Shown piece by piece: positions 1 to 64,000 of a DNA stretch of 64,000 nt (position 1 is the stretch's first letter; every line of letters starts with the position of its first letter). The position numbers and the translations under genes were made by a program. The notes under the pieces are model-generated. The model made no database searches and was not told where the DNA came from. It was given only the letters and a program-made list of their open reading frames with translations. The stretch spans positions 1-64,000 of the forward strand of contig QKFD01000061.1 in NCBI GenBank assembly GCA_003251535.1, given 5' to 3'. This DNA comes from Chromatiales bacterium. GTDB taxonomy: Bacteria > Pseudomonadota > Gammaproteobacteria > Thiohalomonadales > Thiohalomonadaceae.

Positions 1-656
1 GCGCGCTGCAAGCCCACGTTATCCGCCTGAATGCGGTGGGTCAACGACTGACCCGGATGGCGGGACTGGATGATGGGGAGTTTGACTTTGAGCATCCCCC
101 AGCCCAGGGGGGGCCCGATATGACGGATGGTGAGCCCCTACAAGTGGCCGATTTCGTCTCCCAGCTGCGCGAGTTGGAGCTGGAACTGGATGATCGGGAG
201 CAGCAGCTGGGGGTATTGGAGACCCTGCTGATGAACCGACAGCTCCAGGCGGAGGTCCTACCCTCGGGGATGCCGGTGGCCGATGGCTGGGTCTCATCGT
301 ACTTCGGTACCCGCACCGATCCCCTCAATGGCCACAAGGCGTTTCACGCCGGTCTGGACTTTGCGGGTGAAAAGGGGGAGCCGATCATGGCAGTGGCCAG
401 TGGTATTGTTAGCTTCTCCGGCGAGCGCTCTGGTTACGGCAATGTGGTCGAGATCAACCATGGCAACGGTTATGTGACCCGCTATGGCCACAATCAGAAG
501 AATTTGGTACAGGTGGGTGAGACCGTGAAGAAGGGGCAGGTGATCGCCCAACTGGGATCCAGTGGCCGCTCCACGGGGCCCCATCTGCACCTGGAGGTGA
601 CGCTGGACGGTAAGCCGGTGGACCCGCTGAACTACCTGGATCTGGCCAAGAAGTGA
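1..656 (+). CDS. M23 (LytM-type) metallopeptidase, 5' end outside the window
   Basis: The reading frame is open from base 3 through the window edge, so the N-terminus is missing; a GTG at 36 is only an internal candidate. The C-terminal half is a LytM/peptidase M23 domain, a zinc endopeptidase that cuts peptidoglycan cross-bridges in the periplasm or supports amidase activation. Visible zinc-ligand motifs are HAGLDFAG (first His and Asp) and HLHLEV (second and third His), so the domain looks catalytically complete. Upstream of it lies a Glu/Leu-rich stretch of heptad character (QLRELELELDDREQQLGV), typical of the coiled coil that precedes LytM domains. The gene ends 7 bases before the next ORF and lies in the position often held by an M23 peptidase upstream of secA. 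Exact substrate is not predictable. Confidence 0.9.
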   Translation, partial: ALQAHVIRLNAVGQRLTRMAGLDDGEFDFEHPPAQGGPDMTDGEPLQVADFVSQLRELELELDDREQQLGVLETLLMNRQLQAEVLPSGMPVADGWVSSYFGTRTDPLNGHKAFHAGLDFAGEKGEPIMAVASGIVSFSGERSGYGNVVEINHGNGYVTRYGHNQKNLVQVGETVKKGQVIAQLGSSGRSTGPHLHLEVTLDGKPVDPLNYLDLAKK

Positions 657-663
657 TACGCGG

Positions 664-1146
664 ATGAGTAGCCACCCGGAGAGCACAAGAAGAGATGTCG
701 CCGCCGCCGCTTTGCGTCGGCTGCGGGAGCTCGTCTGGGTTGCCCCGGCCCTCATTCTGACGGTCTGCTTTGTGCCGACCCTGGCGGCCGAACATGCCGC
801 CACTGGGGAGCTATCGCTCGCCATTGTGCGTGCTTGGCTCGATACCGCGACCCCGGGCCCCTCTGATCAGCCCGATCTACCCCCTCCGACGGTAGCTAAT
901 AGTGGGGTACCGCGGCCGGTCTGGTCTCCAGCGCTGCGCAGCCAGCCCCTGGCAGCAGAGGTGGTGGCATGGCAGCCCGCTGCCGATGAACCACTCCTCC
1001 TAGCATCCACTGATCTATTACTCGCCCCCCCTCACCCCGTGGTCAGCGAGGGGTTGGCCTTTATTCCCATTACCAGCCCCCTCCGGCAACTCTCTCCTGC
1101 TGGCTGCGCCTACGCGCCGCCCATCCGCGCCCCGCCCCTCGGCTGA
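664..1146 (+). CDS. Candidate SecM-like secretion monitor with RAPP-type arrest motif
   Basis: A 160-residue protein of no recognisable enzymatic family, between the M23 peptidase and secA, which is the secM position in the conserved gammaproteobacterial block. Seen: an Arg-rich n-region (residues 9-21), a hydrophobic core (about 22-41) with a plausible signal-peptidase site near TLAAEHA, a Pro-rich unstructured middle, and the C-terminus CAYAPPIRAPPLG, with R155-A156-P157-P158 five residues from the end of the coding frame including the stop. Known: E. coli SecM (170 residues) ends in GIRAGP plus four residues and stalls the ribosome to raise secA translation; RAPP or RAPG motifs define the ApdP/ApdA/ApcA class of arrest peptides, in which the Pro-tRNA fails to react. 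Inference: the protein stalls its own translation until pulled by the Sec machinery, de-repressing secA. The start ATG has only a weak ribosome binding site and sits 7 bases after the previous stop, so it is probably co-translated. Confidence 0.75.
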   Translation: MSSHPESTRRDVAAAALRRLRELVWVAPALILTVCFVPTLAAEHAATGELSLAIVRAWLDTATPGPSDQPDLPPPTVANSGVPRPVWSPALRSQPLAAEVVAWQPAADEPLLLASTDLLLAPPHPVVSEGLAFIPITSPLRQLSPAGCAYAPPIRAPPLG

Positions 1147-1157
1147 ACTGATCGTCC

Positions 1158-1226
1158 TCCATTTTGGTGCCATCTGTGCGCTCTATAGCGCGCTGGGCAC
1201 GTTGTCTATCGCATTGAAAAATTGGG
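1158..1226 (+). promoter_or_regulatory. Stem-loop region between the arrest ORF and secA
   Basis: Twenty bases after the ORF stop, 1167-1171 (GTGCC) pairs with 1196-1200 (GGCAC), and inside it 1176-1181 pairs with 1188-1193 (one G-U) around a six-base loop. A weaker outer pairing is possible between 1158-1165 (TCCATTTT) and 1218-1226 (AAAATTGGG, one bulge). That would cover the only purine-rich stretch (GGG at 1224-1226) ahead of the secA ATG. This resembles the E. coli secM-secA arrangement, where a stalled ribosome opens a helix that hides the secA ribosome binding site. The inner hairpin is plain in the sequence; the outer helix and its role are inference. Confidence 0.5.
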
Positions 1227-1233
1227 AAATATT

Positions 1234-3984
1234 ATGGTCAGCAAGTTTCTTAGCAAGGTATTCGGCAGCCGCAATGATCGTCTGGTCAAGCGGCTTCGTA
1301 AGACGGTCAATCAGATCAATGCCCTGGAGCCCGAACTCCAGAAGCTCTCCGACGACGAGCTTTCCGCCAAGACCGTGGAGTTCCGCCAGCGCCTGACGGA
1401 CGGCGCCACCCTCGACTCCCTGTTGCCAGAGGCGTTTGCCGTGGTGCGCGAGGCCTCCCGGCGGGTACTCGGGATGCGTCACTTTGATGTACAGATGATC
1501 GGCGGCATGGTCCTCCACAGCGGCAAGATTTCAGAGATGCGCACCGGTGAGGGTAAGACCCTGGTGGCGACCCTACCGGCCTATCTCAACGCCCTGCCCG
1601 GCAAAGGGGTCCACGTCATCACGGTGAATGACTATCTGGCCCGCCGCGACTCCGGTTGGATGGGGCAGCTCTATGAGTTCCTGGGGATGACCACTGGCGT
1701 GGTGGTGGCCGGGATGGATCACGCCTCCAAGCAGGCGGCCTATGGCGCCGATATCACCTATGGCACCAACAACGAGTTTGGCTTTGACTACCTGCGCGAC
1801 AACATGGCCTTCTCGTTGGCAGAAAAGGTGCAGCGTCCGCTCTACTTCTGCATCGTGGACGAGGTGGACTCCATCCTGATCGACGAGGCCCGTACTCCGC
1901 TGATCATCTCCGGCCCCGCGGAGGACTCCTCAGAGCTTTACATCAACATGAACCGCATCATCCCCCACCTGGTGCTGGCTGCCTCAGAGGAGTCGGAGGG
2001 GGACTATAGCGTCGATGAGAAGGCCAAGCAGGTCCACCTCACCGAGGCGGGGCAGCAACATGCCGAGGAGCTGATGCAGCAGCACGGTCTGTTAAAGCCG
2101 GAGGATAATCTCTACGACGCCGCCAACATCGCCCTGGTTCACCACCTGAATGCCGCGCTGCGGGCCCATGCGCTCTTCTCCAAGGATGTGGAGTACATCG
2201 TCAAAGATAGCCAGATTGTCATTGTTGACGAGTTCACCGGCCGTACTATGCCGGGTCGGCGCTGGTCGGATGGCCTGCATCAGGCCATCGAGGCCAAGGA
2301 GGGGGTCCACATCCAGAACGAGAACCAGACCCTCGCCTCTATCACCTTCCAAAACTATTTCCGTATCTACGACAAGCTCTCTGGTATGACCGGCACGGCC
2401 GATACCGAGGCCTATGAGTTCCAGCAGATCTATGGTCTGGAGGTGGTGGTGATCCCCACCAACCGCCCCATGGTGCGTAACGACATGGGTGATCTGGTCT
2501 ACCTGACGGCAAAAGAGAAGTTCGATGCCATCATCGAGGACCTCAAGGATTGCCATCAGCGTGGTCAGCCGGCGCTGGTAGGCACCACCTCCATCGAGAC
2601 CTCTGAGTATCTCTCGGGTCTGCTCCACAAGGCCGGTATCCGTCACGAGGTGTTGAACGCCAAGCAGCATGAGCGCGAGGCGGAGATCGTCGCCCAGGCC
2701 GGTCTACCGGGGGCGGTGACCATCGCCACCAATATGGCGGGTCGTGGTACCGATATCGTGCTTGGTGGGAGTCTCCAGGTGGAGCTGGCCAAGCTCCAGG
2801 CGGCAGAGGCCGAAGAGTCTGCCCTCGCCCAGGCACGGGAGGCGTGGGAGGCGCGTCACCAGCAGGTATTGGATGCCGGCGGGTTGCACATCATCGGCAC
2901 GGAGCGGCACGAGTCACGGCGTATCGATAATCAGCTGCGGGGACGTTCTGGCCGCCAAGGCGATCCCGGTTCTAGCCGCTTCTACCTCTCTTTGCAGGAC
3001 AACCTGATGCGTATCTTCGCCTCCGATCGGGTGGCGGGCTTGATGCAGAAGTTGGGGATGCAGGAGGGGGAGGCGATCGAACACCCATGGGTCACCCGGG
3101 CTATCGAAAATGCCCAGCGCAAGGTCGAGGGGCACAACTTCGATATCCGTAAGCAGCTGCTGGAGTATGACGATGTAGCCAACGACCAGCGGCGAGTGAT
3201 CTATGAACAGCGCAACGAACTGCTGGCTGAGGAGGATATCTCCGAGACCATCAAGGCGGTGCGGACCGATGTATTGAATGCCCTCATCGACCAGTACATC
3301 CCGCCCCAGAGTCTAGAGGAGCAGTGGCATGTGGCGGAGCTGGAGGAGGCGCTGACACGGGAGTTTGGTCTGCAGTTGGCCATCCAAGGTTGGTTGGAGA
3401 GCGACAACAATCTCCATGAGGAGACCCTGCGCGAGCGCATCCTGCAGGAGATGGAGGGGGAGTACACGACTAAGGAACAGATGGCCGGTGCCCCGGTGAT
3501 CCGCCACTTTGAGAAGGCGGTGATGCTGCAAACCTTGGACACCTTCTGGAAAGAGCATCTGGCGGCCATGGACTACCTGCGTCAAGGGATCCATCTGCGG
3601 GGCTATGCCCAGAAGAACCCGAAGCAGGAGTACAAGCGAGAGGCCTTTGAGCTGTTTGAGCAGATGCTGGAGCGGATCAAGCGCGAGGTGATCACCATCT
3701 TGTCGCGGGTGCAGGTGCGGGCTGAAGAGGATGTGGCCGCGGTGGAAGAGCAGCGCCGGCGGCAGGCGAGTGGCCTTATGCAGTATCAGCACGCCCCGGC
3801 GGCCGCTTTGGGTGATCTCTCTGCCGATGGCGAGGCGCCGGCCCCGACGCCAGCACCTGCTGCGGCTTCAGCCGCACCGGAGGAGACCCCATTTGTGCGG
3901 GAGGGGCGCAAGGTGGGCCGCAATGAGCCCTGCCCCTGCGGTTCTGGCAAGAAGTATAAGCACTGCTGTGGCCAGCTGGCGTAA
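1234..3984 (+). CDS. secA: Preprotein translocase ATPase SecA
   Basis: SecA is the motor ATPase that pushes unfolded preproteins through SecYEG. The 916-residue length and the N-terminus [16 protein letters not shown] match the family, which is why the ATG at 1234 is preferred over the in-frame TTG at 1222. Seen: Walker A MRTGEGKT (about residue 102-109), DEAD-type Walker [14 protein letters not shown], the second nucleotide-binding half with [10 protein letters not shown], a long helical scaffold, a Pro/Ala-rich linker, and the C-terminal zinc-binding tail [17 protein letters not shown] that contacts SecB and ribosomes. No good Shine-Dalgarno sequence precedes the start; only a GGG lies 8 bases upstream, which fits translation controlled by the preceding ORF and leader structure. 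Confidence 0.98.
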
Positions 3985-4108
3985 GTAGGCTAGGGGTAGC
4001 CGGCTTGGGGCGGGTACCCCTTCCGTCAGCGGGGGACTATGCCGTGTTAAGCGTTGGTCGTAGGATCCGCATCCTCTATTTAGGTCTGCTTCAGAAGGGT
4101 GAGCAATC

Positions 4109-5323
4109 ATGGCTGTAGGGCTCTCATCGACACTCCCGGATCTGTTGCCGGTGGCTGGTTTCCAACTGGGTACTGCGGCGGCGGGGATCAAGAAACCGGG
4201 ACGGCGCGATCTGGTGGTGATGGCCCTGGCGCCAGGGAGTCACTGTGCTGGGGTCTTTACCCGTAATGCCTTTTGTGCCGCACCGGTCACGGTGGCGAAA
4301 GAGCACCTGGCAACCACAACGCCACTCTATTTAGTCGTCAACACCGGCAATGCCAATGCGGGCACTGGGAGTCAAGGGATGGCGGCCGCCAGGGCCACCT
4401 GTGCCGCCTTGGCCAGTGCGGTTGGTTGTACTGCTGAGGCGGTGTTGCCCTTCTCCACCGGGGTCATCGGGGAGCCACTGCCACTGGAGCGGATCGTGGC
4501 CGGATTGCCTGTGGCCTGTGCCGCCTTGAGCGAGACCGGTTGGGAGGAGGCGGCTCACGGCATTATGACCACCGATACCGTACCGAAGGGGGCTTCAATC
4601 CAGATCTCACTGCCTGGTGGGGTGGTGACCCTCACCGGTATTGCCAAAGGGGCGGGTATGATTCGCCCGAACATGGCAACCATGCTCGCCTTCATCGCCA
4701 CCGATGCCGTTATCGACCCGACGCTGCTGCAACAGCTGGTGCGAGAGGCGGCAGAGCACTCTTTCAATCGCGTAACGGTGGATGGCGACACCTCCACCAA
4801 TGACTCCTGCATATTGGCCGCCACTGGCACGAGCGGGGTCACGGTGGCCACTGGGGAGGCGTTGACCGCGTTCCAGGCGGGCCTACTCCAGGTGTGCCGA
4901 GAGCTTGCCCAGGCCATCGTCCGCGATGGTGAAGGGGCGACCAAGTTCATCACGGTGGAGGTTATGGGGGGGCGTGATGCTGCCGAGTGCCTCCAGGTGG
5001 CCTATACCGTGGCGCACTCGCCGCTGGTCAAGACGGCATTCTTTGCCTCTGATCCCAACTGGGGGCGTATCTTGGCGGCAGTGGGACGGGCCGGGGTGGC
5101 CGATCTCGATCTGGACGCCATCACCATCCATCTCGGTGATGTCTGCATTGTGCGGTGTGGCGGACGGGATGAGGCCTACCGAGAGGAGGCCGGGGCCGCG
5201 GTGATGAAGGCAGAGGAGATCACCATCCGCATTGATCTATGCCGGGGGAGTGCCCGCGAGCAGGTCTGGACCTGTGACTTCTCCTATGACTATGTGCGCA
5301 TCAACGCCGAGTATCGCACCTGA
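4109..5323 (+). CDS. argJ: Bifunctional ornithine acetyltransferase / N-acetylglutamate synthase
   Basis: ArgJ moves the acetyl group from N-acetylornithine to glutamate and so recycles it in cytoplasmic arginine synthesis; many members also make N-acetylglutamate from acetyl-CoA. The 404-residue length is usual for the family. Seen: the oxyanion-hole segment NTGNANAGTG (about 73-82), the self-cleavage site [14 protein letters not shown], where the Thr near residue 191 becomes the N-terminal nucleophile of the beta chain, and the conserved C-terminus [10 protein letters not shown]. Spacing of 124 bases from secA and no shared function suggest a separate transcript. E. coli lacks this gene at this place (mutT follows secA there), so argJ is an insertion relative to that order. 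Confidence 0.97.
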
Positions 5324-5391
5324 CGTTTGGGGGGCGCGCTGTGTTAGTCGTGCCTCCCCCAACTCCCTCTTGTAAAGTCGAGGTACTGGGT

Positions 5392-6366
5392 ATGACGCAG
5401 TTCATCGACACCACCTCCTATCTGCACGTTGTAGCCGCGGCCATCATGCGTGCCAGCGATGGGGCGCTGTTGTTGGCCCGCCGGCCAGAACATCTACATC
5501 AGGGGGGGCTGTGGGAGTTCCCTGGTGGCAAGGTGGAGGCGGCGGAGTCTACGGAGCAGGCGTTGGTGCGGGAGCTAGAGGAGGAGTTGGGCATCACCGC
5601 ACGTCGGTTTCGCCCACTTATCCGCGTCGCCCATTGTTATCCAGATCGGAATGTTCTGCTGGATGTCTGGCAGGTTGAGGCGTTTGATGGGAGCCCCCAT
5701 GGACGTGAGGGACAGGCAACCGCGTGGGTGGTGCCCAGTCAGCTGGGGGAGTTGCAGTTCCCCGCTGCCAATGCCCCGATTGTGACCGCCTGCCGCCTCC
5801 CCGAGCGCCTATTGATCACCCCTGATCCCGGTGCTGAAGTGCGCTGGTCCGGGTTCCTCCAGCGCCTGGCCCAGGTAGTGGCCAGCGGAGTGGGGCTGGT
5901 GCAGCTACGCGCCAAATCGCTGTCCGTTGCGCAGATGCGTCGGCTGGCCCGGGAGGCTACGGCGATCGTACATGCCGGCGGGGCACAACTGATGCTCAAC
6001 ACGGAGGCCCCTATAGAAGGGATTGAGGTGGATGGGCTCCATCTCAGCTCTACTGGCTTGCAACGTTGGCGTGAGCGGCCTGTCGGGGCAGATAGGTGGC
6101 TCTCCTGTGCCTGTCACTCGGTGGCAGAGCTGGCGATGGCGCAACAGCTAGGCTGTGATTTTGTCTTGGCCTCACCGGTGAAGGCAACGGCGAGCCACCC
6201 CCAGGCCACGCCGTTAGGCTGGTCAGGCTTTGAGCAGATCACTCAGTTAGCTCGCATCCCGGTCTATGCCTTGGGCGGGGTCGGAAGCGAGGACCTCGCA
6301 ACCGTATGGCGCCATGGGGGTCAGGGGATCGCCGCGATTCGATCGCTATGGGGAACGGTGGATTAG
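5392..6366 (+). CDS. MutT Nudix hydrolase fused to a ThiE/TenI-like domain
   Basis: The N-terminal third is a MutT-type Nudix hydrolase, expected to clear 8-oxo-dGTP from the nucleotide pool. Its Nudix box runs from GGKVEAAESTEQALV through RELEEELGI (about residues 46-69), with the metal-binding REXXEE core intact. The remainder resembles the thiamine-phosphate synthase fold (TenI/ThiE), with the C-terminal phosphate-binding ALGGVGSED followed by GIAAIRSLW. This MutT-ThiE fusion is known in gammaproteobacteria and need not be an active ThiE. The ATG at 5392 is chosen because GAGG (about 5380) lies 9 bases upstream and the product starts close to the Nudix fold; the frame is also open from a GTG at 5341. 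It is the mutT of the secA-mutT-yacG block and converges on yacG. Confidence 0.9.
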   Translation: MTQFIDTTSYLHVVAAAIMRASDGALLLARRPEHLHQGGLWEFPGGKVEAAESTEQALVRELEEELGITARRFRPLIRVAHCYPDRNVLLDVWQVEAFDGSPHGREGQATAWVVPSQLGELQFPAANAPIVTACRLPERLLITPDPGAEVRWSGFLQRLAQVVASGVGLVQLRAKSLSVAQMRRLAREATAIVHAGGAQLMLNTEAPIEGIEVDGLHLSSTGLQRWRERPVGADRWLSCACHSVAELAMAQQLGCDFVLASPVKATASHPQATPLGWSGFEQITQLARIPVYALGGVGSEDLATVWRHGGQGIAAIRSLWGTVD

Positions 6367-6373
6367 TCCGTTT

Positions 6374-6571
6374 TTAGTTGGGTTTGTCTGGAGGGCCTTC
6401 GCTATTGGCCTGCTCCCAGGGATCCACTGGATCTCCGGGGATGCGATGCGACTCATCGGCCCACGCCCCTAGATCAATGAGCTTGCAACGCTCGCAACAG
6501 AACGGCCGCCACTTCTGGTCGGGGGTCCAGGGTACCTCTTTACCGCAGTTGGGGCAGCGTACTGTCGTCAT
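6374..6571 (-). CDS. yacG: DNA gyrase inhibitor YacG
   Basis: A 65-residue zinc-finger protein that in E. coli binds GyrB and blocks gyrase DNA binding. Four cysteines lie in the family pattern: [11 protein letters not shown] (CX2C) and [14 protein letters not shown] (CX3C). The acidic, Pro-rich tail ([15 protein letters not shown]) is also typical. Its ATG overlaps the zapD stop by four bases (ATGA), so it is the last gene of the coaE-zapD-yacG string and is probably translated by coupling. Confidence 0.95.
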
Positions 6572-7335
6572 AGCAGGCAGCAGGTCAGTTTGAACTCAAC
6601 ACTCTCTTTGGTCGGTTGTGCCCGGCTCCAATCTTGTGGTTCTAGGAAGCGGACAGAGAAGCGGTGTTTGCCACCACTCACTTCGGGGTACCAAGGAGAG
6701 TCCCCCGGCAAGGTGATGCGCACCAGTTGAAAGGGGAGGGTGGGATCGAGGGAGTGTTGATAGGTCCCCGCCTCAGCTAGGCGGGCAGTGGGCTCGGCAC
6801 TGCCCCTAATGAGTTTTAGCACCAGCTCGACCGATTTACGGATAGGATCGAGTGTTGCTAACCACTCTTCTTGATCTTGGCGGCGCTGTGCTGCCGGCAG
6901 GTGGAGCCAGCGCTGGAGTACGGGAAGATCGAAATCACAGGTCCCGCCAGGGATGCTGCTACGTTGGCGGATGGAGGTGATGAAATCGTTATCGCGGAAC
7001 TCATGACCTAGCTGTGCCCCCCGCTCATGCAACACCGAGGTGAGGCGCTGGAGCCAGTGCAAAATATTGCCCAGCTGCTCGCTGTCGATATCTTCCCTAT
7101 CGGTTAATGGCTTCAGGGTGGTGATGTTGCGTTCAAGCTCTTTCAGCAACTCTGTTTTGAGATCGCTGCGGCTCACCACCGTCAACAGCTCCATCAAGGC
7201 CCCTAGGGTGGCTCGACTATCCCAGGGACTCTCTCCAGCGCAGAAGTGTTTCGCTTGGCGAAACAGCAGCTCCAGTCGTAGGAAAGTACGGATCCGCTCA
7301 TTCAGCGGGTGTTCGTAAGTAACGGGTTTGGCCAC
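6568..7335 (-). CDS. zapD: Cell division protein ZapD
   Basis: ZapD binds the FtsZ C-terminal tail and bundles FtsZ filaments at midcell. The N-terminus [19 protein letters not shown] is the family signature, and the 255-residue length and mixed helix/beta order fit. Later visible blocks are [15 protein letters not shown] and the C-terminal beta-rich [12 protein letters not shown]. It starts with GTG, lies 15 bases downstream of coaE and overlaps yacG by four bases. The zapD-yacG-coaE grouping is conserved across gammaproteobacteria. Confidence 0.95.
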
Positions 7336-7350
7336 TGGAATCGTAGCTGG

Positions 7351-7959
7351 TCAGTTGTCGGAGCGGGTCGCTGCGAGGCCGAGGTAGCGGTGGTGGAGCG
7401 ACTCCACCTGTGCTGCCAAGCCATCGAGGCGGTCTTCGTTGACGATCACATCATCCGCTGCTGCAAGGCGCTGATCCCGAGAAAACTGCGTGGCGATTAT
7501 AGCACGCACCTGATCTCGGCTCGCCCCATCGCGCTGGCAGGCCCTGGTGAGTTGGGTCGCTTCACTGGCATCGATCACTAGCACTCGGTCCACCCAGATG
7601 CGCCAACCCGCTTCAAGCAGCAGAGGTACCACCCAGACAGTATAGGCACTCTCCGCGGAGCGGGAGTGCTCCTCCATTTGGTTCAAGATACGGGGATGGA
7701 GGATCGCTTCGAGTTGGAGGCGCTTGTCTGGGGCATCGAATACGAGAGTGCGCATCTGCCGGCGATCAAGCTCGCCACTGGCACTAAGCACCTGGGGACC
7801 GAAACAGCGGACCACCTCTGCCAGCCCTTCACTGCCACGGCAAACCACCTCCCGAGCGATCTCATCGGCATCGAGCACGGTGACGCCTAAGGCAGCAAAA
7901 TGCGTGGCTACCGTGCTCTTCCCGCTACCGATCCCGCCCGTCAGTCCAATCTTCAACAC
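7351..7959 (-). CDS. coaE: Dephospho-CoA kinase
   Basis: CoaE carries out the last step of coenzyme A synthesis, phosphorylating the ribose 3'-OH of dephospho-CoA. The P-loop GLTGGIGSGKST lies at the very N-terminus; DADEIAREVV (substrate binding) and RACQRDGASRDQVRAII (lid region) follow. The GTG at 7959 is preferred over a TTG at 7968 because AGAGG lies 9 bases before it, giving a product of about 202 residues, a normal length. The gene follows pilD after 39 bases and precedes zapD closely, so it probably belongs to the pil-coaE-zapD-yacG transcript. Confidence 0.95.
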   Translation of the reverse strand: MLKIGLTGGIGSGKSTVATHFAALGVTVLDADEIAREVVCRGSEGLAEVVRCFGPQVLSASGELDRRQMRTLVFDAPDKRLQLEAILHPRILNQMEEHSRSAESAYTVWVVPLLLEAGWRIWVDRVLVIDASEATQLTRACQRDGASRDQVRAIIATQFSRDQRLAAADDVIVNEDRLDGLAAQVESLHHRYLGLAATRSDN

Positions 7960-8007
7960 GGCCGCCAACCTCTAACCATTGAAATCGGTATGCCGTGTGC
8001 CAAAGGG

Positions 8008-8898
8008 CTAAGAGACTGACCCCAGGTAGGCCTTAGTTAGCTCATCGCCCCAGAGCATGGCAATCCAACCGGCGGCTGCGAGGTAGGGACCAAAGGAGAT
8101 GGGGATATCGCGGCCATGTTGGCGTAGCAGGACGAGGAAAATTCCCACTATGGCCCCCACGACGGAGGAGAGGAGGATGACAATGGGCAGGATCTGCCAG
8201 CCAAACCACGCCCCAAGCATGGCCAGGAGTTTGAAGTCTCCGTACCCCATGCCCTCCTTGCCAGTGGCAAACTTGAAGAGCTGGTAGATGGTCCAGAGTG
8301 TCATGTAACCGGCTACCGCACCGATGACGCTGGAGCCTAGATCGGTAAAACCCCAACCAAAGTGGGATAGCAAAATGCCGATCCAGAGAAACGGCAGGGT
8401 AATGTCGTCAGGAAGTAACTGGTGATCGAAATCGATAAAAGTGAGGGCAATGAGCGCCCAGGTGAGCAGGATGCCAGCTGCCGCCATGCTACCGAAGCCC
8501 AACTTCCAGGCCACAATGCCAGCGAGCAGACCCCCTAACGCCTCGACAATGGGGTAGCGAACGGATATAGGGCCACGACAGTGGCGGCATTTGCCCCCCT
8601 GTAAGAGCCAGCTAATAAGGGGGATATTCTCCAGCGCTGAGATGGCATGGCCGCAGTGGGGGCAGCGGGAACCCGGACGAGCGAGGGTGAAAGGCTCCTC
8701 TTCAGCTGTACCATTAGCTTGGTGAGCAGTGTCGCTAGCTAGAAGCTCACGACACTGCCGCCGCCAATCAGCTTCCATCATGATGGGGAGGCGGTAGATC
8801 ACGACATTAAGAAAGCTACCTACGATAAGGCCAATCACTACCACCGCAGCGACGAATATAAAGAGATGGCCTTCTAGTAGCGTCTGAATCTCTCCCAT
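8008..8898 (-). CDS. pilD: Type IV prepilin leader peptidase/N-methyltransferase PilD
   Basis: PilD is an inner-membrane aspartyl protease that cuts the short leader of type IV prepilins and pseudopilins and methylates the new N-terminal Phe. Seen: a first membrane helix, then a cytoplasmic domain with two CXXC pairs (CPHCGHAI and CRHCRGPI) for the methyltransferase part, then seven further hydrophobic segments. The catalytic aspartates are in FIDFDHQLLPD and in GYGDFKLLAMLGAW. The 296-residue length is usual. It lies 21 bases after pilC in the same direction. Confidence 0.97.
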   Translation of the reverse strand: MGEIQTLLEGHLFIFVAAVVVIGLIVGSFLNVVIYRLPIMMEADWRRQCRELLASDTAHQANGTAEEEPFTLARPGSRCPHCGHAISALENIPLISWLLQGGKCRHCRGPISVRYPIVEALGGLLAGIVAWKLGFGSMAAAGILLTWALIALTFIDFDHQLLPDDITLPFLWIGILLSHFGWGFTDLGSSVIGAVAGYMTLWTIYQLFKFATGKEGMGYGDFKLLAMLGAWFGWQILPIVILLSSVVGAIVGIFLVLLRQHGRDIPISFGPYLAAAGWIAMLWGDELTKAYLGSVS

Positions 8899-8919
8899 CT
8901 GGCTATGCCCTTTGTGCCC

Positions 8920-10146
8920 TTAAACCGCCTGACCCAGCTGGAAGATGGGCAGATACATGGCAACAACCAGGGTACCCACCAAGACACCCAGGATGACCAT
9001 AATAAGAGGTTCGAGGAGGCTGGAGAGGCTATCCACCATGTTGTCCACCTCCTCCTCATAGAAGTCGGCGACCTTACCCAACATAGTGTCCAGTGAGCCG
9101 GCCTCTTCACCGATGGCCACCATTTGGACCACCATGTTGGGGAAGACCTCGGTGGACTTCATGGAGAACTGGAGTGACTGGCCTGTAGCGACATCATCTC
9201 TAATGCGCCGGACGGCGTTCCCATAGACGATGTTACCTACCGCGCCTGCCACAGAATCCATTGCTTCGACTAATGGCACGCCCGCAGCAAACATGGTTGA
9301 GAGGGTACGCGCATAGCGGGCAACGGATGCCTTGTGCAGGATAGTGCCGACAATCGGAATCTTAAGTGATAGTCGTTGGAAGGCGTGATCCACTGCAGGA
9401 TAGCGCTTCTTCGCCTCCATCGTTGTCCCAAAGACTAGACCAAGACCGAGGAAGACGGCCCACCACCACTCTTGCATTATCTCTGATAAAGAGATAATGG
9501 CTTTGGTCAGAGCCGGTAGATCGGCGCCAAAAGATTCAAAGATGGCCTGGAACTGAGGAATAACGAAGATCAAGAGCACCGCGGTGACCACAAAGGCAAC
9601 CACCAAGACCGCAATAGGGTAAAAGAGCGCCTTTTTGATCTTCCCTTTGATGGCCTCTGTCTTCTCCTTATAGGTCGCGATCTTATTCAGCAGATCCTCA
9701 AGGATACCCGCGTGTTCGCCTGCATTGACCAAGTTGCAGCTGAGGTCATCGAAGTGGCGAGGGTGTTTGCGCAGGGCCGCAGCAAAGGGGCTGCCACTCT
9801 CCACATCCGCCTTAATCTGCAAAATCATGTCACGCATGGAGGGGTTCTCGTGACCATTACTGATGATCTCGAATGCCTGAACCAGCGGAACACCAGAGGA
9901 CATCATGGTGGCCATCTGTCGGAAGAAGATGGCAATGTCCTTGGGTATGATTTTCTTCTTTTTGGCGCCCCCGCCAAAGAGGGGTTGAGCCTTTTTGGAG
10001 ACCTTGAGCGGATTGATCCCTTGGCGCCGCAGGGTCGCCTTGATCATCATCTCATTGGTACCGGTGAGCTGGCCGCGGAGCTTCTGCCCCCGCTTGTCGG
10101 TGCCTTCCCACTGGAAGGTCGCCTGAGCGACTTCCTTCGTTGCCAT
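8920..10146 (-). CDS. pilC: Type IV pilus inner-membrane platform protein PilC
   Basis: PilC is the polytopic platform that links the assembly ATPases to the growing pilus. The 408-residue protein shows the two repeated GspF/PilC cytoplasmic domains (first near FFRQMATMMSSGVPL, second near YARTLSTMFAAGVPLVEAMD) and three long hydrophobic segments, the last close to the C-terminus (PLIMVILGVLVGTLVVAMYL). The basic N-terminal region is normal for this family. It starts 6 bases after pilB ends. Confidence 0.97.
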   Translation of the reverse strand: MATKEVAQATFQWEGTDKRGQKLRGQLTGTNEMMIKATLRRQGINPLKVSKKAQPLFGGGAKKKKIIPKDIAIFFRQMATMMSSGVPLVQAFEIISNGHENPSMRDMILQIKADVESGSPFAAALRKHPRHFDDLSCNLVNAGEHAGILEDLLNKIATYKEKTEAIKGKIKKALFYPIAVLVVAFVVTAVLLIFVIPQFQAIFESFGADLPALTKAIISLSEIMQEWWWAVFLGLGLVFGTTMEAKKRYPAVDHAFQRLSLKIPIVGTILHKASVARYARTLSTMFAAGVPLVEAMDSVAGAVGNIVYGNAVRRIRDDVATGQSLQFSMKSTEVFPNMVVQMVAIGEEAGSLDTMLGKVADFYEEEVDNMVDSLSSLLEPLIMVILGVLVGTLVVAMYLPIFQLGQAV

Positions 10147-10152
10147 AAGCGA

Positions 10153-11877
10153 TTAATCCTTCGTCACGCGGTTGATCTCTTCCAGGCTAGTGAGGCCAGC
10201 TCTCACCTTCTTTAAACCCGATTCGCGTAGGTCCGCGATACCTTCGCGTTGTGCCTGGTCAGCCAAATCGATCGCATTACCACCTTTCATGATAAGGCGG
10301 CCCATCTCCTCAGAGATGGGCATGACCTGATAGATACCTACACGTCCCTTGTAGCCCTGATTACAGCTGTCACAACCAACGGCTTTATATAGCACCAGTT
10401 GATCCAGCTCTTCCTCTTTGAATCCCTCCTGGATAAGCGCCTCTTTCGGCACATCCTCCTGAACCTTGCATTTTGAGCAGAGGCGACGGGCAAGACGTTG
10501 GGCGATGATCAATGAAACGGCTGAGGCGATGTTGTAGGGTGCCACGCCGATGTTAACCAAACGGGCCAGCGTTTGAGGGGCATCATTGGTGTGGAGCGTT
10601 GAAAGAACCAAATGGCCTGTTTGGGCTGCTTTAATGGCGATCTCGGCAGTTTCGATATCACGAATCTCACCGACCATGATGACATCAGGGTCTTGGCGTA
10701 GGAACGCCTTAAGCGCCGAGGCGAACGTGAGACCCACCCTGGGGTTCACGTTGACCTGATTGACCCCTGGCATGTTAATTTCCGCTGGATCTTCGGCAGT
10801 CGAGATGTTGACTTCAGGCTGATTTAGGATGTTGAGGCCGGTGTATAGCGATACGGTTTTACCACTACCTGTTGGGCCCGTGACCAGGATCATGCCATAC
10901 GGTTTGGATAGAGCGTGGAGATAGAGTTTCTTCTGTTCAGGCTCATAGCCGAGGGCATCGATCCCTAGCTTAGCGCTGGAGGGATCGAGGATACGGAGTA
11001 CAATTTTTTCGCCAAATAGAGTGGGACAGGTGTTAACACGGAAGTCGATAGAGCGGTTTTTGGAGAGCGTTAGCTTGATGCGGCCATCTTGCGGGATACG
11101 GCGTTCAGAGATATCAAGGCGAGACATAACTTTAACGCGTGCCGCAATCTTGCCTGACAGAGTCACCGGGGGATTGGCCATCTCTCGCAGCATACCGTCT
11201 TGGCGGAAACGCACTCGGTACACCTTTTCGTAAGGCTCGAAGTGGATATCCGAGGCCCCTTTATTAATGGCATCAAGCAGCACCTTATTAACAAAGCGTA
11301 CCACCGGCGCATCGTCTACATCCGAGTCTGCCGAAACATCTGAAGATGGCGCACCCTCTTCGCCGCCTTCGATGTCGAGGTCATCGAGGCTGGTGTCTGA
11401 GCTGAGATCAGCGAGCGAGGTGTCATTGGCCTCTAGCGCTTTTTCGAGGATCCGAGTGAGTTTGTCCTCTTCGACTAGGATCGCTTCGGTATTAATACCT
11501 ACATGAAACTTAATCTCATCTAACGCAGCGAGATTAGCTGGGTCGGAGACGGCGACAAACAGGCGGTTGCCGCGCCGAAAGACGGGGAGTGCGTGGTGGC
11601 TACGGATCAGCTTCTCGTCAACGGACTTCACCACCGCGGGATCGATTTCTGCCGCGTGGAGATCGAGAAGCGGAACGCCAAACTCGTGGGAGGCAGCGGC
11701 GGCAATAGCGCCAGCGGCCGCCAGCTTTGACTCCACCAGATAAGTTACCAGCGGCTGCTTCGCCTTGCTGGCGGCCTCAACCGCCTTCTCGGCATCTGCT
11801 TCGGAGAGCAGTCCGTCTTTGAGCAGTCTGCGCGCCAAACCGCTGAGCGGGATTTTGGTAACGGGGGGCGTGGCCAT
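10153..11877 (-). CDS. pilB: Type IV pilus assembly ATPase PilB
   Basis: PilB is the hexameric cytoplasmic ATPase that drives pilus extension. Seen: an N-terminal GspE/PilB regulatory domain, the P-loop GPTGSGKT (about residue 332-339), an Asp box DPDVIMVGEIRD, a His box TGHLVLSTLHTND, and a four-cysteine zinc site (CSKC and CDSC, about residues 464-503). The ATG at 11877 (MATPPVTKIPLSG) is chosen because family members start near here; the frame extends 13 codons further upstream to 11916 without similarity. pilB heads the minus-strand group pilB-pilC-pilD-coaE-zapD-yacG, separate from pilA, which has its own terminator. Confidence 0.96.
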   Translation of the reverse strand: MATPPVTKIPLSGLARRLLKDGLLSEADAEKAVEAASKAKQPLVTYLVESKLAAAGAIAAAASHEFGVPLLDLHAAEIDPAVVKSVDEKLIRSHHALPVFRRGNRLFVAVSDPANLAALDEIKFHVGINTEAILVEEDKLTRILEKALEANDTSLADLSSDTSLDDLDIEGGEEGAPSSDVSADSDVDDAPVVRFVNKVLLDAINKGASDIHFEPYEKVYRVRFRQDGMLREMANPPVTLSGKIAARVKVMSRLDISERRIPQDGRIKLTLSKNRSIDFRVNTCPTLFGEKIVLRILDPSSAKLGIDALGYEPEQKKLYLHALSKPYGMILVTGPTGSGKTVSLYTGLNILNQPEVNISTAEDPAEINMPGVNQVNVNPRVGLTFASALKAFLRQDPDVIMVGEIRDIETAEIAIKAAQTGHLVLSTLHTNDAPQTLARLVNIGVAPYNIASAVSLIIAQRLARRLCSKCKVQEDVPKEALIQEGFKEEELDQLVLYKAVGCDSCNQGYKGRVGIYQVMPISEEMGRLIMKGGNAIDLADQAQREGIADLRESGLKKVRAGLTSLEEINRVTKD

Positions 11878-12051
11878 ACCGGAGATCGCTGTTATCCAGG
11901 ACAGCGATGATATCACGCAATGGGAAAAATTCGAGCGGTTGCGGGGTGTTGGAGTGAGAACCTATTGGCAAAACAGAGGATGGCTGCTGCCATCTACAGG
12001 TTTAAAGCGGTGTAGCCAAGGGGGAGTAAAGTTTTTGGGGGGCTAACAACA

Positions 12052-12080
12052 GGAAAAGGCCGCTAAAAGCGGCCTTTTCC
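12052..12080 (-). terminator. Rho-independent terminator of pilA
   Basis: A perfect 12-bp inverted repeat, GGAAAAGGCCGC and GCGGCCTTTTCC, around the five-base loop TAAAA (plus strand). On the minus strand the stem closes with TTTT in its 3' arm. It begins 24 bases after the pilA stop and should separate the abundant pilA message from pilB; by symmetry it may act in both directions. Confidence 0.85.
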
Positions 12081-12103
12081 CTTATGCAACCAGCTGACTA
12101 AGC

Positions 12104-12598
12104 TTACTTGCACTCAGCCGGAGCGTACTTCTCAGGCAGGGTGCCAGCAACAGCTACCAGGGCGCGGGTGGTAGCAGTGGTGGTACCAATGCCAGCGCAG
12201 GCCCAGTCGATGTTGCCTTCAGCGCCAGCTGCCAGGGCAGCACCATTGACGTTCGGGGTCAGGTTCAAGGTGAGGCCGCTGATCTGCGGGGTATTGGCAC
12301 TGTAGGTGATGGTGATCAGGCCACTACCAGCATCGATAGCGATATCCTGGACATACTTGGTGGCAGCCCACTTGGCGGTCCACTCAGCGGAGGCAGCCGT
12401 GACGCCAGCCATGTCATTGGCGTAGAAGCTCTCGGCGACAGCCACCTTAGCGGAAGCGGCCAGGTTCAGACCCTCAGTCACCTTGGTGCGAACGGTGTAG
12501 TCCTGGTAAGCCGGGATAGCGATGGCGGCCAGGATGCCGATGATGGCGACCACGATCATCAACTCGATAAGGGTGAAGCCTTTCTGCATGGTTTTCAT
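12104..12598 (-). CDS. pilA: Major type IV pilin PilA
   Basis: The structural subunit of the type IV pilus. The leader MKTMQKG is followed by the N-methylation segment [18 protein letters not shown], with Glu5 of the mature protein present. Mature length is about 157 residues. A Cys pair near the C-terminus (WACAGIG and PAECK) should form the D-region disulfide loop. ATG at 12598 is supported by AGGAG eight bases upstream; a second ATG three codons in is a less likely start. The gene is transcribed from its own sigma-54 promoter and ends at its own terminator. Type IV pilins serve twitching, adhesion and DNA uptake; the role here is not resolved. Confidence 0.97.
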
Positions 12599-12651
12599 GA
12601 TGGTGACTCCTAGAAATTCGTTGGTTAGGTGGGGAAACCCGATATGAGTAA

Positions 12652-12667
12652 TGCAGAAGGCGTGCCA
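12652..12667 (-). promoter_or_regulatory. Sigma-54 (-24/-12) promoter of pilA
   Basis: On the minus strand the sequence reads TGGCACGCCTTCTGCA, matching the consensus TGGCAC-N5-TTGCA except for one base in the -12 box. The invariant GG and GC are 10 bases apart. It lies 54 bases upstream of the pilA ATG. Sigma-54 and PilR control of pilA is established in Pseudomonas, and pilR/pilS lie directly upstream here. Confidence 0.85.
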
Positions 12668-12741
12668 GCTTTGGTAGGCCTGAAAATGGCTGAAAAGCGT
12701 GACCCTCTCCTCAAATTGGGTGTCTGCTGCGTCACGGACTG

Positions 12742-12777
12742 GACCAAGTCGGTCGATCTGGGGTGACCAAATTGGTC
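12742..12777. promoter_or_regulatory. Two GACC-N5-GGTC dyads, candidate PilR enhancer sites
   Basis: GACCAAGTCGGTC (12742-12754) and GACCAAATTGGTC (12765-12777) share the pattern GACC-N5-GGTC. The second extends to a 17-base palindrome (12763-12779). The two centres are 23 bases apart, about two helical turns, and lie roughly 75-110 bases upstream of the pilA -24 box, the usual place for a sigma-54 activator. That PilR binds here is inference. Confidence 0.6.
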
Positions 12778-12841
12778 ACATAGTGGCAGTTGAGTGGGGT
12801 GTCGGGGGCACGGAAGGCATGAGCTGCGGTAAGCTTCCCCT

Positions 12842-14206
12842 TTACTCCACCCCTAGCTTCTTCAATCGGTAGCGCAGAGTGCGGAAGGAGATCCCTAGCA
12901 GACGGGCTGCGGCACTCTTGTTATGGCCGGTCTCCTCTAGTGCCCGCAGGATCGTTTCTCGTTCTACCTGATCGAGTAGCGGATCCAATGAGACCCCATT
13001 CCGGTTTTGGCCCTCCCCCTCGCCAGTGGCAGGGGAGGGAGAGGTGGCGGTGGGGAGCTTGAGGTCTTCAGCATGGATCTCTTCACCGTCACATAGCGTC
13101 AATGCCCGTTCCAAGATGTTCTCCAGCTCGCGCACGTTTCCAGGAAACGGGTAGCTCTCTAAGGCGGCAACCGCATCAGTGGCGAGGTGGGCCGAAGGGA
13201 GACCCATCTCCTCCGCCAGGCGCGCTAGGACGTGGTGGGCGAGTAGAGGGATGTCACCCGTGCGCTCCCGCAAAGGGGGGACCTTCAATTCAATGACATT
13301 GAGGCGATAGAAGAGGTCTTCACGGAAGCGGCCTTCGCGCACTAGGGCGGCGAGGTCACGATGGGTCGCACTTAAGATCCGGACGTTGATGCGGTTTTCG
13401 GTTGAGGCGCCAATGGGGCGTATCGCCTTCTCCTGAATGGCGCGGAGTAGCTTAACCTGCATGTGGAGGGGGAGATCGGCCACCTCGTCTAGGAACAGCG
13501 TGCCACCGTCCGCGGCCTGGAACAGCCCCTGTTTGTCACTCACGGCCCCAGTAAAGCTCCCCTTTTTGTGGCCAAAGAACTCGCTCTCCATCAGTTCTTG
13601 CGGAATGGCGCCGCAGTTGACGGGTACAAACGGCTTATCAACCCTGGGGCCTTGACTATGTATAAGGCGTGCCACCAGCTCCTTGCCCGTACCCGACTCG
13701 CCGCTGATATAGACCGGCGCCTGGCTACGGGCCACCTTGGCGATCATCGCCTTGACCGCTTGCATGGGGTCGGAGTCGCCAATCAGGGGGTCGCGCCCCC
13801 CATTGCCACTTCCCTTGACCGCTTTGCGCTGGCTGAGCTGTAGTGCCGTGCGCACCAGATCACGTAATACCTGTAGCTCTACAGGCTTGGTGACAAAGTC
13901 GAAGGCCCCCCCTTTAAGGGCCTCAATGGCGCTCCCCATACTGCCGTGGGCGGTGATCACCGCGACTGGGACCTCTGGGCGATGCTTCTGGATATGGCGT
14001 ACCAGATCGATGCCACTACCATCCGGTAGCCGCATGTCCGTCAAACAGATATCTACCGGGTAGGCCACTAGCTGCTGTCGTGCCTCGGCCAGATCGGCCG
14101 CCAGCACGGAATCGACCTCCATGCGCATCAAGGTCAGCTCGACCAGTTCGCGGATGTCAGGTTCGTCATCCACCACCAGGGCTAGGGGGCGTCTTTCCAT
14201 ATTCAT
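12842..14206 (-). CDS. pilR: Sigma-54-dependent response regulator PilR
   Basis: PilR activates pilA transcription with sigma-54. Domains in order: a receiver (phosphorylated Asp in CLTDMRLP, near residue 56), an AAA+ domain with Walker A GESGTGKE (about 170-177) and the sigma-54 contact loop, here GSFTGA rather than GAFTGA (a common variant), and a C-terminal Fis-type helix-turn-helix (NKSAAARLLGISFRTLRYRL). A Pro/Ser/Glu-rich linker (TATSPSPATGEGEG) separates the last two. It overlaps pilS by four bases, so the pair is co-translated, and it sits directly upstream of its presumed target pilA. Confidence 0.96.
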   Translation of the reverse strand: MNMERRPLALVVDDEPDIRELVELTLMRMEVDSVLAADLAEARQQLVAYPVDICLTDMRLPDGSGIDLVRHIQKHRPEVPVAVITAHGSMGSAIEALKGGAFDFVTKPVELQVLRDLVRTALQLSQRKAVKGSGNGGRDPLIGDSDPMQAVKAMIAKVARSQAPVYISGESGTGKELVARLIHSQGPRVDKPFVPVNCGAIPQELMESEFFGHKKGSFTGAVSDKQGLFQAADGGTLFLDEVADLPLHMQVKLLRAIQEKAIRPIGASTENRINVRILSATHRDLAALVREGRFREDLFYRLNVIELKVPPLRERTGDIPLLAHHVLARLAEEMGLPSAHLATDAVAALESYPFPGNVRELENILERALTLCDGEEIHAEDLKLPTATSPSPATGEGEGQNRNGVSLDPLLDQVERETILRALEETGHNKSAAARLLGISFRTLRYRLKKLGVE

Positions 14207-15813
14207 GGTTTCTCAATCTCGGCCAAATTTAGGCGAAAGCAGCCACCGTCAGACTGCGGCTGATACTCCAGCTCCGCCCCGTTGCACTCGGTCAGTTCGC
14301 GGGAGATGTAGAGTCCCAGGCCGGTGCCGCCGTGGCGGGTGCTGACAAACGGTTCGAACAGGCGGGGAACCACCTCTTGGGCTACCCCAGGACCGGCATC
14401 GACCACCTCAATGAAGGGGGCGCGCTCATGGAGCAGGCCGGCGCGGATGGTGACCCGGGGGGTGTGGGTCTTATCGGTGTGCTCAATGGCGTTTTTGCAC
14501 AGATTGGTCAATATCTGGTGCAGATGCAGCGGATCGAAGGTCACGCTGAGATGGGGTGGTAGCACGGCGATGGCAATCGCCTCCCGCGTTATGCCAAGGC
14601 TCAAGGCGCAGTCGTCACGGAACCGCTCTAACCAGGGGAGGAGTTCAATGGCAATGGGTTGGGAGCGCTCTCGACGGCTCAGTTGAAGGATGTTCTCTAT
14701 GATCGCATTCACCCGCCGCGAGTGGCCGAGGATGATGTCGACCAGCCGGCGATCGGCCCCTGCCAGGGCCTGTGATTCGCCTAAGAGTTGGCCTGCATGG
14801 CTAATGGCCCCTAAGGGGTTACGGATCTCATGGGCGATACTGGCGGTGAGGCGCCCCACTGTCGCCAGCTTGAGCTGCTGGACCTGACGCGCTGAGGCGG
14901 TGAGATCTTCGAGAAATATGACCGTGCCGGCGTACTGGCCGGTACCGATGCCACTGAAGCGGGCAGTGACCTCTACGTTGCGTCCCAGCTTAAGGGGCAT
15001 CTTCTCCTCCCAATTGCCATTGCGCCAGAAAAGCAAGGCTTGGGCCAACGCCGGGCTTAGCTTCTCTAGCGGCTGCTCCTGCTCCGTGGGCGGAGGGCGT
15101 CCCAGCAGGCCCCAGGCGGAGGCGTTCATTAGGCGCACTCGATTGGCCCGATCCACCGCCAGCACCCCCACCTGAACCTGTTGCACGATGTAGCGGGTCA
15201 GCTCCGCCATGTTGGCGAGATCCACCGAACGCTGCTCTGCTAACGCCTCACTCTCACGGATGCGCTGGGCGAGGGTATGGGCGAGGGCGGCGGTGGCAAA
15301 CAGGGTGGTACCAAGCAGACCTGCCTGCGGGAAACTGACCGAGACGCCGGTATCCCAAAATAGCGCATAGAGCTGCTCGGCCAGTAGGGCGATGGTTGCT
15401 GCGGCACCAAACACCCCGGCAGTTCGCCCAGCAGTGAGCAGACTGCCCGAGGCGACGCTGATGACCAACAGCATCCCCAGGCCGCTGCGGATCCCACCGC
15501 TGGCGTGCATGAGGATGGTGACCACGATGATGTCGGTAAATACCTGTACAAACACCTGGTTGTAGAACGGGGTCACCCGGGTGCGTACGGCCAACCCAAA
15601 TAACAATCCTGCGGCCAACCAGGTGACCGCGGTCCAATAGAACAGCTCGGTGTCATAACTCCCAAAAGGTGGGGGGATCTGCCCGATGTGATAGAGCAGG
15701 GTGAAGAGACCCGCCACAATCAGGCGATAGAGGTTGAGCAGGCGGAGTGGATTCCAGGTGACGGAGACCGGGCTGCCTGAGAGGGGGGCAATTAAGTAGT
15801 TGTCGGCCCGCAT
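14203..15813 (-). CDS. pilS: Sensor histidine kinase PilS
   Basis: PilS is the membrane kinase partner of PilR; in Pseudomonas it senses pilin in the inner membrane. Seen: about six hydrophobic segments in residues 20-195, a PAS domain (about 210-310), the HisKA phosphoacceptor box SIAHEIRNPLGAIS (His near residue 338), and the HATPase motifs NLCKNAIEH (N box), VVDAGPGVAQ (G1) and GGTGLGLYIS (G2). The 536-residue length is normal. It lies 20 bases after the small PP0621-like gene, suggesting one transcript PP0621-like/pilS/pilR. Confidence 0.95.
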   Translation of the reverse strand: MRADNYLIAPLSGSPVSVTWNPLRLLNLYRLIVAGLFTLLYHIGQIPPPFGSYDTELFYWTAVTWLAAGLLFGLAVRTRVTPFYNQVFVQVFTDIIVVTILMHASGGIRSGLGMLLVISVASGSLLTAGRTAGVFGAAATIALLAEQLYALFWDTGVSVSFPQAGLLGTTLFATAALAHTLAQRIRESEALAEQRSVDLANMAELTRYIVQQVQVGVLAVDRANRVRLMNASAWGLLGRPPPTEQEQPLEKLSPALAQALLFWRNGNWEEKMPLKLGRNVEVTARFSGIGTGQYAGTVIFLEDLTASARQVQQLKLATVGRLTASIAHEIRNPLGAISHAGQLLGESQALAGADRRLVDIILGHSRRVNAIIENILQLSRRERSQPIAIELLPWLERFRDDCALSLGITREAIAIAVLPPHLSVTFDPLHLHQILTNLCKNAIEHTDKTHTPRVTIRAGLLHERAPFIEVVDAGPGVAQEVVPRLFEPFVSTRHGGTGLGLYISRELTECNGAELEYQPQSDGGCFRLNLAEIEKP

Positions 15814-15833
15814 GGGGAGGGTCCAGCCAGGGG

Positions 15834-16061
15834 TCAGGGACGGCGGGCGGCATCGCGGTGCTGCGGTGAGCAGTACCAGCGATTATCTTCGTTAATTGCT
15901 TGATTCTGCGGGATGTGCAGACCACAGTGGGCGCACTTCACCACCTGCTCGAAGGTCTGTTTCGATGGCTGCGGCGGCGGGGGTGGCGGGTTCAGTAGCT
16001 TGCGCCCTACGCGGACCAGCAGCCAGATCGCAATGGCAATGACGATCAAGCGTAGCAACAA
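15834..16061 (-). CDS. PP0621-family small membrane zinc-ribbon protein
   Basis: A 75-residue protein with one N-terminal membrane helix (LLRLIVIAIAIWLLVRVG), a poly-proline linker (NPPPPPPQP) and a C-terminal metal-site pattern KCAHCGLHIP plus YCSPQHRD. This matches the PP0621 family, often next to pilS in gammaproteobacteria. Function is unknown; membrane anchoring of a zinc knuckle next to pilS suggests a link with the pilus sensor, which is only inference. Confidence 0.85.
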   Translation of the reverse strand: MLLRLIVIAIAIWLLVRVGRKLLNPPPPPPQPSKQTFEQVVKCAHCGLHIPQNQAINEDNRWYCSPQHRDAARRP

Positions 16062-16176
16062 CGTTGTAACCCTCCGAATGGTCGGGAAAATAGGGCATTC
16101 TACCGCTACCCCGGTCGGGGCCGAACCCTCTTTTGCGTGGGCGCTGGCTTTTCGCCAAAATATCGCCCTCTGATTC

Positions 16177-16195
16177 GGGGCCGCCTACCGGCCCC
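16177..16195 (+). other. GC hairpin in the sucC leader
   Basis: GGGGCCG-CCTAC-CGGCCCC, a perfect 7-bp stem with a five-base loop, 25 bases upstream of the sucC ATG and just before its AGGAG ribosome binding site (about 16207). It could be a message-stabilising or attenuating leader hairpin. No run of T follows, so it is not a typical terminator. Confidence 0.4.
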
Positions 16196-16220
16196 GTTCG
16201 TCGTTCAGGAGTGAAGCCGA

Positions 16221-17387
16221 ATGCATCTGCACGAGTACCAGGCCAAGGCGCTATTCGCCGAGTATGGCATCCCAGTCCCCGCCGGGCAGGTCGCTGAGAG
16301 CGGCGCGGCAGCGGCCAGCGCCGTAGAGGCGTTAGGGGGAGGGGAGTGGGTGGTCAAGGCCCAGGTCCATGCCGGGGGGCGCGGTAAGGCGGGCGGAGTA
16401 CGCAGGGTGGCGAGCCCAGCAGAGGCGCAGGCCGAGGCCGAGCGGCTCATCGGCAGTCAGCTGGTGACCCATCAGACAACCTCCGCCGGTCAACCCATCG
16501 AGCGGGTTTTGCTGGAGCCGGTGAGTTCCATCGCCCGGGAGCTTTATCTAGCTCTATTGGTGGACCGGGCTCGGGAGCGGGTGGTGTTTATGGCCTCGAC
16601 CGCGGGTGGCATGGATATCGAGGCGGTCGCCGCAGCGACCCCAGAGCAGATCATCTCGGTTGCTATCGACCCTGCCGCGGGGTTGCAGGGCTTCCACAGC
16701 CGCCGGCTCGGTTACGCCCTCGCCCTGGAGGCGCCTCAGATCGCCGCCCTGGGGCGCATCATGCAGGGGCTCTACCGCCTGTTTCTGGAGAAGGATTTGG
16801 GGTTGGTGGAGATCAACCCCCTCATCGTCACCTCAGAGGGACAGCTACTGGCGCTGGACGCCAAGATCAATGTGGATGAGAACGCCCTCTATCGGCAGAA
16901 GGGGGTGGCGGCGCTGCGTGATCCCAGCCAAGAGGACGCCGCCGAGGCCAAGGCCAATGAGTTCCAGTTGAACTACGTGCGGCTGGAGGGGGATATCGGC
17001 TGCATGGTCAACGGCGCGGGCCTGGCGATGGCCACCATGGATCTCATCAAGCTGCATGGAGGGGAGCCGGCCAACTTCCTCGATGTGGGGGGGGGGACCA
17101 CCGCCGAGCGGGTGGCGGAGGCGTTCAAACTCATCTTGGCGGAGGGGCGGGTCAAGGCGGTACTGGTCAATATCTTCGGCGGCATCGTGCGTTGTGACCT
17201 GATTGCCGAGGGGATCATCAAGGCGGTCAAGGAGGTGGGGGTCGCCGTGCCGGTGGTGGTTCGCCTAGAGGGGACCAATGTAGCCCAGGGGCGGGCGATG
17301 CTGGCAGAGAGTGGGCTTGCCCTCATCGCCGCAGACGATCTCACCGATGCGGCCCAGCGCGTAGTGGCAGCGGCCCGAGGGGACTGA
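16221..17387 (+). CDS. sucC: Succinyl-CoA synthetase beta subunit
   Basis: SucC forms, with SucD, the citric-acid-cycle enzyme that converts succinyl-CoA to succinate with formation of ATP or GTP. The N-terminus [20 protein letters not shown] and the ATP-grasp phosphate loop [12 protein letters not shown] are conserved. Near the C-terminus [15 protein letters not shown] and [11 protein letters not shown] form the subunit interface and phosphate site. Length 388 is standard. An AGGAG ribosome binding site lies 10 bases upstream. sucD follows after three bases. Confidence 0.97.
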
Positions 17388-17390
17388 GCA

Positions 17391-18263
17391 ATGGCAATTT
17401 TGGTTGATAGCAATACCCGGGTGATCTGTCAGGGTTTCACCGGCAAGCAGGGGACCTTCCACTCCGAACAGGCCATCGCCTACGGTACCCAATTTGTTGG
17501 TGGGGTGACCCCCGGAAAGGGGGGCCAGAGCCACCTCGATCGGCCAGTGTTTGACACAGTGCATGACGCGGTGGCCGCCACCGGTGCCGATGCCACCATG
17601 ATCTATGTGCCGGCCCCCTACGCCGCCGATGCCATCCTGGAGGCGGCGGATGCCGGCATCGGGGTCATTGCCTGCATCACTGAAGGGATCCCGGTGCTGG
17701 ATATGTTGAAGGTCAAGGCGGCCCTGGCGGGTAGCGGTTGCCACCTCATCGGCCCCAACTGCCCCGGTGTCATCACCCCAGGGCAGTGCAAGATCGGCAT
17801 CATGCCGGGCCATATCCACCTGAGCGGCAGGGTGGGGATCGTCTCCCGCTCCGGTACCCTCACCTACGAGGCGGTCCACCAGACCACTCGACTGGGGTTG
17901 GGACAGAGCACCTGTGTCGGTATTGGTGGCGATCCCGTCCATGGGATGGGGTTCATCGAGGTTCTGGCCGAGTTCCAGGCAGATCCCCAAACAGAGGGGA
18001 TCATCATGGTGGGGGAGATCGGTGGCAGCGCCGAGGAGGCGGCCGCCGACTTTATCCGCTCCCATGTCACCAAACCGGTGGTGGCCTACATCGCTGGGGT
18101 GACCGCCCCGGCCGGCAAGCGCATGGGACACGCCGGGGCCATCATTGCTGGCGGCAAGGGGACCGCTGCCGAGAAGTATGCTGCACTGGAGGCGGCGGGC
18201 GTCCACACGGTGCGTTCACCCGCGGAGATGGGGATGCGCATGGCTGCGGTGTTGGGGCGTTGA
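17391..18263 (+). CDS. sucD: Succinyl-CoA synthetase alpha subunit
   Basis: SucD binds CoA and carries the phosphohistidine intermediate. Seen: the CoA-binding Rossmann segment [15 protein letters not shown] (about 14-28), [10 protein letters not shown] (about 123-132), and the active-site His in [15 protein letters not shown] (about residue 247). Length 290 is standard. It is tightly linked to sucC. The pair stands alone here rather than with sucAB/sdh as in E. coli. Confidence 0.97.
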
Positions 18264-18269
18264 GAAGTA

Positions 18270-18299
18270 GGGCGGGTGCCAACGGGTGCTACACCGCCC
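18270..18299 (+). terminator. Imperfect hairpin after sucD
   Basis: GGGCGGGTG (18270-18278) can pair with CACCGCCC (18292-18299) with one bulged G, seven bases after the sucD stop. It is followed only by a short T cluster (CCTTTGGCTT), so termination strength is uncertain. Confidence 0.4.
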
Positions 18300-18339
18300 G
18301 CGCCTTTGGCTTGAGATAAGCGTGACTGAAAGGTAGTCC

Positions 18340-19968
18340 ATGAGCCGCACCTTGCGTATCGCCATGGCCCAAATCAACCTCCTAGTGGGGGATGTGGCCG
18401 GTAATGCTGAACAGGTGATCGCCGCGGCGATCCGGGCCCGAGATGAGCTGGGTGCTCAAGCGGTGCTCTTTCCGGAGCTGACCCTGACCGGCTATCCCCC
18501 TGAAGATCTACTGCTGCGGCCCGATCTCCATCTGCGGGTGTTGCGGGTGATGGAGGAGCTAAAGCGGCGGATCGAGGGGATAGCCGTCATTTTGGGCCAT
18601 CCGCAACATGGGGTAGAGGGGTTGTTCAACGCGGCCTCGGTGATCGCCAATGGCGAGCTGCTGGGGACTTACCACAAGCACCACCTCCCCAACTACTCGG
18701 TCTTCGATGAGAAGCGCTACTTCGTCGCCGACGGTACCCCCTGTGTGGTGGAGATAGCCGGTGTGCCGATGGCCATCACCATCTGTGAAGATATCTGGCT
18801 ACCCGGCCCGGTTGCCGCTGCCCGGGCCGCCGGTGCTCAACTCATCCTCAATCTCAATGCCTCGCCGTTCCACCTCAATAAGGGGCGGGAGCGGGAGCGG
18901 GTGTTGGCCCAGCGGGTGGCCGAGTGCGGTCTGCCCATCGTCTACGTCAACCTGGTAGGGGGACAGGACGAGCTGGTATTTGACGGAGACTCCCTGGTCG
19001 TGGACGCCTCCGGTCAGGTGGTCCTGCGCGGAGAGGCGTTCCGTGATGGGCTCTACGCCGTTGATTTTGCAGTGGATGAGGGGGAGGTGAGGCCGCTGGC
19101 CAGCAATACGCTGCCGGTGCTGGATGAGGTGGCCTCTGCCTATGCCGCACTGGTGTTGGGGACCCGCGACTACATCGAAAAGAACGGCTTTGCCGGGGTG
19201 GTACTGGGACTCTCCGGGGGGATCGACTCCGCCTTGACCCTTGCCATCGCCGTTGACGCCATTGGGCCAGAGCGGGTGATGGCGGTGATGATGCCCTCCC
19301 GCTACACCGCCGATATGAGTATCGAGGATGCCCGCCTGGAGGCGGAGCTGCTGGGGGTGGCCCATCGGGTGATCCCCATTGAGCCGATGTTCAACGCCTT
19401 TCTGGCGGGTTTGACCACGGAGTTTGCCGGCCTGCCGGTGGATACCACCGAGGAGAATATCCAGGCCCGCTGCCGCGGTGTGATCTTGATGGCGCTCTCT
19501 AATAAGATGCGGCGCATTGTGTTGACCACCGGCAACAAGAGCGAGATGGCGGTGGGCTACGCCACCCTCTATGGCGACATGGCCGGCGGCTTTGCCGTCA
19601 TCAAGGATGTCCCTAAGACCCTGGTCTACCGCCTGGCCAACTACCGCAATACCCTCTCTCCGGCCATCCCGCAGCGGGTCATCGATCGTCCCCCGTCCGC
19701 TGAATTGGCGCCGGATCAGAAGGACAGCGATTCGCTGCCCCCCTATGAGCAGCTCGATCCCATCCTTGAACGCTATGTCGAGCAGGATCAATCGCTGGAG
19801 GAGATCGTCGCGGCCGGTTTTGAGCCGCAGACGGTAAGGCGGGTACTCACCTTAGTGGATCGCAACGAGTACAAACGGCGCCAAGCGCCGCCCGGGGTGC
19901 GTATTACCCGCCGTGCCTTTGGGCGTGATCGGCGTTACCCCATTACCTCCGGCTATGGTCGGTGGTGA
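18340..19968 (+). CDS. nadE: Glutamine-dependent NAD+ synthetase
   Basis: Makes NAD+ from nicotinate adenine dinucleotide, ATP and glutamine-derived ammonia. The N-terminal half is a nitrilase-type glutaminase with the Glu-Lys-Cys triad in LFPELTLTGYPP (Glu near 46), YHKHHLPNY (Lys near 114) and ITICEDIWLPG (Cys near 149). The C-terminal half is the synthetase with the P-loop LGLSGGIDSALT (about 289-300) and TTGNKSEMAVGY. Length 542 fits the short glutamine-dependent class. glnB starts 59 bases downstream on the same strand. Confidence 0.97.
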   Translation: MSRTLRIAMAQINLLVGDVAGNAEQVIAAAIRARDELGAQAVLFPELTLTGYPPEDLLLRPDLHLRVLRVMEELKRRIEGIAVILGHPQHGVEGLFNAASVIANGELLGTYHKHHLPNYSVFDEKRYFVADGTPCVVEIAGVPMAITICEDIWLPGPVAAARAAGAQLILNLNASPFHLNKGRERERVLAQRVAECGLPIVYVNLVGGQDELVFDGDSLVVDASGQVVLRGEAFRDGLYAVDFAVDEGEVRPLASNTLPVLDEVASAYAALVLGTRDYIEKNGFAGVVLGLSGGIDSALTLAIAVDAIGPERVMAVMMPSRYTADMSIEDARLEAELLGVAHRVIPIEPMFNAFLAGLTTEFAGLPVDTTEENIQARCRGVILMALSNKMRRIVLTTGNKSEMAVGYATLYGDMAGGFAVIKDVPKTLVYRLANYRNTLSPAIPQRVIDRPPSAELAPDQKDSDSLPPYEQLDPILERYVEQDQSLEEIVAAGFEPQTVRRVLTLVDRNEYKRRQAPPGVRITRRAFGRDRRYPITSGYGRW

Positions 19969-20012
19969 ACCATCGCAAACCGCTCGCCGGCAATGTATCG
20001 GCGGGCTGCTGA

Positions 20013-20366
<354 letters not shown>

Positions 20367-20445
20367 GTCGGCCCTTTGGAGCGGCCCAGGCTGGTTGGAA
20401 TGGCGGGGCTGGGGTGAGGGAAATACCCGTGGGGCCGGTTATCCG

Positions 20446-20477
20446 CCAGGCTTGGCCACATCAGCGGCCAAGCCTGG
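20446..20477. terminator. Bidirectional hairpin between glnB and the nitroreductase gene
   Basis: A perfect 12-bp inverted repeat, CCAGGCTTGGCC (20446-20457) and GGCCAAGCCTGG (20466-20477), with an eight-base loop, between two convergent genes. There is no T run, but its place and strength suggest it ends transcripts from both sides. Confidence 0.6.
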
Positions 20478-20485
20478 TAGGCGGC

Positions 20486-21007
20486 TCAGCGGTGCTCAAC
20501 TATCTCACTGAGGGGGCGTCGGGAACTCAGCTCCGGTAGCTCGGCTGGGTAACCCACACTCAGCATGGCGACCGGCAGGAGCCCCCGCTCCAGCTGTAAC
20601 AGCTCAACGACCGCCTCAGCGTCGAAGTAGCCTATCCAGGTGGAGCCGAGGCCGGCCGCACAGGCGGCCAGCTGGGCGTAGGTGGTGGCGATAGTGGCAT
20701 CCTGGACGGCGTAGAGATTACGGCCGCGCTCACCATATTCGGCCGCAGAGCGCTCAGGATCGGCGCAGAACACCAGTAGCACCGGCGCCTCGCCGATGAA
20801 GGCCTGCTCTCCGGCGAGGTGCCCTATCGCCTCCCGGCGTGCCGCATCCTCTACCACGACGATGCGGTAGGCCTGGATGTCGCCGGCAGAGGGGCCCGCG
20901 GTGGCGGTTTCGAGGATGGCGTGAAGCTTCTCCTGCTCTACCGGTTTATCCGAACGAAACCGGCGGATGGAGTGGCGATGGCGAACAGTCTCGAAAAAAT
21001 CCCACAT
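20486..21007 (-). CDS. Nitroreductase-family flavoprotein
   Basis: A 173-residue FMN-dependent nitroreductase fold protein. Visible family features are the N-terminal RHRHSIRRFRSD (FMN phosphate contact), ATAGPSAGDIQAYRIVVV (FMN and substrate site) and the C-terminal MLSVGYPAELP. Such proteins reduce nitro or quinone compounds with NAD(P)H; the substrate cannot be told. It has no close operon partner: bamD lies upstream on the same strand after a 59-base gap. Confidence 0.85.
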   Translation of the reverse strand: MWDFFETVRHRHSIRRFRSDKPVEQEKLHAILETATAGPSAGDIQAYRIVVVEDAARREAIGHLAGEQAFIGEAPVLLVFCADPERSAAEYGERGRNLYAVQDATIATTYAQLAACAAGLGSTWIGYFDAEAVVELLQLERGLLPVAMLSVGYPAELPELSSRRPLSEIVEHR

Positions 21008-21066
21008 TGGCCGGTCTCCTAGGCGTAGTTGTTATGTCATTCAGCGGCGCGGCCGCGCCGATCGGC

Positions 21067-21837
21067 TCAGTTCTGCTCCGCCTTCACCTCAGCGGCGCGC
21101 TCCGGGTAGTTGGCCTCCAGCACCCGCAGGGCGTCATCGGCGAGGTCCGGCATATCCATCTTGTGATAGGTGTGTACCAGCATCACTAAGGCGTCGGCCA
21201 CCGCCGGGGTGCGATCATAGTTCTCGATCACATACTTCGCACGGTTGGCGGCCGCCACGTAGGCGCCCCGCCGCAGATAGTAGTCGGCCACCAGCAGTTC
21301 GTAGCTGGCCAGGCTGTTGCGCAGGTAGGTCATGCGCTGTACGGCGTCTGGCGTGTACTTGCTGTTGGGGAAGCGGGTGACCAGCTCGCGGAAGTAGTTG
21401 AAGGCGTCACGGGCGGCCTGGGGGTCGCGGTCATCCTTCTCCTGAGAGACGACGCGATCCAGGATGCTGCGGCCAGGGTCGAAACTGGCCAGTCCCCGTA
21501 GGTAGTAGGCATAATCCACATTTGGATGGCGCGGGTGGAGCTTGATGAAGCGCTCCGCCGCCGCTACAGCTGCCGCCGGCTCGCCCTGTCGATAGTGGGC
21601 GTAGGCGGTCTCTAGCTGGGCCTGCTGGGCATAGCGCCCGTAGGGGTAACGCGCCTCCAATTTGCTGAAATAGTCGAGTGCACTCTGGTAGTTACCGGAG
21701 TTCAGCTCTTCCTTCGCCAACGCATAGAGTTCGCTCGCATTCATCCCCTCGGTCTCGTCAATCTTATCCGGCAGCAGCGAACAGCCAGCGGCGGAGAGGG
21801 CGAGTACGAGGAGCAAAACAGTCCGGTAGAGGGCCAT
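21067..21837 (-). CDS. bamD: Outer-membrane assembly lipoprotein BamD
   Basis: BamD is the essential lipoprotein of the BAM complex that inserts beta-barrel proteins into the outer membrane. Seen: a signal peptide with the lipobox LSAAGC (lipidated Cys near residue 19), then five TPR-like helical repeats (for example LYALAKEELNSGNYQSALDY and YGRYAQQAQLETAYAHYR). Length 256 is normal. It is divergent from rluD, the same arrangement as in E. coli. Confidence 0.96.
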   Translation of the reverse strand: MALYRTVLLLVLALSAAGCSLLPDKIDETEGMNASELYALAKEELNSGNYQSALDYFSKLEARYPYGRYAQQAQLETAYAHYRQGEPAAAVAAAERFIKLHPRHPNVDYAYYLRGLASFDPGRSILDRVVSQEKDDRDPQAARDAFNYFRELVTRFPNSKYTPDAVQRMTYLRNSLASYELLVADYYLRRGAYVAAANRAKYVIENYDRTPAVADALVMLVHTYHKMDMPDLADDALRVLEANYPERAAEVKAEQN

Positions 21838-21855
21838 TGATGTCTAGATCATCTG

Positions 21856-22866
21856 GTGATGGGCGGGGCAATGCCGCAAGAGTATAACCAGGGTAGTGCT
21901 ACGAATAAATCGGCGGAGCCAGTCACCCTCCAAGCGGAGATCGGCTTGGAGCTGGCTGGCAGCCGTCTTGATCAGGCGTTGGCGGTGCTGTTTCCCGACT
22001 ACTCCCGCTCCCGCCTGACCCAGTGGATCCGCGATGGTCGGGTGCAGGTGGATGGCCGATTACTGAAGCCGCGGGACAAGGTGGCCGGGGGAGAGCGGGT
22101 GGAGCTATCCGCCCTCCCGGAGCGGAACGAGCAGTTTGCCGCCGAGGCGCTGCCGCTGCCCATCGTCTACGAGGACGAGGCGATCCTGATTATCGACAAG
22201 CCAGCCGGCCTAGTGGTCCACCCCGCTGCGGGCAATTGGGAAGGGACCCTGCTCAACGCCCTGTTACACCACGCCCCCGAGCTGGCAGAGGTGCCGCGGG
22301 CCGGCATCGTCCATCGCCTGGATAAGGAGACCACCGGGTTGCTGGTGGTGGCCCGCACCCTGGTCGCCCAGACCGCCCTAGTGCGGGCGCTCCAGGCGCG
22401 GGAGTTCACTCGGGAATATGACGCCGTGGTGTGGGGGCAGGTGACCGGTGGCGCCTCTATCGAGACCCCCATCGGTCGCCATCCGGTAGATCGCAAGCGG
22501 ATGGCGGTGGTGGCTGGGGGTAAACCTGCGGTCACCCACTACCGTTTGGCGGAGCGATTCCGGGCCCATACCCGTCTCAAGGTGCGTCTGGAGACGGGCC
22601 GTACCCACCAGATCCGGGTGCACATGGCCCACATCCACCACCCCATCGTCGGCGATCCGGTCTACGGTGGCCGCGGACGCTTACCGGCCGGGACCACCGA
22701 GGCGCTGCGCCAGGCCCTGGCCGGGTTTCGGCGGCAGGCGCTGCACGCCGCCCGGCTCGGGTTGGCCCACCCCAGCTCCGGCGAATATCTGGAGTGGCAG
22801 GCCCCGCCACCAGATGACTTTAGCGCCCTGATCGCGGCGCTCAGGCAGGATAAGGAGGCGCCATGA
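21856..22866 (+). CDS. rluD: 23S rRNA pseudouridine synthase RluD
   Basis: Forms pseudouridines in helix 69 of 23S rRNA (E. coli 1911, 1915, 1917). Seen: an N-terminal S4 RNA-binding domain (SRLDQALAVLFPDYSRSRL, about 34-52), the catalytic Asp in IVHRLDKETTGLLV (Asp near 156), and GRTHQIRVHMAHI late in the catalytic domain. Alternative starts are GTG 21856, ATG 21859 and ATG 21871; the last may be the true one. It overlaps pgeF by four bases. Confidence 0.95.
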   Translation: MMGGAMPQEYNQGSATNKSAEPVTLQAEIGLELAGSRLDQALAVLFPDYSRSRLTQWIRDGRVQVDGRLLKPRDKVAGGERVELSALPERNEQFAAEALPLPIVYEDEAILIIDKPAGLVVHPAAGNWEGTLLNALLHHAPELAEVPRAGIVHRLDKETTGLLVVARTLVAQTALVRALQAREFTREYDAVVWGQVTGGASIETPIGRHPVDRKRMAVVAGGKPAVTHYRLAERFRAHTRLKVRLETGRTHQIRVHMAHIHHPIVGDPVYGGRGRLPAGTTEALRQALAGFRRQALHAARLGLAHPSSGEYLEWQAPPPDDFSALIAALRQDKEAP

Positions 22867-23603
22867 CGCTGCTACCCCTACGGCCCGACTGGCCGGCATC
22901 GGCCCGGATCTGTGCCGGTACCAGCGGCCGCGCCGGGGGGGTGAGCCGTGGCGCTTATGCCAGCCTCAATCTGGCCACCCACGTTGGCGATGACCCGGCC
23001 GCAGTGGCGGAGAACCGCCGCCGTCTGCGCCTCGACCTCGCCCTGCCCTCTGAGCCGCACTGGTTGGAACAGGTACATGGCTGCGCCGTGGTAACGGCGG
23101 CGCCGGCAGAGGAGGAGTGTCAGGCCGATGCCAGCGTCGCCACCCTCCCTGGCCAGGTCTGCGCCGTACTCACCGCCGACTGCCTGCCGGTGCTCTTTTG
23201 TGATCGCGCTGCCAGCCGGGTCGCTGCCGCCCACGCCGGCTGGCGTGGCCTGCGGGCGGGGGTCTTGGAGCAGACGGTCGCCCGCCTCGGCGAGCCCGCC
23301 GAGTTGATGGCCTGGCTCGGCCCCGCCATCGGCCCGCAGGCGTTTGAGGTGGGGGAGGAGGTGCGGACGGCATTCGTTGAGCAGCAGCCAGCGGCGGCGG
23401 CGGCCTTTGTCCCCTCGCCGGCGGGTCGTTGGTTGGCGGATCTCTATCTGTTGGCTCGGCAACGCTTGGCCGCTGTGGGGGTAACCGCTGTCTATGGCGG
23501 CCACTGGTGTACCCATGGCGATGCCGAACGCTTCTACTCCTACCGCCGTGACGGCACCACAGGGCGCATGGCCAGCCTGATCTGGTTGGCGGGAGAGGGG
23601 TAA
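22863..23603 (+). CDS. pgeF: Peptidoglycan editing factor PgeF (YfiH, multicopper/laccase-like domain)
   Basis: A 246-residue YfiH-family protein. Members have been linked to peptidoglycan precursor proofreading in E. coli and to purine nucleoside phosphorylase or adenosine deaminase activity. The zinc/nucleoside site residues are visible in DCLPVLFCDR (Cys near 107), AAHAGWRGL (His near 124) and the C-terminal ERFYSYRRDG. It follows rluD with a four-base overlap, the conserved rluD-pgeF pair. Confidence 0.94.
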   Translation: MTLLPLRPDWPASARICAGTSGRAGGVSRGAYASLNLATHVGDDPAAVAENRRRLRLDLALPSEPHWLEQVHGCAVVTAAPAEEECQADASVATLPGQVCAVLTADCLPVLFCDRAASRVAAAHAGWRGLRAGVLEQTVARLGEPAELMAWLGPAIGPQAFEVGEEVRTAFVEQQPAAAAAFVPSPAGRWLADLYLLARQRLAAVGVTAVYGGHWCTHGDAERFYSYRRDGTTGRMASLIWLAGEG

Positions 23604-23678
23604 CGGCGCCTTGGGACGGAGGCGACTGGCCGACCCTTCGGTTATTATGCTGCGCTCGTTCACAACCAGAACTCCCCT

Positions 23679-24458
23679 ATGCCCCTGCTGCTTTGGATCC
23701 TCCTGTTCAGCCTGGTCGGCGGCCTGCTCAGTGTCCTGGCCGCCTCGCTCCTGCTGGTGGTCCCAGAGCGGTGGCGGGATCTGGCACTACCTCACCTGGT
23801 GAGCTTCGCCACCGGCGCCCTGCTGGGGGCGGCCTTCCTAGCGCTGCTGCCCCACGCCCTGGAGGCACCCAGCGTAGGCGATGCCCATGGGCCGTTGATG
23901 GTGGTTCTGGCGGGGATCCTCGGTTTCTTCATCCTGGAGAAGCTGGTGCTGTGGCGCCACTGTCACACCGGCCTGTGCGAACTCGATCACCCCCACGACT
24001 TCCACTCCCATGTCGTGCCCGGCAGCCTCATCCTGGTGGGGGATGCCATCCATAACTTTGTCGATGGCGTGCTCATCGCCGCCGCCTTCCTCACCGATTT
24101 CCACCTTGGCGTGGTCACCTCACTGGCGGTGGCGGCCCATGAGATCCCACAAGAGCTGGGTGATTTCGCCATCCTGCTCCACTCCGGTTTCTCCCGGCGG
24201 CGCGCCCTATGGCTCAACGCCCTCTCCAGCCTGACCACCGTGGCAGGGGCCACCCTGGCCTACTTCAGTCTGGCGGAGGCGGAGCGGGTGGTGCCCTACG
24301 TCCTGGCCGTGGCGGCGGCCAGCTTCATCTACATCGCCGTGGCCGATCTCATCCCTGGTCTGCATCGGCGCACCAGTGGCCGGGCGGCAGCAGAACAGTT
24401 CATCCTGATCGGGCTTGGGGTCGCCGTTATCTACCTTGCTCACTCGACGCTGCACTGA
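23679..24458 (+). CDS. ZIP-family divalent metal transporter
   Basis: A 259-residue inner-membrane protein with about eight hydrophobic segments. The metal-binding transmembrane motifs of ZIP proteins are clear: HNFVDGVLIAAAF in helix 4 and AHEIPQELGDFAIL in helix 5. A His-rich cytoplasmic loop (RHCHTGLCELDHPHDFHSH, about residues 92-110) precedes them. It likely takes up zinc or a related metal; specificity cannot be read. It begins a group of genes inserted between pgeF and clpB relative to the E. coli order. Confidence 0.9.
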   Translation: MPLLLWILLFSLVGGLLSVLAASLLLVVPERWRDLALPHLVSFATGALLGAAFLALLPHALEAPSVGDAHGPLMVVLAGILGFFILEKLVLWRHCHTGLCELDHPHDFHSHVVPGSLILVGDAIHNFVDGVLIAAAFLTDFHLGVVTSLAVAAHEIPQELGDFAILLHSGFSRRRALWLNALSSLTTVAGATLAYFSLAEAERVVPYVLAVAAASFIYIAVADLIPGLHRRTSGRAAAEQFILIGLGVAVIYLAHSTLH

Positions 24459-24471
24459 AGAAGGAGTCCCC

Positions 24472-24996
24472 ATGAATGACTGGTACATGCTCACCCTGGT
24501 CGGCAAGGACCGGCCGGGTATCGTGGCGCGGGTGACCGCCGCCCTGTTTGACGGTGGCTGTAACCTCGGCGAGGCGTCGATGATGCGGCTGGGGGGTAAC
24601 TTCACCATCATGCTGATGGTGCAGTTTCAGGGGAGCGCCCAGGCGCTGGCTGCGGTGATCAGCCCCGTGGCCGAGTCGCTCGCCCTCCACCCCCACATCG
24701 ACCATATCGACGCGGCGCTACATCAACACCTGGAACCCGATGTGCGCATCACCGTCTATGGCGCTGATCGGGCCGGTATCGTCGCCAAGGTGACTGGGGC
24801 CCTGGCGGAGGCGGGGTTGCATATTCTCGACCTCACCTCGGATGTCGGTGGCAGCAGTGAGCGCCCCATTTATGTCATGTCCATAGAGGGACATGCGGCA
24901 GAGGGGATCGAGGCGCTCGCCTCGGCCCTGGAGGTGGCCACCGCCGCTGACGGCATCAGCGCCCAGCTCACCCCGATCCAGACGATGTACGGCTGA
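24472..24996 (+). CDS. Tandem ACT-domain protein, GcvR-like
   Basis: A 174-residue protein made of two ACT domains: LVGKDRPGIVARVTAALF (about 9-26) and VYGADRAGIVAKVTGALAE (about 96-114). This is the architecture of GcvR, the glycine-cleavage repressor partner, and of related amino-acid-sensing regulators. The ATG at 24472 is chosen for its AAGGAG site (24461-24466); the open frame upstream overlaps the ZIP gene. It lies 13 bases after that gene and 7 before the deformylase gene, so the three may be co-transcribed. The regulated target is unknown. Confidence 0.85.
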   Translation: MNDWYMLTLVGKDRPGIVARVTAALFDGGCNLGEASMMRLGGNFTIMLMVQFQGSAQALAAVISPVAESLALHPHIDHIDAALHQHLEPDVRITVYGADRAGIVAKVTGALAEAGLHILDLTSDVGGSSERPIYVMSIEGHAAEGIEALASALEVATAADGISAQLTPIQTMYG

Positions 24997-25003
24997 GGTG
25001 GGC

Positions 25004-25537
25004 ATGGCGATTTTCGAGATCCTCACCTACCCCGACGAGCGCCTGAAGCAGGAGTCGGCCTTGGTAGAGCAGTTCGACGCCGAGCTGCATGGCTTCATCG
25101 CAGATCTGGAGGAGACCATGCGCGCCGGCCCCGGCGGGGTGGGGATAGCGGCGCCGCAGGTCGGGCGGTTCCAACGCATCGTCATCGTGGACTGCTCCGT
25201 TACCCGTAAACCGGTGCCCAATCATGGTCGCCTGGTGCTGATCAACCCCGAGGTCCTCACCTGGGATGGGATGGAGGTGGGGCGTGAGGGGTGCATGTCG
25301 GTACCGGATTACACCGGCAACGTCATCCGTGCCACCCAGATCACCCTGGCCGCCCAAGATGAGCAGGGCCAGCCCCTGGAGTTCGCCTTTGAAGGGTTTG
25401 AGGCGCGGGCGGTACAGCATGAACTTGATCACCTGGATGGCCTGCTGTTCCTCGATCGGTTGGTGAGCCGGCGCAACGATCTGTTTCGGCGCAAGGTCTA
25501 CCAACCCAAACCCACCAAAGCCAAAAAAGCGGAGTAG
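25004..25537 (+). CDS. def: Peptide deformylase
   Basis: Removes the formyl group from the N-terminal Met of new proteins, using Fe(II) or similar metal. All three family motifs are present: GVGIAAPQVG (about 44-53), EGCMSVP (metal Cys near 91) and QHELDHLDG (HEXXH, about 133-141). The ATG at 25004, starting MAIFEILTYPD, has a GAGGTGGG site just upstream; the frame is open further but overlaps the ACT gene. The 177-residue length is normal. It is not next to fmt here, as it is in many genomes, so it may be a second copy. Confidence 0.95.
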   Translation: MAIFEILTYPDERLKQESALVEQFDAELHGFIADLEETMRAGPGGVGIAAPQVGRFQRIVIVDCSVTRKPVPNHGRLVLINPEVLTWDGMEVGREGCMSVPDYTGNVIRATQITLAAQDEQGQPLEFAFEGFEARAVQHELDHLDGLLFLDRLVSRRNDLFRRKVYQPKPTKAKKAE

Positions 25538-25539
25538 GG

Positions 25540-26244
25540 GTGGGTACGGTAGGGAACGGCCTCTTGCTGCTGCTTGCCCTGCTGTTGGTGGTCGGCCTAC
25601 TGGTCCGCTGGTTGGGTCAGCAGGCCGGGGCCGATTGGGGGGGACGTTGGCTCAATGGGCTAGATGGGCTCAACCGGGTATTCTGCCGCCGCTACCACCG
25701 GCTGAGCTGCGAGCCGTTGCCGCTCCCTGCGGAGGGGCCAGCGCTGGTGGTGGCCAATCACCTCTCCGGACTTGACCCACTGCTGCTGCTGGCCGCCAGC
25801 CCGCGCCCACTGCGCTTTATCATCGCCAAGGAGCAGTATCACCGCTTTGGACTCACGTGGCTGTTTCGCGCCGTCGGCTGTATCCCGGTGGATCGCGGTG
25901 GGCGCCCAGAGCGTGCCTTCCGTGAGGCGTTGAAGGCGCTGAAGGCAGGAGAGGCGGTGGCGCTTTTCCCCCAGGGGGCCATCCACCTGCCAGGTGATCC
26001 AGAGCGGCCGCTCCGGCCTGGGGTTGCCCGCATGGCGCAGCTGGCGGGTGCCCCCATCTGCGCCGTACAGCTTAGCGGGATCCGGGGAGAGGGGAGGGTG
26101 CTTGGGGCGGTGCTGCTGCGCAGCCAGGCGCGGTTGCACGCCTCAGCCCTGATCCAGTGCCGGGAGTTGGCGCTCGCCACCTGCCTCCAACGGGTCGCTG
26201 ATGCTATCGGTCATCCCACGGGGGAAGGTGATACGCATCCGTAG
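25540..26244 (+). CDS. PlsC-like 1-acylglycerol-3-phosphate acyltransferase
   Basis: A 234-residue membrane acyltransferase. One N-terminal membrane helix is followed by the HX4D catalytic motif ANHLSGLDPLLLL (about 70-82), a glycerol-phosphate contact VDRGGRPERAF and FPQGAIHLPGD, a variant of the FPEGTRS block in which Gln replaces Glu. The gene starts with GTG two bases after def. Its last about 100 bases overlap the 3' end of the convergent kinase gene. Acyl acceptor is not predictable; lysophosphatidate is the family default. Confidence 0.85.
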   Translation: MGTVGNGLLLLLALLLVVGLLVRWLGQQAGADWGGRWLNGLDGLNRVFCRRYHRLSCEPLPLPAEGPALVVANHLSGLDPLLLLAASPRPLRFIIAKEQYHRFGLTWLFRAVGCIPVDRGGRPERAFREALKALKAGEAVALFPQGAIHLPGDPERPLRPGVARMAQLAGAPICAVQLSGIRGEGRVLGAVLLRSQARLHASALIQCRELALATCLQRVADAIGHPTGEGDTHP

Positions 26245-27477
26245 ACCGCCAAAGGGGGAGCGATCCAGCTCAATCCCCGCTTGGTGCAGCTGGGCCACCC
26301 GTTGCACGATGGAGAGACCAAGGCCGCAGCCCGAGGCCGTAGTCAGTTCGCTGCGGTAGAAGCGTTCAAACACCCGTGCCCGCTCCGCTTCGGGGATCCC
26401 CGGACCGCTATCATCCACCTCCAGCACCACCGACTCCACCTCGGCCACCACCCGCACCTCCACCCGACCGCCGTCAGGGGTGTAGCGCAGGGCGTTGTCG
26501 ATGACATTGCGCGCCAGCAGGCGAATGGCCGCGGTGTAGCCCCGCACAAGGGTGGAGCCGGCCGATTCTCCCAGCCCGAGATCAATGTTGCGGCGGGAGC
26601 TTTCGGGGTACAGCTCCACCAGTAGATCGGCCACCAGACGACGCACGTCCACTCGATCGGGCGGCTGAGTCCCCTGCTGCGGCTCCAGGCGGGCGAGGGC
26701 AAGCAACTGCTCCAGGATGTGGGTGGCGCGTAGCACCCCCTCTAGGACCTTCGGCAGCACCGCCTCACGCGCCTCGCCCTGGGCCCGCATCGCCACCTGC
26801 ACCTGGGTCTTTAAGGCGGCGAGCGGGGTGCGTAGCTCATGGGCGGCATCGGTAGTAAATGAGCGCTCACTATCGAGGGCGCGCTCCAGGCGATCTAGCA
26901 GGGCGTTGATGGCGCTGGCCAGCGGCTGCACCTCCGTGGGTACCCGCGACTCATCCACCGGCGTGAGCTGGGCGGGGCCGCGGGTCCGTACCTCCCGCGC
27001 CAAACGGTTGAGCGGTTTGAGGGCCTGGCTCACGCCGAGCCAGATCACCCCCGCCAGTAGCGGGAGGCCGATCACCAGCGGCAGGGCGATGCGTTGGGCC
27101 GCAGCAGCGGCCAGCTGCTCACGCCCCTGATACTCCTCAGAGACCTCCACCTGATGGCCAGTGATCGGGTCGCGCAGGGTGTAGATGCGCCAGCGCTTGC
27201 CATCCTGCTCGCGGTTGGCAAAACGCCCCGGCGGCGGGTTGGTGGAGCGTTGGAGATGGGGAGAGGCGAGCCTCCCCAGCGTCTCTGGATCCTGCAACAG
27301 GCTCGCCTGATGCTCTGCCAATAGGCGGTTGGCCTGCTCTGCCAGATGGGAGTCAAACAGCAGCGACAGCTCTCGGTGGGTGTCCCGATAGCTCGACCAG
27401 GCCACCGCCACCCAAACAGAGGCGGTGGCCAATAGCAGGATCACCAGCAGCCGGCGGCGTAACGAGCCGCGGGTCAC
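26143..27477 (-). CDS. Sensor histidine kinase (QseC/PmrB-like)
   Basis: A 444-residue membrane kinase: first helix about 9-27, periplasmic sensor region about 28-135, second helix (IALPLVIGLPLLAGVIWLGV), HAMP, the HisKA box FTTDAAHELRTPLAALK (His near 221), and HATPase motifs ending in ASGCGLGLSIVQRV. The partner regulator starts upstream with a four-base GTGA overlap. The signal is not readable; QseC/PmrB relatives sense cationic peptides, metals or catechols. The C-terminal 30 or so residues are encoded in antisense overlap with the acyltransferase gene. Confidence 0.9.
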   Translation of the reverse strand: MTRGSLRRRLLVILLLATASVWVAVAWSSYRDTHRELSLLFDSHLAEQANRLLAEHQASLLQDPETLGRLASPHLQRSTNPPPGRFANREQDGKRWRIYTLRDPITGHQVEVSEEYQGREQLAAAAAQRIALPLVIGLPLLAGVIWLGVSQALKPLNRLAREVRTRGPAQLTPVDESRVPTEVQPLASAINALLDRLERALDSERSFTTDAAHELRTPLAALKTQVQVAMRAQGEAREAVLPKVLEGVLRATHILEQLLALARLEPQQGTQPPDRVDVRRLVADLLVELYPESSRRNIDLGLGESAGSTLVRGYTAAIRLLARNVIDNALRYTPDGGRVEVRVVAEVESVVLEVDDSGPGIPEAERARVFERFYRSELTTASGCGLGLSIVQRVAQLHQAGIELDRSPFGGLRMRITFPRGMTDSISDPLEAGGERQLPALDQG

Positions 27478-28139
27478 GGCTCTTTCTCAACCACATACCC
27501 GACGCCACGCACCGTGCGGATCAACTGGTTCCCCAGTTTGCGCCGCAGGTGGTGGACGTGCACCTCAATGGCATTACTCTCGATCTCCGCATCCCAGGAG
27601 TAGACCGCCTCCTCCAGTTGGCTGCGGGAGAGGACGCGCCCCCGGTTCTCCAGTAGATGGCGCAGTAGGGAGAACTCCCGAGGGGGCAGATCGATGGTAC
27701 GCCCCTCTCGGGTGAGGGTGTGGGCCTGGAGATTGAGCACCAGATCACCGTGGCGGATCAGCCCCTCCTCCCGTGGCGGGTTGCAGCGGCGGTTGAGGGC
27801 CCTAATACGGGCAAACAGCTCCTCCAGGTCAAACGGCTTGTTCATGTAGTCATCGGCGCCCGCATCCAGACCGGCGATGCGGTCGTTCAGGGTATCGCGG
27901 GCGGTGAGGATGAGCACCGGCATCTGGCTGCCGCGGCTGCGCAGCTGCTTGAGGATATGCAGGCCGGGGCGCTTGGGGAGACCGAGGTCTAGGATGAGCA
28001 GGTCATAGGCCTCACTGGAGAGGGCAGCTTCAGCAGCATCACCATCCTGTACCCACTCAACGGTATAACCCTCCTGGATAAGGCCGGCGCGGATGCCGTC
28101 GCCGAGTAGGGAGTCATCTTCTACCACCAAAATGCGCAT
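27474..28139 (-). CDS. OmpR-family response regulator (QseB/PmrA-like)
   Basis: A 221-residue regulator with a receiver domain (acidic pocket VVEDDSLLGDG, phosphoacceptor in LILDLGLPKRPG near residue 51, Lys in NKPFDLEEL) and a winged-helix DNA-binding domain (SWDAEIESNAIEVHVHHLRR), which is the QseB/PmrA subfamily form. The kinase gene follows with a four-base overlap. A direct repeat like a PmrA box lies 46 bases upstream of the start codon, suggesting self-regulation. Confidence 0.92.
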   Translation of the reverse strand: MRILVVEDDSLLGDGIRAGLIQEGYTVEWVQDGDAAEAALSSEAYDLLILDLGLPKRPGLHILKQLRSRGSQMPVLILTARDTLNDRIAGLDAGADDYMNKPFDLEELFARIRALNRRCNPPREEGLIRHGDLVLNLQAHTLTREGRTIDLPPREFSLLRHLLENRGRVLSRSQLEEAVYSWDAEIESNAIEVHVHHLRRKLGNQLIRTVRGVGYVVEKEP

Positions 28140-28185
28140 GGGTCCTCCCCGGCTATGGACAGAAGCGAGATATTGGTGCCCGCAG

Positions 28186-28202
28186 CTTAACGTGTGCTTA
28201 AA
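28186..28202. promoter_or_regulatory. PmrA/QseB-type box upstream of the response regulator
   Basis: CTTAAC-GTGTG-CTTAAA, two direct half-sites with a five-base spacer, close to the PmrA/BasR pattern YTTAAK-N5-YTTAAK read on either strand. It lies between the regulator gene and clpB, close to the regulator start. Binding by the neighbouring regulator is inference. Confidence 0.5.
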
Positions 28203-28263
28203 CCCCTGCTGACTCTATTCCTATTAGGTCATGGTAACTCACCTTGCAAGGGGGGCAATTCCG

Positions 28264-28289
28264 CTTGAATGGTAGGGATTCGCCCCCAT
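28264..28289 (+). promoter_or_regulatory. Sigma-32 heat-shock promoter of clpB
   Basis: A -35 box CTTGAA (28264-28269), 14-base spacer and -10 box CCCCAT (28284-28289) match the E. coli sigma-32 consensus closely. It lies 44 bases ahead of the clpB start and fits clpB being a heat-shock gene. Confidence 0.85.
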
Positions 28290-28333
28290 AACCGCCTCAT
28301 CGACCCACCCGAATTGCTGAGGATTTATTCATT

Positions 28334-30910
28334 ATGCGAATGGACAAATTGACCACCAAATTTCAGATGGCCCTTGCCGACGCCCAGAGCTTGGCGGTGG
28401 GGCGGGACCATCAATATATCGAGCCCCTCCACCTGCTCACCGCCATGCTCGACCAGCAGGGCGGGACGGTACGCCAGCTATTGTCCCAGGCCGGTGCCAA
28501 TGTCAACGGCCTGCGCTCGCAGCTGGGGCAGGCGCTCGATCGGCTACCGACAGTAGAGGGGAGCGCAGGCGAGGTCCACCTCTCCAACGACCTAGGACGG
28601 CTCCTCAACATCACCGATAAGCTGGCCCAACAGCGCAAGGACCAGTTTATCTCTTCCGAGCTGTTTGTCCTGGCGGCGGTGGAGGACAAAGGCCAGGTAG
28701 GGGAGCTGCTGCGCAACAACGGCGCCAGTAAGGCGGGGGTGGAGCGCACCGTGGAGACGATGCGTGGTGGCCAGAAGGTGGACGACCCCAATGCCGAAGA
28801 GCAGCGCCAGGCGCTGGAGAAGTACACCATCGACCTCACCCAACGGGCAGAGCAGGGCAAGCTTGATCCAGTCATCGGCCGCGACGATGAGATCCGGCGG
28901 GTGATACAGATCCTCCAGCGGCGCACCAAGAATAACCCGGTGCTGATCGGCGAGCCCGGGGTCGGCAAGACCGCCATCGTCGAGGGGCTGGCCCAGCGCA
29001 TCGTCAATGGTGAGGTCCCCGAGGGGTTGAAGGGGAAGCGGTTGCTGGTGTTGGACATGGCCGCCCTCATCGCCGGTGCCAAGTTCCGCGGCGAGTTCGA
29101 GGAGCGGTTAAAGGCGGTGCTCAACGACGTCGCCAAGCAGGAGGGCAACCTCATCCTCTTCATTGACGAGATCCACACCATGGTGGGGGCCGGCAAGGCG
29201 GAGGGGGCGATGGACGCCGGTAACATGCTGAAACCGGCCCTGGCCCGCGGTGAGCTGCACTGCATCGGTGCCACCACCCTAGATGAGTACCGCCAATACA
29301 TCGAGAAGGATGCCGCCCTGGAGCGGCGCTTCCAGAAAGTGCTGGTGGAGGAGCCGCTGGTGGAGGACACCATCGCCATCCTGCGCGGGCTCAAGGAGAA
29401 GTATGAGGTCCACCATGGCGTGGAGATCACCGATCCGGCCATCGTGGCCGCCGCCATGCTCTCCCACCGCTATATCACTGACCGCCAGCTGCCGGACAAG
29501 GCGATCGATCTCATCGACGAGGCGGCCTCCCGGATTCGCATGGAGATCGACTCCAAACCGGAGGAGATGGACCGTCTCGATCGCCGCCTGATCCAGCTCA
29601 AGATCGAGCGCGAGGCGCTCAAAAAGGAGTCGGACGAGGCCTCGCGCAAGCGGCTTACCGACTTAGAGGAGCAGATCGGCCGGTTGGAGCGGGAATACGC
29701 CGACTTAGAGGAGATCTGGAAGAGCGAAAAGCTGGCGGTGGAGGGGGCGCACCACATCAAAGAGGCGCTGGACCGGGCCCGCATGGAGCTGGAGACCGCC
29801 CGCCGGGCAGGTGACCTGACACGGATGTCGGAGTTGCAGTATGGCCGCATCCCTGACCTGGAGAAGTCCCTCGCCATGGCCCAGCAGGCGGAGCTGAAGG
29901 AGACCAAACTGCTGCGTAATCGGGTCACCGATGAGGAGATCGCGGAGGTGGTCTCCAAATGGACCGGTATCCCGGTCACCAAGATGCTGGAGGGGGAGCG
30001 GGACAAGCTGCTGCGGATGGAGGCGGCGCTGCACAAACGGGTGGTGGGGCAGGCAGAGGCGGTGCGCGCCGTCTCCGACGCCATCCGCCGCTCCCGCGCC
30101 GGTCTCTCCGATCCCAACCGCCCCAACGGCTCCTTCCTCTTCCTGGGTCCCACCGGGGTGGGTAAGACCGAACTGTGCAAGGCGCTCGCCGAGTTCCTGT
30201 TTGATACCGAAGAGGCGATGGTGCGCATCGATATGTCGGAGTTCATGGAGAAGCACTCCGTGGCCCGCCTCATCGGCGCTCCGCCGGGATATGTGGGCTA
30301 TGAGGAGGGGGGCTACCTCACCGAGGCGGTGCGCCGTCGCCCCTACGCCGTCATCCTGCTGGATGAGGTGGAGAAGGCCCATCCAGATGTCTTCAACGTC
30401 CTGCTCCAGGTGCTGGACGATGGTCGCCTCACCGACGGCCAGGGGCGCACGGTGGATTTCCGCAACTCGGTGGTGGTGATGACCTCCAACCTCGGCTCTC
30501 AGCTGATCCAGGAGCTGGCGGGTGAGGAGCACTATGCCGAGATGAAGTCGGCGGTGATGGGGGTGGTGGGCCAGCACTTCCGGCCCGAGTTCATCAACCG
30601 TGTGGATGAGGTGGTGGTGTTCCACCCGCTCGGCCGCGAGCAGATCCGCTCCATCGCCGAGATCCAGGTGAACTACCTGCGCAAACGGTTGGCCGAGCGG
30701 GAGATGGGGCTCACCTTCACTGCCGCGGCACTGGATCGCGTCGGCGAGGCGGGCTTCGATCCGGTCTATGGCGCCCGGCCGCTGAAGCGCGCCATCCAAC
30801 ACCAGGTGGAGAATCCGCTGGCCCAGCAGATCCTGGCGGGCAAATTTGGCCCCGGCACCACCATCGTGGTGGACGTGGGGGCCGATGGCATCACCTTCCA
30901 CGGCGAGTAG
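28334..30910 (+). CDS. clpB: Protein disaggregase ClpB
   Basis: ClpB is the hexameric AAA+ disaggregase that works with DnaK to rescue aggregated proteins after heat stress. Seen: the N-terminal Clp repeat domain starting [18 protein letters not shown], first Walker A GEPGVGKT (about 206-213), the long coiled-coil middle domain (about 410-530), second Walker A GPTGVGKT (about 605-612) and the sensor-2 [10 protein letters not shown] near the C-terminus. The 858-residue length is standard. A heat-shock promoter precedes it and a hairpin follows. In E. coli it is directly after pgeF; here a group of six genes lies between. Confidence 0.98.
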
Positions 30911-30919
30911 GGAGAGTTC

Positions 30920-30958
30920 GTCTCAGGCGGGGTGCAATGTCCCGTCTGAGACCTTTAA
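30920..30958 (+). terminator. Terminator of clpB
   Basis: GTCTCAGGCGGG (30920-30931) pairs with CCCGTCTGAGAC (30941-30952), 12 pairs with one G-T, nine-base loop, ten bases after the clpB stop. A short TTT follows. The remaining 210 bases before the next gene show no convincing gene. Confidence 0.65.
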
Positions 30959-31169
30959 ATGGGTGATGACTTCACCACCACAGGGGCACCAGACCATTTC
31001 AATGCCGTTGCCAATACACCTATCTAGCTCTCCGGTCTGTGGCTACGGTGGGTCTTCCCCTTCATCCGTCTTGTGGAGACGGTGAGGCTCACCTCGCCCA
31101 CCACCCTAGCTCCGCCAGACTGCTAGAATCGGCCCCTGTTAGCCCCTCTTCAGATATCAGGAACCTACC

Positions 31170-31487
31170 ATGAATGCGATTTTTCGGCGGCTCATCCCGC
31201 TCCTGGCCGTCACCGCTGCTGGCTGCTCTTGGGTTGATCTCTCCTCCTCTGGCAAGCAGGTGGAGGTGCTCTCGGCACAGGAGGTGAGTGGCTGCCAGCA
31301 CATGGGGCAGACCACGGTGACCACCAAGTCCTCCGTTGCCGGTATTGATCGCAATCGCGGGGTGGTGAAGGAGGAGTTGCGGAAGCTGGCGCGCAATAGT
31401 GCTCAAGATGTCGGGGGGGATACGGTGGTGCCGCGTAACGATGAGGAGCAGGGGCGACAGACCTTTGATATCTACCGCTGCCGCTGA
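31170..31487 (+). CDS. DUF4156-family lipoprotein
   Basis: A 105-residue predicted lipoprotein: signal peptide with lipobox VTAAGC (Cys near residue 19), then a compact domain with two further cysteines (VSGCQHMG and the terminal YRCR) that may pair. The pattern ELRKLARNSAQDVGGDTVV is characteristic of the DUF4156 family of small envelope lipoproteins. Function is unknown. The gene stands between the clpB terminator and tadA, nine bases before the tadA GTG. Confidence 0.85.
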   Translation: MNAIFRRLIPLLAVTAAGCSWVDLSSSGKQVEVLSAQEVSGCQHMGQTTVTTKSSVAGIDRNRGVVKEELRKLARNSAQDVGGDTVVPRNDEEQGRQTFDIYRCR

Positions 31488-32006
<519 letters not shown>

Positions 32007-32059
32007 TGGGGCCTCCCCCGCGCCTGTTTTCAATGCCAATCCAACTGCGAGTGTGACCT

Positions 32060-32650
32060 ATGGACCTGCGTGTCGAACGGGTGGTGGGGGCCGCTGTTGC
32101 CCCCCATATCCCCGCCCTGGCGGAGCTGCGCATCGCCGTATTCCGTGACTTTCCCTATCTCTACGATGGCGATCCCGCTTATGAGGAGCGCTATTTGGCG
32201 ACCTATAGCAGCTCCGCGGAGAGCCTGTTTGTGCTGGTGTGGGATGGTGAACGGGTGGTGGGGGCCTCCACCGGACTGCCCATGGCCGATGAGACCGAGG
32301 AGTTCAAGCGCCCCTTTCTCGCCCACAACTACGACCCGGCCAAGCTCTTCTACTTCGGTGAGTCGGTACTCCTGCCGGCCTACCGTGGTCGCGGTCTGGG
32401 GGTGAGTTTTTTCACCGAGCGCGAGGGGTACGCCCGTGAGTTGGGGCGGTTTAGCCACACCTGCTTCTGCGCCGTGGAGCGCCCCATCGACCATCCGCGC
32501 CGCCCGGCCGACTACACGCCGCTGGATGTCTTCTGGGAGCGGCGTGGTTATCGCAAGGCGCCGGAGCTGGCCACCACCTATAGCTGGAAGGAGCTGGACG
32601 AGGCGAGCCCTTCGCCCAAGCCGATGACCTTCTGGCTGAAGGCGCTCTGA
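32060..32650 (+). CDS. GNAT-family N-acetyltransferase
   Basis: A 196-residue GNAT fold protein. The acetyl-CoA pyrophosphate-binding turn is seen as [15 protein letters not shown] (about 111-125), preceded by strand [10 protein letters not shown]. The substrate is unknown. It is followed after one base by a nitrilase-superfamily gene. In other bacteria GNAT and carbon-nitrogen hydrolase domains occur fused in one protein, so the two products may act on the same small molecule. Confidence 0.85.
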
Positions 32651-32651
32651 G

Positions 32652-33530
32652 GTGGCGCGGTTACGGGTGGCGGCCTGCCACTACCCTATCGATCTACTCC
32701 CGGGTTTCGCGGCCTACAGCGCCAAGGTGGAGGCGTTGGTGGCGGAGGCCGCCGCCGCTGGGGCACAGCTCGCCCTCTTTCCGGAGTATGGCGCCATGGA
32801 GCTGACCGGTCTGCTGCCTGCACCGCTGCGGGCGGATCTCCGTGGCCAACTGGCCGCCATGCAGGGCTTTGCCGAGCCGTTTCTCGATCTCTATAGCCGC
32901 CTGGCCCAGCGTTACGGCGTCTACTTGCTGGCGCCCTCGTTCCCCTGGCAGGTGGGGACGGAGTATCGCAACCGCGCCTGGTTCTGCTCCCCTACGGGTA
33001 CCAGCCAGTGGCAGGAGAAGCTGATCATGACCCGTTTTGAGCGGGAGTCGTGGGGGGTGAGCCGAGGGGAGGGGTTGAGGCTGTTTACCACCCCCTTCGG
33101 TCGTATCGGGGTACTCATCTGCTATGACTCCGAGTTTCCCCTCTTGGCCCGCGCCCTAGCGGAGGCCGGGGCGGAGATCTTGCTGGTGCCGAGCTGCACC
33201 GACACCCAGGCCGGTTGGCAACGGGTGCGCACCGCCTGCCGGGCCCGCGCCTTGGAGGGGCAGTGTTATGTCGTGCAGGCACCCACGGTAGGGGAGGCGG
33301 CCTGGTCACCGGCGGTGGATATCAATATCGGTTGGGCGGCTGCCTTCTGTCCGCCCGACTATGGCCTGCCGGAGAGTGGCGTGGTCGCTGAGGGGACGGG
33401 ACAGCCCGGATGGCTGCTAATCGATCTAGACCTGGAGCGCCTGGCGCAGGTGCGACGCGCGGGGCAGGTGCTCAATCTGCGTGACTGGCCGGAGCAGGGG
33501 CAACCGACGGTGGTGGTGGCGGAGTGCTGA
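32652..33530 (+). CDS. Carbon-nitrogen hydrolase (nitrilase superfamily)
   Basis: A 292-residue amidase-type enzyme. The catalytic Glu-Lys-Cys triad is visible: LFPEYGAMEL (Glu near 43), WQEKLIMTRFE (Lys near 119) and LICYDSEFPLLAR (Cys near 157). Such enzymes hydrolyse small amides such as omega-amides or deaminated glutathione; the substrate cannot be assigned. GTG start, one base after the acetyltransferase stop, so translation is probably coupled. Confidence 0.88.
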   Translation: MARLRVAACHYPIDLLPGFAAYSAKVEALVAEAAAAGAQLALFPEYGAMELTGLLPAPLRADLRGQLAAMQGFAEPFLDLYSRLAQRYGVYLLAPSFPWQVGTEYRNRAWFCSPTGTSQWQEKLIMTRFERESWGVSRGEGLRLFTTPFGRIGVLICYDSEFPLLARALAEAGAEILLVPSCTDTQAGWQRVRTACRARALEGQCYVVQAPTVGEAAWSPAVDINIGWAAAFCPPDYGLPESGVVAEGTGQPGWLLIDLDLERLAQVRRAGQVLNLRDWPEQGQPTVVVAEC

Positions 33531-33707
33531 GGGTGCCTTGGCCCATTTGTCCTAGGCCAACGCTGGGTTCAACTGCCTTAAATGGCGGTCGCCTGTAACG
33601 GTGAAATGACGTATTTGTCAGTCTGGGGGCGGAGCAGATTTTTCCGGTAAAAATACAACCCATTGATATTTCAGTTTTATTTTCGTCACTCTAGCCTTCT
33701 AAGAAAC

Positions 33708-33723
33708 TGGCATACGGGTTGCA
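33708..33723 (+). promoter_or_regulatory. Sigma-54 promoter for a small membrane-protein gene
   Basis: TGGCATACGGGTTGCA matches TGGCAC-N5-TTGCA at all but one position, with GG and GC ten bases apart. It lies 44 bases upstream of the GTG of the 37-residue ORF, in an unusually AT-rich stretch. A start near 33735 and the terminator at 33922-33953 would give a transcript of about 215 bases. Confidence 0.75.
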
Positions 33724-33767
33724 ATATACCCAAATATTGATAAATGCCACTGTTGTTGGAGATTGCT

Positions 33768-33881
33768 GTGGACTCCCTGACGATTTACGGCCTTCTGATG
33801 GCCTTCCTCTCCGTGGTCATTCTGCTGAGTGGGCGTGCCCCGGCAGAGGTGCGCAAGCGCCGCCCCGGCAAGAGGCACTGA
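33768..33881 (+). CDS. 37-residue single-span membrane protein
   Basis: Too short for usual gene callers. It starts with GTG, with GGAG (33758-33761) six bases upstream, and reads VDSLTIYGLLMAFLSVVILL, then a polar, strongly basic tail (RKRRPGKRH). This gives one membrane helix (about residues 5-20) with the basic C-terminus probably cytoplasmic. A sigma-54 promoter precedes it and a strong terminator follows, so it looks like a free-standing gene. Small one-helix proteins often tune transporters, oxidases or kinases. I do not recognise a family; CcoQ/CydX-like roles were considered but the sequence does not match them. Confidence 0.7.
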   Translation: MDSLTIYGLLMAFLSVVILLSGRAPAEVRKRRPGKRH

Positions 33882-33921
33882 CTTCCCCCCAGACCTGCGC
33901 ACTCCGGCGCAGTCATGGTTA

Positions 33922-33953
33922 GGCCCGGGTATCTTCTACCCGGGCCTTTTTTT
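33922..33953 (+). terminator. Strong Rho-independent terminator
   Basis: GGCCCGGGTA-TCTTC-TACCCGGGCC followed by seven Ts, a textbook terminator 40 bases after the small ORF. A smaller hairpin (CTGCGC and GCGCAG) lies just before it. Confidence 0.95.
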
Positions 33954-34047
33954 ATCCCCACCCTCTCACTCTCCTCCCCCCAACGGCGCCTAGCGTGGCT
34001 GTGCCAACCCAGTGTCCGACCCCAGCGGAGTAGGGCAAAATGGCGCA

Positions 34048-34716
34048 ATGAAGCCAAACCCGCTGCTCTCCGAGGTCGAGCCGCTCAACCCCAGCGTCGG
34101 ACAGCCCATCAAGCTCCAGCGCCTCACCGGCCAGAGCCACGATCGCTTCGATGTGCGTGTGATCGGCCACTTGCGGAGCCATAGTCTGCTGGTCACCGCA
34201 CCCCGTGCCGGGGCGCTGCCGGCGACGGTGCGCATAGGCGAGGAGTATGCCGTGCGCTACCTGGAGGGGACCCACATCGTCGCCTTTCGCTGTCGGGTGC
34301 TCAAGGTGGTCTCCTCCCCCTACCACTATCTCCACCTCTCCTGGCCGGATCAGGTTGACCGTATCGCTGTGCGTGAGGCGGAGCGGATACCCGTGCGCAT
34401 TGAGGTTGCCCTACAGGGGCTACAAGAGACGGCGCACTACCGTGGGGTTCTCCTGGATCTCTCACCGCGGGGCGCCTTGCTGGAGTGTGAGCAGTCGTTA
34501 CAGGGGATAGGCAATCTGATTCGCCTCGATTTTCAGCTCACCTTCGGGGACCTCTCTGAGCAGATCGTGGTGGCAGCTACCATCCGCAATCGCCATGAAG
34601 TGGAGGAGGCAGAGCGGCTGCTGTTCCGTTTCGGGCTGCGCTTTGAGCGGCTGGAGACCCAGGCCCGCCTCTTCCTACAAGGCTTCATCTTCGAACAACT
34701 TGCCCGCAAGGGGTGA
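34048..34716 (+). CDS. PilZ-domain cyclic-di-GMP protein (YcgR-like)
   Basis: A 222-residue protein with an N-terminal PilZN/YcgR-like beta domain (about 10-105) and a C-terminal PilZ domain. Cyclic-di-GMP contacts are present: the Arg-rich segment VREAERIPVR (RXXXR form) and DLSPRGALLE (D/NXSXXG). YcgR-type proteins brake flagella or adjust motility and surface attachment. The ATG at 34048 is preferred; the frame is also open from a GTG at 34012, which has no ribosome binding site. The DUF1631 gene follows after 382 bases. Confidence 0.85.
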   Translation: MKPNPLLSEVEPLNPSVGQPIKLQRLTGQSHDRFDVRVIGHLRSHSLLVTAPRAGALPATVRIGEEYAVRYLEGTHIVAFRCRVLKVVSSPYHYLHLSWPDQVDRIAVREAERIPVRIEVALQGLQETAHYRGVLLDLSPRGALLECEQSLQGIGNLIRLDFQLTFGDLSEQIVVAATIRNRHEVEEAERLLFRFGLRFERLETQARLFLQGFIFEQLARKG

Positions 34717-35098
34717 GTGCACCCCTCCACTCCCTGCGGGAGTGCAACCTCCGCCTCTTTGCTGTGGATCACCCGCCGTCAGGTGAGTAAATGGTGATTT
34801 TTGCCCTCGATGGGTGGGCTGGCCGGTGTGCTGCGGTGTGGGGGAGTCGCGTCACTGGTGATGGCCATGGCCAGGCAGAAGAGAGGGAGAACAGGGACGA
34901 AGAGGGCTCTATTAGGGGTGAATGCGCATAAGGTGCGTTAAGGATTGGTCAGTAACATGTCCACGCTGTAGCGGTGTGAATGGATGTGATTGGCTTCGCA
35001 TTTTTCACCTACTGCTCACCAGTACAAGTTGCCTATCATCTCCCGTTTTCTCGGGGGCTGCGCCTCGCCACGCCACTGCACCAAGGAGCCTGAACGCC
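34717..35098. other. 382-base intergenic region
   Basis: No gene, hairpin or promoter that I can support. The frame of the DUF1631 gene stays open back to 34922 but lacks a ribosome binding site there. Around 34918-34990 the base composition is more AT-rich than its surroundings, so a promoter for the next gene may lie here. Confidence 0.5.
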
Positions 35099-37954
35099 AT
35101 GCAGCCGGCAGACAGTGTGGTTCCATTTTCCCGCAACAGGGAACCGAAGTTCGATATGCCAGCCAATAGCGGCCAGATACTGCGCGAGTGCCGGGATCGC
35201 TTTGACCGGCAGTTGCGCCCCCTCGTACAGCGCATGTTTGAGAGCGCGGACGACACCCTGTTCCAATATGCCGACAAGGCCACCAACAACACCCTCCAGG
35301 CCACCTACTTCGACGCGATGCGCGAACTACGGCTGCAGCGGCGGGAGATGGAGGGCCGCTTTCAGCATAGCCTCTCGCAGGCATTTCGCTCCTTTGAGCA
35401 GGGCGAGGCCAGGGCCAAAACGGGTGGTGCGGGAGGCGGGCTCTCCATGTCATCGCTGTCGCTGGTGGATAACGATGAGCTAGAGGAGTCACTGGCGGTC
35501 CAGGCGGTGGTGGAGAAGGCACGCGGGAGTGCGCCCCAGGAGCTGAGCGCCCTCGGTCAACGGTTAGGCCACTTGATGGGGAGCGAGGAGGAGCTGGCCA
35601 GCGACAGCAACCCCTTTGGTCCCGAGGCGATGGGGCGGGCACTGCAAGAGGCGATGGGGTCAGCAGAGTTGACCCTGGAGGTGCGGCTCATCCTCTTCAA
35701 GTTGGGGGAGCGCTCGGTGATGGTGGCCTTGGGGCCCATCTGGCGGGAGCTGAATGGGCTGCTGATCGATGCCGGGGTCCTGCCAACCCTGCGCCCACCG
35801 ACGCCAATGGTGATGGGGGGACGGGGTGGCGCTGGCCCATCCGCCGGTGGGCGAGGGGCAAGTAGTCCGGCCGCCACGCCTGCCCCAGGGTTGGATGAGT
35901 CGGGTATGGCCCCAGGGGATGAGGGGGGGGATCTCGGGTCGTTGGGGGATCTGCTTTCCATGCTGCGCGCCAACGCCGGTTGGGCGCCATGGGGTGGGGC
36001 CACGGCGGGGACGGCCGCCGCTGGGCTGGTGCCACCAATGGGGGGCCCGCTGCCGCCTGGCGGGGTCCCTATGGCTGGCATCGGGGCGCCTCTGCCTCCT
36101 GGTGTGGGGCTGGGGACAGGGGGGGGCGGTCAACCCGCCTACCCCCCCGGCCAGCCTGGTGACACTGCCTATAGTGGCGGTGTGACATTGGTGCCGAGTG
36201 ACGTAGCACAGCAGCTGCCGGCACTGTTGCAACTACTCTCCGGTCTGCAACGGCAGGCGGGAGGCGAGGCCCTCCCGCAGGGGGCGGGGCTGCGGGAGGT
36301 GCTCGGCTCCACCATCGAGGAGCGGAAGGTGGCGGTGGGCTCGCGCGAGGCCGACGTCATCGATCTGGTCTCCATGCTGTTCGAGTTCATCCTCGATGAC
36401 CCCAACCTGAGTGATACCGTCAAGGCGCTCATCGGCCGGCTCCAGATCCCCTATATCAAGGTGGCGCTACTCGATCGCCACTTCTTTGCCCGTAAGAACC
36501 ACACCGCACGCCGCTTCCTCAATCGCTTGGCGGAGTTTGCCCTCGCCATCGAGCCAGAGGTGGAGGGCGAGGAGAATGCCCGGCTTGATCTCCTGCGCCA
36601 GATAGTGGAGCGGCTGCTCACCGAATTTGAGGAGGATCTCGGCCTATTCGAGACGCTTTCCGCCGATCTGGAGCGGTTCGAGGCGGAGGCGCAGCAGGCC
36701 GCGCGCGCCGCCGAAGAGGCGTTGCTGGCGGCCCAGCGGCGGCGTGAAGAGGAGGAGGAGGTCCGCATCGAGGTGCTGGCAGCGGTGGATCGGGCGCTCA
36801 AAGAGCTGATTGTGCCGCCCGAGCTGGCCGCTATCATCCGCGGTCCCTGGGTCCAGGTGCTGGTCTCCACCCGCCTGAAAGAGGGGGAGGGGGCGACCTG
36901 GCGCGAGCGGCTCGGTTTCATCGATGAGCTGGCCTGGTCAGTACGGCCACGCCGCACCGCCGCCGAGCGGCAGGTGTTCGCCCGTCACCTGCCCAAACTG
37001 CTACGGCGGCTGGACCAGGGTCTGGAGCTTATCGGCATCTCGTTGGAGCAGCGCATCGCCATTCGGCGTAAGTTGGAGCCGTACCACCTGGCCGATCTGC
37101 GTCCTGCCACCCCAGCGGCGGCGCCCCCTGCCACCCCGCCCCAGGCCGAGGCCACCCCGCCACCGCCCATCCTACAGAGAGAGGTGGCGTCTGCCCCCGC
37201 TGCACCCACCACCGTGCCGCCAGCCGCTACTACCGCCGCCCCGCTGGAGGGGCGCGGCAAGGTGCCCCTCGCCGCCGCGGCGCAGGCGGCCCTAGCGGCC
37301 GTGCGGGGCAATGGCGAGGCGGTGGCTGGAGCGAGCCCATCGCCCGCCCCTGTCACCCCGACCAAGGCGGAGGGCGTCATGCCCCCTGCCGACGAAGTGG
37401 CCCCGCCGCCCGAGCCGCTTGCCGAGGACCCGCAGGAGGTTGCTGCGGAGGCCGCACCGGCGGCACCTAGTAGTAAACCCGCACCCCATCATGGTGGTGA
37501 TCCGGCGGTGGATGATCTCATCGCCCAGGTGGAACAGCAGCTGAGTGATCTCGCCCGTTTCGAGGCGATGTTGAACGGCGAGGAGGAGCCGGAGGAGGAG
37601 GCGCCCGCCGAGCCGGAGTACTCCGCCACAGATGACTGGCTGGCAGAGCTGAGCGCCACCCCGGCCGAAGGGCCCGATGTCGAGGAGCGGTGGCTGGAGG
37701 AGGCGCGGGAGTTGCGGGTGGGTACCTGGGTGCAGATCGTCGAGCAGGGGCGCGAGCGGCGCGCCAAGCTGGCTTGGAAGAGTGATCTGCTAGGGGAGTT
37801 CACCTTCGTCAATTGGAAGTTCCAGGTGGTGGCTGAGCGCAACCTGGCCACCCTCGCCTGTGATCTGCGGGATGGGGTGATCTCCACGGTGGACGATGTG
37901 CCGGTGCTGGACCGTGCCCTCAACGCCATGGTGCAGCGCTTCAGCCGGCTCTGA
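35099..37954 (+). CDS. DUF1631-family protein
   Basis: A 951-residue cytoplasmic protein of the DUF1631 family, found next to PilZ genes in many gammaproteobacteria; function unknown. The ATG at 35099 (MQPADSVVPFSR) has AAGGAG 10 bases upstream and is preferred over the open frame from 34922. Seen: an N-terminal helical part, a Gly/Pro/Met-rich low-complexity insert (about residues 230-360), a conserved central helical region (VIDLVSMLFEFILDDPNLSD), and a long Ala/Pro-rich linker (about 667-800). The C-terminal domain contains GTWVQIVEQGRERRAKLAWK and may be PilZ-like. No catalytic motif seen. Neighbourhood suggests a role in cyclic-di-GMP or surface behaviour. Confidence 0.85.
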   Translation: MQPADSVVPFSRNREPKFDMPANSGQILRECRDRFDRQLRPLVQRMFESADDTLFQYADKATNNTLQATYFDAMRELRLQRREMEGRFQHSLSQAFRSFEQGEARAKTGGAGGGLSMSSLSLVDNDELEESLAVQAVVEKARGSAPQELSALGQRLGHLMGSEEELASDSNPFGPEAMGRALQEAMGSAELTLEVRLILFKLGERSVMVALGPIWRELNGLLIDAGVLPTLRPPTPMVMGGRGGAGPSAGGRGASSPAATPAPGLDESGMAPGDEGGDLGSLGDLLSMLRANAGWAPWGGATAGTAAAGLVPPMGGPLPPGGVPMAGIGAPLPPGVGLGTGGGGQPAYPPGQPGDTAYSGGVTLVPSDVAQQLPALLQLLSGLQRQAGGEALPQGAGLREVLGSTIEERKVAVGSREADVIDLVSMLFEFILDDPNLSDTVKALIGRLQIPYIKVALLDRHFFARKNHTARRFLNRLAEFALAIEPEVEGEENARLDLLRQIVERLLTEFEEDLGLFETLSADLERFEAEAQQAARAAEEALLAAQRRREEEEEVRIEVLAAVDRALKELIVPPELAAIIRGPWVQVLVSTRLKEGEGATWRERLGFIDELAWSVRPRRTAAERQVFARHLPKLLRRLDQGLELIGISLEQRIAIRRKLEPYHLADLRPATPAAAPPATPPQAEATPPPPILQREVASAPAAPTTVPPAATTAAPLEGRGKVPLAAAAQAALAAVRGNGEAVAGASPSPAPVTPTKAEGVMPPADEVAPPPEPLAEDPQEVAAEAAPAAPSSKPAPHHGGDPAVDDLIAQVEQQLSDLARFEAMLNGEEEPEEEAPAEPEYSATDDWLAELSATPAEGPDVEERWLEEARELRVGTWVQIVEQGRERRAKLAWKSDLLGEFTFVNWKFQVVAERNLATLACDLRDGVISTVDDVPVLDRALNAMVQRFSRL

Positions 37955-37992
37955 GCGACCCGCGGCGGGTGGTCCCGCCGCGAGGGGAGGGC

Positions 37993-38430
37993 TCAGTGGC
38001 AGGTCATGTGGTGGCGCTCCTCCGGCATGGGGACATTGAGTTCCACCCAATACTTCACCAACAGGCGGATCGACTCGTTGAACTCTTTGTAGTCCACCGG
38101 CTTGCGCACATAGCTGTTGACGCCAAGGTCATAACTGGCGAGGACATCGGTCTGTTCAATGGATGAGGTAAAGACCACCACTGGGATGAGGCGGGTCTTG
38201 TTTTCCAACCGTAGCGCTTGGAGGACCTCCAGGCCTCCCAGCTTGGGGAGTTTGAGATCGAGGATGATGAGATTGGGGGGACTCTCGGTACTAAAGAGAT
38301 GGTCGATGGCCTCTTGCCCATCTCGGGCTACCTTGGTTTCGCCCATGAATTCGCAGGCCCGGAGGGCCCGCAGGATCAGCTCTTCATCGTTTTTATCGTC
38401 TTCGACCAAAAGGATGGCAGTATTTTGCAT
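37993..38430 (-). CDS. Single-domain response regulator (Rcp1-like)
   Basis: A 145-residue stand-alone receiver with all key residues: acidic pair in LVEDDKNDEE, phosphoacceptor Asp in LIILDLKLPKLG (near 57), Thr in VVVFTSS and Lys in VRKPVDYKEF. The spacing and VEDDxxDxxL start match the Rcp1 group that partners phytochrome-like kinases. The multi-PAS kinase gene lies six bases upstream on the same strand and is the likely phosphodonor. Confidence 0.93.
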   Translation of the reverse strand: MQNTAILLVEDDKNDEELILRALRACEFMGETKVARDGQEAIDHLFSTESPPNLIILDLKLPKLGGLEVLQALRLENKTRLIPVVVFTSSIEQTDVLASYDLGVNSYVRKPVDYKEFNESIRLLVKYWVELNVPMPEERHHMTCH

Positions 38431-38436
38431 TTTGTC

Positions 38437-40707
38437 TTATTCCGCTGTCGCGCGTGTGCCTTCGCTCTGGGCGCTCAAACTAAAATGTATCGCGGCAAAC
38501 TGTTCCACCTCGCCTTCGGCCCACACCTCACCCCCATGACGCTGGATGATGCGCCGCACGGTGGCTAGACCGATACCCGTCCCCTCGAACCGGTCAGCGG
38601 CGTGGAGTCGCTGGAACGGTTGGAACAGCTTGTCCACAAACCGCATGTCAAAGCCTACACCATTATCCCTGACGCAGAAGTAGTCCCGTCCTTGGTGCTG
38701 GGTACGGCCAAACTCGATCACCGCCGGATCGCGTCCGGCGGTGAACTTCCAGGCGTTGCCCAGCAGATTTTCCATCAGCAGCCGCGCCATGTTGCCATCG
38801 GCGCGGGCGGTGAGATTGGGCTGGATGCGGAAGGTGACTGGACGCCCCTCTTCGCCGCTCTGGAGCCGGCGGGCGATCTCTTCGGCGATCTCCGATAGAT
38901 TGACTTCGCCGATGGTAAGCTCCCGACGGATCACCCGCGACAACACCAGCAGACCATCGATAAGCTCGCTCATGTGGCGGCTCGCCCGGGCGATGCGCTC
39001 CAGGTAGTCGCGGCCGAGGTCATCCAGGCGCTCACCGCAATCCTCCACCAGCGCCTGGCTAAAGCCGTTGATGGCCCGTAGTGGACCGCGCAGGTCGTGG
39101 GAGACCGAGTAACTGAACGCCTCCAGCTCGCGGTTAGCGGCATTTAGCTCCTCGGTGCGCTCCTCCACCAGCCGCTCCAGGTTGTCACGGTACTGCCGCA
39201 GCTCCCGCTCGATCAGATCACGCTCGGTGATGTCTTGGGCGATCCCCAATAGTCGCCGTGGGCGGCCCTCCTCATCCCGCACCAGGCTGCCGCGCAGGTG
39301 GAGCACCCGGGTGGTGCCATCGGTATGGGTGATCCACTGATTGAGTTGGATCTCTCCGCTATCGGCGAGGGCCCGTTGCAGGATCTCCTTGAGGTGCTGG
39401 CGCGAGAGCAGCGGCACCAATTCGAGCACCCCCTCCACGGTGGGGTGGAAGCGGCTCGGATCGAGGCCAAAGATGCGGTAGAGCCCGTCACTCCAGCGGA
39501 TCCCTCCGCTCTCGATGTCATACTCCCAGCTCCCCAGGTGGGCGATGTACTCCGCCTCCGCCAGGTGGAACTCACTGGAGTGGAGCGCCTCCTCCGCCCA
39601 TTTGTGGGCAGTGACATCCCATAGCACGGTGAGCACCCCCACCAGCTCCCCGGCATCGTTGCGGTAGGGGGCCGAGACCACCTGCATCACCCGGGTCCCA
39701 TCCCGGGCGGCAAACTCCTGCTCTGCCACCAGGGTAGTCGCCCGTTGCAGCACCTCGCGGTCACCTTGGCGATACTGCTGGGCCAGGTGGGCCGGATGTA
39801 GCTGCTCCACCGAGCGCCCCACCACCTCCTCCGGCGCTAGGCCCAGCAGGGCGGCAAAGTTGAGGTTGCAGGAGAGGTAGATGGCGTTGCGGTCCTTGAG
39901 CGCCACCGCCTGCGGCAGACTCTCCATCAGGGTCCGATATTTGTGCTCCCGCTCGCGCAGCTCCTGCTCGCGCCGCTTACGTTCAGAGATGTCGCGGAAG
40001 AGGCCAACGTAGAACAGCTCATCGCCGATCCGCACCTGACTGCCGGAGGCCTCCACCGCCAGGCGGTGGCCGTCCCGGGTCAGCATGATGTGTTCAATAA
40101 CGGTGCGCCCTTTGCTGGCCATCTCGGCGAAGGCGTGGGCGACATTGGCCCGATCCTCCGGGGCGTGAAGGGCGGAGGCGTGCATCCCCAGCAGCTCCTC
40201 TTCGCTGTAGCCGAAGAGCGCCACTGCGCGGGCGTTGGCCTCCAGGAGGTGGCCTGAGCTATCGGTCAGTAGGATGGCGTCGCTGGCGCTCTCCATCAGG
40301 TTGCGATACTTCGCCTCGGAGGCGGCCAGCTGCCGCTGGGCCTCCACGGTGGCGGTCACATCCTGGGCAAAGGCGACCAGCCGCAGCCCGCTGTCGCTGC
40401 GCTCCACCTGCCCCTCGGCGTGGATGAAGCGCACCGTGCCGTCATCCCGTTTGAGGCGAAACTCATCGCGCCAAGGGTCATCCTCGTGGCAAGCGGCGGC
40501 CAGACGCTCCGTCACCCGCTCCCGATCCTCGGCGTGGACGCGGGTCAGTAGGGCACTGAGTGGGGGATCGGCGGGGCCGGGATCGAGGGCGAAGATGCGG
40601 TAGAACTGCGCGGAACCGTGCAGTGTGCCGTTGCTGATCTCCAGCTCCCAGTCGCCGGGTGTGGCGATCTGCCGGGCCTCCTTGAGGCGAGCCTCGTTCT
40701 GCCGCAA
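38437..40707 (-). CDS. Multi-PAS sensor histidine kinase
   Basis: A 756-residue soluble kinase with no membrane helix. In order: four PAS/PAC units (roughly 1-115, 120-240, 245-365, 370-495), a coiled linker (YRDNLERLVEERTEELNAAN), a HisKA box SVSHDLRGPLRAING (His near 535) and HATPase with VRDNGVGFDMRF and FEGTGIGLATVRR. The arrangement is like bacteriophytochrome-type kinases that phosphorylate Rcp1-like receivers, and such a receiver follows. The start is TTG: GGAGG lies five bases before it, and a stop codon lies six codons upstream. No haem, flavin or chromophore residue could be assigned, so the signal is unknown. Confidence 0.88.
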   Translation of the reverse strand: MRQNEARLKEARQIATPGDWELEISNGTLHGSAQFYRIFALDPGPADPPLSALLTRVHAEDRERVTERLAAACHEDDPWRDEFRLKRDDGTVRFIHAEGQVERSDSGLRLVAFAQDVTATVEAQRQLAASEAKYRNLMESASDAILLTDSSGHLLEANARAVALFGYSEEELLGMHASALHAPEDRANVAHAFAEMASKGRTVIEHIMLTRDGHRLAVEASGSQVRIGDELFYVGLFRDISERKRREQELREREHKYRTLMESLPQAVALKDRNAIYLSCNLNFAALLGLAPEEVVGRSVEQLHPAHLAQQYRQGDREVLQRATTLVAEQEFAARDGTRVMQVVSAPYRNDAGELVGVLTVLWDVTAHKWAEEALHSSEFHLAEAEYIAHLGSWEYDIESGGIRWSDGLYRIFGLDPSRFHPTVEGVLELVPLLSRQHLKEILQRALADSGEIQLNQWITHTDGTTRVLHLRGSLVRDEEGRPRRLLGIAQDITERDLIERELRQYRDNLERLVEERTEELNAANRELEAFSYSVSHDLRGPLRAINGFSQALVEDCGERLDDLGRDYLERIARASRHMSELIDGLLVLSRVIRRELTIGEVNLSEIAEEIARRLQSGEEGRPVTFRIQPNLTARADGNMARLLMENLLGNAWKFTAGRDPAVIEFGRTQHQGRDYFCVRDNGVGFDMRFVDKLFQPFQRLHAADRFEGTGIGLATVRRIIQRHGGEVWAEGEVEQFAAIHFSLSAQSEGTRATAE

Positions 40708-41174
40708 TGTGGCCTCCGCACGCTACTGTTTGGTAACAGATGGACCATACCCCGCCGGGCACCCTCTCCACCAGTGCAGCGCAGTGGCCTGCGGTCGGTG
40801 GTTGGGACGGATAGGGGGCGGCTGCACGGCCCAAGGAGGGCGCCGCCGCTCGGTTGTTCTATATGTGTTCTCGCCCCGCCCTGGTCACGCCTCCCGCTGG
40901 GGGAGGAGGTGACCGTCCCCGCTGCCCCTAAACCCGTGGTTTGGGTGGTTTAAGGTCCAGGGTACCCCCGCGGACTAGCCCTGCTCTAGGGGGACGCCGG
41001 CCTGCCAGCGAGGGGTTCTAGACGACAGCTCTAATCCCCCCGAGTGGTGGGCACCGAGTCGATATGCCCTCTCAGCGGGGTCGGAACCCTCTTAAGCAAA
41101 TATCCAAAAGCCCAATATTGTAGTGTGCGGTGCCGGCCCACGCATGGTCGTTGTCGATACGATGGCGTTGCGGC
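40708..41174. other. 467-base intergenic region with strong hairpin
   Basis: No gene seen. It contains a very stable stem: GGTCAC (40883-40888) with GTGACC (40909-40914), and inside it CCTCCC (40890-40895) with GGGAGG (40901-40906), five-base loop. No T run follows on either strand, so it is not an ordinary terminator. It may be part of a structured leader of the PAS kinase gene or a small RNA. I could not match it to a known RNA family. Confidence 0.45.
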
Positions 41175-41603
41175 CTAACGGAGCTGGTAGCGATTGTGGC
41201 AGGCGGTGCAGGTGGCGGTGATCTCCCGCAGCGCCGTCAGGGCGCGATCCCTATCACCCTCAACGGCAATACGGCCGAAGTGACTGGCCGCCTCATGCAT
41301 CCGGCTGCCGATGAGGCGCATCGGCTCCGGCAGGTAGGGGGCGATATGGTCGGCATGGTGGTGCTGCATGGCGGAGAGGCCGAGCCGCTCCTCCGCCATC
41401 TGCCCGGCCGCCTGGAGTTGGCCTGCGGCCAGTTGACCCAACAGCTTATCCAGGGTGGCCAGGTGATCGCGCATGTTGGCGCGCAGCTGCTCCGCAACGG
41501 CGGCGGGGAGCTGGACCGCTATTCGCTGGTCGGCGGCCTGTAGCGGGGTGGCTAGGAGCAGCAGGATGAGGGCGAGGCGCTGGGGCACGGTAGGGACTCC
41601 CAT
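41175..41603 (-). CDS. Cytochrome c'-like (class II) c-type cytochrome
   Basis: A 142-residue periplasmic haem protein: signal peptide (RLALILLLLATPLQAAD), four predicted helices, and a single haem site TCTACHNRY only a few residues from the C-terminus, the placement found in cytochrome c' and cytochrome b562-like four-helix proteins. Class II cytochromes bind NO or move electrons in respiration or sulfur metabolism. The ATG at 41603 is preferred over 41630 because it places the signal peptide at the start. His-rich HHHADH in the middle may give other metal contact. Confidence 0.85.
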   Translation of the reverse strand: MGVPTVPQRLALILLLLATPLQAADQRIAVQLPAAVAEQLRANMRDHLATLDKLLGQLAAGQLQAAGQMAEERLGLSAMQHHHADHIAPYLPEPMRLIGSRMHEAASHFGRIAVEGDRDRALTALREITATCTACHNRYQLR

Positions 41604-41662
41604 GGGGCAAAGGGAGGCGATTGTGCCCAATAGGTGTTACGAGGTACAGGCCAGAGGGGCGA

Positions 41663-42196
41663 TCACCCTTGCTCCCCCTTCTCCAGGGGATTTTCGTCGC
41701 TCTGGCGGGTGAGGTTGGCGATGGATTCGGTGGGGGGATCCGCCGTCTCTCCGCTGCCGCTCGGATCGGCCCAGTTGCTCTGCTCGCAGGTCCAGTAGTG
41801 GCAGATGGCGGCCAGGCGGCTCAAGAAGGCCTCCCCTTCACCCGCCCGCAGTAGGCAGCTGCTGGTCCCGGCGGCATAGGCGGCGGTAACGGTGCGACCG
41901 CCGTGGTGGGTGTAGCAGACCACCGGCAGTGAGCGCAGGGCGTGCTGGAGCCGGATCCAGGAGAGCAGCCGCTGCCCCTCCTGCTCGCTCGCGAGGTCAA
42001 GATTAACTACTAGGAGATCGGGGAGCCGGCCGGGATCGACCTCCACCTCCCGCGCCAGCGCCTGTAGCAGGGCGCTGGCGGCGGGGAGGGAGTCGGCCAG
42101 GCCAAATAGACAGTCAGGGCACCCTTGCCGCAGTGCGCCCATCACCTGCTCCCGCTCAGCGGGGTCGCGCTCCACCAGTAGTACCGTCGGCCCCAT
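41663..42196 (-). CDS. Response-regulator-like protein with degenerate receiver
   Basis: A 177-residue receiver-fold protein starting MGPTVLLVERDPAERE. The phosphoacceptor position is kept (LLVVNLDLASE), and the Thr-like position is VCYTHHG, but the usual acidic pair is RD and the conserved Lys is replaced (SSCLLRAGE), so phosphorylation is doubtful. A polar C-terminal tail (about 50 residues) carries no DNA-binding domain. The start at 42196 removes a long unlikely N-terminal extension. It follows the RND genes on the same strand; no functional link is evident. Confidence 0.75.
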   Translation of the reverse strand: MGPTVLLVERDPAEREQVMGALRQGCPDCLFGLADSLPAASALLQALAREVEVDPGRLPDLLVVNLDLASEQEGQRLLSWIRLQHALRSLPVVCYTHHGGRTVTAAYAAGTSSCLLRAGEGEAFLSRLAAICHYWTCEQSNWADPSGSGETADPPTESIANLTRQSDENPLEKGEQG

Positions 42197-42293
42197 CGCA
42201 ATGTCCCCGTCTCCCGTAGTCGTACGGAAAGTGTGCTTGGTGCGGCGGCAGGTGGCTATCAGACAGGGGTTCAAGGCGCTGTCGGTGTTGCTC

Positions 42294-45200
42294 CTACAAC
42301 GGTGCAGTGGCCTCCTGTGGTGGGCGACGGGGGGCAAACAGGAGACGGTAGAGGGCCGGTACCACCAGCAGGGTGAGGGCAGTGGAGGCGGTGAGGCCGG
42401 AGATCATGGCCCATGCCATGGGGGGCCAAAGGGGTGAGGGGGTGAGGGCCAGGGGCAGCAGCCCCGCCACTGTGGTGATGCTGGTGAGCAGGATGGGGCG
42501 GAAGCGCTCCACCACCGCCCCTTGTAACGCCTCGACCACCCCGCCGCCCGCCACCCGGGCCTGCTCCACGCGATCGATAAGTACGATGGCGTTGTTCACC
42601 ACCACCCCGGCCAGGGCAAAGACCCCCAACAGGGACATAAAGCCAAATGGCTGTTGGCCCAGCAGCAGCCCCGGCACGATACCGGCCGCCGCCAGCGGGA
42701 TGGTGAGCAGCACCAGTGCCACCCGGCGGAAGGAGTTGAACTGGGCGATGAGGATGGCGATGAGCGCCACCGCCCCCAGCGGCATGGTGCTGACCAGGGC
42801 GGCGTTGGCCTCCCCCGCCCCCTCGGCATCACCGCCATAGGAGAGATGCACCCCCGTGGGTAGTTGCAGGGTCGCAAGGCGGGGTTTGAGCTGGGCAAGC
42901 ACCTCGCTGAAGGCAACCCCCCCTGCCAGCTGGGCCGAGATGGTGACCACCCGCTCGCGGGCCCGGCGGGTGATGAGGGCCGGTTGCCAATCGGGCTCCA
43001 AGGTGGCCACCTGGGCCAGCGGGATGGCGTCGCCGGCGGCGTTGAATAGGGTGATGCCGCGCAGCTGCTCCACCGTCATCTGTTCACCGGCTGCGGGGCG
43101 CACCAGGATGGGGACCGGTTCATCACCGGCGCGATAGTAACCGGCGAGGAGGCCACGGCTGCGGGCGTAGAGGGTATCGGCCACGGCGCCGCGGTCGAGC
43201 CCGAGGGTCGCGGCGGTGGCGTCGTGGGGGATGATGCGCAGGGTGGGTACCCCCACTCCAAGGTTGTGGCGGGCATCACGGGTGCCAGGGGTGGTGGCCA
43301 CCACGGCAAATACCTGTTGCACCGCCTGCGCCAACTCTTCGAGGTCATCACCGTGGAGGCGCACCTCAATCGGCGCCTTGACTGGCGGCCCCTGCTCTAT
43401 GTGGCGGATCACCACCTCCGCCTGCGGCAGGTTGTCGGCCAGGTAGGGGTGGAGCCACGCCTCCAGCTCACCCATGGTGGAGGGGTTGGTGGTGGTCACC
43501 ACCAGGGTGGCGGCGTGGGGGTTGTGGGGCTCTTGGGGCAGGTTGTAGTAGAAGTGGGGGACCGAGCGGCCGAGGTAACTCGCCACCTGCGTGACCTCCG
43601 GGCGCGCCAGTAGTACCGGCTCCAGCTGGGTCACCAGCGGCTCCACCGCCGACAGGTGGCTCCCCTCCGGCAGTTTGAGTTCAACCAGTAGGTCGTTGCG
43701 GTCGGAGACTGGGAAGAATTGTTGATGGACCTGGCCGAGCCCCGCGAGGGAGAGCCCGAGCGCGACGACTGCCAGCAGCAGCACCATCCAGGGGTGCCCT
43801 ACCCCAAGGCGGGCAATGGCGCGGGCCAGGTGGGTGAGACGCCCCTCCGCCACGGGTGCGGGGCGCAGAAAGCGGCGCGCCAGGACCGGCGTGATCCCCA
43901 TGGCAAAGAGGTAGCTCAGGCTAAGGGTGAGCATCACCACCACCGGGATGGCGCTGGTAAAGGCGGCGGTGGGGCCGGTGGAGAGCAGCATCGGCAGAAA
44001 GGTGGCCATGGTGGTGCCGGTGGCGCTGGCGAGGGGGACCGCCAACTCACGGGCGGTGGCAAGGGCCGCGGCGGCGGCCCCCATCCCCTCATTGAGGCGG
44101 CTTTGGATCCCCTCCGCCACCACAATCCCGTTGTCCACCAGGATCCCCAGCGAGATCACCAGGGCCGCGACCGACATCTGGTGTAGCACCCCACCCCCGA
44201 GGGCATAGAGCAGGATGGCGGAGAGCATCACCAGGGGCACCCCGGCCGCCACTAAGAGCCCCAGCCGAGGCCCCATAGTGACCAGGAGCACGAGACCCAC
44301 CACCAACGTCGCGGAGAGTAGGGAGTGTTGCAGGCCATTGATGCGGGCCGCCACCTGGTCGGGCTGGAAATTCAGCTCCTGGACAGTGAGCGGCAGGTAG
44401 TGGGGGGCCCCCTCGGCGATGGCCTGGCGCACCTGGCGGCCAAACTCCACGCTGTTGATACCGTTACGTGGCACGACGCCGAGCCCCACTACCGGCTGGC
44501 CGTGGACCCGCATCCGCTGACTGGGCGGGGTGACTGGGGTGCGGCTGATCTGGGCGATCTGCGAGAGCGGGAGGGTCGTGCCTGTCGGTAGACGGATGGG
44601 GATGGTGGCCAGCTCCGCCAGGCTGGTGAACTCGTTCTGCGGACGCAGGGTGACCTGCTTCTCGCCGATGACGATACTCCCCCCCGGGGCGGCCCGGTTT
44701 TGGCCCGTCAGCTGCGCCGCGACTGCCTGGAGGGTGAGGCCGTAGCGGCGGGCGACGCTCTCCTCCAGGGCGACGGTGACCTGATCGCCCGGATCGCCGA
44801 TTACCGTGACCCGTTTCACCAGAGAGAGCTTCAGCAGGCGCTCGCGTAGATCTTCTGCCACATCCGCCAGGTGGATCAGGTCGTCGCTGCCGCCGATGGC
44901 CAGGAGCACCGCCTCCACGTCCTGGATGTCGCGGTTCAACACCGGCGTCTCCACCCCAGGTGGGAACTCCCGCTGGGCCTCCGCCAGGGCATCCTCCACC
45001 TCATCCCAGGCGCGGTCGGTGTCGGTGATATCACCCCGCAGCTCCAGCTCCATGCTGGTCACCTCTGCCCGTACCTGGACCTCGATCCGTTTCAGCTCCT
45101 CCACCTCGGCCAGGGCATCTTCGATCGGCTCCACCACCAGCCGCTCCAGATCCAGGGCGTCGGCCCCGGGCCAGCTCACCACCACCTGGCCCCACAGTTC

Positions 45201-45323
45201 GGGCAGCCGCGGGTCCTCCTGGCGTGGCATGGTGAGCCAAGTAAGCAGGCCGATGGCGGAGAGCGAGAGGGCGACTGCCAACAGCAGCCGCTCTCGCCCC
45301 AATAGGATCTCCAGTGGGCTCAT
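42294..45323 (-). CDS. RND-family efflux permease (AcrB/HAE type)
   Basis: A 1009-residue inner-membrane proton-driven pump. Twelve membrane helices in the standard 1+5/1+5 order, two large periplasmic loops, and the helix-4 segment SLGILVDNGIVVAEG, where acidic residues carry protons. The C-terminal half shows FALAGVVVNNAIVLIDRV. It belongs to the acriflavin-resistance group acting on organic compounds rather than metals; the substrate is unknown. Its start overlaps the fusion-protein gene by four bases. No outer-membrane channel gene is present, so a TolC elsewhere is presumably used. Confidence 0.95.
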   Translation of the reverse strand: MSPLEILLGRERLLLAVALSLSAIGLLTWLTMPRQEDPRLPELWGQVVVSWPGADALDLERLVVEPIEDALAEVEELKRIEVQVRAEVTSMELELRGDITDTDRAWDEVEDALAEAQREFPPGVETPVLNRDIQDVEAVLLAIGGSDDLIHLADVAEDLRERLLKLSLVKRVTVIGDPGDQVTVALEESVARRYGLTLQAVAAQLTGQNRAAPGGSIVIGEKQVTLRPQNEFTSLAELATIPIRLPTGTTLPLSQIAQISRTPVTPPSQRMRVHGQPVVGLGVVPRNGINSVEFGRQVRQAIAEGAPHYLPLTVQELNFQPDQVAARINGLQHSLLSATLVVGLVLLVTMGPRLGLLVAAGVPLVMLSAILLYALGGGVLHQMSVAALVISLGILVDNGIVVAEGIQSRLNEGMGAAAAALATARELAVPLASATGTTMATFLPMLLSTGPTAAFTSAIPVVVMLTLSLSYLFAMGITPVLARRFLRPAPVAEGRLTHLARAIARLGVGHPWMVLLLAVVALGLSLAGLGQVHQQFFPVSDRNDLLVELKLPEGSHLSAVEPLVTQLEPVLLARPEVTQVASYLGRSVPHFYYNLPQEPHNPHAATLVVTTTNPSTMGELEAWLHPYLADNLPQAEVVIRHIEQGPPVKAPIEVRLHGDDLEELAQAVQQVFAVVATTPGTRDARHNLGVGVPTLRIIPHDATAATLGLDRGAVADTLYARSRGLLAGYYRAGDEPVPILVRPAAGEQMTVEQLRGITLFNAAGDAIPLAQVATLEPDWQPALITRRARERVVTISAQLAGGVAFSEVLAQLKPRLATLQLPTGVHLSYGGDAEGAGEANAALVSTMPLGAVALIAILIAQFNSFRRVALVLLTIPLAAAGIVPGLLLGQQPFGFMSLLGVFALAGVVVNNAIVLIDRVEQARVAGGGVVEALQGAVVERFRPILLTSITTVAGLLPLALTPSPLWPPMAWAMISGLTASTALTLLVVPALYRLLFAPRRPPQEATAPL

Positions 45324-46408
45324 GGTGTTACCTCCACCGGCACCCCGGCGGTGAGGCTGGCGTGGCCGGCGATCACCACCAGCTCATGCTCCGCGACGGC
45401 ACCGCTTATCAGTACCGTCTCCCCACTGACCCCCTGTACGGTCACGGCCACCGGCTCCACCTGTTGATGGCGCACCACCCAGAGGAAGGGGTGGAGGCCG
45501 CTCGGGTCCTGTATCGCCTCCGTCGGCACCGCCAGGGCCGTACGCGGTGGGGTGGGGATATGTAGCTCGGCCGGCATCCCGGGACGGATCTGCGGGTCGG
45601 CGGTCAGGGTGATGACGACGGGATAGGGGCGATCGGCCGCCGCCGCCTGGCCCACCTGCGCCACCCGGCCGGTCAAGGTGCGCTGGGCCAGGGGGAGCCC
45701 CACCGCCACCTCCTCACCTTGGAAGAGTGACCCCAGGAGCTGCTCCGGCACCTCCACCCGCAGCTCCAAGGGATCGGTGGCGGAGAGGGTGAGCACCACC
45801 GCCCCTGGCACCGCATACTCCCCCGGCTCCAGCGTCACCTCGGTCACCACCCCGGCATAGGGGGCGTAGAGCTGTGCCTCCTGTTGCTGCCGCTCTGCCT
45901 CCTGCCGCTCTACCCGCGTCCGCTCCAGGGCGGCCTGGCGGGCGGTGACGGTGGTGGTTGCCTGATCCAGCTCCTCGGCCCGGTTTAACCCTTGCTCCCG
46001 CAGGCGCTCAACGCGGGTGAGATCGAGTTGGGCCTGCTGCAACTGCGCCCGCTGCTCCTGCTCCGCCGCCCGGGTCGCCGCCACTTGGTGGGCAAAGGGG
46101 AGGGGATCGAGGGCGGCCAGGAGGGCCCCTTGCGGTATCTGCTGGCCCACCTCCACCGGCCGCTCTGTCATGCGCCCTGCAACGGTGAAGGAGAGGTGGG
46201 CGCGTTGGCTGGCGCGTAGTTGGCCGGCGAGGGGGATGGTGGTGCTGGTAGTGGTGGCCGCCACCAGGGCGGTGACCACCCGCCGCGGGGTGAGGTGAGG
46301 GGCCGGTGCGGCGGCAAGGGGGGGCGGTGCAAGGGTGATGACAAACCCGCTCCCCACCGCTGCGAGCAGTACTCCCGCCCACACCCACTCCCGCTGTATG
46401 CGACCCAT
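45320..46408 (-). CDS. RND periplasmic adaptor (membrane fusion) protein
   Basis: A 362-residue adaptor linking the RND pump to an outer-membrane channel. Seen: an N-terminal membrane anchor (WAGVLLAAVGSGFVITLA), the split lipoyl domain (MTERPVEVGQQIPQGALLA and AQLYAPYAGVVTEVTLEPGE), a helical hairpin rich in Gln/Glu/Arg (about 120-175) and a beta-barrel domain. A GGGGAGAG ribosome binding site precedes the ATG. The pump gene follows with a four-base overlap. Confidence 0.93.
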   Translation of the reverse strand: MGRIQREWVWAGVLLAAVGSGFVITLAPPPLAAAPAPHLTPRRVVTALVAATTTSTTIPLAGQLRASQRAHLSFTVAGRMTERPVEVGQQIPQGALLAALDPLPFAHQVAATRAAEQEQRAQLQQAQLDLTRVERLREQGLNRAEELDQATTTVTARQAALERTRVERQEAERQQQEAQLYAPYAGVVTEVTLEPGEYAVPGAVVLTLSATDPLELRVEVPEQLLGSLFQGEEVAVGLPLAQRTLTGRVAQVGQAAAADRPYPVVITLTADPQIRPGMPAELHIPTPPRTALAVPTEAIQDPSGLHPFLWVVRHQQVEPVAVTVQGVSGETVLISGAVAEHELVVIAGHASLTAGVPVEVTP

Positions 46409-46432
46409 GAGATCTCTCCCCTAATGGCTAAC

Positions 46433-46446
46433 TGGTCGGCCGACCA
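46433..46446. promoter_or_regulatory. TetR-type operator palindrome upstream of the RND operon
   Basis: TGGTCGGCCGACCA, a perfect 14-bp palindrome, 25 bases upstream of the adaptor start codon and downstream of the TetR-family gene. Position and symmetry fit an operator for the neighbouring repressor. Binding is inferred. Confidence 0.6.
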
Positions 46447-46524
46447 ATTTCCGGGCAGAGAATAGACCGGAGTTGTGGGCAAATGCAATCGGGGTGATGG
46501 GGGAGGCGGTAGGGGGCTACCGCC

Positions 46525-47157
46525 TCAACGCGGGGTGATACCCTCGAAGAAGAGTTTGAGCAGCGCCTCCAGATAGCGCTCGTTTACCTCCGCTCCCGAT
46601 TCGAGCCCCATCAACGCCAGCTCTTGGGTCTGATTGGCCCGAAACCAGCCCTGGATCAGGGAGAGGAAGCTGATGAGGATGAAGGCGGCGGGGATATCGG
46701 TGCGCAGGGTGCCCTGCTGTTGCAGCTCCTCTAGCCGCTGAATGCCTAGGGTATAGAGCTCATCCTGCTGCGCTGGGCAGGGGGTTTTGCCCTCCAGGGC
46801 GATCCAGCTGGCCAGCCGCACCATCTGCGGGTTGGTCTCTAGGAAGCGGAAGTAGGCGATCATGGAGTCGTGGAGCAGCGACTCATTGCCATCGTAGCTG
46901 CGCAACATCGCCAGCTGACGGTTGTGGTATTCAGCGAAGCGGCGGGTCTTGACCGCGCTCCACAGCCCCTCCTTGGAACCGAAGTGGTGGTGGATGAGGC
47001 TCTTGGTGATCTTGGCGGTGCGGGCGATCTCGGCGATGGCCACCGCAGAAAACCCTCTCTCCAGGAACAGGCGCTCGGCGGTGTCCAGAATGGTATTGCG
47101 GGTGCTTTCCGGATCGCGCTTGGGGGAGATTTCCATGGTGGGGTGGCAGTGTGTCAA
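46525..47157 (-). CDS. TetR-family repressor
   Basis: A 210-residue regulator with an N-terminal TetR helix-turn-helix: NTILDTAERLFLERGFSAVA and ARTAKITKSLIHHHFGSKEG, then a helical ligand domain with no recognisable specificity. It lies 116 bases upstream of the RND adaptor on the same strand, with a palindrome in the gap, and so probably represses the pump operon. The ATG at 47139 (MEISPKRD) could be the true start. Confidence 0.9.
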   Translation of the reverse strand: MTHCHPTMEISPKRDPESTRNTILDTAERLFLERGFSAVAIAEIARTAKITKSLIHHHFGSKEGLWSAVKTRRFAEYHNRQLAMLRSYDGNESLLHDSMIAYFRFLETNPQMVRLASWIALEGKTPCPAQQDELYTLGIQRLEELQQQGTLRTDIPAAFILISFLSLIQGWFRANQTQELALMGLESGAEVNERYLEALLKLFFEGITPR

Positions 47158-47350
47158 AAACCAGATTACACGGTGTCCTATCCGATAGTGTCAAGGTGAC
47201 CTCTGCATAGACCATTCGATTCTAGTGCTTCTGGGCAGAGGTTGTAGGCTCGGCGGTGGCTTGGGGTGGTGCGCTCCTAGCCACCGCCAGGCCCCGAGTG
47301 CGGGGTGTGTTAACCAAGTCCCTGACTCACCTGGGGGGTGAGAGGCGCCA

Positions 47351-48451
47351 GTGTCCCTGACAACCATCCAATCTCAACAACTCACTTCGATCCGTGATCA
47401 CTGTCTATTGGGGCTGCCCAGTGAGCAGGTGATCCAGCAGGTGGCACCCCGGGTGCGCACCGCCCTAGGGGCCAATTTCGTCAACTACAGCTGGCTCGAC
47501 GATGCGGGTCAGATCTGCAACCACTACCTCATCGATCCCAGCTTTGCCCCCACCGCGCGCCTCTATTTCGACCGCTTCTACAATCGGGCCGAGCGGACGG
47601 CAGTGCCCACCCACCGCCACACCCTGACCCTCGGGGCGGTGGTGACCAACTCCGTGAGTTTTGAGTCAACGCTGCTCCACTCGGAACTCTTTGCCGATCT
47701 GCTGCGGCCGGCTCGGCTGCGCCACACCATGCGCACCGTGGTACGTGACAGCCTGCGGATCCACGGCACCATGACGGTGGGGCGTGACTTCGATGCCCCT
47801 CCCTTCGCCGGCGCCGATGAGCAGTTTATGACCCAAGTGGCACACTGGCTGGCCCATGCGGTGGTCACCGCCGGGCCGGTGGTGACGGAGCCGTCCCAGG
47901 TCGGTGACGGGGAGGAGGGGTTGATCATCGCCGATAGCCACGGTCGATTGGCCCACCTCTGCCCCGTTGCCCGCCGGCTCGCCTTCCTCATCAGCAACCC
48001 ACGTATCGCCCCAGGGGCGGATTGGCAGGAGGATGGGGTGACCCCCCTTGCCCAGCGGTTGGTGGCCCTGTTGCAGCGGGATGCGGGGAGTCCGCCACTG
48101 CTGGAGTTGGCCAATGGCTGGGGCCGGTTTAGTCTGCGCGCCTTCCACCTCTTGCCTGCCATGGCTGGCGGCACTGGCATGGTGGGGATCGCCATCCGCC
48201 GGCGGCAGCCGGAGCTGCTGCGGCTACTGGAGGGGGTGGCGGGGCTGCCGCTCTCCCAACGGGAGCGGCAGGTGGCCCCCCTCTGGGCCAGTGGTGCCCG
48301 ACGGGAGGAGATAGCCGCCCGACTCGGCGTGAGTAGCCATACCGTGGTGACCTATGTACGCTCTCTCTACGCCAAGAGCGGGGCGCGTGATGCCGCCACC
48401 CTGCGCGCCCTCCTGTTACGGCGCGCCGCCGAGGGGGTGGCAAGGATGTGA
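47351..48451 (+). CDS. LuxR-type transcriptional regulator
   Basis: A 366-residue protein with a C-terminal LuxR/FixJ helix-turn-helix: LSQRERQVAPLWASGARREE and IAARLGVSSHTVVTYVRSLY (about 295-340). The N-terminal 280 residues resemble no domain I can name; they may be a GAF- or PAS-like sensor, not a clear acyl-homoserine-lactone domain, and no luxI-type gene is in the window. GTG start at 47351 with a weak ribosome binding site. Target genes are unknown; the PAP2 gene follows 20 bases downstream. Confidence 0.85.
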   Translation: MSLTTIQSQQLTSIRDHCLLGLPSEQVIQQVAPRVRTALGANFVNYSWLDDAGQICNHYLIDPSFAPTARLYFDRFYNRAERTAVPTHRHTLTLGAVVTNSVSFESTLLHSELFADLLRPARLRHTMRTVVRDSLRIHGTMTVGRDFDAPPFAGADEQFMTQVAHWLAHAVVTAGPVVTEPSQVGDGEEGLIIADSHGRLAHLCPVARRLAFLISNPRIAPGADWQEDGVTPLAQRLVALLQRDAGSPPLLELANGWGRFSLRAFHLLPAMAGGTGMVGIAIRRRQPELLRLLEGVAGLPLSQRERQVAPLWASGARREEIAARLGVSSHTVVTYVRSLYAKSGARDAATLRALLLRRAAEGVARM

Positions 48452-48470
48452 GTAGGAGGAGGGAGGGCCA

Positions 48471-49133
48471 TTGGAGAGCAATAGGATAGGGGGCTGGATG
48501 ATCTGGCCGAGTTGGCCGCGCTGGCGCTGTTACCTTGGCCTTGGGTTGATGCTCGATCTCCTCTTTGTGGTGACCTATGGCGGGGCTGGCGCCCTGGCCG
48601 AGGCGCGCGAGGGGCTGCGTCTGTGGTGGTCGTGGGAGCTGTCGTTACCGTTGGTGCCGCAGTTCATCTACCTCTACTACTCCCTGTTACTCCTGCTGCT
48701 ACTCCCCCCATTCGCCCTCGCGCCGCAGGAGCTGCGGCGGCTCGCCAGGCAGCTGGCGGGCGCGACCTTAGTGGCCGCCGCGCTATTTCTGCTACTGCCG
48801 ACCCAGCTCGGTTTTACCCGCCACCCCGAGTTGGCAAGCCTCTTTCCCCTTTTCGATCTGCTCTACCGCCTCGATCCACCCCATAATCTGCTCCCATCGC
48901 TCCATGTCACCTACGCCACCTTGGTGGTGGCGGCGCTGTTACCGCCATCCCCTCGCTGGTTGCGGCAGCTGCTATGGGTGTGGCTGCTGCTACTGTGTGC
49001 CTCCACTGTCCTGGTCCAGCAGCACCTCCTGCTGGATGTGGTTGCGGGCTGGGGGTTGGCGGCGGTCTGGGGTGGCCGTGGGGTCTGGGGTGTGCTGTTG
49101 GAGGGTGAACGGGTGGAGGAGGAGTGGGCGTGA
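48471..49133 (+). CDS. PAP2-like membrane phosphatase
   Basis: A 220-residue protein with about six hydrophobic segments and the second and third PAP2 motifs: HNLLPSLHVTYATLV (SXXXH part, about 142-156) and VQQHLLLDVVAGWGLA (HX3D, about 180-195). Such enzymes dephosphorylate lipid phosphates such as undecaprenyl pyrophosphate or transfer head groups. The first motif (KX6RP) is not clear. Start may be TTG 48471 or ATG 48498. The next gene overlaps its stop. Confidence 0.75.
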   Translation: MESNRIGGWMIWPSWPRWRCYLGLGLMLDLLFVVTYGGAGALAEAREGLRLWWSWELSLPLVPQFIYLYYSLLLLLLLPPFALAPQELRRLARQLAGATLVAAALFLLLPTQLGFTRHPELASLFPLFDLLYRLDPPHNLLPSLHVTYATLVVAALLPPSPRWLRQLLWVWLLLLCASTVLVQQHLLLDVVAGWGLAAVWGGRGVWGVLLEGERVEEEWA

Positions 49134-49723
49134 AGCGATGGCTGAGATGGGGTTGGGTGGCGCTGTGGGTGCTATTGCCGGGGCTGGCCCAGGGGGAGGA
49201 GGCGGCCCATGAGGCCGATCACGAGGCGTTGCGGACGCTCTTGCGGGAGGCGACGGCGGCGGTCAACCGGCTCGATGCCCGGGCCCTTGAGGGGGTGATG
49301 GCGCCAGGCTTTGTTGCCATTCTGGCCGATCAGACCCCCATCACGGATGGGGCGGGTTTAGACGCCTACTTTGATCGCTACTTCCGTGCCCCCGACGCCC
49401 CTTTGACGGGGCTGACGCTGCAACCGGAGGCGGCCATTCCCACCCACTTTGTGACAGATCAGGTGGGGGTGGTCTACGGCAGCTCCCACGACAACTACCG
49501 TCTGCGGGGTGGGGGGGAGGTGGATCTGCTCTCCACCTGGTCGGCCACCGTGGTGAAGATGGATGGGCAGTGGCGGGTGCAGAGCTTTCATGCCGGGGTC
49601 GATATGACCGATAACCCCCTGCTTGATGCCGCCCGTTACGCGGGCTACGGCTGGGGTGGGGGTGGGCTTCTGCTGGGCGGTGGCCTAGTGGCGCTGCTGT
49701 TTTGCCGGCGCCGGGCGGGATGA
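49130..49723 (+). CDS. Exported SnoaL/DUF4440-like protein with C-terminal anchor
   Basis: A 197-residue protein: signal peptide (LRWGWVALWVLLPGLAQGEE), a cone-shaped SnoaL/NTF2-like domain (ALRTLLREATAAVNRLDARA through DGQWRVQSFHAGVD), and a C-terminal Gly-rich membrane helix with basic tail (GLLLGGGLVALLFCRRRAG), like a rhombosortase or GlyGly-CTERM anchor. The GTG at 49130 overlaps the PAP2 stop by four bases (GTGA) and has GAGGAG upstream. Function is unknown; coupling with the PAP2 gene suggests a shared envelope role. Confidence 0.75.
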   Translation: MKRWLRWGWVALWVLLPGLAQGEEAAHEADHEALRTLLREATAAVNRLDARALEGVMAPGFVAILADQTPITDGAGLDAYFDRYFRAPDAPLTGLTLQPEAAIPTHFVTDQVGVVYGSSHDNYRLRGGGEVDLLSTWSATVVKMDGQWRVQSFHAGVDMTDNPLLDAARYAGYGWGGGGLLLGGGLVALLFCRRRAG

Positions 49724-49747
49724 GTCGCCCTGGGGGGTAAGAGGCGC

Positions 49748-49764
49748 CCCCCGCAGGGCGGGGG
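49748..49764. terminator. GC hairpin between convergent genes
   Basis: CCCCCGC-AGG-GCGGGGG, seven perfect GC-rich pairs between the SnoaL-like gene and minE, which converge. No T run; termination is inferred from position. Confidence 0.4.
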
Positions 49765-49779
49765 ACGTGGTAGGAGGCT

Positions 49780-50028
49780 TCAGTCGGGCAGGGTGATGTT
49801 TAACTCCAGCACCTCACAGTCGCCGTCTCGATCGAGCTGGATGTGCACCTGGTCGTCGCTGATCTGCACATATTTGCGGATCACCGTCAGCAGCTCCTGC
49901 TGTAGTTCAGGCAGGTAGGCGTGGCGCCCACGGGAGCTGCGCTGGTGGGCAATGACCACCTGCAATCGCTCCTTTGCGACCGCTGCGGAACCCTTCTTTT
50001 CGCTGCGGAAATACTCAAGAAATCCCAT
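49780..50028 (-). CDS. minE: Cell division topological specificity factor MinE
   Basis: MinE drives oscillation of MinD and keeps the division inhibitor away from midcell. The 82-residue product starts MGFLEYFRSEKKGSAAVAK, the membrane and MinD-contact end, followed by RLQVVIAHQR (the MinD-stimulating helix) and the dimeric topological domain. The ATG at 50028 is chosen because GGGGGAG lies just upstream and it matches the family start; an ATG at 50040 would add four residues and overlap the minD stop. Confidence 0.95.
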   Translation of the reverse strand: MGFLEYFRSEKKGSAAVAKERLQVVIAHQRSSRGRHAYLPELQQELLTVIRKYVQISDDQVHIQLDRDGDCEVLELNITLPD

Positions 50029-50039
50029 GTTCTCCCCCA

Positions 50040-50849
50040 TCAGCCGAACAGCCGCTTGAGTAGCCCCTTCTTCTCTTGGGTGAGAAAACGGTGGGGCCGC
50101 TCCTCACCTAGGAAGCGGGCCACAACGTCCGCATAGGCCTGACCGGCATGGTCCTTCTCATTCAGGATCACCGGCTCACCGGCATTGGAGCACTGCAACA
50201 CCCCTTCAGACTCGGGGACCACTCCGAGCAGCGGCACCCGCAGCAGCTCGATGATGTCCTCCACGCTCAGCATGTCGCCGGTCTCCACCCGCTCCGGGTC
50301 ATAACGGGTGATGAGTAGATGCTCTTTGATCGGATCATCCCCCTCCACGGCACGGCGCGACTTGCTGGCCAGGATGCCGAGCATCCGATCCGAGTCACGG
50401 AGGGAGGAGACCTCTGGATTGGTGACCACCAGCGCCTCATCGGCAAAATACATCGCCATCTGCGCCCCCGACTCGATGCCGGCTGGGGAGTCGCAGATGA
50501 TGTATTCAAAGCCCTCTTTCATCAGCTCCTCCATCACCCGGCCAACGCCACCGAGATTGAGCGCCTCTTTGTCGCGGGTCTGCGAGGCGGGGAGGATGTA
50601 AAGCTCCTTGATGCGCTTGTCCCGCACCAGGGTCTGGTTGAGGTTGGCATCACCGTTGATGAGATTGACGAAGTCGTATACCACTCGCCGCTCGCACCCC
50701 ATGATGAGGTCGAGATTGCGCAGCCCCACGTCGAAGTCGATCACCACAGTTTTGTGGCCGTGCATCGCAAGTCCAGTGGCAAACGCCGCCGCGGTGGTGG
50801 TCTTGCCGACTCCCCCCTTGCCCGAAGTGACTACGATGATTCTGCTCAC
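50040..50849 (-). CDS. minD: Septum-site ATPase MinD
   Basis: MinD is the membrane-binding ATPase that recruits MinC. Seen: the deviant Walker A VTSGKGGVGKTTTAAA (about 6-21), YIICDSPAGIESGAQMA (Walker B), and the C-terminal amphipathic membrane helix KKGLLKRLFG. Length 269 is standard. It starts 24 bases after minC and its stop overlaps the upstream minE ATG, so minCDE is one operon. Confidence 0.97.
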   Translation of the reverse strand: MSRIIVVTSGKGGVGKTTTAAAFATGLAMHGHKTVVIDFDVGLRNLDLIMGCERRVVYDFVNLINGDANLNQTLVRDKRIKELYILPASQTRDKEALNLGGVGRVMEELMKEGFEYIICDSPAGIESGAQMAMYFADEALVVTNPEVSSLRDSDRMLGILASKSRRAVEGDDPIKEHLLITRYDPERVETGDMLSVEDIIELLRVPLLGVVPESEGVLQCSNAGEPVILNEKDHAGQAYADVVARFLGEERPHRFLTQEKKGLLKRLFG

Positions 50850-50873
50850 TGCTGCTGTTCCTCCCAGGGATGC

Positions 50874-51587
50874 TCAGCGCCCTAGCGCCGGCATCGGTTC
50901 GATAATGAGCTGTTCACCCGCTAGCCGGACCTGGACCGGGGCCCCCCGCAACTGGGCGGGGATCTCCTCCAGCACACGGTAGTGCCCTGCTACGGAGAGT
51001 AGTTCGGCCTCTAAAGCCTGGCAGAAGATGCGGGCGGAGGTATCTCCCTGCACGCCGGCCAGGGCGCGTCCGCGCAGGGGGCCATAGACATGGATACAAC
51101 CGTCCGCCAACACCTCCGCGCCGCTGCTTACCGGGGCGAGTACCACTAGATCGCCACCGGAGTAGACCTGTTGCCCCGAACGGATGGGGCGTTCCACCAC
51201 CTTAGCCCCCTGGCGCAACTGCTCCGGTGCACTCTGCTCCGGTAGCGCCAGCGGCTCCTCCTGGCGGCTCTCCGGCAGCAGCGCCCAACCCGCGGCGAGG
51301 GCGGCGCGGCGCTGCTCCGGACTACCGTTGCGCACCCCCACCGGCACCATCGACTCAGCCAGCAGCGCTGCCCGCAGGCGGTCGAAGTCAGGCAGCTGAG
51401 CCAGCTCCGCCACCGACTGGAGATCCAGCACGATGGGGGCACCGCGGAACATGGCCGGGGCCCGCGCCACCTGGCGTTGCAGCTCTGCCTCCAGATCGGT
51501 GCAGGCCGGGTCGGTCAGACGCAGGCTGGTCATCAGCTGCATCCCCGCGCGCAGGGTGAAGGGGACAGGGCGCTCGACGGCAGACAT
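50874..51587 (-). CDS. minC: Septum-site inhibitor MinC
   Basis: MinC inhibits FtsZ assembly away from midcell. The 237-residue product has an N-terminal FtsZ-binding domain, a Pro/Glu-rich linker (ESRQEEPLALPEQSAPEQL) and a C-terminal beta-helix domain with SGQQVYSGGDLVVLAPVSSG and the conserved IHVYGPLRGRALAGVQGD. The start is uncertain: ATG 51587 (MSAVERPVPFTLR) matches family length best, but ATG 51629 has a slightly better upstream GAGG. Confidence 0.93.
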   Translation of the reverse strand: MSAVERPVPFTLRAGMQLMTSLRLTDPACTDLEAELQRQVARAPAMFRGAPIVLDLQSVAELAQLPDFDRLRAALLAESMVPVGVRNGSPEQRRAALAAGWALLPESRQEEPLALPEQSAPEQLRQGAKVVERPIRSGQQVYSGGDLVVLAPVSSGAEVLADGCIHVYGPLRGRALAGVQGDTSARIFCQALEAELLSVAGHYRVLEEIPAQLRGAPVQVRLAGEQLIIEPMPALGR

Positions 51588-51847
51588 GGGAGCAGGTGGT
51601 GAGGGGTGGTGAAAATTGACTTGGCGCATTATCGCATAGCCCTCGACGACGGCTAGATGGTAAGCAGAGTGTAAAACGGTCTGTGTTACCACTCTCTTTC
51701 ATAGATGAGACGGCGATCACATCCCGTGACGTAGGACTAACACTGACATGAGAAGCGGACTTTTGGCGACATACCTCGCAAAACTACTGAGATACAGTTC
51801 ACACAACGAACGGCGAAAACGCCAGAGACGAACCGGAGGCCCAGGCC

Positions 51848-52195
51848 ATGACCGTTGCTCAACCCACCATGGTTTCGACCCGGCTGGAGGCTGGTCTTGC
51901 CCTGCTCGGTCGTGCCCTGTCGGGGGCGCTGCGGGCCGCCCGTCCCAACTGGTGTTGTGTCGATTGCGGCAAGGTGGCCTCCGCATTAAGTGCCGCCGGC
52001 CTGCGCCACCGTACTGAATTCGGCTCCGACCAGGCCTGGTTGGAGTACCTGGAACGGGAGGTGAGCGCCTATGAAGAGCGCCACCCCCAACAGCCCCGCG
52101 CCGTCTGTGCCGATGAGGCGCAGCTCCGCAGCTGGCAGGAGCGTTGGCAGCTGCATCGGCAGCTACAGCGAGGCCTGTTCCAGGGCCGCAAATAG
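51848..52195 (+). CDS. Conserved-looking 115-residue protein, family not recognised
   Basis: A well-bounded gene: GGAGG (51835-51839) eight bases before the ATG, and a strong terminator 29 bases after the stop. Seen: an N-terminal helix (TRLEAGLALLGRALSGALRA), a cysteine cluster NWCCVDCGKV and a further Cys (RAVCADEA), then a Trp/Arg/Gln-rich helix (LRSWQERWQLHRQLQRGL). The CCXXC pattern could bind metal. It is divergent from minC and precedes the EF-G paralogue. Function unknown. Confidence 0.65.
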   Translation: MTVAQPTMVSTRLEAGLALLGRALSGALRAARPNWCCVDCGKVASALSAAGLRHRTEFGSDQAWLEYLEREVSAYEERHPQQPRAVCADEAQLRSWQERWQLHRQLQRGLFQGRK

Positions 52196-52224
52196 TTTCC
52201 CGCGCTCAGCCTGAAACGCGCTTT

Positions 52225-52254
52225 GGGGCACCCCGTGTGCCCCTTCTTTTTTTC
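52225..52254 (+). terminator. Rho-independent terminator after the 115-residue gene
   Basis: GGGGCAC-CCCGT-GTGCCCC followed by TTCTTTTTTTC, a clear terminator that isolates the small gene from the EF-G paralogue. Confidence 0.92.
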
Positions 52255-52391
52255 TACCTCCCCTCCACCCCAGCGACCACTGGGCGACCCAAGCCAAAGA
52301 GTCGCGCTATGCTTAACCCCCCGATTTTCAGCGCGACCCCGCCATACGGGTCCTGCGGCAGCCACTATCGCCCAATACAAGGAGAATAATG

Positions 52392-54437
52392 ATGCCCCGC
52401 TACGCCACCTCCCAGATCCGCAACATCGCCCTGGTGGGCCACACCGGCAGCGGCAAGACCACCTTGGTGGAGGCGCTACTGGAGCGGGCCGGCGCCATCC
52501 CCAGTGCCGGCAGCATCGAGAAGGGCTCTACGGTCTGTGACTTTGATGAGCTGGAGCGGCTCCACCTCCACTCCCTCTCCTCCGCTGTGGTAAGCATGGA
52601 CCACGATGAGATCCACGTGAATATCATCGATACCCCGGGCCTGCCCGATTTCATCGGCCAGGCCATTGCCGCCTTCCCGGCGGTGGAGACGGTGGCGGTG
52701 GTGATCAACGCCGCCACCGGCATCGAGCCGGTGACCCGGCGGATGCTGGAGTGGGCTGGAGAGCGCAAGCTCTGCCGGATGATCATCATCAACCGCATCG
52801 ACGCCGAGCAGTTGGAGCTGGAGGCGCTGGTGGCCAGCCTGCGGGAGGAGTTTGGCGCCGAGTGCCTACCCCTCAACCTCCCGGCAGTGGGCGGCGGGGT
52901 GGCGGACTGCTTCTTTGAACCGGCCGGAGCGGCCGCCTTCTCCTCGGTGGCGGAGACCCACACCCAGATCGTCGATCAGGTGGTGGAGATGGATGAGGCA
53001 CTGATGGCGATCTACCTAGAGCAGGGGCAGGCGCTCAGCCCGGCCCAGCTGCACGACCCCTTTGAACAGGCGATGCGCGAGGGGCACTTGGTCCCCATCT
53101 GCTTCACCTCCGCCCGCAGCGGTGATGGGGTGGCGGAGCTACTACGGGTGATGGAGCGGCTGATGCCCAACCCGACGGAGGGCAACCCACGTCCCTTCCT
53201 CAAGGGGGAGGGGGCGGCGGCTACCCCCTTCGTCGCCACCCCCGATCCCGAGCGCCATGTGGTGGCCCACTGCTTCAAGGTGATGGCCGACCCCTACGTG
53301 GGCAAACTGGGGGTGTTCCGTATCCATCAAGGGACGGTGACCCGCGACTCCCAGCTGTTTGTCGGTGACGGCCGCAAGCCGTTCAAGGTGGGCCACCTCT
53401 TCAAACTCCAGGGGAAGCAGCAGCTGGAGGTGGACGCCGGCATCCCGGGCGATATCTGCGCCGTCGCCAAGGTGGAGGAGATCCAGTTCGACGCCGTGCT
53501 GCACGACTCCCATGATGAGGACTACCTGCACATGCGGCCGCTGCCCTTCCCGCTGCCGGTGTTTGGGCTGGCGGTGGCCCCCAAACGGCGTGGCGATGAG
53601 CAGCGGCTCGCCACCGCCCTGGCGCGGGTGGTGGAGGAGGACCCCTGCCTCAACATCGAGCACGATGCCGATCTCAATGAGACGGTGCTGCGCGGTCTAG
53701 GCGACATGCACCTCAAGTTCGCCCTGGAGCGGATGCAGCAGCGCTTTGGGGTCGAGGCCGACACCCGTCCCCCCAAGATCCCCTACCGCGAGACCCTGAG
53801 CCGCCCCGCCGAGGGTCACCACCGCCACAAGAAGCAGAGTGGTGGCGCTGGCCAGTTCGGTGAGGTCTTTTTGCGGGTGGAGCCGCTGGAGCGGGGGGCG
53901 GGCTTCCGCTTCACCGATGCGGTGAAGGGGGGGACCATCCCCGGCCAGTTCATGCCGGCGGTAGAGAAGGGGGTACGCCAGGCGATGGCCGGTGGCGCGG
54001 TGGCCGGTTTCCCGCTCCAAGACCTGGCGGTCACCATCACGGACGGCAAGTATCACGAGGTGGACTCTAAAGAGGTGGCCTTCGTCGCCGCCGGCAAGCG
54101 CGCCTTTCTGGATGCCGTCGCCAAGGCGGTGCCGGTGGTACTGGAGCCCATCGTCCAGCTGGAGGTGGTGGTGCCGGGTGATGGCATGGGGGCAGTCACC
54201 GGCGAGCTGGCCGCCAAGCGGGCCCAGGTACTGGGCAGCCGCGCCCTGCCGCGCGGCCTGATGGCGGTGACCGCCCAGGCGCCGCTGGCGGAGCTGAATC
54301 TATTTGCCGACCGGCTGCGCGCCCTCACCGGCGGCCAGGGCAGTTACACCCTGGAGTTCAGCCACTACCTACCGGTGCCGCCGGGGATCCAGCGGCAGCT
54401 GGCGGAGGAGTGGAAGCCCCACCCCGAGGAGGATTGA
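52392..54437 (+). CDS. Elongation factor G paralogue (EF-G-like, FusA2 type)
   Basis: A 681-residue translational GTPase of the EF-G family, distinct from the main FusA. GTP-site motifs: G1 ALVGHTGSGKTTL (about 14-26), G3 IDTPGLPDF (about 81-89), and G4 NRID instead of the usual NKXD. The Switch region (AGSIEKGSTVCDFDELE) differs from classical EF-G. Domains II-V are present, with KKQSGGAGQFGEVFLRVEP at the start of domain IV. Such paralogues act in ribosome recycling or stress, or are of unknown role. ATG 52392 is chosen over 52389 because GGAG precedes both; either is possible. It is monocistronic. Confidence 0.9.
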   Translation: MPRYATSQIRNIALVGHTGSGKTTLVEALLERAGAIPSAGSIEKGSTVCDFDELERLHLHSLSSAVVSMDHDEIHVNIIDTPGLPDFIGQAIAAFPAVETVAVVINAATGIEPVTRRMLEWAGERKLCRMIIINRIDAEQLELEALVASLREEFGAECLPLNLPAVGGGVADCFFEPAGAAAFSSVAETHTQIVDQVVEMDEALMAIYLEQGQALSPAQLHDPFEQAMREGHLVPICFTSARSGDGVAELLRVMERLMPNPTEGNPRPFLKGEGAAATPFVATPDPERHVVAHCFKVMADPYVGKLGVFRIHQGTVTRDSQLFVGDGRKPFKVGHLFKLQGKQQLEVDAGIPGDICAVAKVEEIQFDAVLHDSHDEDYLHMRPLPFPLPVFGLAVAPKRRGDEQRLATALARVVEEDPCLNIEHDADLNETVLRGLGDMHLKFALERMQQRFGVEADTRPPKIPYRETLSRPAEGHHRHKKQSGGAGQFGEVFLRVEPLERGAGFRFTDAVKGGTIPGQFMPAVEKGVRQAMAGGAVAGFPLQDLAVTITDGKYHEVDSKEVAFVAAGKRAFLDAVAKAVPVVLEPIVQLEVVVPGDGMGAVTGELAAKRAQVLGSRALPRGLMAVTAQAPLAELNLFADRLRALTGGQGSYTLEFSHYLPVPPGIQRQLAEEWKPHPEED

Positions 54438-54460
54438 GGGGGGGAGTGGCGCCCCGCTGC

Positions 54461-56284
54461 TCAATACTCGTAGGCACCGATATCGGGCTGGGCGTCGCGG
54501 CTGCCACCGCCATAGGCGGTGGTGGCGCTGGCGCTGCTGTGGCCGGCGTCCACCATCGGCGAGCTGGCGGAGGCGGCGCGTAGATCGTAAGGGGCCAGGC
54601 TGCTGGCAAACTGGGGGGCCAGCGCCTGGGAGGCACCATCGAGGCCGCTGGCCCCCTGCCAACTGGCGAGATCACCAGAGCCGCGCTCCCACTCGCCGCT
54701 GCCAGATCCGCAGAGGTTGTTATCCACCACCGCGTAGGCGCTGCTGGCCAGATCGAGATCGAAACAGGCCCAGTTGCCACTGCCGCCGCTGTAGTGGATC
54801 GCATTACTCACCAGCTGGTGGCCGCTCCCCTCGCCGCCGAGGGCGATGGCAGTGGCACCGCTACTCAACAGGATGGAGTTGTTGCGCACCGTCACCGCCT
54901 GGAGTGGCAGGTCGTCCGCGGCGCGGCTGCGATCGGGGATGGCGATGGCCGTTGTCCCCAACAGCCGGTCGCTGATGATGAGATTGTTCTCCACCGTACA
55001 CTGCTGGCAGGAGGCGAGGCCGATGGCGACATTGCCCAGCTGCTCTAAACGGTTGCCGCGTACCACCAGCTGGGTGAACCCCTCGGCGCTGGAGTAGGCG
55101 GGGTCAACGGCGATCCCCCAACAGCCGTCGGTCGCCGTGCCGGCCGGTTCATGCAGGTAGTTGGCCTCAATGGTTAGGCCGTTGTGGAGGCCGTGGGCCA
55201 CCAGCGGTGCCCCGGCGCAGCCGCCATCCACCTGCACCGAGCGGTAAAGCTCATTCCCGGCGATGCGCATCCCAGTGACCAGGCCGGCGGGGCTGCTGGC
55301 ATAGATCTGGTGATAGAAGACCGCCCCGGCATAGCCGTTGTTCTCAAAGTAGTTGGCTTCTAGGGTGCAGCCGTCACAGCCACCCAGCCAGCCCTGCCCG
55401 GAGTTGTCGAGGAGGCGCGAGTAGGTGAGGCGGACGCGGGCACTCTTGCCATCACTGCCGCCGGCCGGGGGGGAGTTGTAGCCCCCAATCTGCACCCCGA
55501 TGGCAAACCCCTCGATGGTGAGACGGCAGAGCGCCACATCATCCACGTCGTTATAGATGAAGACGCCAACGCTGCTACTGCCGGCACCACTCAACGCCAG
55601 ATCGGCGATGCGATACCCCTCCTGGTGGCTGGCCACCCCGCCATTGGCGAGATCAAACAGCGTCACATCGCTGGCCGCCGTCAGGCGCGGCGCCGCCTCA
55701 TCGCCACTGGCCCAGGGTGGGGTGTAGGAGCGCAGGGTGCAGGGGGCGGCGGCGGTACAGCGGCTGTTGACCCAGTTGAGGGTGGTGGCGGTGGTGAAGG
55801 CGCCGCCACGGCAGAAGGCGATGGTGTCTCCGGCCGCCAGGCTGGCGAAGAGCTGGCGCGCCTTGGCATAGGTGCGCAGGGGCGCGTTGGGGGTGGTGCC
55901 AGTGGCAGTGTCGTCGCCGACCTGGCACTCCCCATCGGCGCCGCTGTTGCAGTCACAGAGATACCAGGTGGTGCCGCCACTCCCCAGCGGCTCCAGGCCG
56001 CAGAGATCGGCGCTCACCTGGGGGGTGGCGTGGAGCCTGGCACCGGCGGCGACACTGAAGTCGGGGCCGAGCTGGACCCGCGGTGCCGCCAGCTCCAGCT
56101 CGGCGCCACTGCTGACCCCGCTGCCGGCCTCGCTGGTGATGCTATTGCGGCTGTTGCAGGTGAGGGTTGGGGGGGCGGTGAGGGTGCCGTGGAACTGCAT
56201 GTCGGCGCCGCTGCAAGCCGCCTCGGCGAGGGCGCCGGAGGCGGCCAGCAGTAGTAGGGCACCGGGGAGGGTGGCACGGGACAT
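54461..56284 (-). CDS. Secreted right-handed beta-helix protein with N-terminal coathanger-like domain
   Basis: A 607-residue exported protein. Seen: a signal peptide (LPGALLLLAASGALAEA), then a short beta domain (SGAELELAAPRVQLGPDFSV through AAGARLHA, about 60-90) resembling the 3-coathanger stack, then a long parallel beta-helix (about 130-600) with repeated turns of the form Asn-asn-Ile (TVENNLIISD, TVRNNSILLS, VVDNNLCGSG). Paired cysteines are frequent. It may be a polysaccharide lyase-like or adhesive protein; no catalytic site could be assigned. The start ATG at 56284 is chosen since the signal peptide begins there; the frame is open further upstream. The gene diverges from the next secreted-protein gene, which carries the same beta domain at its C-terminus. 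Confidence 0.8.
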   Translation of the reverse strand: MSRATLPGALLLLAASGALAEAACSGADMQFHGTLTAPPTLTCNSRNSITSEAGSGVSSGAELELAAPRVQLGPDFSVAAGARLHATPQVSADLCGLEPLGSGGTTWYLCDCNSGADGECQVGDDTATGTTPNAPLRTYAKARQLFASLAAGDTIAFCRGGAFTTATTLNWVNSRCTAAAPCTLRSYTPPWASGDEAAPRLTAASDVTLFDLANGGVASHQEGYRIADLALSGAGSSSVGVFIYNDVDDVALCRLTIEGFAIGVQIGGYNSPPAGGSDGKSARVRLTYSRLLDNSGQGWLGGCDGCTLEANYFENNGYAGAVFYHQIYASSPAGLVTGMRIAGNELYRSVQVDGGCAGAPLVAHGLHNGLTIEANYLHEPAGTATDGCWGIAVDPAYSSAEGFTQLVVRGNRLEQLGNVAIGLASCQQCTVENNLIISDRLLGTTAIAIPDRSRAADDLPLQAVTVRNNSILLSSGATAIALGGEGSGHQLVSNAIHYSGGSGNWACFDLDLASSAYAVVDNNLCGSGSGEWERGSGDLASWQGASGLDGASQALAPQFASSLAPYDLRAASASSPMVDAGHSSASATTAYGGGSRDAQPDIGAYEY

Positions 56285-56492
56285 GGTGGGGCTCCGGCTC
56301 CGATGGCTAGCGGACTCTACCATAGCTAGGGGGGTTGGCAGCCTGCGGTGTAGATCGCAGCTCGCCCCCTTGCGGCGTGGTAGAAGTGGCGCCAGCGCGG
56401 GCGCCACTGGCGGCCCCGCACCCTGTCGCCCCTGCCTGCGGGAGAGGGCGTCGCCACCGGACGGTCTACGGTCTATCGAGGAGCCCACTGCC

Positions 56493-57611
56493 ATGCGCGC
56501 CCTTCCCCTCTCTCTGTTGCTGCTGGCGGCGGCGCCGGCCGGCGCCCTGCCCAGTGTCGGCGGCTGTCCACTGCTGCCGTTTGACGACATCTGGAACACC
56601 CCGATCGACAACCTGCCGCTTGACCCCAACTCCGCGGCTTATGTCTCCACCATCGGTAGCAGCAGCTATCTCCACGCCGATTTTGGGTCCGGTACCTGGG
56701 AGGGCTATCCCATCGGGATCCCCTATAACATCGTCCCCCAGGGGCAGCCGCTGGTGGATGTCGCCTTCTTGTACGCCGACGAGAGTGACCCCGGTCCCTA
56801 CCCCATTCCTCCCGGCGCCCTCATCGAGGGGGGCTCCGATCACCATGTGCTGGTGGTGCAGCAGGGGAGCTGTCGCCTCTACGAGACCTACGCCAGTGAG
56901 CCGCAGCCAGACGGCAGCTGGAGCGCGGGCTCAGGGGCGGTGTTCGATCTCAACAGCAGCGCCCTGCGTCCCGCCGGCTGGACCTCCGCCGATGCCGCCG
57001 GCCTCCCTATCCTGCCGGGGCTCGCCCGTTACGACGAGGTGGCGGCAGGGGAGATCAACCACGCCCTGCGCTTCACCGCCCCCGAGACCCGCCGCGCCTA
57101 CGTCTGGCCGGCGCGCCACTACGCCTCCTCCCTCACCGCCAGCAACTACCCCCCCATGGGGCAGCGCTTCCGCCTCAAGGCCAGCTTCAACAGCAGCGGC
57201 TTCTCGCCCCAGGCCCAGGTGATCCTGACCGCCCTCAAGCGCTACGGCATGATCCTGGCGGACAACGGCTCCAGCTGGTACATCTCCGGTGCCCCCGATG
57301 AGGGGTGGGATAACGATCAGCTACATGAACTCCACCAGCTCACCGGCAGCGACTTTGAGGCGGTGGACCTCTCCAGCCTGTTGATCGATGCCGACTCCGG
57401 TCGGGTACCGTGCAGCGGTAGCCAGATCGCCGTGGAGTCGCGCCACTATGTCAGTGGTGAGCAGATCACCTGCACCGCCAGCGAGGGGATCGCCACCTCC
57501 GGCACTGTGGAGGTGGAGGCGGGGGCGCAGGTGGAGTTTATGGCACCCCAGGTGGCGCTACCGCCCAACCTGCACGTGAAGCCGGGGGCGGCGTTTCGGG
57601 CTGGGCCGTAA
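56493..57611 (+). CDS. Secreted protein with C-terminal coathanger-like domain
   Basis: A 372-residue exported protein: signal peptide (LPLSLLLLAAAPAGALPS), a main domain beginning FDDIWNTPIDNLPLDPNSAA with HHVLVVQQGSCRLYETYAS and later YGMILADNGSSWYISGAP, and a C-terminal beta segment (GAQVEFMAPQVALPPNLHV through KPGAAFRAGP) homologous by eye to the N-terminal domain of the divergent beta-helix protein. The central domain resembles proteins annotated only as hypothetical in gammaproteobacteria and planctomycetes. Function unknown; carbohydrate binding is a guess. The ATG at 56493 has GAGGAG upstream; the open frame to 55872 overlaps the opposite-strand gene and is disregarded. Confidence 0.75.
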   Translation: MRALPLSLLLLAAAPAGALPSVGGCPLLPFDDIWNTPIDNLPLDPNSAAYVSTIGSSSYLHADFGSGTWEGYPIGIPYNIVPQGQPLVDVAFLYADESDPGPYPIPPGALIEGGSDHHVLVVQQGSCRLYETYASEPQPDGSWSAGSGAVFDLNSSALRPAGWTSADAAGLPILPGLARYDEVAAGEINHALRFTAPETRRAYVWPARHYASSLTASNYPPMGQRFRLKASFNSSGFSPQAQVILTALKRYGMILADNGSSWYISGAPDEGWDNDQLHELHQLTGSDFEAVDLSSLLIDADSGRVPCSGSQIAVESRHYVSGEQITCTASEGIATSGTVEVEAGAQVEFMAPQVALPPNLHVKPGAAFRAGP

Positions 57612-57665
57612 CTAGTGATGCGGGCCCGCCCCAGCGGCCGGAGGGTGGGCCGCTGGGTCTACGGG

Positions 57666-58538
57666 CTAGGTGCCCGCGCCGGCTGCTTGCGGGACACGCA
57701 GGTGGCGTGCCAGGAAGTCGAGGAGCTTCGCTCGATAGGGGCCTGGAGCGAAGTTCAGCAGGTCAACATGGGCGGCCCCTGCCACCCGCCAAAACTCCTT
57801 GGGCCCGTTGGCCGCGGCAAAGAGCCGCTCGGTCTCGGCGATGGTGGTCTCCCTGTCGATCGTGCCGCCGGCGATCAGTACCGGCCCCTTGAAATCGCCA
57901 ATCTTGTCGATGGGTTGTAGCCCCCGTGGATCGACCCCAAGGCGCGGTTTCAATTGCAGCGTGAGCAGGGGGGTCAAGAGGGCGCCGTAGCGGCTGTTGA
58001 GGAGGATGTTGAGGTGGTTGCCCACCGTCTCCTCTATGGTTGGGTAGACGGACTCCAGGACGAGCGCATCCACCTCAAGCGGCCCCTGGCCCAGCAGCGC
58101 CGCGGCGCCACCCATGGAGATCCCGATGGCAGCGAGATCGGTGCAGCCGAGGTCCGAACGCATGAACGCCGTCGCCGAGCGGGCATTCTCCGACTCAAGG
58201 TAGCCAAAGGTGATCTGCTCACCCGGGCTCTCACCATGGGCCTGAAAATCGAACAGCAGCGATGAGTAGCCGGCGTGGCGTAAGAGGCGCGCCCGTTCAA
58301 CCATGATGCGCCTGTCGGCACGCATCCCATGCAGTAACAGGACACACGGCGCCCCTGCGCCGGCCGATACGAACCACCCCTTCAGCCCAGCAAACGCCAC
58401 GGGTTGCGCATTCAGATCCGGCGGTGCAGCGCCCACCTCCCGTGGCGCCGGGGCGGCAAACTCAGAGCCCATGTGGTAGGCGAGATAGCCCACGGCGAGG
58501 GTTAGAAACAGCAAAAATAGGGCCGCAATGGTCCGCAA
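57666..58538 (-). CDS. Alpha/beta hydrolase, membrane-anchored
   Basis: A 290-residue serine hydrolase with one N-terminal hydrophobic segment (IAALFLLFLTLAVGYLAYHM) that is a signal or anchor. The oxyanion region CVLLLHGMRAD, the nucleophile elbow AIGISMGGAAAL (Ser near 146), the Asp in LIAGGTIDRETT and the His in GAAHVDLLNF complete a catalytic triad. It resembles BAAT/acyl-CoA thioesterase-like or YfhR-type hydrolases; substrate unknown. GTG or ATG start choice is not critical here. No operon partner is evident. Confidence 0.85.
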   Translation of the reverse strand: MRTIAALFLLFLTLAVGYLAYHMGSEFAAPAPREVGAAPPDLNAQPVAFAGLKGWFVSAGAGAPCVLLLHGMRADRRIMVERARLLRHAGYSSLLFDFQAHGESPGEQITFGYLESENARSATAFMRSDLGCTDLAAIGISMGGAAALLGQGPLEVDALVLESVYPTIEETVGNHLNILLNSRYGALLTPLLTLQLKPRLGVDPRGLQPIDKIGDFKGPVLIAGGTIDRETTIAETERLFAAANGPKEFWRVAGAAHVDLLNFAPGPYRAKLLDFLARHLRVPQAAGAGT

Positions 58539-58608
58539 CTCCTGCTCCTTACATTGATTAGATGGACGCGACCCTCGGCGTATCTGCCTCGGGCCGTAGT
58601 GGTGGGTT

Positions 58609-59703
58609 TTATACCCGGTAGGTGAAGGCGCGATCTACCCGACGCACCGCCAGCAGTGACTGGAACTCAGCCCCAAACGCCCCGGCCTCCTCCAGCGCCG
58701 CCAGCAGCGGCTCCAGGAGCCGCTCGGGTAGCAGCATCGCCACCGCCAGCCGCGCCTTGGCCAGCTCAGCGGGGTGGCCGGTTGCCACCGCCAACCGCAG
58801 GGGGGCGATGGTGGCGCCGGTCACCCCCACCCCGAGGGCGCGGGCAAACAGCTCATCGGCGTGCTGCTCCGGGGTGATGAGGGTCGCCTCCACTCCGCTG
58901 AACCAGCCGCGCCGCCGGCCCCGCGGCCGCTCACCGGCGGCGCTGCGCCAGTCGATCCCGCCGGTGAGGCGGTCGAGGGCGGCGACGATGCGATCGACAC
59001 TGGCCGCCTGCCCCACCTGGCCGCGGGAGAGGCGGGTGTTGATGAGGCCGTGGCTCACCGGATAGCTATAGATCAGCCCCTGGCCCGGCAGGTGGAGCCG
59101 ACCGGCCCGCACCATATGTTCCATCACCTCCTCGGCGTCACTCTGGGAGTCCACCAGGGAGATGATCTCCTTCTCCGCCGGGATGGTGATGCGCAGCAGC
59201 CCCAGCCGATCCCGCAGCCCCAGGCCGGTGCCAAAGGAGAGGGTGGGGACCGAGGCGTTGAGGGTGAGCACCTCCAGGGCGATGTGATCGCCTCGGCCGC
59301 GCCGCACCACGCAGCCGATCCCCACCAGATCGGGGTAGAAGGTGTGGTGGAGGGTGGCTGGCGGGATGGTCACCTGCGGCAGCAGCGGCTCAAAGCCGCG
59401 CAGTAGCAGCAGTGGATCGCTATAGACCGAGCCCATCCCCGGTCGCACCAGGCGGCCGTGGTGGGCGATGAGATCGAGCACCGCCAGCTCTTGATCGGCC
59501 GGGACAAACAGGGTGAGGAGATCGGCCGCATCCTGTTGCAGGGTGACGCCACCGGAGAAGAGCCCAGTGATCCCGCGCCGCTCCTCCAGGTGGGCCGAGC
59601 GGGCGAGGGTGGCGTAGTGGTCCAACCCCGCCTCCAGCAGGGCGTGGCGCAGCTCCTGTGCCAGTAGGTGGTCGATGACGGCGGTGATGCGGCTATAGTT
59701 CAC
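58609..59703 (-). CDS. Protein of three tandem PII-like domains
   Basis: A 364-residue protein whose first two thirds show two PII-like domains, alike by eye: FVPADQELAVLDLIAHHGRL plus PGMGSVYSDPL (first) and TIPAEKEIISLVDSQSDAEE plus PGQGLIYSYPV (second). A third, more diverged copy ends near the C-terminus (MLLPERLLEPLLAALEEAGA). PII proteins are normally trimers of 110-residue chains, so one chain with three copies could form a built-in trimer. It overlaps the DUF1538 gene by four bases, so it probably regulates that membrane protein. Ligand is unknown; the classical T-loop Tyr is not visible. Confidence 0.75.
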   Translation of the reverse strand: MNYSRITAVIDHLLAQELRHALLEAGLDHYATLARSAHLEERRGITGLFSGGVTLQQDAADLLTLFVPADQELAVLDLIAHHGRLVRPGMGSVYSDPLLLLRGFEPLLPQVTIPPATLHHTFYPDLVGIGCVVRRGRGDHIALEVLTLNASVPTLSFGTGLGLRDRLGLLRITIPAEKEIISLVDSQSDAEEVMEHMVRAGRLHLPGQGLIYSYPVSHGLINTRLSRGQVGQAASVDRIVAALDRLTGGIDWRSAAGERPRGRRRGWFSGVEATLITPEQHADELFARALGVGVTGATIAPLRLAVATGHPAELAKARLAVAMLLPERLLEPLLAALEEAGAFGAEFQSLLAVRRVDRAFTYRV

Positions 59704-61754
59704 GCCGGCCGGTCCTCCAGTTCGTTCTCCTCTGCCAACTCCAGCTCGCGGCGGTGGCGGGCGGTGACATAGAGCCCCACCGCCAACACCGAGATGATGG
59801 GGCAGACCGAGGCCATGGCCAGCAGCCCAAACCCCTCCACCCCACCCGCCTGGGCGCCGATCCCGAGTCCCAGCGCCAGCACCAGCGGCACAGTGATGGG
59901 GCCGGTGGTGACCCCGGCAGCATCCCAGGCGATATCGGTAAACTCATCGGGGGCGATGTAGGTGAGCGGTAGCAGTAGTAGGTAGGGGGGGACGATGAGC
60001 CAGGCGAGGGGGAGGTCCCAGACGATCTTCACCACCCCGACGGTGAGGCCCAGCCCCACCCCAATCGCCACCGCCTGCACCAGTAGCGCCTTGCGGAAGC
60101 TGCCGCCGGTGACCCGCTCCACCGTCAGGCCGAGGGCGTTCAGGGCCGGCTCTGCCAGGGTGGCGGCATAACCCATCACAAAGGCGAAGGCGAGTACCAG
60201 GGCGATGCCGGGGCCGTTACTAAACAGCGGGCCGAAGCTGGGGATATGGGTGTAGCGGCCACTGGCGGCGTCGAAGCGTTCGGCCGCAAAGGGCACCGGC
60301 TGCACTGTCTGCCCCTGCTGGATGAAAAAGAACGGCGCCGGTTGACCGTCGGCCGCCAACGCCTGCTGCACCAAGGCGGGGTCGAACGGCTCCACCACCT
60401 GGCTCAGCTCCGGCTGCCAGATGGCGGTATAGGCCGCCGGCAGCCGCTCCCCCAGTTGATTCCCGAGGCGCGCCAGCCCCAGCTCAATGCCGATGTTGAA
60501 CAGGGTCATTCCCGCCAACGCGAGGCCGATGCCGAGGGCCACCTCATCGCCATGGCGCAGCCGAAAGCGGAGCGCCTTGAGCACCAGCAGCAGGAACAGC
60601 GAGAGCGGCAGGATCGCCTGCACCGCCAGCAGCAGGTTGGGGAGGAGCCGCCCGCTCAGCTCCCCTCCGCTACCGGCCGTTGGCGCCGTGGCGACAAACC
60701 CCGCAGCCGCCTCTTGCAGGGTGGGTGGGGCCGTAGCGAGCCAGTGGGCAAAATTGGCGTCGTCGCCGAAGGCGCGCTGGCGGGTATCGGCATCGGTGGC
60801 GTAGTGGGCCACCTGGCGGCGTAGCGCCTCCCCATCGCCGGCGAAGAGGGCGTCCCGCCCCGCCTCCGAGCCGTGGCGCAGGGCGTAGCCGATGAGTCGT
60901 TGCTCGTCGCCGCCGAACAGCGTCAAGGCGGCCGTCCGCCCATTGGGGGCAAATAGCTCCGCCTCGCTACTGGGGGCAGGGGCGCGGCCGGTCAGGCTCA
61001 CCCCCAACAGCAGCACCGCCAAGATGGGGAAGAGCGAGGCGAGGGTCACCACCCCAAACCCCTGCGACTCCCCCTCGCCCGAGGTGACCACCCGCGACAC
61101 CCCGATCCCCAGCGCCAGCACCAACGGTACCGTTACCGGGCCGGTGGTGACCGCGCCGCTGTCCCAAGCCAGGCCGGTGAGATAGCGCAGATTGGGATCG
61201 AACCAGGCCCATAGGGTGAGGGCGGCGCAGCTCCCCACCAGACCATAGATAAACGGCTTCAGCGACCACTGGAACAGAAACCGCAGCATCCCTCCCACCA
61301 CCGCCGCCCCCACCCCGAGGCCGACGCTCCACACCAGGGCGTCGGCGTAGTCGTTGAGTAGCAGAAACAGCAGCGGCGCCTCCCAGGGACGGATGGCGGC
61401 CCCAGCGGCTCGCAGTACGCCGATGGCCGGCTCGGCAAAGGTGGCCCCCACCCCCAGCAGAAAGGCAAACGGTAGGATCAGCGTCAGCCCCGCCCGCTGC
61501 GGTAGTCGTAGACCGATATGCTCCCCCAGTGGCATCAGGCCCAGCAGCAGCCCCTCCATAAACAGCGTCAGCCCCCCGACCACCAGCGCCAGACCCAGTG
61601 CCACCAACGCCGCATCACGGATAGGGATCCCCAGCACCCAGATCTGGAACAGCACCAGATAGAGCACGATAGGCGCCACCGCCTGGATCTGGGCGGCGAG
61701 CCGCTCGCGGGCGTAGTCGCCGATGAGGCGCAGCGCCTGGGGGAGGGTGACCAT
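59700..61754 (-). CDS. DUF1538-family membrane protein, internally duplicated
   Basis: A 684-residue inner-membrane protein with about 12-14 hydrophobic segments. It consists of two homologous halves; matching blocks are VTTGPVTVPLVLALGIGVS and VTTGPITVPLVLALGLGIG, also ALVALGLALVVGGLTLF and VALGIGLALAGMTLFNI. Between the halves is a polar region (about residues 270-370). Family DUF1538 is of unknown function, presumed transport. Its genetic partner is a PII-like protein, which often regulates transporters through binding of adenine nucleotides or cyclic-di-AMP; here that is inference. Confidence 0.85.
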   Translation of the reverse strand: MVTLPQALRLIGDYARERLAAQIQAVAPIVLYLVLFQIWVLGIPIRDAALVALGLALVVGGLTLFMEGLLLGLMPLGEHIGLRLPQRAGLTLILPFAFLLGVGATFAEPAIGVLRAAGAAIRPWEAPLLFLLLNDYADALVWSVGLGVGAAVVGGMLRFLFQWSLKPFIYGLVGSCAALTLWAWFDPNLRYLTGLAWDSGAVTTGPVTVPLVLALGIGVSRVVTSGEGESQGFGVVTLASLFPILAVLLLGVSLTGRAPAPSSEAELFAPNGRTAALTLFGGDEQRLIGYALRHGSEAGRDALFAGDGEALRRQVAHYATDADTRQRAFGDDANFAHWLATAPPTLQEAAAGFVATAPTAGSGGELSGRLLPNLLLAVQAILPLSLFLLLVLKALRFRLRHGDEVALGIGLALAGMTLFNIGIELGLARLGNQLGERLPAAYTAIWQPELSQVVEPFDPALVQQALAADGQPAPFFFIQQGQTVQPVPFAAERFDAASGRYTHIPSFGPLFSNGPGIALVLAFAFVMGYAATLAEPALNALGLTVERVTGGSFRKALLVQAVAIGVGLGLTVGVVKIVWDLPLAWLIVPPYLLLLPLTYIAPDEFTDIAWDAAGVTTGPITVPLVLALGLGIGAQAGGVEGFGLLAMASVCPIISVLAVGLYVTARHRRELELAEENELEDRPA

Positions 61755-62046
61755 GGATTGGGGGTCCTGTGCTGTGGGTTCCTAGGGCCAGGGCATCCCC
61801 TGGGCTGTTGTTTTTACGCCGGCCCACGCGGGGACGTCAATCATGGGAGAAAGGGGCACTCTGGTAAGGTAGGGGGGGCGTCGGGCAGCGGGTGCAGTGC
61901 CACCGAGAGGGCGGGCGCGGACGTGCTGGGCGTACAGTCGAAGGGCCGGTGGATCGCCTGGGCGGCGGTGGTGGACCTTGGACCAGTGGCGGGGGCGGCC
62001 AGCCAGGGCGCCCGTGGGGCGTGCAAGAGAAGAGGAGAGAACGTAA

Positions 62047-62601
62047 ATGAGATATCGATGGGGAGTCTGGGGAATCGCCGCACTATTTTCCACAAACGCA
62101 CTGGCGTGTGACCTGTTCAGCGCGATTATCGATGGGGATGCGGTCGCAGTGGATCGCTGTATCCAGGCCGGGGGGGAGGTGAATAAGCACTCTGCCATGG
62201 CAGGCGCGAGCCCCTTGATCATCGCGGTCAATCATAGCGATCGGATCTCCCCGCGCATCGTGGCGGCGCTGATCAAGGCGGGGGCCGATGTCAATTATAG
62301 CGATGACTACGGGACGGTCCCGCTGACTCAGGCCGCCAAAAAGGGCTATATGGCGGTGGTGCAATTGCTAGTGGAGGGCGGTGCAGATATTGATATCAAG
62401 GGCCAGGATGGGCATACGCCCCTGATGGAGGCCGCCATGTCTGATCAACTCGAAGTGGTGCAGTTTTTGATTGCGCAGGGCGCGGATATCCACCTGCAAG
62501 ACGCTTCGGGTCAAGATGCCTTGGCGCGGGCTAGAGGCTGGAAACGGGAGCGAGTGGTGCGCTATCTGGAGTCTTTGTCACCCGCCCCCGGCCCTCAGTA
62601 G
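62047..62601 (+). CDS. Exported ankyrin-repeat protein
   Basis: A 184-residue protein with a signal peptide (YRWGVWGIAALFSTNALA) followed by four to five ankyrin repeats: SPLIIAVNHSDRISPRIVAA, TVPLTQAAKKGYMAVVQLLV, HTPLMEAAMSDQLEVVQFLI and the last ending DALARARGWKRERVV. Ankyrin repeats bind other proteins, and exported ones often act in the periplasm, for example in oxidative-stress defence. Partner unknown. It lies alone, converging on map. Confidence 0.9.
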   Translation: MRYRWGVWGIAALFSTNALACDLFSAIIDGDAVAVDRCIQAGGEVNKHSAMAGASPLIIAVNHSDRISPRIVAALIKAGADVNYSDDYGTVPLTQAAKKGYMAVVQLLVEGGADIDIKGQDGHTPLMEAAMSDQLEVVQFLIAQGADIHLQDASGQDALARARGWKRERVVRYLESLSPAPGPQ

Positions 62602-62642
62602 AGGGGCTAGAGTGGGCGGTTGGGAGGGCGGGTAGAACCGGA

Positions 62643-62667
62643 GGGATCCGGGCACGGGCCGGATCCC
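62643..62667. other. Hairpin between the ankyrin gene and map
   Basis: GGGATCCGG-GCACGGG-CCGGATCCC, a 9-bp perfect stem with a seven-base loop. It is followed by AAAAA on the plus strand, so a role as terminator for either convergent gene is uncertain. Confidence 0.4.
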
Positions 62668-62701
62668 AAAAACCAGCATCTCCTGTCACTACATTGGATC
62701 A

Positions 62702-63466
62702 CTACAGCGTCTGTTCGCCCTGGCGCAGTGTCAAAATGCGCACGCCGCTCCGGGTTACGGCCACGGTGTGCTCGAACTGAGCCGATAGTTGCCCGTCGCG
62801 GGTGACGACCGTCCAGCCGTCGTCTTCGGTGCGCACGGCGTGCCGCCCCTGGTTCACCATCGGCTCGATGGTGAACACCATGCCTTCTCGTAGTACCAGA
62901 CCCGTTCGCGGTTTACCCCAGTGCAGCACTTGCGGCTCCTCGTGCATTTCGCGTCCGATGCCGTGTCCGCAGAATTCCCTGACGATCGAATAGCCATTCC
63001 TGCGGGCATACCGCTCGATGGCGTGACCCACGTCACCGAGCGTAGCGCCCGGACGGACGGCCTGGATGCCCTTCCTCATCGCTTGATAAGCCACTTGCAC
63101 AAGCCGCCGCGCCGGTGGTGGCACCTCGCCCACCAGATAGGTCTTGCTGGAATCGGCGATGTAGCCGTTTTTCTCCAGTGTGATGTCGAAATTGACGATG
63201 TCCCCGTCCTGCAGGATGTCCGCAGAAGAAGGGACGCCGTGGCAGACCACATGGTTGCGGGAGGCGTTGAGCGCGTAGGCGTACCCGTATTGCCCTTTGC
63301 TGGCCGGGCGCGCGTTGAGTTCATGGACGATGAGGCTATCGACTAGATCGTTGACCTGCATCGTGGACATGCCGATCAGCTTCAGCCGATCAAGATGCCC
63401 GAACACCTGCGCCAGCAGCCGGCCCGACTCCGCCAGCAGTACGATTTCTTCCGGCCGCTTGGTCAT
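62702..63466 (-). CDS. map: Methionine aminopeptidase type I, in an operon with a ParD-like gene
   Basis: A 254-residue enzyme that removes N-terminal Met. Metal ligands are in DGDIVNFDITLEKNG (Asp near 94), DSSKTYLVG (Asp), CGHGIGREMHEEPQV (His), FTIEPMV (Glu) and FEHTVAV (Glu), so it looks active. Its ATG overlaps the ParD-like stop by four bases. The usual housekeeping map is next to rpsB and is not in this window, so this is probably a second copy. Association with a ParD-like antitoxin gene suggests a specialised role. Confidence 0.93.
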   Translation of the reverse strand: MTKRPEEIVLLAESGRLLAQVFGHLDRLKLIGMSTMQVNDLVDSLIVHELNARPASKGQYGYAYALNASRNHVVCHGVPSSADILQDGDIVNFDITLEKNGYIADSSKTYLVGEVPPPARRLVQVAYQAMRKGIQAVRPGATLGDVGHAIERYARRNGYSIVREFCGHGIGREMHEEPQVLHWGKPRTGLVLREGMVFTIEPMVNQGRHAVRTEDDGWTVVTRDGQLSAQFEHTVAVTRSGVRILTLRQGEQTL

Positions 63467-63675
63467 GCCGACCCCACCTTGGGGGGGTGTACTACAACAC
63501 CTGCGGCCTGTAGTTCACGAGCAATAATTTCGTTGAAGCTCTGCGTTGGATTCATTTCGCACAGCATACCGATCCTGATCCAGAAGGCCGCCTGCCCATT
63601 GATCGACCGGCACGAAACAGCGCTTGCCTTGCGCAGTTGGTCATGCAGATCGTCGTCGATATTCACGATACCCAT
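63463..63675 (-). CDS. ParD-like protein (antitoxin family)
   Basis: A 70-residue protein: MGIVNIDDDLHDQLRKASAV, a ribbon-helix-helix-type start, then SCRSINGQAAFWIRIGMLCE and a short tail. This matches the ParD_like family of putative antitoxins. RHH proteins bind palindromic DNA as dimers and repress their own operon. The downstream, overlapping gene is map, not a ParE toxin. Two dyads lie just upstream of its start. Confidence 0.8.
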   Translation of the reverse strand: MGIVNIDDDLHDQLRKASAVSCRSINGQAAFWIRIGMLCEMNPTQSFNEIIARELQAAGVVVHPPKVGSA

Positions 63676-63695
63676 GTGCTTTGATATATATGAAA

Positions 63696-63725
63696 CATAT
63701 GCGGATCATATGGCCAATCTGGCCA
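63696..63725. promoter_or_regulatory. Paired dyads upstream of the ParD-like/map operon
   Basis: CATATG-CGGAT-CATATG (63696-63712) and TGGCCA-ATC-TGGCCA (63711-63725) overlap by two bases, 21-50 bases upstream of the ParD-like start. Tandem palindromes at the promoter are what an autoregulating ribbon-helix-helix protein would bind. Binding is inferred. Confidence 0.5.
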
Positions 63726-63895
63726 TGGCGCAAGTGAACTACTGAGGTAACCAAAGACTGGGAGTGAAACCAGGTCCTTCGGGGACTATCGCCGCTTATC
63801 GGAAGCAGGATGTAACATCATGATTTAAAAGATAGATATGTCACGAAAGCCATCGGGCACCTATCGCCGGGCAGCGCAACGGATTGAGGGTAGAG

Positions 63896-64000
63896 GTGAC
63901 GATAAGAACCGAAGGCCGGATTGAGACCTCCCTTGTTTACTATCCAGGCAAGCAGCAGGAGGCCGTTGGGCATCGGCTACGCGCCTTGTTGGAGGTGGCG
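63896..64000 (+). CDS. Start of an unidentified gene, cut by the window edge
   Basis: An open frame from a GTG at 63896 to the window end (35 codons), beginning VTIRTEGRIETSLVYYPGKQ. A purine-rich GAGGGTAGAG precedes it. The fragment is too short to name a family. Between 63746 and 63895 no gene is convincing; a 24-residue frame at 63838 lacks support. Confidence 0.35.
   Translation, partial: MTIRTEGRIETSLVYYPGKQQEAVGHRLRALLEVA

Follow-up and report, generated by a model that had tools for sequence, protein, structure and literature searches.

A 37-residue membrane protein gene with its own sigma-54 promoter in a Chromatiales bacterium and its putative control by FisR

At positions 33708 to 33953 of a 64,000-nucleotide stretch of DNA from a Chromatiales bacterium (the whole stretch analyzed, referred to as the window), a sigma-54 promoter, a very short open reading frame, and a terminator follow each other on the plus strand, between a nitrilase-type gene that ends at 33530 and a YcgR/PilZ gene. 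This arrangement raises the question of whether such a unit encodes a protein at all, and, if so, which regulator and which signal switch it on and what the protein could be needed for.

A tiny gene with its own promoter and terminator

The -24/-12 promoter TGGCATACGGGTTGCA (33708-33723) is an exact consensus match with the exact GG-N10-GC spacing, and it is the sole match to TGGCAYN5TTGCW (TGGCAYNNNNNTTGCW) on both strands of the window, where 0.15 matches were expected from shuffled sequences. Two more matches to TGGCAY-N6-TGCW are found on the minus strand at 12652-12667 and 42706-42721. Transcription from the promoter is predicted to start near 33734. A Shine-Dalgarno sequence, GGAG (33758-33761), precedes by 6 nt the GTG start codon of a 37-codon reading frame (33768-33881), whose product VDSLTIYGLLMAFLSVVILLSGRAPAEVRKRRPGKRH is a single-helix membrane protein with a basic C-terminal tail, as judged by homologues, codon-position bias, and the helix model. 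AlphaFold, run without an alignment, placed the helix at residues 3-22 with a pLDDT of about 90 and modeled the tail with low confidence. An upstream ATG at 33744 was rejected as start codon, as the leader would then be only about 10 nt long and lack a ribosome-binding site, and as the homologues favor the GTG at 33768. The unit ends with an intrinsic terminator (33921-33953) that has an 11-bp stem with 8 GC pairs, followed by seven T. The promoter, the GTG-started frame with its membrane helix and basic tail, and the strong terminator had all been part of the original prediction, and all three were confirmed. Among the 679 start-to-stop frames of 30-45 amino acids in the window, a Shine-Dalgarno sequence together with a hydrophobic segment (19 residues with a mean hydropathy of at least 2.0) was found only here and at one other place.

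When the window protein was used alone, it gave a weak match in genome G001. A profile of these two sequences, applied to 20 genomes of the same family, added homologues in G009 and G012, and a profile with four rows recovered all four sequences at 2.5e-14 or lower, training rows included. The three homologues in G001, G009, and G012 had been found via the protein sequence alone, and each has its own sigma-54 site 60-71 nt 5' of the ATG as well as a downstream terminator. G062 and G155 came in through a pattern that combines promoter and reading frame, and a search with the regulator described below added G103, in which the reading frame follows the sigma-54 site after 218 nt. A sigma-54 site is thus present 5' of all seven core homologues, and the search of relatives for the reading frame together with the promoter, which had been suggested with the prediction, returned homologues that carry both. 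The best Pfam and NCBIfam matches of the window protein and four homologues were far below the curated cut-offs, and this tiny protein family has no model in either collection.

As the transcript (approximately 33734-33953) is short and monocistronic and has a strong terminator, it could in principle be a sigma-54-dependent small RNA in which the reading frame is incidental or secondary, and the sigma-54-driven Qrr sRNAs are a known precedent for such a unit. Yet the frame is intact in all seven core homologues despite their divergence, with a conserved D-x-[LF]-T motif, a Shine-Dalgarno sequence is present, and an Rfam search gave no match for the locus. The differences between the seven frames, counted over 18 aligned codons, number 206, 131, and 273 at codon positions 1, 2, and 3, respectively. 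This concentration at third codon positions speaks against the small RNA, which we regard as very improbable, and such a pattern is what a translated membrane helix should show. Since the frame was kept open and the differences are concentrated at third positions, we conclude that the locus is very probably a real, translated protein gene. Frames broken in relatives that retain promoter and terminator had been named as the finding that would point to an RNA; the opposite was observed, and the view of a genuine tiny membrane protein under sigma-54 control is supported by homologues that keep reading frame, promoter, and terminator together.

The activator and its putative binding sites

In G001, G012, and G103, the tiny gene is divergent from a gene for a sigma-54 activator of PAS-AAA-Fis architecture (449 amino acids in G001 and G012). 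Among the 20 family genomes, 13 have an orthologue of this activator that is at least 54% identical to the one in G001; at the level of the class, orthologues with E-values up to 1e-130 were found in 25 of 369 genomes. The N-terminal domain contains a Cys-x10-Cys-x6-Cys pattern at 35 of 38 orthologue loci. The orthologue of Cupriavidus metallidurans, which is 55% identical, has the cysteines at exactly positions 53, 64, and 71 and adjoins a metallo-beta-lactamase-type gene, in a record that carries no gene annotation at this locus. In FisR of C. pinatubonensis, sulfane sulfur leads to a Cys53-Cys64 tetrasulfide (PMC9495516). FisR of Acinetobacter baumannii activates the pdo-sqr-tauE operon, and cydAB is upregulated by sulfide in that organism (PMC7315123). 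The A. baumannii protein is without the sensing cysteines. In view of its orthology, the register of its cysteines, and its gene context, we call the activator a FisR orthologue and a likely sulfane-sulfur sensor.

The genome that contains the window, G000, has fisR on another contig (C41:4630-5955), with the sensing cysteines present (CYELSHHYTLPCDQAGESCP) and 59% identity to the G001 protein. Downstream of it come a sigma-54 site, cydP, cydA, cydB, cydX, and sqr (cluster at L102:4630-11185), the last of which encodes a sulfide:quinone reductase (SQR) with an E-value of 8e-173 to 3sz0. A physical linkage of fisR to cytochrome bd genes was seen in several genomes (L102, L104, L106, and L108), and elsewhere fisR flanks sigma-54 sites that precede genes for a persulfide dioxygenase (PDO)-type protein, SQR, a YgaP-type membrane protein, or a truncated globin, or cydP-cydA. 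The best solved relatives of the PDO-type protein near fisR are 9rhq and 4ysb, followed by BpPRF and ETHE1. In G353, the truncated globin gene (L186:2955-3451) lies behind a sigma-54 site and adjoins fisR.

The intergenic regions next to fisR contain pairs of TG(T/C)CA-N4-TG(A/G)CA at a spacing of 30-33 nt, a motif that we derived from FisR loci and not from published footprints. With a position matrix built from 28 such sites, none of them from the window or from G000, two sites were detected upstream of the tiny gene, TGCCTTAAATGGCG (33574-33587; score 11.0) and, 33 nt downstream, TGACGTATTTGTCA (33607-33620; score 10.4). Taken singly, these sites are modest, agreeing with the consensus at 8 and 7 of 10 positions and being weaker than most FisR sites. 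As a tandem, they sum to 21.4, the highest value of all 255,948 tandem placements scored across the window (the runner-up has 9.5), and their spacing equals that of the pair before the G000 cyd operon (L081). In 1.49 Mb of sequence, 33 distinct pairs scored at least 18. Most of these are beside fisR, four are beside homologues of the tiny gene (G001, G009, G012, and G103, the first three with scores of 34.8, 33.6, and 41.6), one is the window pair, and a few are elsewhere. Only two pairs with such scores occurred within the loci unrelated to the question (L111-L183), and a chance pair less than 200 nt from a given promoter must therefore be rare.

Another activator, such as NtrC, a PspF-type protein, or a different PAS activator, could nevertheless serve this promoter, and the signal would then not be sulfur. 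At the core homologues of G062 and G155, sigma-54 sites are present and FisR pairs absent, and the G155 homologue adjoins a different PAS-PAS activator, which indicates that the activator can change. However, the tandem in the window ranks first under a model trained elsewhere, and four other homologues have strong pairs, three of them adjoining fisR itself, so that we consider a different activator improbable here. Control of the promoter by FisR and sulfane sulfur is, on this sequence evidence, quite probable, with FisR presumably binding at the site pair and with sulfide or polysulfide as the presumable inducer. Nitrogen, motility, and envelope stress, which had been suggested as signals, found no support, and no evidence of NtrC-type control emerged along the way; the site pair and the fisR context point to sulfane sulfur instead.

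What the protein may do

We propose that the one-gene transcription unit gives rise to a 37-residue inner-membrane protein with one helix, a short periplasmic N-terminus that carries the conserved D-x-[LF]-T, and a basic cytoplasmic tail, an orientation that the positive-inside rule suggests. FisR would bind the two sites, which lie some 100-135 nt upstream at a spacing of 33 nt, and, once activated by reactive sulfane sulfur, would let sigma-54 RNA polymerase transcribe the tiny gene. We assign a probability of roughly 0.7 to this explanation as a whole. The likeliest job of the protein would be that of a small accessory or stabilizing subunit of a respiratory membrane complex under sulfide stress, with the sulfide-tolerant cytochrome bd or SQR as candidate partners. 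This role is tentative, and we would put it at somewhat below even odds; it is suggested by analogy to CydX and CydP and by the presence of the same regulator next to the G000 genes for cytochrome bd and SQR, co-regulation being the one link to these partners.

CydX (TIGR02106) and CydP (NF045611) are likewise tiny membrane proteins with one helix, and both are encoded in the FisR-adjacent cyd operon of G000, whereas the window gene is at a separate locus and has its own promoter. That the window protein is itself CydX or CydP was rejected, since there was no sequence match to the curated models and G000 already has both. The known FisR regulon of Cupriavidus and Acinetobacter (PMC7315123; PMC9495516) resembles the present case in the sigma-54 promoter, the upstream FisR-type pair, and an activator orthologue with the Cys53/64 spacing, but the targets named in these two papers encode enzymes or a transporter (pdo, sqr, tauE, and hsd), in contrast to a stand-alone membrane protein of 37 residues. 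YohP of E. coli (PMC12719787) also belongs to a stress-induced class of single-helix proteins with fewer than 50 amino acids, but has another regulator and another distribution. The tiny gene is missing from most of the related genomes that have FisR and hence is not essential to the pathway.

The main alternative to an accessory role is that the tiny protein exerts feedback on FisR, for example by tethering the activator to the membrane or damping it, and is not a respiratory subunit. The divergent arrangement with fisR, seen at three of the seven core loci, would fit such a function, the basic cytoplasmic tail could touch a soluble regulator, and regulation in the case of PspB/PspC and PspF offers a loose parallel. 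In G000 and G009, however, the gene is unlinked to fisR, the homologues of G155 and G062 occur without FisR sites, and the wider family described below exists without any sigma-54 promoter, and we therefore regard feedback on FisR as unlikely. A membrane protein this small, under a FisR promoter of its own and from a family that lacks a database model, would point to a component of sulfide tolerance of a kind that gene callers can miss, and the promoter, sensor, and inducer are specific enough for a direct reporter test.

A wider DxLT family and a common operator

The window protein conforms to a pattern that we define as DxLT, in which D-x-[LF]-T follows the start codon directly or after a few residues and leads into a single helix that ends in a short tail. 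The D and T are invariant in 21 sequences (alignments A5 and A6). Profiles of first seven and then 21 sequences were run against 369 Gammaproteobacteria from 272 genera and detected relatives in 18 of these genomes, which represent 13 genera. Two or three relatives often share a genome, and G000 itself has a second such protein (C85:163293; MLTFDALTIGGIAVAILFAIVMLATCLTKGCSRTR). A phylum-level sample of 398 genomes yielded no further genome with a DxLT protein. Most members of the wider family are without a sigma-54 site, and many have Cys-rich tails. That these relatives are chance hydrophobic matches was dismissed, because the matches begin at the ATG of the reading frame, the D and T are conserved, and many have Shine-Dalgarno sites. 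Two DxLT genes adjoin another PAS-sigma-54 activator (L253:4574-5998 and L254:4622-5965), and no sigma-54 site was found before either.

Nine of the upstream regions examined contain the operator ATATTAG-N6-CTAATAT with at least 11 of its 14 positions matching, as compared with at most 0.3% of shuffles. In G001, where the tiny gene is FisR-linked, a perfect copy directly precedes the sigma-54 site and thus joins the two branches of the family. The operator was rejected as an SqrR motif, from which it differs, as the latter is ATTC-N8-GAAT (PMC9774250). A variant of the operator was seen before mobA in G064 and G204; the loci with the operator or this variant are L253, L254, L252, L247, L242, L243, L249, L246, L240, and L279, and also L074:4186. 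It is conceivable, although we consider it doubtful, that an unrecognized DxLT family in Gammaproteobacteria serves the sulfane-sulfur response, with one branch under FisR and sigma-54 and another, often with Cys-rich tails, under the ATATTAG operator, and that its proteins are a direct membrane component of reactive-sulfur handling or sensing. The family and its common operator provide a second, independent handle on the role of these proteins.

When 85,000 species genomes were scanned for a sigma-54 site combined with M-x-x-D-x-[LF]-T, 73 matches were obtained, among which G001, G009, and G062 were the only known members recovered, while many others were the starts of clpB. In Poribacteria, Hydrogenedentota, Calditrichota, Omnitrophota, and Planctomycetota, many clpB genes (MRxDKLTIKAQEAL...) are preceded by a -24/-12 site whose distance to the ATG is 47-74 nt; examples are L112, L115, L128, L131, L134, L150, and L161, along with many more loci within L111-L181. 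These sites suggest that clpB, which encodes a heat-shock disaggregase, may be under sigma-54 control in several phyla.
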